Positions 1-47,052 of a stretch of 47,052 bases of DNA are shown one piece after another. The position numbers and the translations under genes are program-made. The notes under the pieces were generated by a model. That model made no database searches, was not told where the DNA came from, and saw nothing but the letters and a program-made list of their open reading frames with translations. Within the stretch, counting starts at the first letter, position 1. Every line of letters begins with the position of its first letter. Origin of the DNA: Candidatus Saccharimonadota bacterium (lineage in GTDB: Bacteria > Patescibacteriota > Saccharimonadia > Saccharimonadales > Saccharimonadaceae); NCBI GenBank assembly GCA_030530605.1, contig JAUMUO010000003.1:1-47052 (forward strand), given 5' to 3'.

Positions 1-1353
1 AAGGCCAAGAGTTCCTTCAGAACCGTAGCAAACATCATCAGTATTATTATTGGAGGTCTCGCTGGTTTCCTCAGTATTGTCAATTGGAGCTGCAGAATCA
101 TCTTTGGAAGGCTCGCACGTGTCTGACGGAGAAGCCTCTACTAAACTATCTATTGCAATAATTGTGCTACTTAAATCTAACGTAGTACTACCGCTCGCAT
201 CAAAAGAATCGCCACTAAACCCATAGATATTGCTTGTTGTCCTAGCTTTAGCAATATCAATACCACAATTGCACCCGCTAGTACCGTTCATATTAGCATT
301 TATCTTAGTGTAAGAACCGTATGCGTTCCAGTCTTTTATTCCACAGGTCCAATAACTATTGGTGCCTGTGCCACCTTCTAAGTTTACGCCATCAAAGAAC
401 CAATTTTTTATTGCCGAGACATAATAAGTGACTTTTTCATTATTTGAAAATTGGGTTGCAAGCCCGAGTGAGAGGTATTGAGAAGCATTATTTACCGCGG
501 AGGCCTTCATGACATAAGAGTCGTCACCATGGCCACCATCTGAAAGCGGATTAGACCTGTTAAATGTGTAAAATACTGTACCATCATCAAAACTACTAAA
601 TTTTGTGGAGAGTTGACGCTCAATTTCTTTAACAAAGTCGTCCCAATTATTATTATATCCTACTGGTTCACTAGTCCCACCAAAATCATGATCGTGAATT
701 GTTACCTTATTGCCACTAACTTCAAAGACAAGCGGGACCCGGCAAGCTAACGACGCATCGTTCCCACCACAATTGATGCTTTGAGACTCTTCTATTGTTA
801 TTTTTCCATCAGTTACGCAGATATTCTTAGTCGCAGTTTCTCCAGGAACACCAAGATAGGTATAATTATAAATGTAGTTAACGCATTGTTTGTTAGTTCC
901 GGAAGTAGCCGATTCGTAGCCCATCCCACGTAATAGAGCAATTTTTTCTTCGTTCGTGACAAATCCACTAGCTTTTCTACCTGCCAAACTAAATAGCCCT
1001 TCAAAACTCCCCCCACCAAGCGTATACCCCATAAATAATTGTTTACAACTTACAGCACTATCAGAAACATTTGTAAGGCCGTTTGGTAAGGCTACATAAT
1101 TTTCATCGGTACCACCGATGATTAAATCTTCAAATGAATTAAAAGTGGAGAGCTTGTCTACTCTTGGGCTAATAGCACCAGTTTCATAACAACGACGTAA
1201 CCCAGAAGCAAGAGCTTTCTTGACTATACTATTTGATAACGTTTCTCTAACAGCCGCATTGGCGCGCTGTGGTAGACTTAATACAGCTATCGTAGTCACA
1301 AAAAGACCAATAAGCCCAACTAACAACCATCTCATCACTTTCCCAGTCTTCAT
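1..1353 (-). CDS. secreted surface protein, C-terminus cut by window edge
   Basis: An open frame of at least 451 codons runs from ATG at 1353 off the left edge. The start is supported by the SD sequence GGGGGAGGAAACACG just before it and by an ATGA overlap with the stop of the upstream gene (1350-2474). The N-terminus is a signal peptide: basic MKTGKVMRW, a hydrophobic stretch to about residue 27, and a likely cleavage site after QRANA. The mature part is Asn/Ser/Thr/Gly-rich with scattered cysteines (near residues 44 and 93 and a CNC pair late in the protein) and an acidic Thr/Asn-rich end. I recognise no domain. Translational coupling to a single-pass membrane protein suggests that the two act together at the cell surface. 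Exported location is well supported; function is unknown. Confidence 0.8.
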   Translation of the reverse strand, partial: MKTGKVMRWLLVGLIGLFVTTIAVLSLPQRANAAVRETLSNSIVKKALASGLRRCYETGAISPRVDKLSTFNSFEDLIIGGTDENYVALPNGLTNVSDSAVSCKQLFMGYTLGGGSFEGLFSLAGRKASGFVTNEEKIALLRGMGYESATSGTNKQCVNYIYNYTYLGVPGETATKNICVTDGKITIEESQSINCGGNDASLACRVPLVFEVSGNKVTIHDHDFGGTSEPVGYNNNWDDFVKEIERQLSTKFSSFDDGTVFYTFNRSNPLSDGGHGDDSYVMKASAVNNASQYLSLGLATQFSNNEKVTYYVSAIKNWFFDGVNLEGGTGTNSYWTCGIKDWNAYGSYTKINANMNGTSGCNCGIDIAKARTTSNIYGFSGDSFDASGSTTLDLSSTIIAIDSLVEASPSDTCEPSKDDSAAPIDNTEETSETSNNNTDDVCYGSEGTLGL

Positions 1354-2474
1354 CGTGTTTCCTCCCCCTTCATAAATATTATAGTATAGATTGTACGGGA
1401 ATTTTCTATGATGTTTGGTACGAGATTTTGCTCAAATGAAACAAGCTCATCTTGAAGGCTAGATATTTTATTAGACAATTCGTTTATCTCGCTCCTATCG
1501 ATAATATTTTTAGCGCAAGCACCATCTATTGTTTGGCCTACAATACACCCAGCAGTGTTATAGATATCATAAAGATTGGCGACTGCGTTTGCTAACGAAA
1601 CTTTCTGTTCAGCATATTGTCGCAGTGTATCCTCTGGAGCTCTTGCGATATCAGAATACGCTTTATCAACGTCTTGAAGCATTGCCGTCCTACCTTCGGT
1701 AAGATACTTATCTATGATAGAGGACAAGCTGATCTTACTAGTTGTTTCATACTTAGTTAATATCTCTATTTGCTTCGCTAAATCTTGGGTAGTGGATTGT
1801 ATATATGTGGGCTCTTCATCGCTACTAACCAATCCTGCTTTGGAAAATATTTGAAACTTTTTGTAAAGCTCATCGAGATATTTGGTTGGCTGATCATCAT
1901 CGTTCACAACCCTAGCTATTTCACTATTTACGGAAGACCACGAAACATCGTCCGAAATTGGCTCGGTACTAATTTTGCCATAAAGTAGATAATTTGCATA
2001 GTTTAAAAAGGTATCTTCTACGGAATTAGATTTTACAGATTGATTGGACTTTTTGTTATTCTGTACAATCAACCCCGCTACGACGGCGGCAATAATAAGG
2101 ACGACACCGATAACGGCGAAAATAATGAATTTTTTGGTGAAAAGCTTGGGCTTTTCGGGGGGGTCAGAAGGCATAAAAATGTCTTGGTTCTGGCTAGAGG
2201 CAGGAGAAAAATTGGTGTAGGCAGAAGCGCCAGTATTTGGCACGGCAGGGCCGTCTGAGGACGACATATAAGATGTAGTATAGTCAGGGGCCGGGGTATT
2301 ACTACCCGGAGCATAGGGGGCGCCGGCCGGCGCGTAAGGGTTGACCGGAACGGACGGAGTAGCGGGCTTTACAGGGGCTTGGTTAGCGGCAGGATTAGAC
2401 GGCGCAGAAACAGGGGAGCCACCCGCGGATGTCTCGGTGTTTCCTACAAAAGGATTGACCTTGCTTTGATCCAT
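1350..2474 (-). CDS. Pro-rich single-pass membrane protein
   Basis: 374 aa. An ATG 90 nt further upstream exists, but the extended -10 TGCTATAAT ends 6 nt before the ATG at 2474, so the mRNA is most likely leaderless from there. Residues 1-110 are a low-complexity Pro/Ala/Ser/Asn region (repeated PYAP, NPYAP), then KPKLFTKKF and one transmembrane helix at about 117-138. The remaining ~235 residues, probably outside the cell, look helical and contain two cysteines (GCIVGQ and GACAKN) that could form a disulfide. The stop overlaps the start of the next secreted gene (ATGA). Such a topology, with a Pro-rich cytoplasmic tail, is common in CPR envelope proteins, but I cannot name a family. Confidence 0.85.
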   Translation of the reverse strand: MDQSKVNPFVGNTETSAGGSPVSAPSNPAANQAPVKPATPSVPVNPYAPAGAPYAPGSNTPAPDYTTSYMSSSDGPAVPNTGASAYTNFSPASSQNQDIFMPSDPPEKPKLFTKKFIIFAVIGVVLIIAAVVAGLIVQNNKKSNQSVKSNSVEDTFLNYANYLLYGKISTEPISDDVSWSSVNSEIARVVNDDDQPTKYLDELYKKFQIFSKAGLVSSDEEPTYIQSTTQDLAKQIEILTKYETTSKISLSSIIDKYLTEGRTAMLQDVDKAYSDIARAPEDTLRQYAEQKVSLANAVANLYDIYNTAGCIVGQTIDGACAKNIIDRSEINELSNKISSLQDELVSFEQNLVPNIIENSRTIYTIIFMKGEETR

Positions 2475-2492
2475 ACATTTATTATAGCATAG
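2475..2492 (-). promoter_or_regulatory. leaderless extended -10 promoter
   Basis: Reading the minus strand, TATGCTATAAT (box at 2486-2481) is followed by AAATGT and then the ATG at 2474. There is no SD and no convincing -35. The same arrangement recurs before many genes in this window. Confidence 0.7.
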
Positions 2493-2522
2493 GCGGAATA
2501 GAAAACATAGATTTTTTTCAAC

Positions 2523-2551
2523 AAAAAGTCCCCCGAAGTGGGGGACTTTTT
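2523..2551 (-). terminator. bidirectional intrinsic terminator
   Basis: Perfect stem GTCCCCC/GGGGGAC with a 5-nt loop, flanked by A5 and T5. It ends the DUF11 surface gene (2600-3937) on the minus strand and sits just upstream of the next promoter. Confidence 0.85.
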
Positions 2552-2599
2552 GGAGCGCTATCACGCTACTTTTAGAGATAATCTCTGTGGAGCGGTCAT

Positions 2600-3937
2600 T
2601 TAGCGCAAGTTTTTGCGGCTAGCAATGTAGTAACCACCAGCGGTTACAACGGAACCAACACCAAGGGCGCCCATCACGATTTCAGTAGCACCGGTGGAAG
2701 GCATGACGGAAGGAGTGACTTCAGTAGGAGTGGTTTCCTTCTTAGGCTCATCCTGCTTCTTGTCCTCTTTCTTATCTTCCTTCTTTGGTTCATCTTTTTT
2801 CTGACATTCAGCCATTTCTGGGTTGGTAGTACAATCCTTCTTTGGCTCATCCTTACAGGTCTTCTGAACAACTACGTCAGCGGAATCCTGAAGAGTGACT
2901 TTGCCAACACCAATCTGACCCCAGTTTCTAAGAATGTTCTTGCCACAGATCATGTCTTTATCGACAACTTTAGCGGTGAAGGTGACATAGGCGGTAGCAT
3001 TGATGCCATAGTTACCAATGTCAACCCAACCAGTAGTGACGTTGCCCTTGAGGACAAGACCATTGGGGTTGGCGCCGTTCTTAAGAACGATGTCAGAGGC
3101 AAGTTCCATGTTATCTGGAAGAATGTCACGAATCGCAACGTTAGAAACAGCGTTTTCAGTGGTGTTCTGATATTTAATCACAAAGTCGACTAAATCGCCA
3201 ACTTTAGCTTCAACGGACTCAGTCCAGTTGTTTGCGCCATGAATGCTAACCCGCTTATCGACAGTGTAGTTTTTGTCGGTGAAGATAGGTTTAACTTTGA
3301 TAGTAGTATAGCTGGCATATTCATAACAGCCAGGGATGTTACCATCAAGTTTGTCATAGCCAATTTTGATACCATTAGTGGTAATTACGTTATCGGAAAC
3401 GTTGATACCATTAAGGTTCTTATTATTGTAGAAGGTAGCAGAACCTTCAAGATAGTCGAGGTAGAAAGCGCGACCATCAGCGCTTTTTAGGGTAACATAG
3501 TCCCAGTATTCAGACGGTTTAGCGTTTGAAGACTTGATGAAACCGTTGACATCAACAGAACTTGCTGAATCCTTGCCAATGGCAAACATTACAGTAGTGT
3601 CCTTAGCAACAGTCTTAGTACCCTGTGGGTTGTTGTTGTGAGCATAAAGACGAATAACGTACTCTTTGCCCTCTTCAACAATTAATTCCCCAGCTTGCCA
3701 GTTAGTCTGACCACTTTCAGCAGCGGAAACGAAATACTTTTCGTTGCCATACTTTGAGTTGTTGGAGATAGTGTTAAAAATGATTTGATTTTTAAGAACG
3801 CCCGAGTTAATTTGCTCTTCAGTGTAGCTCGGACGGCCGTTGTCGCTATCGCCCCAAGCGGAAACGCTCTGGGAAACAGCAATGCCACCAAAGACAGAAA
3901 TTGCCAAGGCAGCACCAAATTTAATAGCTTTACTCAT
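2600..3937 (-). CDS. DUF11-type surface protein with LPxTG-like sorting tail
   Basis: 445 aa. ATG at 3937 is chosen because AAAGGAG lies 7 nt before it; an upstream ATG seven codons earlier would contain this SD. Order of parts: signal peptide (MSKAIKFGAALAISVFGG, cleavage near QSVSA); a ~190-residue N-terminal region; a DUF11/TIGR01451-like beta-sandwich at about 225-350 (DLVDFVIKYQNT, VAIRDILPDNM); a Lys/Asp/Glu/Pro-rich wall-spanning stretch (PKKEDKKEDKKQDEPKK); then MPSTGA, a hydrophobic helix and a RKNLR tail, the layout of a sortase sorting signal. It is probably displayed on the cell surface, perhaps in adhesion to a host or biofilm. No sortase is in the window. DUF11 assignment is by motif only. 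Confidence 0.85.
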   Translation of the reverse strand: MSKAIKFGAALAISVFGGIAVSQSVSAWGDSDNGRPSYTEEQINSGVLKNQIIFNTISNNSKYGNEKYFVSAAESGQTNWQAGELIVEEGKEYVIRLYAHNNNPQGTKTVAKDTTVMFAIGKDSASSVDVNGFIKSSNAKPSEYWDYVTLKSADGRAFYLDYLEGSATFYNNKNLNGINVSDNVITTNGIKIGYDKLDGNIPGCYEYASYTTIKVKPIFTDKNYTVDKRVSIHGANNWTESVEAKVGDLVDFVIKYQNTTENAVSNVAIRDILPDNMELASDIVLKNGANPNGLVLKGNVTTGWVDIGNYGINATAYVTFTAKVVDKDMICGKNILRNWGQIGVGKVTLQDSADVVVQKTCKDEPKKDCTTNPEMAECQKKDEPKKEDKKEDKKQDEPKKETTPTEVTPSVMPSTGATEIVMGALGVGSVVTAGGYYIASRKNLR

Positions 3938-4014
3938 AGTAAAACTCCTTTCATTCATTAAAAATTAAAATTAATTAAATTTAATTGCTAGCCAAATTTT
4001 TAATTTTCGTCTTA

Positions 4015-4054
4015 ACCATCAGAAAATCGGATCGTCTCAAACACAAAACATGTA
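4015..4054 (+). repeat. left arm of ~40-bp imperfect inverted repeat
   Basis: Read on the plus strand, 4015-4054 matches the minus strand of 6652-6615. The core AAAATCGGATC is identical. Aligned differences outside one 2-nt gap are all transitions. The two arms bracket the operon 4107-6507. It lies in the spacer between the 613-aa gene and the DUF11 gene. Confidence 0.6.
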
Positions 4055-4059
4055 TCCGC

Positions 4060-4077
4060 GGGCGGCCGAAGCCGCCC
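4060..4077. other. GC-rich hairpin between two minus-strand genes
   Basis: GGGCGGC-CGAA-GCCGCCC, 7 bp perfect stem, 30 nt after the stop of the 613-aa gene on the minus strand. No U-run follows on either strand, so it is a weak terminator candidate or an mRNA-stabilising 3' hairpin. Confidence 0.5.
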
Positions 4078-4106
4078 TTGGATAAGGTACTTTTGCATAA
4101 ATTTCG

Positions 4107-5948
4107 TTAGAAGCCGTAGCCAAAGTCACTATCGCTAGTGCTGGTGCCAGCTGCTTCATGGTTAGATGTATTAACGTTTGTTGCTGGCTCGGTCTTAGCT
4201 TCGGCATTGTCGACCTTTACGTCCTGACCGGAACTATCGTCGTGGTATGTGACGTCAGCGACCTCGGCCCCAGTATTGGGGTCCGTGCTGGCTGTATCCG
4301 TTCCAGTATGAGACTGGCCGGTTTCGTCTGTTACTGTTACCGTCTGACCGGTAGTCGGTACAGAAGTATTCTCCGTTCCCGGAGTAGTCTTCTGCCCGCC
4401 GTTATCAAGAATTGCTTGAGTCTGCGCAGTAGGTTGATGCTGCGCTTCCTCTACGGTTGAGCCCCAGTTTGTAGGCTGAGTGCCTACGGGCTGGAAATCA
4501 GATTGCCCCTGAATCGGCTGCGACACCGGGGTCTTAGGATTCTTGCTGGAATCCTTTTTCGGCTTGTTGCCGCCTCCACCCGGAGGATTCGAAGGAGGAT
4601 TCTTGGTCGGCGTTGTCGTCGGGGTAGCAGTTGTCTTTGGGTTGCTCTTGTTATTGAGCTTTGCCGTAGTGGACACGGGGTTTACAGGATTATCTTGAAT
4701 GATAATCTTCTTCCCGCCGGACTCTTTGGTTGTCCCACCGGGGATTTCGAAATTCTTATCCCAGTAGTCTATTCCGAAGAAGTCTCCGGAGGCCCTGCCA
4801 TTCTTGTCTCTAGCTACAAACAGCAGCATTGGGGCAGTGACCTGACGATTCGATTCATCGGTGAACTGACTCCTCATGAAGCCAGCCCGTTCCTGCTCCG
4901 GTCCAGAGCCGAAAGCCACGCGGTTGTCAACCACCGACTTAATAACCGTAGAACGGTCCTTGATACCTTCATAGCTGATCAAGTCGCCGGTGCAAAGTAG
5001 CGCAGCTAACTTCGCAGCATAGCGATGGTATTCCGATGTAACCTTATAGGCTTCTCCGTCATAAGCCGGGAGAACCCAGTGGTCTACACCATCACCGCCC
5101 TTACCAGGAATTTCCGCGTAGGTCAAACCTGGTTTGCCGTCGAAGTCGATGTCTAAGGAGTAACCCTTCCAAAGGACCTTGTCCTCGTCCATCATCTTCC
5201 AGAACTCGTCTTCGTCCTTCGCAAAAGCCTTGCGGTCCTCCGCGATGAACTTGCCAATGAAGTCGTACACATCACCCCAGCGTGTTCCCTCTACATAGTA
5301 TAAGGGCGCAATTCCTCGCATCATAGTGGACACAAAGAACGGGTTTGCATGCTCCTCGAGTAACTCTTTCGATATCCCCTCGTCATCGTCCTTCTTAGAA
5401 TCGAAGGCCGTAGAAAGGGCGGAGTTAATCTCATAGGTCACATACTTGTGCTCCTTTGCCGACAACGTTACATTGGAGGGTTCGCCATCCTTAGTCATAC
5501 TGAGGCTATTGTAGCAAAACTCTTCGGGGATAAAAGATTCATAATAACTGAATATATCCTCTGTAAGCGTCTTCCTACCGCGCTCAACTTCTTCAGATAC
5601 TTCCTCCTCCGTCTTATCGTCAGCTGCAAGATAAGCGTCCTCACCATACTCCTCCTGCAGAGCCTTCTCCTCATCAGAGGGTTCAGACCTAACAAGACTC
5701 GCGGTGAAGGATACCTTTTCCGCTACTGTTTTGACAGCTTCGGACTCCTCAGCTTCGGGCTCTTCGGTGGACTTAGTGGCTGCGGCGGATGCCTTGTTTC
5801 CGGCAGCCTTTAGGCTCTGGCTCGCTTTGTCTAACGCCTCTTCGATTTCCTTAGCGTTCTTAGTATAGACCATGGCGATTGCCACTATCACTAAGACACC
5901 AAGTATAACCGCTAAAACTTTGTTGAGGTTAACTAATTTTTTCTTCAT
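4107..5948 (-). CDS. membrane-anchored acidic protein with long disordered tail
   Basis: 613 aa. The start at 5948 follows AAGGGGGTGATATAAG, a near-complete SD. Residues 1-8 are basic and 10-29 form an uncleaved signal anchor (VLAVILGVLVIVAIAMVY). Then come an Ala/Glu-rich stalk (30-130), a folded region of about 130-400 rich in aromatic and acidic residues, and a Thr/Pro/Asn/Ser-rich tail to the end (SNPPGGGGNKP, TTPTKNPPSNPP). It starts 1 nt after the stop of the upstream membrane gene (5950-6507), so the two are an operon and probably partners. I do not recognise the family. Its codons and strong SD resemble the other orphan genes in this window (6897, 19959, 24496) rather than its neighbours, which may hint at a separate origin. 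Confidence 0.8.
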   Translation of the reverse strand: MKKKLVNLNKVLAVILGVLVIVAIAMVYTKNAKEIEEALDKASQSLKAAGNKASAAATKSTEEPEAEESEAVKTVAEKVSFTASLVRSEPSDEEKALQEEYGEDAYLAADDKTEEEVSEEVERGRKTLTEDIFSYYESFIPEEFCYNSLSMTKDGEPSNVTLSAKEHKYVTYEINSALSTAFDSKKDDDEGISKELLEEHANPFFVSTMMRGIAPLYYVEGTRWGDVYDFIGKFIAEDRKAFAKDEDEFWKMMDEDKVLWKGYSLDIDFDGKPGLTYAEIPGKGGDGVDHWVLPAYDGEAYKVTSEYHRYAAKLAALLCTGDLISYEGIKDRSTVIKSVVDNRVAFGSGPEQERAGFMRSQFTDESNRQVTAPMLLFVARDKNGRASGDFFGIDYWDKNFEIPGGTTKESGGKKIIIQDNPVNPVSTTAKLNNKSNPKTTATPTTTPTKNPPSNPPGGGGNKPKKDSSKNPKTPVSQPIQGQSDFQPVGTQPTNWGSTVEEAQHQPTAQTQAILDNGGQKTTPGTENTSVPTTGQTVTVTDETGQSHTGTDTASTDPNTGAEVADVTYHDDSSGQDVKVDNAEAKTEPATNVNTSNHEAAGTSTSDSDFGYGF

Positions 5949-5949
5949 C

Positions 5950-6507
5950 TTATATCACCCCCTTAGTTTTAATGATGAAGATAGAAACGCCCACAATCAA
6001 CGCTGCGATAAAACATGTCAGAATTAACTGTGGCACAAAATCCAAGTTCAGTTCTTTCTTCTTCTCTTTCTTCTCCTTCTTCTCGCGGTACATGAACGCT
6101 AAAATCAGGTAGAAGCCTACCGGAACAAGCAAGAATAAAAGATTCTTACCATTGTTCCAGCTCGCAATTGAGTCGAAGATGATGTGAGATACGATTAGCG
6201 CTGTTACCGGGATTCCTAAAAGCCTTTGAATCCTGACTATCATGATCTTGTTCTTTGCGTCGGAAGCTATAAAAGCCCCTATCAGCAAAATAAGGACCAG
6301 GACTGCTGCCAAGTTGAAGGTTTTTAGTCTGGCGAGTGCGGCCGGGATTCCCAGACACATTAACCAGAGGACAATTTTTACCTTATTAGATAAGTTCTTG
6401 CCCTTCCTTTTTAACAATGCTCCGATTGCCGGAACGGCGATCTCTGCTACCATAGCTCCTGTCGCTAAAGCAACTATAAGCTCGATAAGTAATCTCCATT
6501 TTTCCAT
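5950..6507 (-). CDS. polytopic membrane protein, unknown
   Basis: 185 aa, first gene of the operon with the 613-aa anchored protein. GGGAGG lies 8 nt before the ATG at 6507. Hydrophobic segments at about 8-28, 45-60, 66-82, 93-113, 122-138 and 158-178 give five or six membrane helices, with a strongly basic loop (YREKKEKKEKKKEL) before the last helix. No family recognised. A consensus promoter about 200 nt upstream gives a structured leader (see 6508-6730). Confidence 0.75.
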   Translation of the reverse strand: MEKWRLLIELIVALATGAMVAEIAVPAIGALLKRKGKNLSNKVKIVLWLMCLGIPAALARLKTFNLAAVLVLILLIGAFIASDAKNKIMIVRIQRLLGIPVTALIVSHIIFDSIASWNNGKNLLFLLVPVGFYLILAFMYREKKEKKEKKKELNLDFVPQLILTCFIAALIVGVSIFIIKTKGVI

Positions 6508-6730
6508 TTTTAATACCTCCCATATTCTTTGTTAGTGTTAGACTATGCAAACAGGGGGAGGCATAAATCGCGCCCCCCTAGAAAAACGAAACTTATGCAT
6601 CTATAATAAACAGGTACATTTTGTACCTGAGATGATCCGATTTTTTAACGGTCGTCTTGATACGCCTAAAGCTACACCTCTAAACATATAGACTGTATAT
6701 ATTGTATCACACTTGAGCTAAAAAGTCAAT
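6508..6730 (-). promoter_or_regulatory. sigma70 promoter and ~187-nt structured leader
   Basis: On the minus strand TTGACT (6729-6724), a 17-nt spacer and TACAAT (6706-6701, preceded by TGA) form a strong promoter. The expected transcript runs about 187 nt before the ATG at 6507. It holds the repeat arm 6652-6615, an 8-bp hairpin CAGGTACA-AAA-TGTACCTG (6629-6611) followed by TTTATT, and a second hairpin pairing GGGGGG with CCUCCCCC (about 6583-6555) shortly before the SD. This could be a cis-regulatory RNA; no known riboswitch class is recognised. Confidence 0.6.
6615..6652 (-). repeat. right arm of ~40-bp imperfect inverted repeat
   Basis: Minus-strand partner of 4015-4054. In this copy the distal half is a perfect hairpin (CAGGTACA/TGTACCTG); in the left copy that pairing is lost. 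Confidence 0.6.
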
Positions 6731-6765
6731 ACCATTATCATATTTTAAGCATAAGGGCAAAATAC

Positions 6766-6799
6766 AAAAAAGCACCCCCGGCTGGGTAATACCGGGGGC
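6766..6799 (-). terminator. intrinsic terminator of 6897-7634
   Basis: Minus strand: GCCCCCGG, 10-nt loop, CCGGGGGTGC, then TTTTTT. Confidence 0.85.
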
Positions 6800-6896
6800 T
6801 TATGTGAAGAGCAGTTTTTGGCCTTGCTCGGGGCCAGTACGTTGGCGGGAATACCGCCTGCGGTTGCGCAAAACGATATCCCCGCAGGAGGTATTA

Positions 6897-7634
6897 TTAT
6901 TTCCCAGAGCCTTTCGACTCAAGGGGGAAAACGGTTTTAGTCGGATTGCCATACCTGTCGGCTATCCTGTACTCTCTTACATACCAGCCCGCATTACCGC
7001 AAGCCTTCTCGATATCTCCAGCGAAGCGACCATATATCGTCGTCTTGATATCGGCTTCGAGCAGCGGGTTCTCGTGGAGCGGATCGTTCCTCTCGTCAAA
7101 GAATACTGCGATCCTACGCGGCGCAAGGTCTGTCTTCGGGTCAAGAATCTTATCCCGGACCTCGGGGTGTTCGCGCAGACTATAGATCAGTTCCTGAGTG
7201 TAGTGCTTAATATCGAATACCACAGGAACGGTCGGCTGGGGTGCCGGTTCGGGTTCCTTGACTGGTTCCGGTTCCTTGGTAGGTTCCGGCTTAGTAGCAA
7301 GCTCGTCGACGATCTTCTGGATTTCCTTATCCTTGTCGATTAACTCACCAATAGTCTCCTTCAACACCTTCTTGTTTTTCAAGGCGACTGCCTTAAAATC
7401 AAAGATAATATCTTCGTCAGACTTAGCGGGGCGTTCAATAAGCTTATCCAGATCCTTCCTGATAGAAGAGTCCTTTTTCACATAGAGCGAAACCAGCTTT
7501 AAGACTTCTTCCTTGGTGATTTCCTTGGAATCTTCCGCTTCTCCTGCCTGATTTTCCGCTACTGCCTCGTTGCCATTATTCTCACTGACATCAAAGTCAA
7601 ACATTTCATGCATTTTCTTTCTGAATCCTGCCAT
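6897..7634 (-). CDS. acidic two-part orphan protein
   Basis: 245 aa with AAGGAGG before ATG 7634. It has its own promoter (7719-7747) and terminator (6766-6799), so it is a self-contained unit. Residues 1-110 are highly charged and helical (ITKEEVLKLVSLYVKK; possible coiled coil). A Pro/Glu linker of repeated EPxxEPEP sits at about 112-135. The C-terminal ~110 residues form a compact region (ELIYSLREHPEVRDKI, RRIAVFFDERNDPL) ending in a basic tail. No signal peptide or membrane segment, so it is cytosolic. Family unknown. Between its stop and the terminator lie about 90 nt with a small hairpin and no gene. Confidence 0.75.
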   Translation of the reverse strand: MAGFRKKMHEMFDFDVSENNGNEAVAENQAGEAEDSKEITKEEVLKLVSLYVKKDSSIRKDLDKLIERPAKSDEDIIFDFKAVALKNKKVLKETIGELIDKDKEIQKIVDELATKPEPTKEPEPVKEPEPAPQPTVPVVFDIKHYTQELIYSLREHPEVRDKILDPKTDLAPRRIAVFFDERNDPLHENPLLEADIKTTIYGRFAGDIEKACGNAGWYVREYRIADRYGNPTKTVFPLESKGSGK

Positions 7635-7718
7635 AATAATTCCTCCTTATTGTAAAAGAACTTAGTTTTTAGTTACTAAACCGAAGTGCCCCCTTATTCA
7701 CTCCAACGTACTGAAAAC

Positions 7719-7747
7719 ATTTTATCATGAACACCGCATTTTGTCAA
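7719..7747 (-). promoter_or_regulatory. near-consensus sigma70 promoter for 6897-7634
   Basis: Minus strand TTGACA (7747-7742), 17-nt spacer, TAAAAT (7724-7719) preceded by TGA. The ~80-nt leader contains the perfect 13-nt palindrome TTTAGTTACTAAA, a possible operator or small hairpin. Confidence 0.75.
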
Positions 7748-7762
7748 TAGTTTTATGATGTT

Positions 7763-7797
7763 TTGTTATAAACACAAGCAAGTAGTATAATAGTTTT
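7763..7797 (+). promoter_or_regulatory. leaderless promoter for 7798-8223
   Basis: TTGTTA (7763-7768), 17-nt spacer, TATAAT (7786-7791), then 6 nt to the ATG. No SD can fit. It diverges from the promoter at 7719-7747. Confidence 0.75.
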
Positions 7798-8223
7798 ATG
7801 GTAGATAAACGCAAGCTGTTCAACCGAATTCAGGGGGAGAAACGAGCGGAGGATGTGATGCATTCTTCAGGGTTCGCGCAGGTTCAGAACGGGGGCAACA
7901 TTGGCGTTTCTTCGGGGGAAAGTTTTGACGAGCGACGGGCTATAGACGAGCACCGGCGATTTGTGAAAGGCTATGAAAACGCGCGTTTAGTGCGCGGGGC
8001 TTATACTGCAGAGCGAGCACGGACCTATGTGCCGCGCACCAATAGTAGATTTGCGGACGCGCGGGGGCTAGGCTCACGGCGTGATACTTCGGGAGATGGT
8101 TTTTCTGGGTCAATGGTTGGTGGCGGTCTTGGCTGCCGGCGTATGGATGCGCCGGCTCCTACCCCTTATTCGGCCCCAAAAAATCCAGCCTTAAGACCGG
8201 ACTTCAAGCCAAAATTCAATTAA
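7798..8223 (+). CDS. small basic Gly/Arg-rich protein, unknown
   Basis: 141 aa. The leaderless promoter (TATAAT 6 nt before the ATG) and a divergent neighbour support it as real. It is basic (starts MVDKRKLFNRI), rich in Gly, Arg, Ser and Ala, and the C-terminal third is Pro/Ala-rich and probably disordered (APTPYSAPKNPALRP). No membrane segment, no cysteine pair, no domain I recognise. It ends 2 nt before the encoded CCA end of tRNA-His on the other strand. Confidence 0.65.
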   Translation: MVDKRKLFNRIQGEKRAEDVMHSSGFAQVQNGGNIGVSSGESFDERRAIDEHRRFVKGYENARLVRGAYTAERARTYVPRTNSRFADARGLGSRRDTSGDGFSGSMVGGGLGCRRMDAPAPTPYSAPKNPALRPDFKPKFN

Positions 8224-8225
8224 TC

Positions 8226-8303
8226 TGGGGCGAGATACTGGGTTCGAACCAGCGACCTTCTGGACCACAATCAGACGCTCTAACCAACTGAGCTAATCTC
8301 GCC
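8226..8303 (-). tRNA. tRNA-His (GTG)
   Basis: Cloverleaf on the minus strand: acceptor GCGAGAT/ATCTCGC with U8, A9 and D-stem GCTC, anticodon loop TTGTGGT (GTG), T-loop TTCGAAC, and CCA encoded. The base before position 1 is an encoded G that can pair with C73, the usual identity element of tRNA-His. The last anticodon-stem pair is A-C. Confidence 0.93.
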
Positions 8304-8307
8304 AGAT

Positions 8308-8382
8308 TGGTGCAGGTGGAGAGAGTCGAACTCTCGTTTCAAGTTTGGAAAACTTGTATACTAACCGCTGTACTACACCTGC
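8308..8382 (-). tRNA. tRNA-Gly (TCC)
   Basis: Acceptor GCAGGTG/CACCTGC, anticodon stem-loop CAAGT-TTTCCAA-ACTTG (TCC), T-loop TTCGACT and encoded CCA. Its promoter TGGTATAAT ends 8 nt before the 5' end. It is 4 nt from tRNA-His, so they are co-transcribed. Confidence 0.95.
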
Positions 8383-8450
8383 GTGGCATTATTATACCAC
8401 AAAAACCACCCTCTAAACAAGGGCTAATTTATTGTGTAGCCACGCCTATA

Positions 8451-9062
8451 TTATTTTGATTTTGGTTTTGGTTTTAATTCTAATTCCCCAAACGTCCCTC
8501 GATCTGTATAATAGTTTCCACTAATAGTACCATCATCATTAACACATAATAAGGCCGTACCGTAATGGATGGGACTTCGTTTTCTAACCATCGCCCCAGG
8601 TTCATTAAAGTAGGTTGCTATTAGTTTCTGCCCGGAACCGTCTTGTTTGATTGCGATATCCACTGACTGACTTTTGCTCTCTTTGGTTTTAAGAGACATA
8701 GAAAGACTTAGGAGAGTCTGAGAGAAAGAAACTTCGATTTCATGAGGCTTCCTTTTTAAGTTCTTACCAGATTTATTATCGTAGTTCGAAAACAGTTCCC
8801 CACTGTACTGTTTTCTAAGTATCGGCACGCCAATTAATTCGCTGATTATTTTATTTCTCCACAAATATCTATTGAATAACCAGCCGAAAACAGCAGATAT
8901 TGTAATTGCTTCACTAGCAAAACTAAATAGAACATATACGGCCCCTATTGTATCGTGGACGAATAATTTATCCGTTACCTCCGACAATGATAGTAGAAGA
9001 CGTAAGGAAAATATGATTATCGTGGTCCATATAAGTATCTTCAGAAATTTTTTCGTCGTCAT
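8451..9062 (-). CDS. cap15: Cap15-like CBASS effector (2TM + beta-rich domain)
   Basis: 203 aa, starting 1 nt after the stop of the CD-NTase gene, with AGAGG of its SD inside that gene's end. Two membrane helices at about 7-27 (LKILIWTTIIIFSLRLLLSL) and 38-66, then a short basic turn (RNKIISELIGVPILRK) and a ~115-residue domain that reads as alternating beta strands (IEVSFSQTLLSLSMSL, QKLIATYFNEPGAM, GTISGNYYTDRGTFG). This is the architecture of Cap15, the SMODS-associated 2TM beta-strand-rich effector. In the known family the beta-barrel binds a cyclic nucleotide made by the partner cyclase, and the protein then disrupts the inner membrane to kill the phage-infected cell. Adjacency to the cyclase is the strongest support; the family call rests on topology and context. 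Confidence 0.8.
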   Translation of the reverse strand: MTTKKFLKILIWTTIIIFSLRLLLSLSEVTDKLFVHDTIGAVYVLFSFASEAITISAVFGWLFNRYLWRNKIISELIGVPILRKQYSGELFSNYDNKSGKNLKRKPHEIEVSFSQTLLSLSMSLKTKESKSQSVDIAIKQDGSGQKLIATYFNEPGAMVRKRSPIHYGTALLCVNDDGTISGNYYTDRGTFGELELKPKPKSK

Positions 9063-9063
9063 A

Positions 9064-9960
9064 TTAAACCTCTAGAAATTCTACCATCCTATCCAACCAT
9101 GGAGATACGCTGGCCTCATCCCATTTTCGATCTGGGGAAAATAACGGAAGCTCGCAGCTAACTTCGTTCCAATCTTGGTAAGCTTTAATATTAAAGCTAT
9201 CCTTCAGAAAACTAATAGCCCTTCCAACTGCTTCAATCCAACTGTCATTTTCCGTAATTATGTTATCTGGAATATTATAGATGAGACATTCAACAAGGAA
9301 GGAAGAAATTTTATCACCATTAATCAATCCAGCCTCAATCATGTCATTCCTTATATGTTTCATTATGCGGACTAGTTTTTTATATTTCCCACCCGTGTAA
9401 TTATTTTTTATCCGACCGTTCTCAATGTGTTGATTGGGATAATTTATGACTTCCTGACCATCTAACGAAACTAGATACACTCCTTCTCGGAATTTATACG
9501 GTTTATCACTATATGGTACAGAGTAGTCACGAAACTGGAGTGCTGGCACAACATCAGCTTTGATGCGGTAGGTGTTTTCATCAATCTTGATAGATTTGTT
9601 GCCGTCGTGTAGATTTTCTCTGCCGAATTTCGTATTAAGTGCCTCTTTCACTTGATTCCGGTACTCTTTAAAGGTTAAGTTTGCTGATTCAAACCCATAA
9701 TCTGATGAGGTTTTACCAATTGGGTATTTAACATGGAAGACTTTTTTACACATAACACAGACGTCAATATCACTATCTGTTCGGACATTGGTATTATTAG
9801 CGTACGAGCCTTGTAGGAAAACATTGACATTGTAGTCATTGAAAAATTGGTTATCTTTCAAGGCGGATTTAATCATTGAAATGGTATTTTTAGCACGTTG
9901 TTCCTCAGTTATAGAGAGTGGCTGAGCCCACGCTGTAAAAGTCTCTTCTTCAAATTTCAT
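9064..9960 (-). CDS. cdn: CBASS cGAS/DncV-like nucleotidyltransferase (CD-NTase)
   Basis: 298 aa; AAAGGAGGAG precedes ATG 9960. The polymerase-beta fold signature is intact: G51-S52 in QGSYANNT, the metal-binding pair D64/D66 in TDSDIDV, and the third acidic residue D136 in RIKADVVPAL. The N-terminal helix FTAWAQPLSITEEQRAKN is typical of CBASS oligonucleotide cyclases, which sense phage and synthesise cyclic di- or trinucleotides. The C-terminal half is helical. The next gene codes a Cap15-like effector, so this is a minimal type I CBASS operon without Cap2/Cap3 ancillary genes. I cannot assign the clade or the nucleotide product. It has no clear promoter of its own and may be read from the DUF3892 gene 82 nt upstream. 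Confidence 0.9.
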   Translation of the reverse strand: MKFEEETFTAWAQPLSITEEQRAKNTISMIKSALKDNQFFNDYNVNVFLQGSYANNTNVRTDSDIDVCVMCKKVFHVKYPIGKTSSDYGFESANLTFKEYRNQVKEALNTKFGRENLHDGNKSIKIDENTYRIKADVVPALQFRDYSVPYSDKPYKFREGVYLVSLDGQEVINYPNQHIENGRIKNNYTGGKYKKLVRIMKHIRNDMIEAGLINGDKISSFLVECLIYNIPDNIITENDSWIEAVGRAISFLKDSFNIKAYQDWNEVSCELPLFSPDRKWDEASVSPWLDRMVEFLEV

Positions 9961-10042
9961 ATTCTCCTCCTTTTAAACTTATTATTATTTTATTTGCTTG
10001 GGGATGCCTAACAGCTGCGCAGACGCCCCGCTGTTTAGTGGA

Positions 10043-10336
10043 CTATTTGATCTCTGGCAAATTGCTCAGATTGTCCGTCGGGTCCCCATTAGGAATTGTT
10101 TTTAGATACTCAACTCCGTCCGGACTCCTCTTAACTTCACATCTGGCGCCATCTTCACCGTCCCGAAATGTACAAGCTAGGAACCCACTCTTCAACCTAT
10201 TAACCATAGTTTGACGGTGATCCCAACTCTCGCAATATTCCCCCTCGCTGAAGCACCAATAATAGTACTTATCGATGGCACTGTCAGGATCTGAATAGTT
10301 GCCATCATCTTTTGAAATTGCATAAATATGAAACAT
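10043..10336 (-). CDS. DUF3892 domain protein
   Basis: 97 aa; AAGGAG is 7 nt before ATG 10336 and a TATAAT box lies just before it. The end, YLKTIPNGDPTDNLSNLPE, closely follows the conserved C-terminus of DUF3892 (YLRT..DG...DNL..LPE). The start MFHIYAISK also fits, with an acidic middle section and a VNRLKSG turn. Function of the family is not known. It lies directly upstream of the CBASS cyclase on the same strand, so it could be co-transcribed with it. Confidence 0.75.
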   Translation of the reverse strand: MFHIYAISKDDGNYSDPDSAIDKYYYWCFSEGEYCESWDHRQTMVNRLKSGFLACTFRDGEDGARCEVKRSPDGVEYLKTIPNGDPTDNLSNLPEIK

Positions 10337-10388
10337 TGTAATTCTCCTTATTATAGTATTGCTTTTTACTGCTGATATGTTATTATAA

Positions 10389-10480
10389 GGAGGTAGTAAA
10401 ACTTACCGTTTCTTAACTACCTCAACACTACTGCTCGGCTTGGGGCAGTAGTGTTTATTTAATCCTGTTTTTCATATTTA
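10389..10480. other. hairpins and a 6-codon mini-ORF between accessory genes
   Basis: In the 172-nt spacer: an 11-bp perfect stem AACACTACTGC/GCAGTAGTGTT (10424-10455; on the plus strand followed by TTTATTT), an 8-bp stem GAGGTAGT/ACTACCTC (10390-10423), and on the minus strand AAGGAGG followed 5 nt later by a mini-ORF coding MKNRIK (10475-10455). A 7-bp imperfect palindrome TCACCAC-AC-GTGGTGA lies at about 10491-10506. This could be a leader-type control region for DUF3892/CBASS or simply a terminator plus chance motifs. Confidence 0.4.
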
Positions 10481-10508
10481 CCTCCTTATTTCACCACGTG
10501 TGGTGATA

Positions 10509-10901
10509 TTAATTTATTATCTTCTCTAATTGTAGCACGAACAGGTCGTCATAGTCAAATCCATTTTCTCTAATTTTTACATTGGAGTAGTCATACCTGC
10601 CCGTTCTTATTTCTCCTACTAGCCCATTGACAGCAAAAAAATTCTTCGCCGTGATGTAGCCGCCGCTATGTAGCCTGTCGCTGCCACTGATTTTAAATCC
10701 TCTCTCGTCGTAAGATTTCAAAAATTTAATGGCAATCTGGTTAGTGCTCCTCTTAAAGTAAAGTAACACACACTTTGCATTTTCTAGCTTGTTTATTCTA
10801 TAAAATGCTGATGGGAAATTTATAAGATAGTTCTTTGTAATGGTTATTTTATTAACTACTTTACTTATTGATTGATTGTCGTATAGTTCAAAACCTTCCA
10901 T
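10509..10901 (-). CDS. small accessory-island protein, unknown
   Basis: 130 aa; AAAGGAG is 8 nt before ATG 10901, with GGTATAAT upstream. No signal peptide or membrane helix. The sequence ITKNYLINFPSAFYRINKLENAKCVLLYFKR..NQIAIKF suggests a small alpha/beta fold of strand pairs; ..GYITAKNFFAVNGL follows. I have the impression of a widespread small hypothetical family found near defence genes, but cannot name it. It sits upstream of DUF3892 and CBASS on the same strand. Confidence 0.7.
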   Translation of the reverse strand: MEGFELYDNQSISKVVNKITITKNYLINFPSAFYRINKLENAKCVLLYFKRSTNQIAIKFLKSYDERGFKISGSDRLHSGGYITAKNFFAVNGLVGEIRTGRYDYSNVKIRENGFDYDDLFVLQLEKIIN

Positions 10902-11190
10902 TTGACGTTCTCCTTTTATTTAATAATATTATACCACTGTTTTTCCCATTTAGCATTATTTTATTGAATAAATACTCCCTAGCCTTTCAGCTAGGGTGTA
11001 CGGGTGCTCCCGAATAATTCTATTATAAATATAAGGCCTTGCTAACTACTTTATTTATTCCTAATGTAAGTTTCTCAGTCTAACCCCGTCAGGCGGTGAT
11101 TTTCCTGACAAGTTGTGGAAAAGTATGATATAATGTATTTATTCTTGGGCGAGCTGGTGGGCAAAATAAATAATTTAATCTGGAGGTGTT
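10902..11190. other. intergenic region with stem-loops and toxin-fragment promoter
   Basis: No gene seen. It holds a GGTATAAT promoter for the 130-aa gene (minus), the hairpin CCCTAGC-CTTTCA-GCTAGGG (10975-10994) followed by a CGGG/CCCG dyad and AATAATTCTATTATA, a GTCAGG/CCTGAC stem near 11087-11113, and a plus-strand extended -10 TATGATATAAT (about 11127-11137) for the toxin fragment. Confidence 0.5.
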
Positions 11191-11394
11191 ATGGATGATT
11201 TTGACCATTGGAACGAAGTAAAGAAAAAACTACACAGAAAGGGCAACTGCCCGCCAATTAAGGACGGCGAAGTGTGGTGGTGTGGAATTGGAAGGAATCT
11301 TGGCGTAGAGATAAATGGTAAAAGCGGGCAATTCTCTAGACCTGTAGTAATTATGAGAAAAATAAGCCATCATAGTTTTATGGGGGTTCCATGA
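11191..11394 (+). pseudogene. truncated MazF/PemK-family toxin
   Basis: 67 codons. TGGAGGTG lies 2 nt before ATG 11191. The text FDHWNEVKKKLHRKG...KDGEVWWCGIGRNLGVEINGK..FSRPVVIMRK..HHSFMGVP matches the N-terminal half of MazF/PemK endoribonuclease toxins, including the WWC..G.N.G.E..GK signature and the RPVvi strand. A TGA follows at VP, exactly where the family normally continues with LTs. The other frames downstream show no remaining MazF sequence, so this is a deletion or replacement rather than a simple frameshift. No antitoxin gene is adjacent. Confidence 0.7.
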
Positions 11395-11494
11395 GATATT
11401 CTCCTAAAAAATGTGCCCTTCTCGTGAGAGTTGGGCAGGCGGGTATCCCCGAATATGTTTTTATTATAGCGCGCTTTCGTTAAAAAGTCAAGGG

Positions 11495-11528
11495 CGAAAA
11501 TCACCCCTACCAAGAGGGGTGATTTTCG
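11495..11528. terminator. bidirectional terminator
   Basis: Perfect 14-bp stem CGAAAATCACCCCT / AGGGGTGATTTTCG with a 6-nt loop. It separates the defence island from the surface gene 11568-12494 and can end transcription from both sides. Confidence 0.85.
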
Positions 11529-11567
11529 TGTGTGAGGTTGGTTTTAGGAAGTTTTTTTGGGGCGAAA

Positions 11568-12494
11568 TTAGGCTTCTGCCTTCTTGCGGGACTTTGCGCG
11601 GGAGATAATCCAGAAGATAACCGCAAGGATGAAGACACCGATTAAGATTAGAACCCACATCGGGCAGATGATGACGAGCTTTTCGATTTTGGAAACTTCG
11701 TCAAAGATTTTGACCTCGGATTCTACCCTGTAAATGCCGATTGCAGGGGCATTATCCCATTTCGCGGTATAATATCTCTTGGTGCCCGGGAGAAGAGTTT
11801 GCTTCTCTGGATTATCTTCGTTGTTATAAAGAGATTCTCCGCCAAAGAATGGGAAAACTCGAAGGATGTACGATGCGGTAGCGTGGATATTGCCCTTATT
11901 CTCTATGAAAGAGGTGGCGGAAATAGGTGGGTTGAAGTAAAATCCCTGAATATCATTTGAAATAATAGAGGCTTCACGGCGCGTTTCGCCTTCTATCGTG
12001 GCATAAATTACCGAGCCAATCGCGACATTTTGACCAATTGAAATACCTTCCTCAGAGGAGCCACTGCTTGACATTACGGAAAGGAACTCATACTGTCCAC
12101 CGCCGGGGGCATCCTGCGGAACAGTAATTGAGAAGCTGACCTCAGCCTGCTCGCCTTTTTTCACGATAACATCATCATCTGACAGAGTCGTCCACCTGGT
12201 AATCATACTTCTCTCTGATTCCGTGGTGAAATCTACTTTGTAATTATTTTCTTCGTCGTTTTTCGCAGTGTATGGGGACGCATTGGTTGACAATTTTACA
12301 TCACCACTACCGTCGTTAGTAACTGTAAAAGTGCCATTATAAACTTCGCCGGGCTTTAGCTTTAAGTCAAAGTAACTTGGTACAACCTGTAGGCTAATTG
12401 TAGTTGCCTGGGCATTATCCGAGTGACTAATACCAATGATGCCGGCAGATAAAATACCTAGCGCAATGACAAATTTTGAAAGATGTTTTTTCAT
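11568..12494 (-). CDS. DUF916-like surface protein, paralogue 1
   Basis: 308 aa. Start at ATG 12494 with AAGGAGG 3 nt before it; an upstream start would contain this SD. Signal peptide (MKKHLSKFVIALGILSAG, cleavage after NAQA). Two beta-sandwich regions: residues ~25-150 (PSYFDLKLKPGEVYNGTFTV, TPYTA-like step, DAPGGGQYEF) and ~155-265 (FIENKGNIHATASY, LLPGTKRYYTAKWDN, GIYRVES). One C-terminal helix (VLILIGVFILAVIFWII) and a basic tail follow. This is the layout of DUF916/WxL-interacting proteins of Gram-positives. It shares GGQY, the VENxGN-type step, the W[DG]xAP..GI block and KLVIICPMW with the proteins at 27569 and 28555. It lies downstream of a small exported protein but has its own TATAAT promoter. 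It likely binds or holds surface subunits. Confidence 0.8.
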   Translation of the reverse strand: MKKHLSKFVIALGILSAGIIGISHSDNAQATTISLQVVPSYFDLKLKPGEVYNGTFTVTNDGSGDVKLSTNASPYTAKNDEENNYKVDFTTESERSMITRWTTLSDDDVIVKKGEQAEVSFSITVPQDAPGGGQYEFLSVMSSSGSSEEGISIGQNVAIGSVIYATIEGETRREASIISNDIQGFYFNPPISATSFIENKGNIHATASYILRVFPFFGGESLYNNEDNPEKQTLLPGTKRYYTAKWDNAPAIGIYRVESEVKIFDEVSKIEKLVIICPMWVLILIGVFILAVIFWIISRAKSRKKAEA

Positions 12495-12568
12495 TTTCCT
12501 CCTTATGTAACTTACTTCATTATACACTAGTCGCTCGTAAAATGGTAGAGGTAAAATTGACAATTTCA

Positions 12569-12596
12569 AAAAAACGCCCCTGAGAGGGGCGTTTTT
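12569..12596 (-). terminator. intrinsic terminator of 12612-13295
   Basis: AAAAACGCCCC / GGGGCGTTTTT stem with a short loop; works on both strands. Confidence 0.85.
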
Positions 12597-12611
12597 CACT
12601 TGAAACCTCGA

Positions 12612-13295
12612 TTACTCAACAGGAGTAATAGAGTTGTTTAAATTAGCATCAGAAGCAACAGTATAAGTCGCAGAACCGCTGTAGGTACCGGCAGCCTGGC
12701 TTGCCGCGATGTTGATACCATAGTTAGCGACATAAACATTCGTAGTTAACCCAGTAAGACCATTAACACTATCAATCTGTCCATTAGCGCCTTTGTAGCC
12801 CGTGGTTGCTCCGTCTACGAAAGCTGCCAAAGCTGTACCATTTTTAGCAACTTGAATACCCCAACCACTGGTAGTATTGCCAGAAGCATTCACAGCAGTA
12901 ACACTTTCGAAATCAGCAATAGAGCTAGCCGGATCACCAGTCAAGTCAGTAGTGACGGCACTAAGTGTATAGCCAGACGGATAGTTAGTGGTAACACGAA
13001 TTTCAGTCTGGTCAAGTAGTGAAACACCTACACCCGGGGCGAGACTAGAGCCAAAGTTGACAGCTGTAAGATCAGCAAAAGCGTTAGTACCGTCAGCGTC
13101 AGGTTGCTGAGCAGCAACCCAGTCCGAAGGAGTAGCGTTCATATCCTTAACTTCAATTTTCACGCCATTAGCAACGGTAGCTTGAACCGGAACAGTCACG
13201 CTATAGTTGGCAGCGAAAGATGCCATTGGAAGAGCGGCAACGCCCAAAGCGGCAGCAACGCCGAGACCTGCGATAATTTTTGTTGATTTTGACAT
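12612..13295 (-). CDS. small exported beta-rich surface subunit 1
   Basis: 227 aa. Signal peptide MSKSTKIIAGLGVAAALGVAALPMASFA. The mature part is Ala/Thr/Val-rich with no cysteine or membrane helix: NYSVTVPVQATVANG.., PSGYTLSAVTTD, a SGWGIQVAKNG step and a C-terminal strand SQAAGTYSGSATYTV. The same order (GY.LSA, GW.x.V, GTY....TYT) occurs in the proteins at 29638 and, more loosely, 45661, so these form a family. Each has a strong promoter, and two lie beside DUF916-like genes, as WxL proteins do in Gram-positives, although no WxL motif is visible. Likely an abundant exported subunit; the exact role is unknown. Confidence 0.8.
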   Translation of the reverse strand: MSKSTKIIAGLGVAAALGVAALPMASFAANYSVTVPVQATVANGVKIEVKDMNATPSDWVAAQQPDADGTNAFADLTAVNFGSSLAPGVGVSLLDQTEIRVTTNYPSGYTLSAVTTDLTGDPASSIADFESVTAVNASGNTTSGWGIQVAKNGTALAAFVDGATTGYKGANGQIDSVNGLTGLTTNVYVANYGINIAASQAAGTYSGSATYTVASDANLNNSITPVE

Positions 13296-13327
13296 AATAT
13301 TTTTTCCTTTATTTTAATTTATTTTAT

Positions 13328-13379
13328 TATGACCTTTGTTAGGTACTTTTATTGTATCTCCATAAAATGCTAATGTCAA
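13328..13379 (-). promoter_or_regulatory. consensus promoter with AAAGGTCATA box
   Basis: Minus strand TTGACA (13379-13374), 17-nt spacer, TACAAT (13356-13351), then AAAGGTCATA (13337-13328) near the transcript start. The same decamer follows the promoters at 30233 and 46357. Confidence 0.8.
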
Positions 13380-13390
13380 TATAAAAATAT

Positions 13391-13414
13391 AAAAAATCGC
13401 CCATTTTTTGGGCG
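13391..13414 (-). terminator. intrinsic terminator of the alaS-tpiA operon end
   Basis: CGCCCA/TGGGCG stem, loop of T/A, followed on the minus strand by ATTTTTT. It ends the gene 13435-14145. Confidence 0.85.
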
Positions 13415-13434
13415 GTTTTCCACAGGTTTATACA

Positions 13435-14145
13435 TTACTTAAAGAAAGCTAGGTAAACAAACACACCAACGCCGGCGCCGAGGAGAACGGTGATAATCAC
13501 GGTGAGGGCCATACCGAACTTACTGCCGGCCTTTTCCTCTTTGGTTTCTACTGGAGTTTCAGCGTTCTCTGGAACCTTGTCTGCGTGACGAATAAATTCT
13601 TCTTCTTTGAATTCTTCTCTAGGGGTTGGTTCCAAAGCCTCTACAGAGGCAACATTTTCGCGAACCGGGATGCGTGTAGAGAGCGGGCGCTTTTCAACGT
13701 GGAAATTCTTGATGAACGGGGAGCGACGAACAGTGGTTTCGGTTCTGGTTTCTTTGACCTGAGATAAAACTTCTTCCACATAATTGTCAGAATCATTATC
13801 AGAGATAAAATCTTCTTGGGCCTCTTCGTTTGAGTCTTCTTCATCTTCGAAACCATTGAACTCGGCCATTGGGCCTTCATCATATTCTTCTTCGTACTCG
13901 TCTTCCGGCTCTGTAATTATTGTTGTTTCTTCAACAACAGGAGTACTAGCAATAACGTCGCCAACCGTAAGATTCTCAACTGGGGTGTCTTCTACTAACG
14001 GAACTACGGTAACTTTAGGGGTAGCGGCAGCCTTTTTAATCTTCTTGCGTGGCACAAAATCTATGTATTTACCACGTGGGCGCGGAGCCGACTTTTTCTC
14101 TGCGGCTGGGGCTGGTTCTACATCTGGGGCGACTACTTTGCTCAT
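13435..14145 (-). CDS. acidic tail-anchored membrane protein
   Basis: 236 aa; its ATG shares 1 nt with the tpiA stop (TAATG), so it is translated as the last gene of that operon. The N-terminus is Pro/Ala/Lys-rich (EPAPAAEKKSAPRPRGK), and residues 75-135 are very acidic (EDEYEEEYDEG, EDEEDSNEEAQED). A single helix at the very C-terminus (GMALTVIITVLLGAGVGVFVYLAFF) ends in one Lys. The bulk is therefore cytoplasmic and probably disordered. No domain recognised. The operon partners are glycolytic and tRNA-charging enzymes, which says little about its role. Confidence 0.75.
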   Translation of the reverse strand: MSKVVAPDVEPAPAAEKKSAPRPRGKYIDFVPRKKIKKAAATPKVTVVPLVEDTPVENLTVGDVIASTPVVEETTIITEPEDEYEEEYDEGPMAEFNGFEDEEDSNEEAQEDFISDNDSDNYVEEVLSQVKETRTETTVRRSPFIKNFHVEKRPLSTRIPVRENVASVEALEPTPREEFKEEEFIRHADKVPENAETPVETKEEKAGSKFGMALTVIITVLLGAGVGVFVYLAFFK

Positions 14146-14915
14146 TATTTTATCACTCTCTTAGCTGTATCAATTATATCAATAAAGTGATCCGCAATCA
14201 AGGATGAGCCGCCGATGAGAAGGCCGTTCACCCCAGGAATCATCAGATAGGCACCAGCGTTGGACGGGTTGACCGAGCCGCCGTAAAGAATCGGGATTTC
14301 ATCAGTAGCAGCTTTGCCGTAAAGCGCCTTTAATTGTTCTTTGATAATCTTAATACTCTCGGCGATGTCGTCTGGGCCGGCCAAGCGAGAACCTTTGGTA
14401 CTGGAAATCGCCCAGACCGGTTCATAAGCCACAATGACTTTCTTCAAATCTTCGGTGGAGACTTCGGAAAGGCCGCCTAGCAGCTGATCTCTTAAAACAT
14501 CCTTAGTTTCGCCAAAAGTTTTTTCGGACTCGGTTTCGCCAATACAGAGAATCGGGGTGATACCATTTCTGAGGGCGGCGGCAACTTTATTTCTAATATC
14601 TTTATCGGTTTCTTTGAAAATGTTGCGACGCTCTGAGTGGCCGATAATAACATAGTCTGCCACGCCTTTAAGAGCGGAGATGCTGGTTTCGCCGGTGTAG
14701 GCGCCAAAATCTTGATAATAACAGTTCTGGGCGGCCAGTTTCAGGCGCTTGCGATCAATCTGCAAAGATAGAGGCTGAAGTGCTAAGGTTGTCGGGGCGA
14801 TTACCACCTCTAGCCCACGTGCGATTTTCAGTCTTTTTAAGAGTTTATGAAGATAAAGTGAAGATTCACCGACGTTCAGGTTCATCTTCCAGTTGCCCAC
14901 AATATAAGTTTTCAT
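14145..14915 (-). CDS. tpiA: triosephosphate isomerase
   Basis: 256 aa, full length. It interconverts dihydroxyacetone phosphate and glyceraldehyde 3-phosphate in glycolysis. Catalytic residues are present: N/K in VGNWKMN near the start, His in IIGHSERR (~95) and Glu in AYEPVW (~168); the phosphate-binding GG..L.GG end is also there (YGGSVNP, IGGSSL). The mobile loop 6 reads AISSTKGSR in place of the usual AIGTGKTA, keeping the Lys. ATG 14915 lies 4 nt after the stop of the PMM-like gene with no SD, so translation likely depends on coupling. Confidence 0.95.
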   Translation of the reverse strand: MKTYIVGNWKMNLNVGESSLYLHKLLKRLKIARGLEVVIAPTTLALQPLSLQIDRKRLKLAAQNCYYQDFGAYTGETSISALKGVADYVIIGHSERRNIFKETDKDIRNKVAAALRNGITPILCIGETESEKTFGETKDVLRDQLLGGLSEVSTEDLKKVIVAYEPVWAISSTKGSRLAGPDDIAESIKIIKEQLKALYGKAATDEIPILYGGSVNPSNAGAYLMIPGVNGLLIGGSSLIADHFIDIIDTAKRVIK

Positions 14916-14919
14916 ACTA

Positions 14920-15708
14920 CTATTTTATCACACCCAGGATTCCGCGCAAGGCATAAGCTGTATCTTCGTGAGAGCGAACGGTGATGGTGTCGATGCCCAT
15001 TTTGACTACCGGGTAATCGTTGCCACCAGGCTGAGTCATATCGCCGAAATATAGCACCTCTTCTTTGGTGACTTTCAGTTCCTCTAGCAATTTACCCATA
15101 CCAAATTCTTTGTTCATCCCCTTCTTGAAGGCATTAATAGAGGTCGTGCCGCCAATCTCAAACTGGAATTCTGGGGCCTTTTCAACGGCTTTTTTAACAA
15201 TCGCCTGGCGCTTTTTGGTGTCTCCGTCCCAGCCATATTTTTGAGCGGTGCCGGCGTGCTGGCCAAGTGCCGAAAATGCCACCATCGAACGGCGGTTTTC
15301 AATAATCTGATCGCCTTCTTCCAACTTATCTTCTTCCCAATAGCCGGTTTCTCTCGCCGCCTCCTCTAAGGCCTTAAAGATTTTAGCCACTTCTTCATCG
15401 GTAAGAGGATAATCATAAACTAACTTCCAGTTTTTCTCATCGTAATTTTCGGTCTTGTTTTCATAGATGTAATACTGTGTACCCTGAGCCACAAAGAGGT
15501 GAAGATTCTCTAGTTGCTTCGGAGTTACACCATGCTCAACTAGACGGTTGACGATTTGAATTAGAAACTGGTCAAATTTCTGACCGGAAATCGGGCAGAT
15601 TTTGAAATGGTCTAGACAGCCGATTAAAAGCTCAGCAATTTCATCTGGAATAGGGGTTTTAGCGATATTTAGAGTTTGGTCAATGTCAAATGATAATACT
15701 TTTTTCAT
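14920..15708 (-). CDS. HAD-IIB phosphatase, eukaryotic-type phosphomannomutase-like
   Basis: 262 aa. AAGGAGG lies 3 nt before ATG 15708. HAD motif I is FDIDQTL (D8, D10). The later motifs FEIGGTTSINAFKKGMNK and YFGDMTQPGGNDYPV match the eukaryotic PMM family (GG..S.D.FP.GWDK and FFGD.T.PGGND), including the metal-binding Asp and the cap-domain insertion between residues ~85 and 190. It probably converts mannose-6-P to mannose-1-P for surface glycans, or acts as a related sugar-phosphate phosphatase. It is in the operon with tyrS and tpiA. Confidence 0.8.
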   Translation of the reverse strand: MKKVLSFDIDQTLNIAKTPIPDEIAELLIGCLDHFKICPISGQKFDQFLIQIVNRLVEHGVTPKQLENLHLFVAQGTQYYIYENKTENYDEKNWKLVYDYPLTDEEVAKIFKALEEAARETGYWEEDKLEEGDQIIENRRSMVAFSALGQHAGTAQKYGWDGDTKKRQAIVKKAVEKAPEFQFEIGGTTSINAFKKGMNKEFGMGKLLEELKVTKEEVLYFGDMTQPGGNDYPVVKMGIDTITVRSHEDTAYALRGILGVIK

Positions 15709-15716
15709 ATTCCTCC

Positions 15717-16961
15717 TTAATTTATGACAATGAATTTATTCTTACCTTTTTTCAAGATACCCTTAGTAGTGATTTCGGCGTTTTCATCGGTGATTTTCTC
15801 GCCGTTCATAGAGACTGCGCCGGCTTTAATTAATTTTCTAGCATCAGATTTTGAGGTAGCAAGGCCGGAATTTGCTAAAACATCAATAGCTAGGCCCGGC
15901 TTTTCTTCCGGGAAAACCCCAGCAAAGTTTTCGGCATCCTCTGGAGAAGGAACATAGGATTTATCAAAGAGTTTTTCGGTAGCAGAAATGGCGGCCGCAG
16001 CCTTTTTCACGCCGTGGACGACTTCGGTGACAGATTTCGCGAGCGCCTTTTGGGCGATGCGCTTTTCGGGGGCTTTTTCGTGTTCTTTTAGAATTTCAGC
16101 AATTTCTTCTGGAGAGTAAATCGTGTAGAATTTCATCAGATATTCTACGGAAGTGTCTGGTTGGTTAAGCCAGAACTGATAGAAATCAAAGACGGTGGTG
16201 GAATTTTCGCCTTCAGAGGCCAGCCAGACGGCGTTGCCTTCGGATTTTCCGAATTTTCTACCGGAAACTGGGTCAATTACGAGCGGAGTGGACCAAGCGT
16301 CGGCCTCGGCATTTTCTAATCTTTTAATGAGGTGGATGCCGGAGGAACAGTTGCCAAATTGGTCTGCGCCACAGAGCTGAAGGGTCACACCATATTCTTT
16401 GTAGAGGTGGTAGAAGTCATAGCCCTGAATCAAAGTATAGGAGAACTCGGCATAAGAGATGCCCGAACCACCTTCACCAATACGGTTTTGGATGAACTTG
16501 CGGTCTAGGAGTTGGGTCATCGAGAAGGCCTTGCCGACGGTGCGCAGGAAATCTAGGTAGTTGATGTCTTTGAACCAGTCAAGGTTATCTACCAAAGTTA
16601 AATCATTATTTTTAGTTTCCGTCAAATCAGCATAGTTCTTCAGGACCCGTTCGATTTGGGCTTTGATTTTCTGCTTGTTTCGCTCTACCTCCTCAAGAGG
16701 TTTTAAGTCGCGCTCGCCAGTTTCCTTAGGGTCGCCGATTTGGCCGGTGGCACCACCAACCAAGAGATACGGCTTATAGCCGTGCTTCACAAAGCAGGCA
16801 CACATCATTAAAGCGGCAAGATTACCGATGGTGAGACTGTCTGCGCTTGGGTCTGCGCCCCAATAGAATTGCTTGTTCTCGCGAGTGTCTAAACTCTCTG
16901 GATTCTCAATAGTGGTTTCGGCCTTGAAACCTCTAAATTCTAGTTCTTCTGATAATTTCAT
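15717..16961 (-). CDS. tyrS: tyrosyl-tRNA synthetase
   Basis: 414 aa, the usual length. Class I Rossmann fold: the HIGH-like signature is SLTIGNLAAL (His replaced by Thr, as happens in some TyrRS), the KMSKS loop is KFGKSEG, and tyrosine-pocket residues sit around FSYTLIQGYDFYHLY and LCGADQFGN. A C-terminal S4 RNA-binding domain spans about 345-414 (SGLATSKSDARKLIKAGAVSMNG). AGGAGG lies 3 nt before ATG 16961. It starts 7 nt after alaS, in one operon. Confidence 0.97.
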   Translation of the reverse strand: MKLSEELEFRGFKAETTIENPESLDTRENKQFYWGADPSADSLTIGNLAALMMCACFVKHGYKPYLLVGGATGQIGDPKETGERDLKPLEEVERNKQKIKAQIERVLKNYADLTETKNNDLTLVDNLDWFKDINYLDFLRTVGKAFSMTQLLDRKFIQNRIGEGGSGISYAEFSYTLIQGYDFYHLYKEYGVTLQLCGADQFGNCSSGIHLIKRLENAEADAWSTPLVIDPVSGRKFGKSEGNAVWLASEGENSTTVFDFYQFWLNQPDTSVEYLMKFYTIYSPEEIAEILKEHEKAPEKRIAQKALAKSVTEVVHGVKKAAAAISATEKLFDKSYVPSPEDAENFAGVFPEEKPGLAIDVLANSGLATSKSDARKLIKAGAVSMNGEKITDENAEITTKGILKKGKNKFIVIN

Positions 16962-16968
16962 ATTCCTC

Positions 16969-18855
16969 CTATTCTAAAATCGCCTTAATTCTTCTCACAC
17001 CAGCAGAGCTAGATTCATCTTTCTGGATTTTGAAATGACCCAAAATCCCGGTGTGTTCAACGTGAGGGCCACCACAAACCTCGCGCGAGGCTGGCGCCTT
17101 TTCATCTCCGATAGTGTAGACTTTGACCTTGTCTGGGTAACGGTCCCAGAAAGAGCCGTGAGCCTTTAGCTCATTTTTGGCAAAATCTTTGTCATATTCA
17201 GCAAACACGACCGGAAGGTCCGCTTTGATCCATTCATTGACCTGGTCTTCAACTTGTTTTTTCTCCTCATCGGTGAGCTTGTGGTCGGTGTTGTAATCTA
17301 GGCGCATCCGCTCGGAAGTGATATTGCTGCCCTGCTGGGAAATATCCTTGCTAATATGCTTTTGGAGAGCAGCAAGCAAGAGGTGGGTGGCGGTGTGATA
17401 TTTAGTGCTCATTTCGCCGTGATCCTCGAGGCCGCCCTTAAACATACCTTTGGAAGCAGTCTTGCTTCTTTCCCTTTGCTCATTCAAAGCCTCCTCAAAT
17501 TCTTCTTGATACTTGTCAGACAATTTAATGTTCTGGTGATAAGCCTCCTCTACGGAAAGCTCTATCGGGAAGCCATAGGTGTCTTGTAGCTTAAACAAAT
17601 CCCGGCCATTTAAGATACCATCTTTGTCGGCAGCAGCCATCTTGTGAAGCTCTTTTAGACCCTTGTTCAAGGTTTGGCGGAAGGCCTTTTCCTCTTTTTC
17701 AAGCACTGCTAAGGCTTCTTTTCGGTTGGTTAAAATAGTATCCGGGAGAGTTTCATATTCTTTTGCGATAATTGGGACGATTTCGGCTAAGAAGTTTTGA
17801 GCGATGCCGAGGTCAAGCGCGCGAAGAATCGCCCGGCGAATTAAACGACGGAGGGCATAGCCCTGGGCCTTGTTGGATGGGGTGAGCCCCTGAGCAGAGA
17901 GAAGGTAGGCACCTCTTAGATGGTCTGCAATAATACGCATCTCGTCGGTGTTATTGTCGTAACTTTTACCACTAATTTCCTCAAGTTTATCAATAATCGG
18001 CTTAAGAAGTGAAATCTTGAAAACATCAAAACTGCCAATAGAGGCCGCAGTGATGCGCTCAAGCCCACCGCCAAAGTCAACGTTTTTCTTTTCTAGCTCA
18101 GAGAAAGTGCCATCCTGATTTCTTTTGTATTGCATAAAGACCTGGTTACCGATTTCCATAAAACGGGCACCATCAGAAGCCGGGTGGGCTTTGCCAAACT
18201 TGGCTTCATCCTGCTTGTCTTCACCAAAATCATAAAAGACCTCTGAGTCCGGGCCGCAAGGGTCGCCAAGCGGGGTGGTTTCAATGCCACCGCCTCTAGA
18301 CCACCAGTTTTCTTTATCATTGTAGAAGAAGATTCTTTCGCCAGGCTTTACACCGCGCTTGTCGCCATTTTCAGCGGTGTCAATCTCTGCGATTTTAGCA
18401 TCAATGCCAGCCTTCTTAAAGACATTTTGCCAAATCTCGGCGGCCTCGGTGTCTTTCGGAATACCATATTTTTCGTTACCAATAAAACAAGTGACATAGA
18501 TTTTTTCCGGGTCTAAACCAACAACTTCGGTCAAAAACTCAAAGAAATTTTCAATTTGCTCTTTTTTGAAGTAGTCGCCAAGTGACCAGTTGCCAAGCAT
18601 TTCAAAAACCGTCGTGTGGCGAGGGTCGCCGACGTCTTCAATATCCTGAAGTCTAAGAGCCGGCTGAGAATCCGTGAGGCGGGTGCCGTCTTTGTGGGGC
18701 TCGCCGAGAAGATATGGAAGCAAAGGCTGCATACCGGAGCCGGTAAATAAGGTGGTAGGGTCATTTTCCAGAACCAGCGGAGCTGGCGGGATAATTTTGT
18801 GACCTTTTTTAACTTGAAACTCTAAAAATTTTTGGCGGATATCACTTGCATTCAT
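16969..18855 (-). CDS. alaS: alanyl-tRNA synthetase lacking C-Ala domain
   Basis: 628 aa versus about 870 in most bacteria. Present: class II catalytic core (motif 1 to 3, FTGSGMQPLLPYLLG, TTVFEMLGNWSLGDY, GGGLERI), the tRNA-recognition helical region (to ~450) and the editing domain with zinc ligands HTATH and CGGPHVEH. The coiled-coil/DHHA1 C-Ala domain is absent: the gene stops cleanly after SSSAGVRRIKAILE. The start at 18855 is set by TATGCTATAAT followed by 6 nt and the ATG, giving a leaderless mRNA; the longer in-frame version would begin upstream of the promoter. It heads the operon alaS-tyrS-PMM-tpiA. Confidence 0.96.
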   Translation of the reverse strand: MNASDIRQKFLEFQVKKGHKIIPPAPLVLENDPTTLFTGSGMQPLLPYLLGEPHKDGTRLTDSQPALRLQDIEDVGDPRHTTVFEMLGNWSLGDYFKKEQIENFFEFLTEVVGLDPEKIYVTCFIGNEKYGIPKDTEAAEIWQNVFKKAGIDAKIAEIDTAENGDKRGVKPGERIFFYNDKENWWSRGGGIETTPLGDPCGPDSEVFYDFGEDKQDEAKFGKAHPASDGARFMEIGNQVFMQYKRNQDGTFSELEKKNVDFGGGLERITAASIGSFDVFKISLLKPIIDKLEEISGKSYDNNTDEMRIIADHLRGAYLLSAQGLTPSNKAQGYALRRLIRRAILRALDLGIAQNFLAEIVPIIAKEYETLPDTILTNRKEALAVLEKEEKAFRQTLNKGLKELHKMAAADKDGILNGRDLFKLQDTYGFPIELSVEEAYHQNIKLSDKYQEEFEEALNEQRERSKTASKGMFKGGLEDHGEMSTKYHTATHLLLAALQKHISKDISQQGSNITSERMRLDYNTDHKLTDEEKKQVEDQVNEWIKADLPVVFAEYDKDFAKNELKAHGSFWDRYPDKVKVYTIGDEKAPASREVCGGPHVEHTGILGHFKIQKDESSSAGVRRIKAILE

Positions 18856-18887
18856 AGAAAAATTATAGCATATAATCAGGGAAAGGG

Positions 18888-19904
18888 CTAGACAATAATG
18901 CCGCCGCCGATACAAATATCGCCAACATAGAATACGGCGGATTGGCCTGAGGCCGGACGCTTGACCGGTTTCTCAAATTTCAGCTTGCTGCCCTCAAGTA
19001 CGGCCGGGATGAGCTCGGCGCGGTGACGCAAGCGTACTTGTAAACCACCATTATTTTCTCGGAGGATTATATCCTCGAGTTCGAGCTCGTCTGTCCAGAG
19101 GTCTTTAGAGTTTAAGTTACGAGAAACATAAACAATGTTTTTTGAAACATCTTTGCGGACGACATAGTATGGCAGGCCGCCGCCGAGATTTAGGCCGTGG
19201 CGCTGACCGATGGCATAGAAAATCGCGCCGTTATGAACACCGAGTTTCTCACCGGTTTCGGCGTCAATAATATCGCCGGCTTTTTCTTCGAAGTATTGTT
19301 TTAGAAAATCTTCCATTCCTACTTCGCCAACGAAGCAAACGCCCATTGATTCCTTCTTATAAGCATTATCAAGTCCCTTCTTGGCGGCTAGTTTTTTAAC
19401 ATCCGGCTTCAACATCCCGCCGACCGGGAAAATCGTATGAGCGATAGCGTCTTCAGAAATGCGATAAAGGAAGTAGGTCTGGTCTTTATTCTCATCTACG
19501 GCTTTTAAGAGGTTTTTGCCGTCGGTTCTAGCATAGTGGCCGGTGGCGATAAGGTCTGCACCGTCTTCCATCGCAGTTTCGTAAAATAACTTAAACTTGA
19601 TTTCCTGGTTACACATAATGTCAGGATTGGGGGTGTGGCCCTTCTCAAATTCAGCCAGCATATAATCCACTACTTTCTGTTTGTATTCGGTTTCGAAATC
19701 AAAGACCTTAAAATCAATGCCAAGTTTCACGGCTACCCTTTTGGCGTCGGCGAGGTCTTCTGCCCAGGGGCATTTCATACCGGGGAGATCTCTGGACCAG
19801 TTTTTCATATACACACCAACAACATGGTAGCCCTGTTCTTTCAGGAGAGCTGCAGAAAGCGATGAATCAACACCGCCAGACATACCGACGTAAACTGTTT
19901 TCAT
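18888..19904 (-). CDS. mnmA: tRNA-uridine 2-sulfurtransferase MnmA
   Basis: 338 aa. It makes 2-thiouridine at the wobble position of Lys, Glu and Gln tRNAs. Visible: PP-loop MSGGVDSS (ATP binding, residues 8-15), the nucleophile Cys in NPDIMCNQEIKF (~99), the second catalytic Cys in ESMGVCFVGE (~197), and the GQRHGLN and FYVGDICIGGG C-terminal beta-domain signatures. The start at 19904 follows TATAAT by 7 nt, leaderless; a longer upstream start would lie inside the promoter. The sulfur donor is likely the cysteine desulfurase at 20724-21863, one gene away. Confidence 0.96.
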   Translation of the reverse strand: MKTVYVGMSGGVDSSLSAALLKEQGYHVVGVYMKNWSRDLPGMKCPWAEDLADAKRVAVKLGIDFKVFDFETEYKQKVVDYMLAEFEKGHTPNPDIMCNQEIKFKLFYETAMEDGADLIATGHYARTDGKNLLKAVDENKDQTYFLYRISEDAIAHTIFPVGGMLKPDVKKLAAKKGLDNAYKKESMGVCFVGEVGMEDFLKQYFEEKAGDIIDAETGEKLGVHNGAIFYAIGQRHGLNLGGGLPYYVVRKDVSKNIVYVSRNLNSKDLWTDELELEDIILRENNGGLQVRLRHRAELIPAVLEGSKLKFEKPVKRPASGQSAVFYVGDICIGGGIIV

Positions 19905-19926
19905 AATGTATATTATACAACAAATT

Positions 19927-19954
19927 AAAAAGGCTGGCAAATATTGCCAGCCTT
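19927..19954 (-). terminator. intrinsic terminator of 19959-20666
   Basis: AAGGCTGGCA / TGCCAGCCTT 10-bp stem, then TTTAATTT on the minus strand. It separates the orphan cassette from the mnmA promoter (ATTATA at 19912-19917). Confidence 0.85.
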
Positions 19955-19958
19955 AATG

Positions 19959-20666
19959 TTAGTTGAAAATTATATATCCGGCTTCATCTTCGTCTTCTGT
20001 TCTTCCCCACAGATAGGTTTCTGCCATCTCCGAAAAGTACCCTTCCTGCTTTTTCGCGATGGTAATGGTAGGCCTGAACATCTCTGCGCTATCAGAATCG
20101 GCGTCAAAACGCTTCTCCATCAGCTTAGTAATGAGACAATCCAGGTATGCCCCTACTTCTTCTTCAGACAACCCAAGCTGAGAAACTACCGCTTCATCAA
20201 CGTAAACCGCTTCGATTGCCTCGATGTCGATGGGGAGTTCTATCCCTTCCTGATAATATTCGTCTGCGTCGTAAATTGCGACTGCAAGCGGTAATTCTTC
20301 CAGGTAAAGACAGAAGATATCAGCGTGGAAACTGTCATCCACGTGTTTTCTCGCATCGGCAAGCGGTTCCCAGCCACAGCCATCTTCATTCAAATCATTG
20401 AAGATAGTCGGCACAATGTTAGCGAAGAACCGTGTAGCAGCCTGTTCCATGGCGAACTCACACAGCTCCTTGAGATCATCTTTAGCATATTGCTCGCGCA
20501 CGGCGAGATGACCTTCTACGCTAAATTGGAGATAAAGACGATAAGTGTCGTCCATCAACTTCCCTACACCGATCAGGTTGTTCTCGAGGACATGGTCAGC
20601 CAAGCTCTCGATTCTCCCGTTTTCATCAATTTTAATGGACGAGTTTCCCTTATTTCCGTACACCAT
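19959..20666 (-). CDS. acidic cytosolic orphan protein
   Basis: 235 aa, with AAAGGGGGT before ATG 20666. It has its own promoter (TTGCAA, 17 nt, TATAAT preceded by TGA at about 20719-20741) and terminator, so it stands alone between cysteine desulfurase and mnmA. Very acidic (runs such as DADEYYQEG, TEDEDEAG), with helical stretches (KDDLKELCEFAMEQAATRFF, SEEEVGAYLDCLITKLMEKR). No signal peptide, membrane helix or catalytic motif I recognise. Codons and the strong SD are like the orphan genes at 6897 and 24496. Confidence 0.7.
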   Translation of the reverse strand: MVYGNKGNSSIKIDENGRIESLADHVLENNLIGVGKLMDDTYRLYLQFSVEGHLAVREQYAKDDLKELCEFAMEQAATRFFANIVPTIFNDLNEDGCGWEPLADARKHVDDSFHADIFCLYLEELPLAVAIYDADEYYQEGIELPIDIEAIEAVYVDEAVVSQLGLSEEEVGAYLDCLITKLMEKRFDADSDSAEMFRPTITIAKKQEGYFSEMAETYLWGRTEDEDEAGYIIFN

Positions 20667-20723
20667 AAAATGTACCCCCTTTCAGAATATGGTTTTCAAC
20701 TACATAGGGTGTATTATATCAGA

Positions 20724-21863
20724 TTATTTTGAAAATTGCAACTCTTTTTCCACAGCTGCTACAATTTTCTGGCCAGCAAATTTCATATCTTCTTCGGTAT
20801 TGTCTTTACCAAGGGAAATACGGAGCGAGCCGGCGATTTCTTCATCGGTAAGACCGATAGCTTTTAAGACGTGAGACTTTTCACCCTTACTGGCGGCGCA
20901 GGCAGCACCAGTGGAAAGATAAATTTCGTCTTCTTCAAGGCGATAAATCACCCGTTCAGCATCAACACCCGGGAAACAAACTGGGCAGAAATTTGCGAGT
21001 TGGTGTTTTTTGTTGCCTAGAAAGATAGGTTCAATTTTAGATTTTTCTAGTTCATCTTTGAGAATTTTTACGAGTTGTTTATAGTGTTTACGGGCGCCGT
21101 TTTGATGCTCTTTTGCTTCTACTGCGGCAGCGGCAAAACCAACCAAGCCCGGGACATTCTCGGTGCCAGAACGGAGGCCCTTTTCCTGTCCGCCGCCCTC
21201 GGTGATAGGTTGTAATTTCACCTGATGACCCTGGTAGAGAGCGCCCACGCCTTTTGGCCCATAAACCTTAGCGGAGTTAATAGTGAGAAGATCCACTCCT
21301 AGGCGAGCGACCGAAATCGGCACAAGGCTCATAGCCTGAGAGGCATCAGAGTGGAAAATTAGTGGAAGCGGATTTCCTTTAATCAAGCGGTTTTCGCGTT
21401 CTTTTCTGATAATCTCGGCGACCTCGGCGAGTGGCTGGATAGTGCCAAGCTCGTTGTTGGCTAGGGCGATAGAGACAAAAGTAGTTTCTTTGGTCAGCTT
21501 TTGTTTGAAATCTGCTAAATCAATCAAGCCAGTTTTATCAACTTTGATAATTTTAGTGGGATATTTTTTACTGTTTTCGATAATCGAAGCGTGCTCGGTG
21601 GCCAAGATAAGCACCTCGCCGGTGGCGGCGGAAAATGCTAATTTATTAGCCTCGGTAGCGCCAGAGGTAATAATAAGGTCGTCGGCCTTGGCGCCGATAG
21701 TGTGAGCGAGATTGGCTTTGGCTTTTTCATAATCCTCACGGGCACGCTTGGCAGCAAGATAAGGGGCGGAAGGGTTGAAAAACTTTTCACTAAAATATGG
21801 CTCCATGGCGGTTTTAGCGGTTTTAGAAACCGGGGTAGCGCTGGCATAATCTAGAAATATCAT
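20724..21863 (-). CDS. iscS: cysteine desulfurase (NifS/IscS family)
   Basis: 379 aa. It removes sulfur from cysteine for tRNA thiolation and Fe-S clusters. PLP-fold features: ITSGATEANKLA, the aspartate in FHSDASQA, the Schiff-base Lys in INSAKVYGPKGVGAL (~200) and the persulfide Cys in STGAACAASKGEKSH (~325). The residue before the PLP lysine is Ala where IscS has His. ATG 21863 overlaps the tatD stop (ATGA), so it is the last gene of typA-tatD-iscS. No IscU or Fe-S scaffold lies nearby, which suggests tRNA thiolation with mnmA as the main use. Confidence 0.92.
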   Translation of the reverse strand: MIFLDYASATPVSKTAKTAMEPYFSEKFFNPSAPYLAAKRAREDYEKAKANLAHTIGAKADDLIITSGATEANKLAFSAATGEVLILATEHASIIENSKKYPTKIIKVDKTGLIDLADFKQKLTKETTFVSIALANNELGTIQPLAEVAEIIRKERENRLIKGNPLPLIFHSDASQAMSLVPISVARLGVDLLTINSAKVYGPKGVGALYQGHQVKLQPITEGGGQEKGLRSGTENVPGLVGFAAAAVEAKEHQNGARKHYKQLVKILKDELEKSKIEPIFLGNKKHQLANFCPVCFPGVDAERVIYRLEEDEIYLSTGAACAASKGEKSHVLKAIGLTDEEIAGSLRISLGKDNTEEDMKFAGQKIVAAVEKELQFSK

Positions 21864-22624
21864 ATCTTGAACAGCCTTTCTGCGTTTTCTGTTGTAGTTT
21901 TAGCAACATTGTCAAAAGTAGTTTGATAATGGATGGCTAAGAAGTTCGCGATATTTTTCACGAAGGCTGGCTCGTCTACTTCGCCGCGATGTGGAACGGG
22001 AGCAAGGAAAGGCGAATCGGTTTCTAGCAAAATGCGGTCTAGTGGCGGGAGTGGAATATTCGCGAAGGTGGCTAGGCCATTGACCCCGATATAAAAACCC
22101 TCGTTTAAGCATTTCCCTAAATTCTCTTCGCTATCTGAGAACGAGTGAACCACGGCGCGTTTGATTTCTGGGAAATTACGAAGGACGGCAAAGAAATCGT
22201 CGAAGGCGTCGCGGACGTGGAAAATACACGGGAGATTATTATCTTTGGCGAGCTGAAGCATTTCTTCTAACAACTTGAACTGGGATTCTCTAGTCTTGGT
22301 GCCGTTACGGTAGTCCAGACCAATCTCGCCGATAGCGATTGCTCCTTTTTCAAAATTAATCTGATAATTTTCACTTTCGTCCGGGTGGATGCCGTAGGAC
22401 CAGAAGACGCCTTCGTAGCTCTCGGCGAAGTCGCGGGCTTTTAAGGAATCTTCGCGGTCAGTGCCGATACAGATGAGTTTTTCAATGCCGTTTTCTCTTG
22501 CCCGCGCCAGAAGTTTTTCTGGAGTGTAATATTCTACGCCGGGTTTTTCTTTTTTCTGTACGCGAGAAAGCGCAAACTCATAAGTATCAGTATCATGGAT
22601 GTGGCAGTGAGAATCAATTAACAT
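21860..22624 (-). CDS. tatD: TatD-family metal-dependent DNase
   Basis: 254 aa, normal length. Amidohydrolase TIM barrel with all metal ligands visible: SHCHIH near the start, Glu in IGEIGLDY (~98), His in CIFHVRD, His in AVVHSFS and Asp in LLETDSPF (~200). A 3'-5' exonuclease on DNA/RNA ends or a related hydrolase. It starts within the typA stop (TAATG), so it is coupled. Confidence 0.93.
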   Translation of the reverse strand: MLIDSHCHIHDTDTYEFALSRVQKKEKPGVEYYTPEKLLARARENGIEKLICIGTDREDSLKARDFAESYEGVFWSYGIHPDESENYQINFEKGAIAIGEIGLDYRNGTKTRESQFKLLEEMLQLAKDNNLPCIFHVRDAFDDFFAVLRNFPEIKRAVVHSFSDSEENLGKCLNEGFYIGVNGLATFANIPLPPLDRILLETDSPFLAPVPHRGEVDEPAFVKNIANFLAIHYQTTFDNVAKTTTENAERLFKI

Positions 22625-24432
22625 TAGGCGCGATTTTCCCTTTTCCTTTTAATCGGGTCGAGCTGGCGCTTGCGAAGCCTGAGAGACTGCGGTGTAACCT
22701 CAAGAAGTTCATCATCTAGTAGGAAATCTAGGCACTGCTCAAGCGAAAGTTTAGTATAAGGGGTCAGCTGGATAGCACCGTCCGAAGCGTGGGTACGCAT
22801 ATTAGTAAGTTGCTTTTCGCGGCAGACATTAATATCAATATCTTCTTTCTTGTTAGAAAGACCAACAATCATACCCTGATAAACCGGAACTTGGGGTGGG
22901 ATGTAAAGTGTGCCACGAGCCTGCGCGGCGTCTAGGGCGTAAGCAGTAGAAACGCCAGATTCAAAGGAAATGAGCGCACCGTTTCTTTCAGGCTTATATT
23001 TGCTGTCGGCCGGCTTATAACCCATTGGGATACTAGACATAATCACGGTACCTTTAGTGGCGGTGAGCAGATTATTACGAAGACCAATCAGAGCGGCAGT
23101 GGTGATTTCATAAGTGAAACGCGTAGAGCCGGTGCTAGTAAGTTCTTGAGATTTAAGCTCGGCTTTTCTGATGCCCATTTCCTGAGAAACTGGGCCAACA
23201 AATTCAGAATCGACCTCTATAGTAAGGTTTTCTACTGGCTCTAGCTTCTGGCCATTTTCTTCTTTATAGACCACTTCTGGACGGCCAGCCTCGAGCTCAT
23301 AGCCTTCGCGGCGCATAGTCTCAATTAGAACAGAGAGGTGAAGCTCGCCACGGCCGGAAACTTTATAGCCGAGACCATCGGGCTGGATTTTAAGAGCAAT
23401 GTTAGTTTCTAGTTCTCTTTCTAGGCGTTCGGCAATCTGGCGGGAAGTAGTAAACTCACCTTCTTTACCCTTCAGAGGTGAGGTATTCGGACCGATGTAA
23501 ATAGAAAGTGTTGGTGGCTCAAGTTCAATGGTCGGGAGAGCCTCTGGGTTGTCACCGGTGGCGATGGTGTCGCCAATGTTAGCAGCGGCAATTCCGGTAA
23601 GAGCAACAATGTCGCCGGCAATCGCTTCTTCGGTTTCTTCTTTACCAAGTCCGCGATAGGTGAAGATTTTTTCAATCTTGCCTTTACTATTATTATGGCC
23701 AAGAACAGAGACGGTTTCACCTTTCTTAAGTTTGCCACGGACGATTTTGCCGATGGCATATTTGCCGAGATAATTATCGGCGGCGAGAGCAGCAACAAGG
23801 AGCTGAGCACCTTTGCTCGCATCTTCGTCAACTTTTGGCTCGGGAATATCATTAATAATAGCATCAAAAATTACGTGAAGGTCATCGTCTAGGTCGGTAG
23901 TTTTGCCGGCCTTACCATCACGCGCGATAGCATAATAAATCGGGTAATTTAATTGGGACTCGTCAGTAGCAAGCTCTAGAAATAGACTTTCAATTTCATC
24001 TTTGACTTCTTCAATTCGAGCGGCAGGCTTGTCAATTTTGTTAATAATAACGACTGGTTTTAGTTTAAGATCTAAAGCCTTTTGGAGGACAAATTTAGTC
24101 TGAGGCATTGGGCCCTCTTGGGCGTCGACAATCAAAAGTACACCGTCGGCCATATTAAGAGTTCTTTCAACCTCGCCGGAAAAATCAGCGTGGCCCGGGG
24201 TGTCAATGATATTGATTTTGTAACCATCATAAAGAACGGCGGTCTGCTTAGCAGTAATAGTAATGCCACGCTCATGCTCTTGGTCGCCGGAGTCCATAAT
24301 TAAAGTTTGGGACATCTCGGCTTGATTATCACGAAAAGTGTGGGACTGTTTAAGAAGCCCATCTACGAGGGTGGTTTTGCCGTGGTCCACATGCGCAATA
24401 ATAGCAACGTTTCTAATCCGTTCTTTGTTCAT
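22624..24432 (-). CDS. typA: ribosome-associated GTPase TypA/BipA
   Basis: 602 aa, full length. G1 AHVDHGKTT, G2 ERGITITAK, G3 DTPGHADF, G4 NKIDKPAAR; then the EF-G-like domains III and V and the TypA C-terminal domain (GTLYIPPQVPVYQGMIVGL, NKKEDIDINVCREKQLTNMR, TPYTKLSLEQCLDFLLDDEL). It assists 50S assembly and translation under stress. The -10 TGTTAAAAT lies 9 nt before ATG 24432, so the leader is absent or a few nt long. Confidence 0.97.
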   Translation of the reverse strand: MNKERIRNVAIIAHVDHGKTTLVDGLLKQSHTFRDNQAEMSQTLIMDSGDQEHERGITITAKQTAVLYDGYKINIIDTPGHADFSGEVERTLNMADGVLLIVDAQEGPMPQTKFVLQKALDLKLKPVVIINKIDKPAARIEEVKDEIESLFLELATDESQLNYPIYYAIARDGKAGKTTDLDDDLHVIFDAIINDIPEPKVDEDASKGAQLLVAALAADNYLGKYAIGKIVRGKLKKGETVSVLGHNNSKGKIEKIFTYRGLGKEETEEAIAGDIVALTGIAAANIGDTIATGDNPEALPTIELEPPTLSIYIGPNTSPLKGKEGEFTTSRQIAERLERELETNIALKIQPDGLGYKVSGRGELHLSVLIETMRREGYELEAGRPEVVYKEENGQKLEPVENLTIEVDSEFVGPVSQEMGIRKAELKSQELTSTGSTRFTYEITTAALIGLRNNLLTATKGTVIMSSIPMGYKPADSKYKPERNGALISFESGVSTAYALDAAQARGTLYIPPQVPVYQGMIVGLSNKKEDIDINVCREKQLTNMRTHASDGAIQLTPYTKLSLEQCLDFLLDDELLEVTPQSLRLRKRQLDPIKRKRENRA

Positions 24433-24463
24433 AACTTTACTATTTTAACATAAAATCTCAAAA

Positions 24464-24489
24464 AAGTATAGGCTCCCCGAAGGGAGCCT
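24464..24489 (-). terminator. intrinsic terminator of 24496-25107
   Basis: AGGCTCCC-TTCG-GGGAGCCT, then ATACTTTTTT on the minus strand. Confidence 0.85.
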
Positions 24490-24495
24490 GCTTTG

Positions 24496-25107
24496 TTATG
24501 CCATTGCGAACACCGATTCGGTTACAGTCTTGTTGACATCAGTTAAAAACTCGCTGATTGGCATAATCCAGTAGAGGTACTCTCGGCCGTCCAAGCTAGT
24601 AGCCATAGCATGAAAACGAGGATTTAGATTAGTGATTCGGTTTCTATCTCCGAAGGATAGCTTGCGGAACTTTACTCGACAGAGAGCGTCGGTCTTTACG
24701 CTCGGCTCAATTAAACCGTCAAAACGGAAAATAGTATATATATTCTCCTGCCTTTCTAAAACCTTACCAGGGATGTATTCCACTCCTAGACCTTTGAGCT
24801 TATTTTCTAAATTCATCTCCATCAGACGCGCAAGATGTGCAATCTCTGAGTCTGCATGACGAAAATAATCCTCAAAGCTCTTCGGGAAAACGTTGCTAAT
24901 ATTACTGTGCTCAACTTCAATCGGGATAAAAATTCCCAACTTTTCAGGATAGTAGGCCTTAAAATCGTGTACAATATAGCCGTCTTCGCCAAGAGCAACC
25001 TCTGGCCGTGTACCAGGAAAAATGTACTTTACAAGTTCTTCTTTTAGAGCCACTGTTTCTGTGAAAACATGCTCCGTTGAATCTTCTTTGAAGATTATCT
25101 TTTCCAT
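24496..25107 (-). CDS. cytosolic orphan protein
   Basis: 203 aa. SD AAAGGAGGGG before ATG 25107; promoter TGTGCTATAAT about 65 nt upstream; own terminator. Mixed alpha/beta composition, no signal or membrane segment: VHDFKAYYPEKLGIFIPIEVEHSNISN, then a helix FEDYFRHADSEIAHLARLMEMNLENKL, then strands VKFRKLSFGDRN and REYLYWIMPISEFL. No family recognised. A third self-contained cassette placed between conserved genes (typA and the tRNA pair). Confidence 0.7.
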   Translation of the reverse strand: MEKIIFKEDSTEHVFTETVALKEELVKYIFPGTRPEVALGEDGYIVHDFKAYYPEKLGIFIPIEVEHSNISNVFPKSFEDYFRHADSEIAHLARLMEMNLENKLKGLGVEYIPGKVLERQENIYTIFRFDGLIEPSVKTDALCRVKFRKLSFGDRNRITNLNPRFHAMATSLDGREYLYWIMPISEFLTDVNKTVTESVFAMA

Positions 25108-25163
25108 AAATATCCCCTCCTTTTTTTGGAAACAGAATTTTTGTAACTATACCATTATAGCAC

Positions 25164-25187
25164 AAAAAATAGCCTAGCGGCTATTTT
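25164..25187. terminator. bidirectional terminator
   Basis: AAAAATAGCC-TAGC-GGCTATTTTT. It lies between the tRNA-Lys trailer and the promoter of 24496-25107. Confidence 0.8.
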
Positions 25188-25246
25188 TCTTTTCTCGAAA
25201 TCTTGGTAGCCGCGCTACGCGCGTCTTCCACCGGGCGTCGCCTCAC

Positions 25247-25275
25247 GAATAAAAAACGAGCTTTTTATTCGCTCG
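25247..25275 (-). terminator. intrinsic terminator of tRNA-Val/tRNA-Lys transcript
   Basis: Minus strand CGAGC-GAATAAAAA-GCTCG followed by TTTTTT. A competing fold CGAATAAAAA/TTTTTATTCG uses the same bases. Confidence 0.75.
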
Positions 25276-25285
25276 TCTCCTACGG

Positions 25286-25362
25286 TGGTGAGTCGGGAGG
25301 GGCTCGAACCCTCGACACCGGGCTTAAAAGGCCCGTGCTCTAACCAACTGAGCTACCGACCC
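25286..25362 (-). tRNA. tRNA-Lys (TTT)
   Basis: Acceptor GGGTCGG/CCGACTC, anticodon stem-loop CGGGC-CTTTTAA-GCCCG, T-loop TTCGAGC, encoded CCA. Downstream partner of tRNA-Val in the same transcript. A substrate of MnmA. Confidence 0.95.
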
Positions 25363-25442
25363 AAATTTTTGGTTCTGGTAGGTCTTCCTTGCGCGCATTC
25401 GCGCACAAGTTTCCCCTTCCATAAACTTCCACAGGAAGTTTA

Positions 25443-25519
25443 TGGTGGGCGATAAGGGAGTCGAACCCCTGACCTCGTCTACGTCAAAGACGCGCTCTAG
25501 CCAACTGAGCTAACCGCCC
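25443..25519 (-). tRNA. tRNA-Val (GAC)
   Basis: Acceptor GGGCGGT/ATCGCCC, anticodon stem-loop CGTCT-TTGACGT-AGACG, T-loop TTCGACT, encoded CCA. Promoter TGGTATAAT ends 10 nt before the 5' end. Its CCA is the start of a perfect 12-bp hairpin (25419-25445) in the spacer to tRNA-Lys. Confidence 0.95.
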
Positions 25520-25561
25520 GATACAGTAGATTATACCACGCCTTTTCCGAAAAATAAACCC

Positions 25562-26146
25562 TTAATTTTCTTCATCTTTTTCAACAATCTCAGCTTCGAT
25601 GAGTTTGTCGAATTTTTTATTGACATCGTGAATGTTATTCTTAAGAGTAATGAGATCTACAAGTGAGGAGATAGAATAGATTAACATCATAATACCGGCG
25701 AAAGTCATCATAGCAATTTGACCGCCCCACGGGTTAATGATAAGTAGAAGGCCACAGATAATCGAGAGAATAGACGTAGCAAAAGACCAAGTTTTAGCGC
25801 TGCTATTTTGGAGAGCAGTGGCATAACGAATAGTGGACATGGAGGAAATAATGAACCAGCTACCTAGAATAATCGGGAAAATGTTCATAATGCCAGGGTT
25901 GAAAGCAAAAACTGTACCAATGATGAGCAAAATTGCGCCGAGAATAGTACCGCCGAACATTGGATGCTTGGAACCAGCGTTTCGGGCGAGCATATAAACA
26001 CCTGCTACTAGGAAGAAAATAGCCACAATCCAGCGGATAGTGTCAAGCGAACCTTGCGGGAAAAGAATAAAAACGAGGCCCATCACAGCAAAAGCCGCCG
26101 CCATAATGATTGCCGAATTGATAAATGTCTTAATCTTGTTTTTCAT
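25562..26146 (-). CDS. DUF308/HdeD-like membrane protein
   Basis: 194 aa. Six membrane helices in three pairs (about 11-29, 36-54, 65-83, 86-105, 118-136, 142-164), with the DUF308 pattern of Gly-rich hairpins (VMGLVFILFPQGSLDTIRWIVAIFF, LLIIGTVFAFNPGIM, GLLLIINPWGG) and a short charged C-terminal coil. HdeD is linked to acid resistance in Escherichia coli; in CPR the role is unknown. AAGGAG is 5 nt before ATG 26146 and TATGGTATAAT lies just upstream, so this gene has a very short leader. Confidence 0.88.
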   Translation of the reverse strand: MKNKIKTFINSAIIMAAAFAVMGLVFILFPQGSLDTIRWIVAIFFLVAGVYMLARNAGSKHPMFGGTILGAILLIIGTVFAFNPGIMNIFPIILGSWFIISSMSTIRYATALQNSSAKTWSFATSILSIICGLLLIINPWGGQIAMMTFAGIMMLIYSISSLVDLITLKNNIHDVNKKFDKLIEAEIVEKDEEN

Positions 26147-26180
26147 ATAATCTCCTTTTTACTATTATACCATAATAACT

Positions 26181-26217
26181 AAAAAACGGGCACCCTCGCA
26201 GTTATTAGATGTCCGTT
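26181..26217 (-). terminator. terminator of 26286-27509
   Basis: Minus strand AACGG.CATC paired with GGGTG.CCGTT (one mismatch), then TTTTTT. Upstream of it (26222-26270) a second structured stretch pairs CTGGCG with CGCCAG inside CTAG repeats. Confidence 0.65.
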
Positions 26218-26285
26218 TGATGATCCTTAGGCTAGGCTGGCGGCTGAGTGCGGGTCGCCAGCGCTAGATTTTGAACCGTTTATTA

Positions 26286-27509
26286 TTAGCGGCGAGTTTC
26301 TTTCTTTCGAAGGATAAAGATGCCACCAGCGGTAACCGCCGCAAAGATAACGAGGCCGGTCAGGAGAAAATCTTTTTCGGAAAGATTTAGGTAAGCAAAG
26401 AAGCTACCAGTGTCTGGAACTTCAGGGCTAGGAGCACTACCATAGGTAATTTTGATAGCATTTTTCTTGGCCTCTTCTTCGGTTATAAGAGGAATGAGAT
26501 TACCATTTTCGTCGCGAACATATGGGATGATAGCAATGATATATTCACCGTCCTTCAAGCCATACTTATCAAATGGAAGCTCAATATGGTTAGTGGTTAG
26601 ATCGGTAACTGGGACTTTGATGCGGAAGATTTCCTTACCATCTTTGTCATAGACAATAATCTCGACTACTTCCACACCTTCCTCAACATCGATATCAATT
26701 ACTGGGTTGTTAGGGTTAGAATCGTCTGATTTTTTAGCATGATAAGTTACTTCAGTAATAAGCTTGGTATTTTCCAAAGTCTGATCGGCGACTAATTGAT
26801 TATACCAGTTATAACTATAAGTAATGAACTTAACGGTGTATTTACCATCTTGCGCATAATTCTCATAGAAAGGCAAAGTCATATAGACTTTATCTTTGCC
26901 GTTGGTATCAACAACTCCGCGGAAGATTTCCTTACCATCTTTGTCATAGACAACGGCCTCAACTTTAACTACAGAGGGCTTTACGTTTAAGTCCACAATT
27001 GGGTTGTTGTTTTCATCAACCGGAGTTTTGCCTTCGTTAACAGTAGCTGGAACATAGGAGAAGCTAACCGAATCTTCAGCAGTGCTCCCTTCCCTAGTAA
27101 GAAGCACTCTTAGAGTGTAGTTGCCATAGCCAGCTTTACTACGATCAAAATCTTTGAGATTATAGGTAAAATCGTGCGTACCGTAACTTCCGTGTTCTTT
27201 CGTAGCATTGGGTGCCAATTCTGGTGATGGAATCACGACGCTTTTCATGCCATCAGATAAAATATATTGTATTGCATCTGCGTCAGCATAAGCAACGTTA
27301 ATCTTTAAATTAGCATTGGTTAATTTTGCGCCATCAAGTGGGCTGTTGATTTTAACTTCGGGGTTTGACCCCACGACACTAACTGTGACGTCAACAGATG
27401 CGGAAGCAGTCATTGCCCCAGCGTCTGGAATATGGTAGGCAATCGCAGTAATAACAGCAACTAGTGCTAAACCACCGATACCTAGCAAGCGTTTTTGTGT
27501 TTTTTTCAT
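26286..27509 (-). CDS. repeat-containing surface adhesin with LPxTG-like tail
   Basis: 407 aa. Start at ATG 27509 (a GTG three codons earlier is possible; the SD is weak either way). Signal peptide MKKTQKRLLGIGGLALVAVITAIAY. Then Ig-like beta regions: a SNPEVKINSPLDGAKL block at ~50-150 and two related ~100-residue repeats, each with VVYDKDGKEIFR / IVYDKDGKEIFR, LPFYE / LPFDK and DGKYTVKF / DGEYIIAI. At DNA level the copies share an exact ~32-bp stretch (near 26631 and 26930). The end is PEVPDTGSF, a hydrophobic helix and RKKETRR, a sortase-type sorting signal. Last gene of the 29532-26286 surface cluster. Confidence 0.82.
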   Translation of the reverse strand: MKKTQKRLLGIGGLALVAVITAIAYHIPDAGAMTASASVDVTVSVVGSNPEVKINSPLDGAKLTNANLKINVAYADADAIQYILSDGMKSVVIPSPELAPNATKEHGSYGTHDFTYNLKDFDRSKAGYGNYTLRVLLTREGSTAEDSVSFSYVPATVNEGKTPVDENNNPIVDLNVKPSVVKVEAVVYDKDGKEIFRGVVDTNGKDKVYMTLPFYENYAQDGKYTVKFITYSYNWYNQLVADQTLENTKLITEVTYHAKKSDDSNPNNPVIDIDVEEGVEVVEIIVYDKDGKEIFRIKVPVTDLTTNHIELPFDKYGLKDGEYIIAIIPYVRDENGNLIPLITEEEAKKNAIKITYGSAPSPEVPDTGSFFAYLNLSEKDFLLTGLVIFAAVTAGGIFILRKKETRR

Positions 27510-27568
27510 ACTCTGCACTCTCTTTTGTTTTTAGTTTTTATTTTGGTCTCGCAACCGCGGTACTCCGA

Positions 27569-28555
27569 CTAAACCGCGAGCCGAGCTTTGCGCTCTTTGC
27601 GTTTCCTTACAGTCATTATAATGCCTATGGTAAGTCCTGTCAATACTAAAATTGTTAAAATTATCATAGCTATCGGGAATTTGATCACAAGCTTTTCCTC
27701 TTCCATGGTGCCGTCTTCGCCCGGTGTAACTACTTTGTAATATACTTTGAAAATGCCCATAAATGGAGTATCTGGCCATTCCAGATTTACGCGGCGCTCA
27801 ATATCGACATCTGGTAAAACGTTGTAGGTAGTCTTTTTGTTGTAAAGTTCAGCTCCAAGAATAGATTTAACAGTTAAAGTGTATTCGGCTTCAAAGTCAG
27901 TATTGCCAGAGTTCTTAACCTTAGAGGTGGCAGAAATGTTTCCGGAAACTAGGAAGCCAGGGATATTAAAATCAGTGACCGTGCCCTTCTCGGTAGTATT
28001 GCCGTTGGTGCGACCATAGATAATCATACCCACTCTTGAAGCAGTACGGATGCCGGAACCAGTAGAATTACCTTCTCCGTCTTTGTTTGCATCGGTTTCA
28101 GCAAAGATGGCGGCATACTGACCACCATCAGGGATATTTTCTGGGATTTGAACGACGTATTTAATGTTCTGGGTTTCACCAGACTTGATATTGAAAGTTG
28201 GTTTATCTACTAATTTATCCCCTTGATAAAACTTAATCCAGCGAGCGACCTGCGTACGGGGAGTCTCTGTCGAGAAATCGATGTTATAGTTCTCATCCGC
28301 AACTGAATACGGCGTGGCATAGAGATGATATGAGAAATCAGAAGTGCCAGAGTTTCTAACGATCATCGTATATTCCTTGGTCTTACCGGATTCAAGGATA
28401 ACCTGCGTAGAGACTGGCGAAACCTGGATCAAGATGGGTGGAGCATCTGGACCGACTTTTTCGGTATCCTCTGCGAACACGCTTGAAGCGTTAATCCCAG
28501 CAAAACCTAAACAGGCGACAAACGCGATAGCTATTAATCTTATAATTTTTTTCAT
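27569..28555 (-). CDS. DUF916-like surface protein, paralogue 2
   Basis: 328 aa. AAAGGAG is 6 nt before ATG 28555, and the ATG shares a base with the upstream stop (TAATG). Signal peptide to about VFA (residue 28). Two beta regions: ILIQVSPVSTQVILESGKTKEYTM..ATPYSV, ENIPDGGQYAAIFAET, SRVGMIIYGRTNG, then VKNSGNTDFEAEYTLTV and WPDTPFMGIFKVYYKV. One membrane helix (MIILTILVLTGLTIGIIMTV) with a strongly basic tail. Directly follows paralogue 3 in an operon. Likely presents surface subunits, by analogy with DUF916 proteins. Confidence 0.82.
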   Translation of the reverse strand: MKKIIRLIAIAFVACLGFAGINASSVFAEDTEKVGPDAPPILIQVSPVSTQVILESGKTKEYTMIVRNSGTSDFSYHLYATPYSVADENYNIDFSTETPRTQVARWIKFYQGDKLVDKPTFNIKSGETQNIKYVVQIPENIPDGGQYAAIFAETDANKDGEGNSTGSGIRTASRVGMIIYGRTNGNTTEKGTVTDFNIPGFLVSGNISATSKVKNSGNTDFEAEYTLTVKSILGAELYNKKTTYNVLPDVDIERRVNLEWPDTPFMGIFKVYYKVVTPGEDGTMEEEKLVIKFPIAMIILTILVLTGLTIGIIMTVRKRKERKARLAV

Positions 28556-29532
28556 TATATTCTCCTTTCTTGACTACTTTTTTGGACTTTCCCATTTCGA
28601 CGCTTAACAATGCGAGAAACTAACCAGATGATTAGCGCAGTGATAATTACAATTATTAAGATTGCGAACCAGAGCGGACAAATAATAACTATTTTTTTGA
28701 TAATAGAATCTGGCACACCAGGATATTCTATTTTCTGTTCAACAGTGAAGATACCAAGATGTGGAGCGCCATCCCAGCCAATAGCGTTGTAACGACGAGT
28801 TTTAGGGATAATGTCTAACTTCATCGGGCTTTCTTCGTTGCTGAAAACTGTTTCATTAGAGCCAAGTGGCCAGACTTTCACAGTGTAGGTGGCGGTAGTT
28901 TCGAAATTGCCAGTGTTTTCAACTGTAGAAGAAAAGGTGAGCGGTGGTTCAAATATGAAACTATTCACAGTATTATTAATAACTTTACCGTCAATGTCTA
29001 TACTACCGCTAGTAATATCAGCATAAAGAATCATCCCTAAGCGGTTGACGGTCTGTATAGTGGCATTTTCATTGTTGCCATCAGAAGTTTCAGCCATAAT
29101 AGTAGCATACTGACCACCAGGGTGCATATCACTTGGTACAGTAATCGTAAACGGCACATCTACACTGGCCTTTGGTTCTAGAGTACCAGTCTCGAGCTTT
29201 TTATCAACTTTTACCCAGTTGTACATTTTGGTATAATCTTTGATGGTACTTTCATAGTCGGCATTATATTTTTCATCAACCACACTATAGGGGGACACAT
29301 AGACTTTGTAAGTAAATTTCTTCGTGCCAGTGTTACTGACTTTGATTGATGAAACCACAGATTGGCCACGCTCGAGCTTTAATTTGCGCTTAACTGGTTC
29401 GATTTGAAGACGAATCGGCTTTTCATCAGATGAGTCATCTGCATAGACATTGTCATTATGGATAAAAGACACTCCTAGCATGGTAGCTAAGAGAAGCACA
29501 CCTAAAACTATTCTTTTCAGCTTGATAGCCAT
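28555..29532 (-). CDS. DUF916-like surface protein, paralogue 3
   Basis: About 325 aa. AAGGAGG runs straight into ATGATG; the second ATG (29532) gives the 3-nt spacing seen in other genes here, so I prefer it, but 29535 is possible. TGTATAAT lies just upstream. Signal peptide to about VYA. Same order as the paralogues: IRLQIEPVKRKLKLERGQ..VSPYSV, DMHPGGQYATIMAET, VNRLGMILYADI, VENTGNFETTATYTVKV, GWDGAPHLGIFTVEQKI, KIVIICPLW, a C-terminal helix and a basic tail. Closest to paralogue 1 (11568) in the last third. First gene of the cluster. Confidence 0.82.
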   Translation of the reverse strand: MAIKLKRIVLGVLLLATMLGVSFIHNDNVYADDSSDEKPIRLQIEPVKRKLKLERGQSVVSSIKVSNTGTKKFTYKVYVSPYSVVDEKYNADYESTIKDYTKMYNWVKVDKKLETGTLEPKASVDVPFTITVPSDMHPGGQYATIMAETSDGNNENATIQTVNRLGMILYADITSGSIDIDGKVINNTVNSFIFEPPLTFSSTVENTGNFETTATYTVKVWPLGSNETVFSNEESPMKLDIIPKTRRYNAIGWDGAPHLGIFTVEQKIEYPGVPDSIIKKIVIICPLWFAILIIVIITALIIWLVSRIVKRRNGKVQKSSQERRI

Positions 29533-29600
29533 CATCCTCCTTGTTATGCTATCCATTATACATAAGGAAAACCATTATTTCAAGAGTAAAAAATACAACC

Positions 29601-29627
29601 AAAAAAGCCGCAGGCCGCGGCTTTTTT
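29601..29627. terminator. bidirectional terminator
   Basis: AAAAAAGCCGC / GCGGCTTTTTT with a 5-nt loop, ending 29638-30171. Confidence 0.9.
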
Positions 29628-29637
29628 ATTGCTAAAG

Positions 29638-30171
29638 CTAGTTAGTAGTAGCGGTATAAGTTAGGGTAGCTTTATAAGCACCAGAAACGGTATCACCGTC
29701 GATTTTGAAGTTATAGGTGATAACAGATTCGTCGTTATCAACTGGAGCGTCGGCGCCACCTAAGTCAGCGATATTCTTACCAGAGATATCCTTGAATACT
29801 GGGTTAGGATCGCCAGCAACGGAAAGGGCCCAGCCTTCAGTTTCGCTCGCAAAATTGGAGCCTACATAGGCAATAAAATTGTCACCACTGCGAAGAGAAC
29901 CGTCATTAGTAGAAGTAGTGGCAGAAAGATTGTACCCACTGATCGAGTTAGTAGTAACAGTGGTAGTAGTAGTTTGGGCCGAGCTAGAGCTAGCACCAGA
30001 AAGGTCGTCAGTAACACTAGCAGAGTCGACAGCCATACTAATAGTAGAGCCAACATTAAGATTAACAGCTACGTCCGCGGTGGCTTCGGCGGCATAACTA
30101 GTCATCGGAACAATAGTGGCACCAAGCATCGCTGCTGCGCCTAGCCCGATAAACATTCTGTTTGTTTTCAT
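29638..30171 (-). CDS. small exported beta-rich surface subunit 2
   Basis: 177 aa. AAAGGAG is 5 nt before ATG 30171; the longer in-frame start at 30261 would lie upstream of the promoter. Signal peptide MKTNRMFIGLGAAAMLGATIVPMTSYA. The mature chain is Ser/Thr/Ala-rich without Cys: AVNLNVGSTISMAVD, SISGYNLSATTSTNDG, EGWALSVAG, SGAYKATLTYTATTN. Related to the protein at 12612 and more loosely to 45661. Driven by a perfect consensus promoter, so probably abundant. It lies immediately upstream (in transcription) of the DUF916/adhesin cluster but has its own terminator. Confidence 0.8.
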   Translation of the reverse strand: MKTNRMFIGLGAAAMLGATIVPMTSYAAEATADVAVNLNVGSTISMAVDSASVTDDLSGASSSSAQTTTTTVTTNSISGYNLSATTSTNDGSLRSGDNFIAYVGSNFASETEGWALSVAGDPNPVFKDISGKNIADLGGADAPVDNDESVITYNFKIDGDTVSGAYKATLTYTATTN

Positions 30172-30211
30172 TTTTACTCCTTTTATTTGTAAATGTTTGT
30201 TTTTTGTCAAA

Positions 30212-30318
30212 TATGACCTTTTACATAATATTATTATATGTAAGCAGTAAAATCTTGTCAACCCCCATTTTCAAAAAAATGGGGGTTGTAGCGTCCCAAG
30301 TGGTAAACAAGACTTTTT
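30212..30318 (-). promoter_or_regulatory. composite promoter of surface subunit 2
   Basis: Minus strand: TTGACA (30261-30256), 17-nt spacer, TATAAT (30238-30233), a perfect consensus. AAAGGTCATA (30221-30212) follows at the transcript start. A 12-bp inverted repeat with a 4-nt spacer (30287-30260) ends inside the -35 box. A 27-nt element (30318-30292; contains GTCTTGTTTACC and TGGGACG) lies just upstream and recurs at 46439-46413 (25/27 identical). Confidence 0.8.
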
Positions 30319-30333
30319 CTAAAATAAAAAAAA

Positions 30334-30420
30334 TGGTGCACCTGACTAGACTCGAACTAGCACAGCCTTTCGGCCACTACCACCTCAAGGTAGCGTGTAT
30401 ACCAATTTCACCACAGGTGC
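30334..30420 (-). tRNA. tRNA-Leu (GAG)
   Basis: Class II tRNA with a long variable arm (GTGGCCGAAAGGCTGT region). Acceptor GCACCTG/CAGGTGC, anticodon stem-loop CTACC-TTGAGGT-GGTAG, T-loop TTCGAGT, encoded CCA. Promoter TGCTATAAT ends 8 nt before the 5' end. Followed directly by a T8 run. Confidence 0.94.
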
Positions 30421-30460
30421 GTGCTTAGATTATAGCACGAAAAATTTAAGAAGTAAAGCA

Positions 30461-32185
30461 TTATGGTGTGCGGTTTTTAGGGGTCTTTTCAGTGGCCCAA
30501 TAGTTGACATCCACAAAACGGTCTACGGCAGTAATCAGACGATTGTCTTCGGAGAAGGTGCGGATATTTTTACCCACAAAGTATGACAAATTTACTTGAT
30601 AAATGCCAATGGCCGGGGCGTCTTCCACCCAGTGCTCGAGGAAGGAAGTGTATTTAGCAGAACGCAAAGATGGATCGATAGCGGTCCTGGCAGCTAAAAT
30701 TAAATCTGAGGCAAGCCCATTAGAATAATTGGAAAGGTTAAGTCCAGATTCTTGAGCCTGAGAGGAGTGATAGTAGGCAAAGAGGTCTGGGTCGGCACCA
30801 AGCTCAATTTCGTAAATTAAAATGTCGTAATTCCGAGGGCGAATAACATTCAAGAGAAATTCTTGGCCAGGGTTTTGGACGGAAAGTTCAACTTTTAGAC
30901 CTAGTTGCTCGAGCTGGTATTTTAGATTCTCAGCAAGGGCTGGGAAATAACCAGTTTCCGTGGTGGCAATACGGATAGGCTTGTCGATATTGGCTTTTGC
31001 AATGGCGTCTTTGGCATAAGTTGGGTCATACTCCGGAAGTTCCGGATATTTTTTAATCTCAATTTGACTTTCTAGAAGCGGGTAATTCAAAACCGGCTCG
31101 TCGCCAAGTGGCGCACGCAGAGACTCAAGATCAATCCCCTTCTGGAGAGCTTTTCTAATAGCCTTATTAGAGAGCACACCCTGTTTGGTATTAAAGAAGG
31201 CATATACCCCAGCCGATAGAGCAGTCTGACGTTCGATGATAGAACTGTTCACCAAATCTGCATCGGTTGGGAGAAGCTCGGCAGTAGCAGTGACAGAACC
31301 ATTATTCAAAGCTTCTAGAATATCATCTACACCGAGGAAAGTGTGGACTACAAAAGAATCAAGATACGGTTCCCCACCATAAAAACTCGGGTTCTTGTTC
31401 AGGTAAATAATTTTCTCGCCAGAAGTTCCGACGTTTTGGGAGGCGTTGAACGAAAATGCCCCGGAAGTAATGGGAGTAGTGCTAAAAATGTTATCAACGA
31501 GCTGGGCAGCTGGAACGTCTGCTAGGATGTGAGAAGGTAAAATTGGGAAGTTGAGTGCTGAGGAAAAGTTGGCGTAGGCCGCTGGGAGAGTGAAGGTCAG
31601 GGCACCATCCTCTTCTGTGACTTTGACGCCGGCAAGGTTGGATGAATAGCTAGTGCTAATATCATCAGACTGGAGGACTTTAACGGTATAAAGCACGTCT
31701 GTGTTAGTGATAGGCTCGCCGTCTGACCATTTAAGACCTTCGCGAAGCTTGACAGTCCATTTCGTACCAGTGTCATCTACAGTAATAGAAGAAGCTAAAG
31801 CTGGGCCAATGTGGCCAGAATAATCTGGGGCAGCCAATGTCGCGAACATTAATTTAGAGAGAACTTTTTCACTACTGGTGGAAGCAAAGATAGGGTTTAG
31901 AGATGCGACTTTACCAATAGTGGCTTCTGTGTAAGTACCACCTCTGCCCCAGCCCTCCACACGATAAGAATCAACATACCAAAAGGCCTGGGTAACAGAG
32001 AGCATAATAATTGCGAGCACGAGCAAGCTCCACTCCAAAATCAACAGCCGGATATGACGGATGTGTGAAACTCGTTCAATAATGTTTTCTTGAATATGCT
32101 CGACAGTCTGATCAGTTTTTTTACGCGAAAAACGCGAAAAACGCCTACTAATTTTTTGCCCACGCTTTTTCACTCTACTATGCAT
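30461..32185 (-). CDS. membrane-anchored peptide-binding protein (SBP_bac_5)
   Basis: 574 aa. AGAGG is 4 nt before ATG 32185, 7 nt after the secG stop. A basic cytoplasmic N-terminus (~46 residues: RRFSRFSRKK), one helix at about 46-67 (LLILEWSLLVLAIIMLSV), then a type II periplasmic-binding fold of the OppA/DppA family: GGTYTEATIGKVASLNPIFA, WTVKLREGLKWSDGEPITNTDVLYTVK, KNPSFYGGEPYLD, and a C-terminal DILIYEIELGADPDLFAYYHSS. There is no lipobox, and no permease or ATPase genes adjoin, so it is either a solo binding protein or works with a transporter coded elsewhere. For an organism that lives on host peptides this fits nutrient capture. Confidence 0.88.
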   Translation of the reverse strand: MHSRVKKRGQKISRRFSRFSRKKTDQTVEHIQENIIERVSHIRHIRLLILEWSLLVLAIIMLSVTQAFWYVDSYRVEGWGRGGTYTEATIGKVASLNPIFASTSSEKVLSKLMFATLAAPDYSGHIGPALASSITVDDTGTKWTVKLREGLKWSDGEPITNTDVLYTVKVLQSDDISTSYSSNLAGVKVTEEDGALTFTLPAAYANFSSALNFPILPSHILADVPAAQLVDNIFSTTPITSGAFSFNASQNVGTSGEKIIYLNKNPSFYGGEPYLDSFVVHTFLGVDDILEALNNGSVTATAELLPTDADLVNSSIIERQTALSAGVYAFFNTKQGVLSNKAIRKALQKGIDLESLRAPLGDEPVLNYPLLESQIEIKKYPELPEYDPTYAKDAIAKANIDKPIRIATTETGYFPALAENLKYQLEQLGLKVELSVQNPGQEFLLNVIRPRNYDILIYEIELGADPDLFAYYHSSQAQESGLNLSNYSNGLASDLILAARTAIDPSLRSAKYTSFLEHWVEDAPAIGIYQVNLSYFVGKNIRTFSEDNRLITAVDRFVDVNYWATEKTPKNRTP

Positions 32186-32192
32186 AAAACCT

Positions 32193-32420
32193 CTAGGATG
32201 GAATTAGCAAGATCCCCAAGATAGATAGTACGAACAGCATTACGACAACCACGGTAGTAATAAATAAGGACTTCTCTAGACCGCGGCGCTCGGTATAAAG
32301 TTCACCGCTAGCGCCAAAACCAGCACCAAGCGACGCACCACGCTGTTGGAGAAGAATCAATAGAACAGATAAAATCGCGGTAATTAAGATGGTTGTATCC
32401 AATAAACTCGTAAGATTCAT
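32193..32420 (-). CDS. secG: protein translocase subunit SecG
   Basis: 75 aa, typical length. Two membrane helices (about 9-24 and 52-73) separated by the conserved cytoplasmic loop LLQQRGASLGAGFGASGE. Part of the SecYEG channel that exports the many signal-peptide proteins in this window. TATAAT lies 6 nt before ATG 32420, leaderless. Confidence 0.92.
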   Translation of the reverse strand: MNLTSLLDTTILITAILSVLLILLQQRGASLGAGFGASGELYTERRGLEKSLFITTVVVVMLFVLSILGILLIPS

Positions 32421-32458
32421 ATGTCTATTATATTATTATTTTAGAAATTTTCCAAGTG

Positions 32459-33718
32459 TTATTTCAACAATCTTTTAGAACGAAGTTGGCGGTGATAAGT
32501 GATAGCGAAGCGGTGGGCTTCATCATCAATTCGGGAAATCAGGCGCGCAATATGGCTATCCGGTTTTAGAGGGACAAAGCGATAAGTTTCACCGTCTGGG
32601 ATAACAATGTTGACGGCAGCATTTTTAGAGTGGTCGCCAGATTTATCGCGCCCAATCACGGGGATGTCTTTTAGTAAATCTTTTACGGCAGAAAGTTGAC
32701 CGATGGCGCCGTCTAAAATAATCAGGTCTGGATATTCCCATTCTTGATGCTTTAATCTTCGCTCTAAAACTTCACGCATAGAGCCAGGGTCGTCGTTTTT
32801 CTGGGCACGGAGTTTGAACTTGCGATAGGCGGAGCGGTCTGAGACGCCGTTTACAAACACCACCATACTAGCCACTACATCGGTGCCGTGTTCATGAGAA
32901 ATATCATAGCCTTCAATTCTTCTGGGCGGATTCTTCAGGTTTAGTAATTTTTGAAAATCTGTGAGAGCGCGGTCTGAAGAAATATCCAAAAATTCTTTGT
33001 CGGAAAAAACAATTTTCTTTTTTAACTCCAAAAGGCCAAAGTATTGATTGCGGAGAGCTGCGGCACGCTCGTAATCTTCTTTTTCCGCGGCGGCTTCCAT
33101 TTCTTTCTTAAGCTCATTAATGAGTTTTTCGCGTCCACCTTCAAGATAGCGAATCAGTTTCCTGAGATTTTTCTTATACTCGGCAGGGGTGGTCTTCTGA
33201 ATTTCAATGCCCGGAGTGAGGCCGAGGTCGGTATCAAGAGTCTTTTTACCATCGTAGGGCTTGGTGTAATACGGGAAAACCCGTCTTAAAATCCGAAGGG
33301 CCTTTTCAACCGGAAGCTTGGCATAAAATGGACCGATATAAGTAGCCTTGTCATCTTGCGGAGTGCGAGTCATTGAAACATATGGCACCTCTGATTTCAT
33401 ATCGATTCGAACATAAGAAACGGTTTTATCGTCGCGAAGCAAGATATTCCATTTAGGCTTGTAGCGTTTAATCATCTCGGACTCCAAAAAGAGCGCGTCC
33501 ATCTCGGTATCAACCACTATCCAATCGGTATCATAAATTTCAGCCTTCAAGGCCTCGGTTTTTACATCTTTTAAGTCCTTGTGGAAGTATTGGCGGACGC
33601 GATTTTTGAGCACGGCGGCCTTGCCGACATAGATAATCTCACCTTCTTTGTTCTTATGAAAATAAACGCCCGGAGCGGACGGTAAGGTTTTTAGCTTAGC
33701 CTTAAGAGCTTCATTCAT
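32459..33718 (-). CDS. uvrC: excinuclease UvrC without HhH tail
   Basis: 419 aa against about 600 in most bacteria. Present: the GIY-YIG nuclease (APGVYFHKNKEGEIIYVGKA, residues ~14-34; 3' incision), a UVR motif that binds UvrB (INELKKEMEAAAEKEDYERAAALRN, ~203-228), and the RNase H-like endonuclease (GYDISHEHGTDVVASMVVFVNG, DLIILDGAIGQL; 5' incision). It stops after ITYHRQLRSKRLLK, where the tandem helix-hairpin-helix domain normally follows. Leaderless: TATGGTATAAT then 6 nt to ATG 33718. Role: nucleotide excision repair. Confidence 0.93.
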   Translation of the reverse strand: MNEALKAKLKTLPSAPGVYFHKNKEGEIIYVGKAAVLKNRVRQYFHKDLKDVKTEALKAEIYDTDWIVVDTEMDALFLESEMIKRYKPKWNILLRDDKTVSYVRIDMKSEVPYVSMTRTPQDDKATYIGPFYAKLPVEKALRILRRVFPYYTKPYDGKKTLDTDLGLTPGIEIQKTTPAEYKKNLRKLIRYLEGGREKLINELKKEMEAAAEKEDYERAAALRNQYFGLLELKKKIVFSDKEFLDISSDRALTDFQKLLNLKNPPRRIEGYDISHEHGTDVVASMVVFVNGVSDRSAYRKFKLRAQKNDDPGSMREVLERRLKHQEWEYPDLIILDGAIGQLSAVKDLLKDIPVIGRDKSGDHSKNAAVNIVIPDGETYRFVPLKPDSHIARLISRIDDEAHRFAITYHRQLRSKRLLK

Positions 33719-33734
33719 AAATATATTATACCAT

Positions 33735-33759
33735 AAAAAAGCCCCCTTATAGGGGGCTT
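33735..33759 (-). terminator. intrinsic terminator of 33764-34876
   Basis: AAGCCCCC-TATAA-GGGGGCTT then TTTT. The T-run abuts the uvrC promoter. Confidence 0.88.
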
Positions 33760-33763
33760 TAGA

Positions 33764-34876
33764 TTACTCGGCGGTTTGTAGCATAGAGAACAGACTCATC
33801 ACAGACTGAACGATTTTAACGACGTCGTTAGTCAAATCGGTGATTGGCTTGGCGCCAGCTGGGGCAGAGGTAGAGAACTCCTCAGAACCGTTCTCAATGC
33901 GAAGGTCGGCATCAACAGTGGTGTTGTCCTTGGACTCGCTGAGATAAATTCCCTTCAAATTATGGTCTTTATCAATATCTAGGAAGATAGTGCCGGAAAT
34001 TGAAGGAACCTTGTCCGCAGTAACAGTTTTGGTGGTGACCTTTTCGGAAGAACACTTATCCATCTCTTTGACTTGGTCGGAAGTGATATATTTGTTCCAG
34101 AAATCTACGAGTTTGTTGGTGTCAACAGTAGCTTCGTAAACATCACCGGTGAAGGAAGTAATACCCTTGTCGGACTTCTTGATATTTAGGAACTGGTGTT
34201 CTTTATAAGTGTCGGCGAGAGCGTTTCGGCCAGATTCGCCAGCAAGGGTGTTGGCAGTAGTGACGAAGCATTCATATTCATCGGCGAAGTTTTTATCTTT
34301 CATCCCAAGAGCTTCAAGAACTTCTGGGAGAGAGATGCGCCACCAATTAGAACTGACTTTAGCGGCCAGGCTCTTAACCTCGGAAACTATATTGGAAAGC
34401 GGGGCTACGCTTAGGTAATCTTTATATGTAGAAACAATGCTGTTTATAAAGGCGGTCAGGTCGGATGGCTTAATATAGATGACACCGTCTTTCTGAAGAA
34501 TACTATCAAAGCGGAAGACAAAATCACTCATACCGGTAGTCTTGATGGTTAGGGTGGCCGAAGAGGCGGCATCTAGATTATTGTTTTCACCGTCAATTTC
34601 AATGGTGATTTTAGCCTTGTTGCTTGCATTCGGCTCAATAACCGAAGCGACGGCAGTGGAAAGCTCTATCTTACCATTTATTTTATGGGCGGGAGCTTTA
34701 ATAGTTTTAGTAACAGCGTCAAGTGCGACATTTTCCGGACTGCTACCTTTGTTTAGAATAAGGAAGGCCGCTACGGCACCGCCAGCAACCACAATCGCGG
34801 AGATAATACCGATAATCAGGCCCTTCTTTGATTTTGGTGATTCTTCACCAGTCTTTTTCTCTTGTTCTTTTGCCAT
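33764..34876 (-). CDS. membrane-anchored extracytoplasmic protein, unknown
   Basis: 370 aa. TTGGAG is 6 nt before ATG 34876; a TTG four codons upstream is also in frame. Lys-rich cytoplasmic N-terminus (MAKEQEKKTGEESPKSKKG), one helix at about 20-41 (LIIGIISAIVVAGGAVAAFLI), then ~325 residues outside. The outer part alternates strands (HKINGKIELSTAV, ATLTIKTTGMSDFVFRFDSIL, GDVYEATVDTNKLVDFWNKYI) and has two Cys (EYECFV, MDKCSS) that may pair. It resembles in layout the lipoprotein-like beta-layer proteins of CPR envelopes, but no family is certain. Divergent from eno. Confidence 0.78.
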   Translation of the reverse strand: MAKEQEKKTGEESPKSKKGLIIGIISAIVVAGGAVAAFLILNKGSSPENVALDAVTKTIKAPAHKINGKIELSTAVASVIEPNASNKAKITIEIDGENNNLDAASSATLTIKTTGMSDFVFRFDSILQKDGVIYIKPSDLTAFINSIVSTYKDYLSVAPLSNIVSEVKSLAAKVSSNWWRISLPEVLEALGMKDKNFADEYECFVTTANTLAGESGRNALADTYKEHQFLNIKKSDKGITSFTGDVYEATVDTNKLVDFWNKYITSDQVKEMDKCSSEKVTTKTVTADKVPSISGTIFLDIDKDHNLKGIYLSESKDNTTVDADLRIENGSEEFSTSAPAGAKPITDLTNDVVKIVQSVMSLFSMLQTAE

Positions 34877-34961
34877 GTTTAACTCCAATTAATGTTAATT
34901 CTATAATAGCATGTCTTTTGATTTTATGGCAGACTTTTTTCGCTTATGCTATAATTAAAGT

Positions 34962-39301
<4,340 letters not shown>

Positions 39302-39321
<20 letters not shown>

Positions 39322-40174
39322 GCTCAAGTCTTTCAATGCGTTTTTCAATCGGTGGGTGGGTGCTGAAAAGATTTGAGAAGAAACCTTTTTTCATAGGCTC
39401 GTTGATATAAAGCGCCTCGGTGGCGGCGTTTTGGCGGCGCATCGGCTGGGCGTGAGTTTCTAGTTTTTTCAGCGCGGCAATCATACCCTCCGGGTAACGA
39501 GTGATGTTGACGGCCGATGCGTCCGCCAAATACTCGCGCTCGCGCGAGACAGCCATCTGAGCGATGGCCGCCGCCACCGGCGCCAGGATAGCGGTAATTA
39601 GAACTACAACGAAGCCGATTGGGCTGCGGTCGTCGTCTTTATCGCCAAGATAGAACATCCGCAGGCCGAGGTCCGACAAGAGACCAACTAAACAAACTAG
39701 CCCGAAGGTGATACAAGACACTCTAATGTCATAATTTTTAACGTGGGAAATCTCGTGTGCCATCACGGCGGTGAGTTCTTTTTCATCCATAATATCTAGC
39801 AAACCCGTTGTAGCGGCTACAACAGCGTGTTTAGGGTCGCGACCGGTAGCAAAAGCATTGGGGGCTTTGTCGTCTATAATGTAGACTTTCGGCATCGGCA
39901 GGCCGGCGGTTAAAGTAAGATTTTCTACGGTGTTATATAATTTAGGGTTGTCTTTTTTCTGAATCTCGCGAGCACCAGTCATCGCCACGGCGAGCGAAGC
40001 CGAAGCGAAGTATTGGACTACGGCATAAACGAGCGCAATAAGAATAACCCAAAAAGAAACCATCCAGCTGTTCATCGCCCAAGCAAAAATCGCGCCGAGC
40101 AGGCCGATGAAAATAATGAAGCCAATCATAATGAGCACGGTTTTTCTTTTGTTGGCAGCAATTTGCTTGTACAT
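39302..40174 (-). CDS. htpX: HtpX-like membrane zinc metalloprotease
   Basis: 290 aa. AAAGGAG is 4 nt before ATG 40174. Two N-terminal helices (about 13-55), the zinc site HEISH in AVMAHEISHVKNYDI (~141), two further helices, then Glu in SREREYLADASAVNITRYPEG as third ligand, and the FSTHPPIEKRIERLE end typical of the M48B family. It degrades misfolded membrane proteins. Operon with lemA, a pairing seen in many bacteria. Confidence 0.95.
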
Positions 40175-40188
40175 AAAACTCCTTTAGT

Positions 40189-40208
40189 GGAGCCCCCGAA
40201 GGGGCTCC
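40189..40208. other. intercistronic hairpin lemA-htpX
   Basis: GGAGCCCC-CGAA-GGGGCTCC, 8 bp. No U-run follows toward htpX, so it is probably an mRNA-stability or processing hairpin or a partial attenuator. Confidence 0.55.
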
Positions 40209-40213
40209 GGATT

Positions 40214-40783
40214 CTAGAACGAAACCTCTGGGGCTTTTTCAATCTTAGCTTTTTCACTTTCAGCGACTTCGTAATACTCACGGGTCTTGAAGCGGTGGAA
40301 GAGGATGTTGGCTGGGAACATCTTGATTTTAGCGTTGATTTCCTTGACGCCGGCATTGTAGAAGCGGCGAGCAGCCTGGATTTTGTCCTCGGTATCACCA
40401 AGTTGAGACATTAATTGCTTGAAGTTCTCGTTGGCCTTTAGTTCTGGGTAAGCCTCTGAGATGGCCATAAGGCGAGAAAGAGCGCCGGTAAGGCTCTGGT
40501 CGGCCTCGGCAGTGCTTTTGACACTTTTTGCGCCCATCATTTTAGCGCGAGCTTCAGAAACCTCCTTAATCGCGGCGGTTTCGTGCTTGGCATAACCCTT
40601 GACGGTCTCAACCAAATTTGGAATTAAATCGGCGCGATATTTAAGCTGGACCGTGATATCAGACCAAGCTTCATCCACGCGCTCGTTGGTGCGAACTAAA
40701 GTATTATAAAGCCCAAGGATGTAGATGGCTAGAATAACTACAAGCCCAATAGCTACTAGTAAAATTACTATTCCTGCTGACAT
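40214..40783 (-). CDS. lemA: LemA family protein
   Basis: 189 aa, typical length. AGGAG is 6 nt before ATG 40783. One N-terminal helix (IVILLVAIGLVVILAIYILGLYN) with a short outside tail, then a helical-bundle domain: LVRTNERVDEAWSDITVQLKYRADLIPNLVETVKGYA is the LemA signature. The C-terminus is helical and charged. Function is not settled; often linked to HtpX and envelope stress. Confidence 0.95.
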   Translation of the reverse strand: MSAGIVILLVAIGLVVILAIYILGLYNTLVRTNERVDEAWSDITVQLKYRADLIPNLVETVKGYAKHETAAIKEVSEARAKMMGAKSVKSTAEADQSLTGALSRLMAISEAYPELKANENFKQLMSQLGDTEDKIQAARRFYNAGVKEINAKIKMFPANILFHRFKTREYYEVAESEKAKIEKAPEVSF

Positions 40784-40846
40784 AAAATTCTCCTATTTAT
40801 TCGTATATCTATTATACACCAAACAGAAGAATTTTGGTATAATTAT

Positions 40847-41740
40847 ATGGTGAAATTAAAAGAGCCCTCTGTCTGTAAAATTACCAAAACTCAGATTTTT
40901 GAGGCTCCGTTTGTAGCAAATGTGGCAATTTCTGGGGACTGGCATATTTCCCCAATTGTCTCTCAAAGTCAATATGAAATGTTAAGGTCGGCTTTTACCG
41001 AAATACAACCGGAGTTAATTATTTTACAGGGTGATTTGATGGACAGCCCAGATCAGTTCAAAAATCCAGAAAGTGTTCAGAAACTATATGAGTGGTTCTC
41101 AATGTGTATGTCCTTTGCGCCTACCGTTATGGTGCTAGGCTCGCACGATTTTATTGAACCAAAAAAATATGGTCGCATAGATGAAAACGCAGTTTTGAAC
41201 TGGCAAAAGATTTGTTCCGACACTGGCGTAAGGCTCCTTAATAATGAGTGGTTTTCTACCCAACATATTCGGGTGTTCGGGATGGCTCAGGGGCCAGATT
41301 ATTGTTTGACGCCAGAGGGCAAACACAAAAATAACCCCAAAGTTTTTGAGAAACAACTTGGAGAATTGACTTTTAATACCGCTTTGGATAAAGCGAATTG
41401 GTTTGTGGCGCACGCCCCAGATATGACCAAGAAGGCCGAGCAGATTTTAGCTGAAAAATTTGATGTGGCTTCGTTTGGGCATACTCACGGTGGTTGTCTG
41501 CCACTTGGCATAGACACTCTAGTAGATAAATCTGGCGGGCACGGCGGGATTATTTCCCCAACTAAGCGTCCTCTTCCTAGCAACGTGCGAGGCGTAAAGA
41601 AAATCGATAAAATGGTTAGAATTATTAATTCGGGGATGGTGGCCACCCAAAATTGCGCTCCTCGGGCTACTCAATATCTTAATTTTGCCAAAGCAGCTGA
41701 GATTAATTTTGTTCAAATTGGTACTAGAAAACCGGCTTAG
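40847..41740 (+). CDS. calcineurin-like metallophosphoesterase
   Basis: 297 aa. Five-motif metal site: SGDWH (~30), LQGDLMD (~63), VLGSHDF (~98; His in place of the usual Asn in GNHE), AHAP (His, ~186) and FGHTHGG (~209). It probably hydrolyses a phosphodiester or phosphomonoester; substrate unknown. TATAAT ends only 3 nt before the ATG but 6 nt before the GTG that is the second codon (40850). By the spacing rule of the other genes in this window, the leaderless start may be that GTG. Confidence 0.9.
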   Translation: MVKLKEPSVCKITKTQIFEAPFVANVAISGDWHISPIVSQSQYEMLRSAFTEIQPELIILQGDLMDSPDQFKNPESVQKLYEWFSMCMSFAPTVMVLGSHDFIEPKKYGRIDENAVLNWQKICSDTGVRLLNNEWFSTQHIRVFGMAQGPDYCLTPEGKHKNNPKVFEKQLGELTFNTALDKANWFVAHAPDMTKKAEQILAEKFDVASFGHTHGGCLPLGIDTLVDKSGGHGGIISPTKRPLPSNVRGVKKIDKMVRIINSGMVATQNCAPRATQYLNFAKAAEINFVQIGTRKPA

Positions 41741-41771
41741 TTTGAATTATAATTAGAAAAAGGAGTTTTTT

Positions 41772-42533
41772 ATGTTTAATCTAGATGGAAAAGTTGCAGT
41801 TGTAACCGGCGCGAGTAGCGGTCTTGGCAAACAAATGGCAAGAGCTTTGGCTCGCCAGGGGGCGAATTTAGTAATTTTGGCCCGACGCTACGAAAGGCTG
41901 GAAGAATTTAAGCCCGAGCTTGAGAAACTCGGTGCGAAAAAAGTTTTACCGATTAAGTGTGATGTCACTTCTTCTGACGACATTAATAACGCTGCTGAGA
42001 TGGCTGAGAAAGAGTTTGGGAGAGTTGATATTCTCTTGAACTGTGCTGGTTCTTCTAAAGACAAAGGTGTGACTGAGATGACCGACGAGGAGTGGGACTT
42101 TACTATCGCCACCGACGAGACTTCAGTTTTCAAGATGACCAGAGCGTTTGCAAAAATTATGAAGAAAAATCACTACGGGCGAATTATTAACATCGCTTCT
42201 ATGTATGGTTTGGTCGGTAATACTGAAATCCCAACTATCGCTTACCATACTTCCAAAGGTGCTGTTGTAAACTTTACAAGGGCTGTAGCAGCAGAGTTAG
42301 CGCTTGACGGAATTACTTGTAATGCAATTTGCCCCGGATATTTTTACACTGAACTTACTACCGCGGTACTAGACACCGATAGATTCCAGGAATTTGCCAA
42401 GCACTCCGTGCCAATGCAGAGATACGGCAAAGAGGGCGAGCTTGATGCGGCCTTGATTTTCCTTGCTTCAGAAGAAGCATCCTATGTCACCGGCGTAATT
42501 CTTCCGGTAGACGGCGGTTATACCTGTATTTAA
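41772..42533 (+). CDS. short-chain dehydrogenase/reductase (FabG-like)
   Basis: 253 aa. AAAAAGGAG is 6 nt before ATG 41772, with a TATAAT box about 25 nt upstream. Classical SDR: TGASSGLGKQMA cofactor loop, CDVTS (adenine pocket), LLNCAGSS, catalytic Ser in NIASMYG (~142), YHTSKGAV (Tyr and Lys, ~157/161) and the PVDGGYTCI end. The Arg-rich region after the second strand (ARRYERLEE) suggests NADP preference. Could be a 3-oxoacyl-ACP reductase or a sugar or polyol dehydrogenase; no pathway genes adjoin. Its stop overlaps the opposite gene by 4 nt. Confidence 0.92.
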   Translation: MFNLDGKVAVVTGASSGLGKQMARALARQGANLVILARRYERLEEFKPELEKLGAKKVLPIKCDVTSSDDINNAAEMAEKEFGRVDILLNCAGSSKDKGVTEMTDEEWDFTIATDETSVFKMTRAFAKIMKKNHYGRIINIASMYGLVGNTEIPTIAYHTSKGAVVNFTRAVAAELALDGITCNAICPGYFYTELTTAVLDTDRFQEFAKHSVPMQRYGKEGELDAALIFLASEEASYVTGVILPVDGGYTCI

Positions 42534-43121
42534 TTGTAGCGCTTGTCGCAAATATAAAGCCAAATGTTGGTGGAGCCACAAAAGATAAAGACAATACCGT
42601 GAAGGGTGGTGGTGAAGATGTTGGCTTCGGCGCCACCAACGATACCATAAATCAAACCATATAATATGCAGATGATGCTAGCCCCGACGAAGGTCCTTCT
42701 GAACGCTAGGTGGTGACTCTCGGTACGGATGGAGTGGATGAGGTTTTTAGTACCGTCTATAATCGTAGTGGCACAGACGATAACCCGGTCTACGCCAATA
42801 CGAAAATCAGCATTAAAGATTAGGAAACCACAATAAATCAAGAGACCAATAATTATGATAACAATAATTCCTCGCTCTATTCGATTCCAAATAGTTTTTT
42901 CGCCGCGAAGGACATTGACTAGCCACTCTAAGGCAAAAGCATAGGCCATCAGAATGCTGAAGGCGATAAAGAATGGGAACAAGCTCATCGCAAAAATCAT
43001 AGCAAGACCTTCAGCGATGAGGAAGGTACCAAAGAACAGGTTGCTTCCAGCAACAGTTTTTAGGACTTTAATAAAGCCGTCGATCATCTTGTCTCTGGTC
43101 TGATGTGTCTGCTGTTCCATG
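42530..43121 (-). CDS. DUF308-like membrane protein 2
   Basis: About 196 aa. Start at ATG 43121 is set by TATGCTATAAT followed by 6 nt; the longer frame would run through tRNA-adjacent sequence and the promoter. Six helices (about 23-42, 46-66, 79-98, 104-118, 140-160, 165-187). Layout as the DUF308 protein at 25562, with weaker sequence similarity (NLIHSIRTESHH between pairs). Function unknown. Confidence 0.78.
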
Positions 43122-43201
43122 GTACTATTATAGCATAAAAAATGGAGGTGCCGATAGCCCCTTGGGACGCTACAGCACCGAGAAAATTTCTTTAGAAATT
43201 T

Positions 43202-43275
43202 TGGAGGTGCCGACCGGAATTGAACCGGTGTACGCGGTTTTGCAGACCGCTGCGTAACCACTCCGCCACAGCACC
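43202..43275 (-). tRNA. tRNA-Cys (GCA)
   Basis: Acceptor GGTGCTG/CGGCACC, anticodon stem-loop GCGGT-CTGCAAA-ACCGC, T-loop TTCAATT, discriminator T and encoded CCA. 5 nt after tRNA-Leu(TAA), same transcript. Confidence 0.95.
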
Positions 43276-43280
43276 ATGTG

Positions 43281-43367
43281 TGGTGCCCAAGATGGGACTC
43301 GAACCCATAATCCGGTAAAGGAAGCGGATTTTAAGTCCACCGCGTATACCAATTCCGCCACTTGGGC
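43281..43367 (-). tRNA. tRNA-Leu (TAA)
   Basis: Class II with a long variable arm. Acceptor GCCCAAG/CTTGGGC, anticodon stem-loop GTGGA-CTTAAAA-TCCGC, T-loop TTCGAGT, encoded CCA. Promoter TATGGTATAAT ends 10 nt before the 5' end. Confidence 0.95.
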
Positions 43368-43399
43368 ACCTATCATTATTATACCATAGAGAAAAGTGA

Positions 43400-43424
43400 A
43401 AAGCCACCTAAAAAAGGTGGCTTT
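43400..43424 (-). terminator. intrinsic terminator of upp
   Basis: AAAGCCACC / GGTGGCTTT stem with a 7-nt loop, then TTCACTTTTC on the minus strand. Confidence 0.8.
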
Positions 43425-43427
43425 GAA

Positions 43428-44156
43428 CTATTTGGTTCCGAAAAGTCTGTCGCCGGCGTCGCCGAGACCCGGGACAATGTAACCATCTTCGTTCAGGCCT
43501 TTGTCCAAGCACCCGGCATAGATTTCCACGTCCGGATGGTTTTTCTGGATGCGATCAACACCCTGGGGTGCAGCAATAATACACATAACCGTGATACTCT
43601 TACAGCCAATATCCTTCATATACTGAATCGCAGCATCGGCAGAGCCACCAGTTGCCAGCATCGGGTCAAGGATAAAGGCTGCCCGTTCCTCCATATCGGA
43701 GGGATGCTTTTTGAAGTACCATACCGGTTCCTTCGTTTCTTCATTGCGGTACATACCAAGATGAGCTACGCGAGACTTCGGGACTACACGCTTGACGGCC
43801 CCAGCCATGCCAAGGCCAGCCCTCAAAATCGGCACAATCACCAATTTTTTACCGGCTATTCTTCTGCCCACAGTCGTGCAAATCGGAGTCTCCACTATGT
43901 AATCTTCCATCTCAAGCTTCTGCATTGCTTCACAACAAATGAGCGTAGCAACCTCCTCTACCAAACACCCAAATTCCGTGCAGTTGACATTCAAATCGCG
44001 CATCATACTGATCTTGTGTGTAATCAATGGGTGCCAGCTTAAAATATGCGTGCCGTGGGCGATTTGTACTTTCTGGTAGCCAACAATCAAGGAATTTTCA
44101 TGCTTCTCAATCTCGGCCCTTTTCTCTTCGGTCAGCTCTTCATTTGGACTTTTCAT
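43428..44156 (-). CDS. upp: uracil phosphoribosyltransferase
   Basis: About 242 aa from ATG 44156, 10 nt after AAAGGGGG; a TTG at 44165 lies 9 nt after AGGAG and is an alternative. It salvages uracil to UMP using PRPP. The PRPP-binding loop is FILDPMLATGGSADAA, the N-terminal part of the fold is GKKLVIVPILRAGLGM, and the uracil-binding flap ends in YIVPGLGDAGDRLFGT. It is ~30 residues longer than Escherichia coli Upp at the N-terminus (KSPNEELTEEKRAEIEKHEN). The leader carries two promoters and an attenuator-like hairpin. Confidence 0.95.
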   Translation of the reverse strand: MKSPNEELTEEKRAEIEKHENSLIVGYQKVQIAHGTHILSWHPLITHKISMMRDLNVNCTEFGCLVEEVATLICCEAMQKLEMEDYIVETPICTTVGRRIAGKKLVIVPILRAGLGMAGAVKRVVPKSRVAHLGMYRNEETKEPVWYFKKHPSDMEERAAFILDPMLATGGSADAAIQYMKDIGCKSITVMCIIAAPQGVDRIQKNHPDVEIYAGCLDKGLNEDGYIVPGLGDAGDRLFGTK

Positions 44157-44165
44157 TAAAACCAA

Positions 44166-44356
44166 TCCCCCTTTCTCCTGTTAATGTACGGTCCACCAGT
44201 TACTGCGGTATATTATACTAGTATTTTTAAGATTTTGCAAGTCTTGCTCCCTAAAAAATGTGGCTCCTCGCAGAAGCCGCATTTCCGTGGTCGGATGTCT
44301 CTCAACTTCATCCGATTTCTGTTTTAATTTTACCACAAGCAGAAAAACTTTGTCAA
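44166..44356 (-). promoter_or_regulatory. two-promoter upp leader with attenuator hairpin
   Basis: P1: TTGACA (44356-44351), 18 nt, TAAAAT (44332-44327, preceded by TGG). P2: TTGCAA (44240-44235), 17 nt, TATAAT (44217-44212). Between them, on the P1 transcript, are a 7-bp hairpin TCGGATG/CATCCGA (44315-44291) and an 8-pair hairpin with one mismatch ending in T6 (44282-44253), which reads as an intrinsic terminator. P1 transcripts that stop there would be about 68 nt. The loop reads TTCTGCGAGG, close to the PyrR-site core TCCnGnGAGG known from Firmicutes. Confidence 0.6.
44253..44320 (-). ncRNA. putative ~68-nt leader RNA upstream of upp
   Basis: Bounded by P1 (TTGACA-18-TAAAAT) and the T6 terminator. 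Two hairpins, no ORF with an SD. Either an attenuated leader or an independent small RNA. Inferred from promoter plus terminator only. Confidence 0.45.
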
Positions 44357-44486
44357 GATTGATTTTTGTACAATTTTATGTTTAGTTTTACACAGGCTCT
44401 AACAGAGAAAAACCGAACACTTTTACCTTGACAAATTCTAGAATTATTCTTTGGACATAAGTAGTGTTATTTGCTATAATCTAAGT

Positions 44487-45671
44487 ATGAATAGAGTGCC
44501 GCTCGCGGAGCGGATGCGTCCGCAAAGTTTAGATGAGGTAATTGGCCAAGATGATATTATCGGCGAGGGCAAGATTTTGACGGAAATCGTCAAAAAGGGC
44601 GAGCCTGTAAACTTAATCTTTTGGGGCCCTCCGGGCACTGGCAAGACTACCTTAGCGAGAATTCTAGCCAAAGAATACAAGGCCGATTTTATTGAGATTT
44701 CCGCAGTGACTTCTGGCAAGAAAGACATTGAGGCAGTGGTGGAGCGAGCCAAACAAAATTGGAATTTACAGGTCAGAACGGTGCTGTTTGTGGATGAGAT
44801 TCACCGTTTCAATAAGGCCCAGCAAGATGCGTTCTTGCCACACGTGGAGTCTGGGTTGATTATCTTAATTGGTGCTACCACTGAAAACCCTTCCTTTGAA
44901 GTTATTTCCCCGCTTTTGTCACGTTCGCGAGTAGTGATAGTAAAATACCTTTCTAAAGATGATATTTTGAAAGTAATTGACCGGGCCTTAAAAGCCGAAA
45001 AGGCTAGCCGAAAAATTGATAAAAAGGCCAAGGATTATCTGGCAGAACTTTCCGGTGGCGACGCTAGGAGCGCACTGGGCGATTTAGAACTGGCATTATC
45101 TCTAGCGGGATCTGGTAAAATCACTATTGATATTGTAAAAGAGGCAGCAGGGCGAAAAGTGCCGGGTTATGATAAGGCTGGGGATGGTCACTATGACAAC
45201 ATTTCGGCTTTTATTAAGTCGATGCGGGGCGGGGATGTGGATGCAGCGCTTTATTACCTGGCGAGGATGGTGGAAGCCGGCGAAGACCCCAAGTTTATCG
45301 CTCGGCGAATGGTGATTTTCGCCTCGGAGGATATTGGGCTGGCTGGAAATGGTGGCCTTCCTATGGCTGTGGCCTGTTTTGAGGCGGTAGAACGGATTGG
45401 AATGCCAGAATCGGGCTTGATTTTAGCCCACACCGTGGTGGCGCTCACAAAGTCCAAGAAATCTCGCGCCACTACTGATGCCTGGTACAAGGCGAAGGAT
45501 CTCGCTCATAAGTCAATGGGGCTACCGGTGCCGATTCACCTGCGCAATGCCCCAACAAAGCTAATGAAGGATTTAGGATTTGGCAAGGGTCAAAAATGGG
45601 AGGCAGGCTTTCATCTTGATAAGCCCTACCTCCCGGACGAGATTTCAGGGGAAAAGATTTTTAAGGATTAG
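44487..45671 (+). CDS. rarA: replication-associated recombination protein RarA (MgsA)
   Basis: 394 aa. AAA+ ATPase: PLAERMRPQSLDEVIGQDD, Walker A GPPGTGKTT, Walker B LFVDEIHRF, sensor 1 IGATTENPSF, sensor 2 GGDARSALGDLE, then the RarA-specific C-terminal tetramerisation domain (RMVIFASEDIGLAG, PMAVACFEAVERIGMPE, PIHLRNAPTKLMKDLGFG). Acts at stalled forks. TGCTATAAT then 6 nt to ATG 44487, leaderless; the in-frame ATG 12 codons earlier lies upstream of the promoter. Tail overlaps 45661 by 11 nt. Confidence 0.96.
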   Translation: MNRVPLAERMRPQSLDEVIGQDDIIGEGKILTEIVKKGEPVNLIFWGPPGTGKTTLARILAKEYKADFIEISAVTSGKKDIEAVVERAKQNWNLQVRTVLFVDEIHRFNKAQQDAFLPHVESGLIILIGATTENPSFEVISPLLSRSRVVIVKYLSKDDILKVIDRALKAEKASRKIDKKAKDYLAELSGGDARSALGDLELALSLAGSGKITIDIVKEAAGRKVPGYDKAGDGHYDNISAFIKSMRGGDVDAALYYLARMVEAGEDPKFIARRMVIFASEDIGLAGNGGLPMAVACFEAVERIGMPESGLILAHTVVALTKSKKSRATTDAWYKAKDLAHKSMGLPVPIHLRNAPTKLMKDLGFGKGQKWEAGFHLDKPYLPDEISGEKIFKD

Positions 45672-46311
45672 TGCTGGAAAGATTCATATTAGGCATAGCC
45701 GTGAAGACTACGGTGTTACTATAAGTCCCAGACGGTAACGAAGCCTTAACTTTAGCGCCAATAGTAACATTGGTTTCATCTTCGTTGGCAATAGCATTAT
45801 AGACTTTAGCACGCGGGGCGGTTTCCGCTGTTTCTGGGTAAAGGGCTGGGTTATTAGTGCTTGGCTGGACTGGATAATAGGTTGAGCCACCATCTATTGA
45901 GTAACCCCAGTAGTTCTCTGGGAAATCCGCGACAGCCGTTTCACCTGGAAGAGCTTTAACACGGTCCGTAATACCGTTTTGGGAAAGGGTGGTATCTGGT
46001 TTATCAGTATTAATAAATAGTGAGTAGCCTTCTGGGTCGTTGGTGCTGACCTTGATTAACATTTGGCCTGTGCCCATATTGTTTCCGGAGACGAAATCAA
46101 TTTCAATCGGGAGTGCACCAGTTTCATCTGCACCTTCAGCGGAAAGAGAGATAGTAGGCGTGACGCTGGCTGAAACTTTAGTATTAGCAGTATCTTCTGC
46201 AGCGATAGTGTTCACGGTTGGAATAAGTATAGAATACCCAACAAAAACGCCAAACATAGTAGCAACAGATATGCTTAAACTCCAAAGATATTTGTTTTTA
46301 TTAAATATCAT
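45661..46311 (-). CDS. small exported beta-rich surface subunit 3
   Basis: 216 aa. AAAAGGTC lies just before ATG 46311. N-terminal signal or anchor (YLWSLSISVATMFGVFVGYSI; possible cleavage after NTIAA). The mature part contains KVSASVTPTISLSAEG, STNDPEGYSLFINTDK, YWGYSIDGG and a closing ASLPSGTYSNTVVFTAMPN, the same order of landmarks as in the proteins at 12612 and 29638. No cysteine. Its promoter shares three elements with that of 29638. No DUF916-like gene is next to it within the window; the neighbours are tRNA-Phe and rarA (convergent). Confidence 0.78.
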   Translation of the reverse strand: MIFNKNKYLWSLSISVATMFGVFVGYSILIPTVNTIAAEDTANTKVSASVTPTISLSAEGADETGALPIEIDFVSGNNMGTGQMLIKVSTNDPEGYSLFINTDKPDTTLSQNGITDRVKALPGETAVADFPENYWGYSIDGGSTYYPVQPSTNNPALYPETAETAPRAKVYNAIANEDETNVTIGAKVKASLPSGTYSNTVVFTAMPNMNLSSTNP

Positions 46312-46336
46312 GTTTGACCTTTTTGTTTTTAATTAA

Positions 46337-46439
46337 TATGACCTTTTGACACTCCTATGATAGCATAAGGATTATGTACTTGTCAAGACTTTTTTGACAA
46401 AAAGTCTTGAAACGTCCCACGGGGTAAACAAGACTTTTT
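46337..46439 (-). promoter_or_regulatory. composite promoter of surface subunit 3
   Basis: Minus strand TTGACA (46386-46381), 18 nt, TATCAT (46362-46357, preceded by TGC). AAAGGTCATA at 46346-46337. A 12-bp inverted repeat with a 4-nt spacer (46410-46383; arms TCAAGACTTTTT/AAAAAGTCTTGA) overlaps the -35 box. The 27-nt upstream element is at 46439-46413. Confidence 0.8.
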
Positions 46440-46451
46440 TGTAAAAAACAC

Positions 46452-46485
46452 AAAAAGCGGTCTGCTAGCTTCGCTGTCAGACCAC
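46452..46485 (-). terminator. intrinsic terminator of tRNA-Phe transcript
   Basis: Minus strand GTGGTCTG ... CAGACCGC, with an inner AGC-GAA-GCT, followed by TTTTTGTGTTTTTT. Confidence 0.85.
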
Positions 46486-46625
46486 AGTCTTTTGGAGCTC
46501 GCAGTAAGCAACTTCGTTGCTTCACGCATTATTCTGCGAACAAAAATAAGAGAGCAAGCTCTCTATTTTTGTTCTCGAATACTGCTTTGAAGAAACCTTC
46601 GGTTTCTTCCTGCTCGCAAAATCTG
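46486..46625 (-). other. structured tRNA-Phe trailer, no gene
   Basis: About 140 nt between tRNA-Phe and its terminator. On the minus strand: hairpin GAAGAAACC/GGTTTCTTC region (46586-46610), a long stem built on GAACAAAAATA (46537-46577) and AGCAAC-GAA-GTTGCT (46507-46521). Three hairpins, counting the one inside the terminator, close on C-GAA-G. May be a processed RNA or a folded trailer. Confidence 0.45.
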
Positions 46626-46701
46626 TGGTGGTCACGACTGGACTTGAACCAGTGACACGCGGCTCTTCAGGCCGCTGCTCTACCAACTGAGCTACATGAC
46701 C
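46626..46701 (-). tRNA. tRNA-Phe (GAA)
   Basis: Acceptor GGTCATG/CGTGACC, anticodon stem-loop GCGGC-CTGAAGA-GCCGC, T-loop TTCAAGT, encoded CCA. Promoter TGGTAGAAT ends 8 nt before the 5' end. Confidence 0.95.
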
Positions 46702-46758
46702 ACATAACAATTCTACCACAAAAAGTGATATAATGGAAGTATAAAAGATGGATATATT

Positions 46759-47052
46759 ATGAGCAATGTTATTGAGGTAAAAAATCTAGTAAAGAAGTAC
46801 AAGGAACTGACAGCGATAGATGGTTTGTCGTTCAATGTTAAAGAGGGCGAGATTATCGGGCTGCTCGGGCCGAACGGTTCTGGTAAATCCACCACAATTA
46901 ACTGTATTTTATCGCTTCTGAGTTTCAATAGTGGCGAGATTAAAATTTTTGGCAAAGAGATGACGCCAGATTCGCTAGATTTGAAACGCAAGATTGGCGT
47001 GGTTTTTCAGGATGTGGCAGTCTTTGATGAACTGACGGTTTGGGAAAATGTA
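46759..47052 (+). CDS. ABC transporter ATP-binding protein, 3' end cut off
   Basis: 98 codons visible. Starts MSNVIEVKNLVKKYKELTAIDGL, Walker A GLLGPNGSGKST (~35-46), then the Q-loop VVFQDVAVFDELTVWENV, which points to the CcmA/NatA-type subfamily of drug or lipid exporters. The Walker B and signature motifs lie beyond the edge. TGATATAAT ends 6 nt before 46741, which is 18 nt (six in-frame codons) upstream of the ATG; with no clear SD the leader is very short. Divergent from tRNA-Phe. Confidence 0.9.
   Translation, partial: MSNVIEVKNLVKKYKELTAIDGLSFNVKEGEIIGLLGPNGSGKSTTINCILSLLSFNSGEIKIFGKEMTPDSLDLKRKIGVVFQDVAVFDELTVWENV

Follow-up and report, generated by a model that had tools for sequence, protein, structure and literature searches.

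The intergenic region in front of upp in the DNA analysed here raises the question of whether its hairpins form a leader that controls upp or belong to a gene of their own. The region lies in a 47-kb piece (47,052 nucleotides, hereafter called the window) of a 678-kb Saccharibacteria genome. A sequence-only reading had proposed pyrimidine-responsive attenuation of upp through a loop resembling the PyrR-binding site and, as an alternative, a small RNA of ~68 nt. Our analysis points to the alternative, which has strong comparative support, although the transcript itself is only predicted. We put a probability of roughly 0.85 on the stretch being the gene of a stand-alone small RNA of an apparently undescribed family of two related Saccharibacteria genera.

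The layout proposed earlier holds, as promoter P1, a hairpin, a terminator with T6, a second promoter and upp are all found on the minus strand. P1 (44327..44356), the small-RNA promoter, consists of TTGACA and TAAAAT with an 18-nt spacer and a TG before the second hexamer (extended -10). Just 5' of its -35 is an A-rich, UP-element-like block, AAAAATCAAT (44357..44367), which is conserved among 90 members of the family and in the alignment of four upp-linked loci. The predicted small RNA of ~68 nt covers 44253..44320, with the start placed from the -10 and the end from the T run. Within it, hairpin 1 (44291..44315) is the conserved core of the family, as judged from covariance matches and covariation, and is made of a 7-bp stem (TCGGATG/CATCCGA) and an 11-nt loop, AAGTTGAGAGA. 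The loop core TTGAGAG (44299..44305) is the same in 87 of the 90 members. The terminator hairpin and its T6 (44253..44286) are conserved in position and not in sequence. Outside the RNA and 3' of the terminator, P2 (44212..44240; TTGCAA-17-TATAAT) forms a separate promoter for the neighbouring upp (43428..44165), which encodes uracil phosphoribosyltransferase (Pfam PF14681, E 8e-69; NCBIfam TIGR01091, 253 bits against a cut-off of 208). The genes for tRNA-Leu(taa) and tRNA-Cys(gca) (43202..43367, minus strand), a frequent kind of downstream neighbour of the RNA, are here situated beyond upp.

On the other side, the divergent neighbour is the rarA/mgsA AAA+ ATPase gene (44487..45671, plus strand; Pfam MgsA_C and AAA), for which we chose the start codon at 44487, the listed frame starting at 44451. 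Its promoter, TGGACA-17-TATAAT (44452-44489, plus strand), stops 6 bases short of the likely ATG, which makes a leaderless rarA mRNA probable. Between P1 and rarA there is a second conserved intergenic block, GTTCGGTTTTTCTCTGTTAGAGCCTGTGTAAAACT (44384-44418, minus strand), which contains a small inverted repeat (CTCT-GTT-AGAG; CCCC-TGTT-GGGG in G543) and is largely kept across the four upp-linked loci.

The predicted 68-nt transcript has a folding energy of -23.4 kcal/mol, whereas its shuffled versions average -13.3 (z -3.9) and two in 200 of them fold equally well; the fold of the whole leader up to upp is unexceptional (z -1.3; 21 of 200 shuffles as good). A simple scan of 43800-45000 finds six promoter-like sites where 1.5 are expected and one terminator-like site where 1.3 are expected, which means that the terminator by itself does not exceed chance. 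Its support comes from the relatives, most of which also have a terminator-like structure after the element. The feature that stands above chance is the conserved loop of hairpin 1, which the sequence-only reading had not singled out.

A DNA similarity search of 60 genomes with the leader returned, besides the window, only chance-level matches (best E 0.008). In one locus, L008, both P1 and hairpin 1 are retained; the stem shows compensating changes, the loop core is unchanged and the terminator differs. The upp of L008 is 68% identical to that of the window, and G543, which belongs to the same genus as the window, carries an element identical to the one in L008. A pattern of the loop plus its flanks matches in 7 of 392 genomes of the order. 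Four of the six matches besides the window share the promoter-hairpin layout; L042 and L048, which lie opposite long open frames, were dropped. The covariance model R2, built from six members, matches in 127 of 394 genomes of the taxonomic family, five of which have two matches at E<=0.05. The 30 best R2 places and 60 further ones, taken mostly by score order, make up the 90 members; weaker R2 places were not used, nor was one situated at a contig end, and L008 and L057, having the same sequence, are counted once.

The model built from these 90 members, R3, shows how the family is distributed. It matches in 100 of 392 genomes of the order, namely in 84 of the 88 that belong to the genus (one per species, roughly 600-1100 kb) and in 14 of 20 of the sister genus g32, one of them weakly (G209, E 0.014). 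The two matches among the 284 other genomes of the order are both weak (E 0.008 and 0.018) and are no more than chance gives at E<=0.02. These group denominators were counted from the genome list of the pattern search, which has the same draw size. R3 finds no match in four genomes of the genus (G220, G307, G373 and G403), and G357 is the sole genome of the genus with a second, weak match. The E-values of the covariance searches come from a shortened calibration, and the searches of many genomes used stricter filters, which lose weak matches. The models contain part of the promoter (-10 region), so their scores do not come from the RNA alone.

Hairpin 1 is a conserved RNA structure with compensating changes. 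In the fitted alignment (90 members, 86 distinct), 88.2% of the cells of hairpin 1 are paired, against 72.4% in shuffled and 28-45% in slid alignments. Cells changed on both sides number 105 against 28.4 in shuffles of the 86 distinct rows, with a covariation score of 0.53 (against 0.21). Six of the seven pairs show a change on both sides, which is not above shuffles (5.2; 160 of 500). At two of the seven pairs the partners fail to pair in 25 and 40 of the 86 rows, and many members have a mismatch or bulge there. Because a fitted alignment leans towards structure, a model-free stem test was also run on 85 distinct members; it is independent of the covariance models, although its members were found with them. 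Own arms score 20.2, swapped arms 12.9 and shuffled flanks 10.1. None of 5000 arm swaps reaches the own-arm score, and the own partner is in the top tenth for 69 of the 85. A simple stem finder gives 70 distinct 5' arms among the 90 members. In many of the stems, a single mismatch or bulge occurs a few pairs beneath the loop; the window stem has none.

The promoter is conserved along with the hairpin. When the 90 members are aligned on the -10, TAAAAT is kept at 93-100% per position, and the G two bases before it at 94%. In the -35, TTGAC is kept at 85-95% per position and the final A at 68%. The block upstream of the -35 is A-rich with TCAAT (A up to 98%, C 86%). The spacer of P1 is 16 nt in 77 members, 18 nt in nine, including the window, and 17 nt in four. 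A terminator-like structure, called by our own threshold without a chance control, follows 83 of the 89 members with enough sequence, and its distance implies RNAs of about 50-190 nt with a median of about 110 (predicted lengths).

The short form, consisting of hairpin 1 and the terminator, is found in the window, G543, G289 and G372. A scan with CCTAGA-like strings detects a second conserved segment in 49 of the 90 members, and this segment is absent from the window. Its commonest type reads GAGUGU..GUUAU..CACCUAGAAAUU. For analysis, 32 of the 49 were placed in one alignment and 11 in another, and six were left out. By eye, a GGUGG/CCACC stem or pseudoknot is suggested; arm-swap tests do not back it, with 381 and 787 of 2000 swaps as good, and RNAalifold predicts zero pairs for the 32 aligned segments. 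In two long-form members, L130 and L138, the second segment starts with AGGAGGTG, a Shine-Dalgarno-like string, and a later CACCTAGAAA resembles the 16S rRNA tail.

The genes around the RNA vary. A thioredoxin/DsbA-like gene is near it in 74 of the 90 loci (Pfam Thioredoxin_4 in the one tested), and in 71 there is a gene without a Pfam match (one tested), which usually adjoins the thioredoxin/DsbA-like gene and is divergent from the RNA. The first downstream feature is a G5-domain gene in 22 loci, tRNA-Cys in 17 and various others in the rest. Downstream upp occurs in only four of the 90 loci, with rarA divergent each time, and the other 86 have no adjoining upp. Conversely, G007, G029, G032 and G033, four genomes of the genus, bear upp while their RNA gene is on another contig or about 7 kb away. 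The RNA is thus independent of any one downstream gene. Genes for UPRTase are themselves patchy among 60 genomes (nine over the cut-off, six strong matches, one of these partial with a stop). tRNA-Leu and tRNA-Cys follow upp in three of the four upp-linked loci, those with enough sequence. The order in G398 is RNA, tRNA-Cys, tRNA-Leu without upp, and in the window it is RNA, upp, tRNA-Leu, tRNA-Cys; upp seems to have ended up between the RNA gene on one side and the tRNAs on the other.

Other arrangements of upp are also seen. In L038 and L039 (G033 and G032) the end of a rarA-like frame is, by eye, directly upstream of upp and co-directional with it, so that rarA and upp stay neighbours in different arrangements, co-directional there and divergent in the window. 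The upp homologue in L006 (G024:C4:14330-14788) has a partial-length match and in-frame stops and is apparently a decaying gene.

Searches against known families gave no assignment. Rfam 15 has no match on the strand of the element in the window and 15 relative loci, where the gathering score is reached by tRNAs only. Below that score, three matches overlap the element or its promoter, all on the opposite strand: mir-9460 in the window (E 1.4), STnc40 in L079 (37.2 bits, gathering 45, E 0.0043), lying over the terminator and the start of tRNA-Cys, and U7 in L104 (E 9.2), lying over the second segment. As far as the consulted portions of the open-licence literature extend (PMC8321541 included), no description of a Saccharibacteria small RNA of such kind was found. 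This RNA family of two related Saccharibacteria genera is thus apparently new and undescribed, and its kind is that of a small intrinsically terminated RNA.

Our analysis computationally shows a family with about one copy in almost all genomes of the genus, a covarying stem, an invariant loop, a conserved promoter, a usual terminator-like end and independence from upp. The own promoter, 5' hairpin, own terminator and free change of neighbours fit a stand-alone trans-acting small RNA, and the sequence evidence suggests that the element is transcribed and that its RNA acts in trans. A strong P1 would drive the small RNA, the terminator would stop transcription before upp, and upp would use its own promoter. 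Hairpin 1 would be the working part, in which a stem of free sequence holds up the near-invariant, purine-rich loop UUGAGAG. Since the stem changes freely while the loop stays fixed, the loop is probably where a single partner, shared across the genus, makes contact.

The family resembles trans-acting intrinsically terminated bacterial small RNAs in its own promoter, 5' hairpin, terminator and length of roughly 50-190 nt. It differs from them in that the Hfq model has no match in the 30 genomes searched, no target was found, and almost all species of the genus have about one copy. Orphan structured non-coding RNA families, a kind known only from comparative genomics, share with it a covarying stem, an invariant loop, an intergenic place, variable neighbours and the lack of a known partner. 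Unlike them, the present family has no Rfam match and is found in two related genera only.

What the loop contacts is the point on which the leading alternative turns. The RNA could be an antisense regulator whose loop UUGAGAG serves as a seed pairing with CUCUCAA-type sites in mRNAs, which we regard as a serious, if somewhat doubtful, possibility. An invariant loop on a variable stem is usual for seeds, and the family has exactly this. However, the complement is not enriched: in an 8-mer count of one genome, CTCTCAAC occurs 10 times against 16 for the reversed control, and near the starts of adjacent genes the 7-mer CTCTCAA occurs once against 0.8 for permuted 7-mers. The nine CTCTCAAC sites outside the RNA gene were read singly, and none is convincing at a gene start. 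The Hfq model (one model) matches in none of the 30 genomes, against 5 of 14 controls; Hfq-independent pairing, however, exists. Because the complement is not enriched, convincing sites were not found and Hfq has no match, we lean slightly towards a protein or ribonucleoprotein, rather than an mRNA seed site, as the partner of the loop.

A more specific form of such a partnership would make the RNA a housekeeping ribonucleoprotein component specific to these Saccharibacteria, with the UUGAGAG loop docking a conserved protein or the ribosome. This we consider rather unlikely; if true, the RNA would perhaps fill a role for which no standard RNA (for example SRP RNA) is recognisable in these reduced genomes.

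Still less probable is a recruitment of the RNA as cis leader in the upp-linked group (the window, G543, G289 and G372), in which part of the P1 transcripts would continue past the terminator into upp and hairpin 1 would tune the read-through. In its favour, the four upp-linked copies of the 90-member set are all short forms and have the order rarA < RNA > upp. However, upp is preceded by a promoter-like sequence of its own, beyond the terminator, and by eye the P2 interval of the other upp-linked loci also holds one. The terminator hairpin is stable in the fold, and copies without upp have an identical loop core.

The number of copies, about one per genome, and the conserved promoter are also what a strongly diverged housekeeping RNA of the lineage, for example its SRP RNA (or 6S RNA), would be expected to have, and the family is like the small SRP RNA (RF00169) and 6S RNA (RF00013) in both respects. 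The small bacterial SRP RNA model (one model) matches in none of 30 genomes, the window's own (G000) and 29 relatives, against 11 of 14 controls. Nevertheless, we find this identification very unlikely. The architecture of housekeeping SRP and 6S RNAs is a long rod, whereas the present RNA is a hairpin followed by a terminator, without Rfam likeness to either; even at E<=10, neither SRP nor 6S similarity appears in 10 member loci or in the stretch of the window. SRP RNA has a GNRA-type tetraloop with an AGCAG core, and no SRP core is apparent here: a loose test finds an SRP-core-like string in two of the 90 members and AGCAG alone in six. Moreover, the family is seen in two genera only, while the SRP model also fails in 12 other genera searched. 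As a separate observation, the SRP RNA of G000 and its 29 relatives is very diverged, of another type or missing.

The attenuator with which the question began, a PyrR-type, pyrimidine-responsive transcription attenuator of upp, we now regard as extremely improbable. In its favour are the terminator between P1 and upp and a one-mismatch likeness to the PyrR core TCCNGNGAGG, and, like the Firmicutes PyrR attenuators (RF00515), the element has a leader-like place before a pyrimidine salvage gene and a hairpin followed by a terminator. However, the supposed loop, TTCTGCGAGG, is mostly terminator stem with only GCG unpaired in the fold, and likenesses of this grade are at chance level, 23 in the window against 25.7 expected. 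The RF00515 model has no match in the stretch at E<=10 and none in 40 genomes including the window's own, while it matches in 3 of 14 control genomes. The PyrR protein model NF003549 has no match in G000 at E<=0.001; none of the 40 genomes is over its cut-off (weaker matches in 16), against 6 of 14 controls. The ten bases of the supposed loop are not kept in G543, G289 and G372, and neither is the terminator sequence in these other three upp-linked loci. Unlike in the Firmicutes attenuators, there is neither a model match, a PyrR match nor a conserved binding loop, and a separate promoter, P2, follows the terminator and bypasses it. The conserved part, furthermore, is also present where upp is not. 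The sequence-only reading had named the lack of a PyrR homologue and of loop conservation in related leaders as what would refute it; as far as the models see, both are the case, and by these criteria PyrR attenuation is refuted.

A small protein gene in place of an RNA, for which an open frame starting ATGAAGTTGAGAGAC in the window copy might speak, can practically be dismissed, as the stem changes are compensating, there are 70 different 5' arms, and some members, L057 and L058 among them, lack the start codon.

To our knowledge, there is little information on small RNAs, regulatory or structural, from the Candidate Phyla Radiation. The presence of this RNA in 84 of the 88 genomes drawn from the genus, together with a loop that stays invariant while the stem evolves freely, implies that it is very likely under strong selection. 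The 90-member alignment suffices to annotate the RNA elsewhere, and the strictly conserved loop is an immediate bait for finding its partner.
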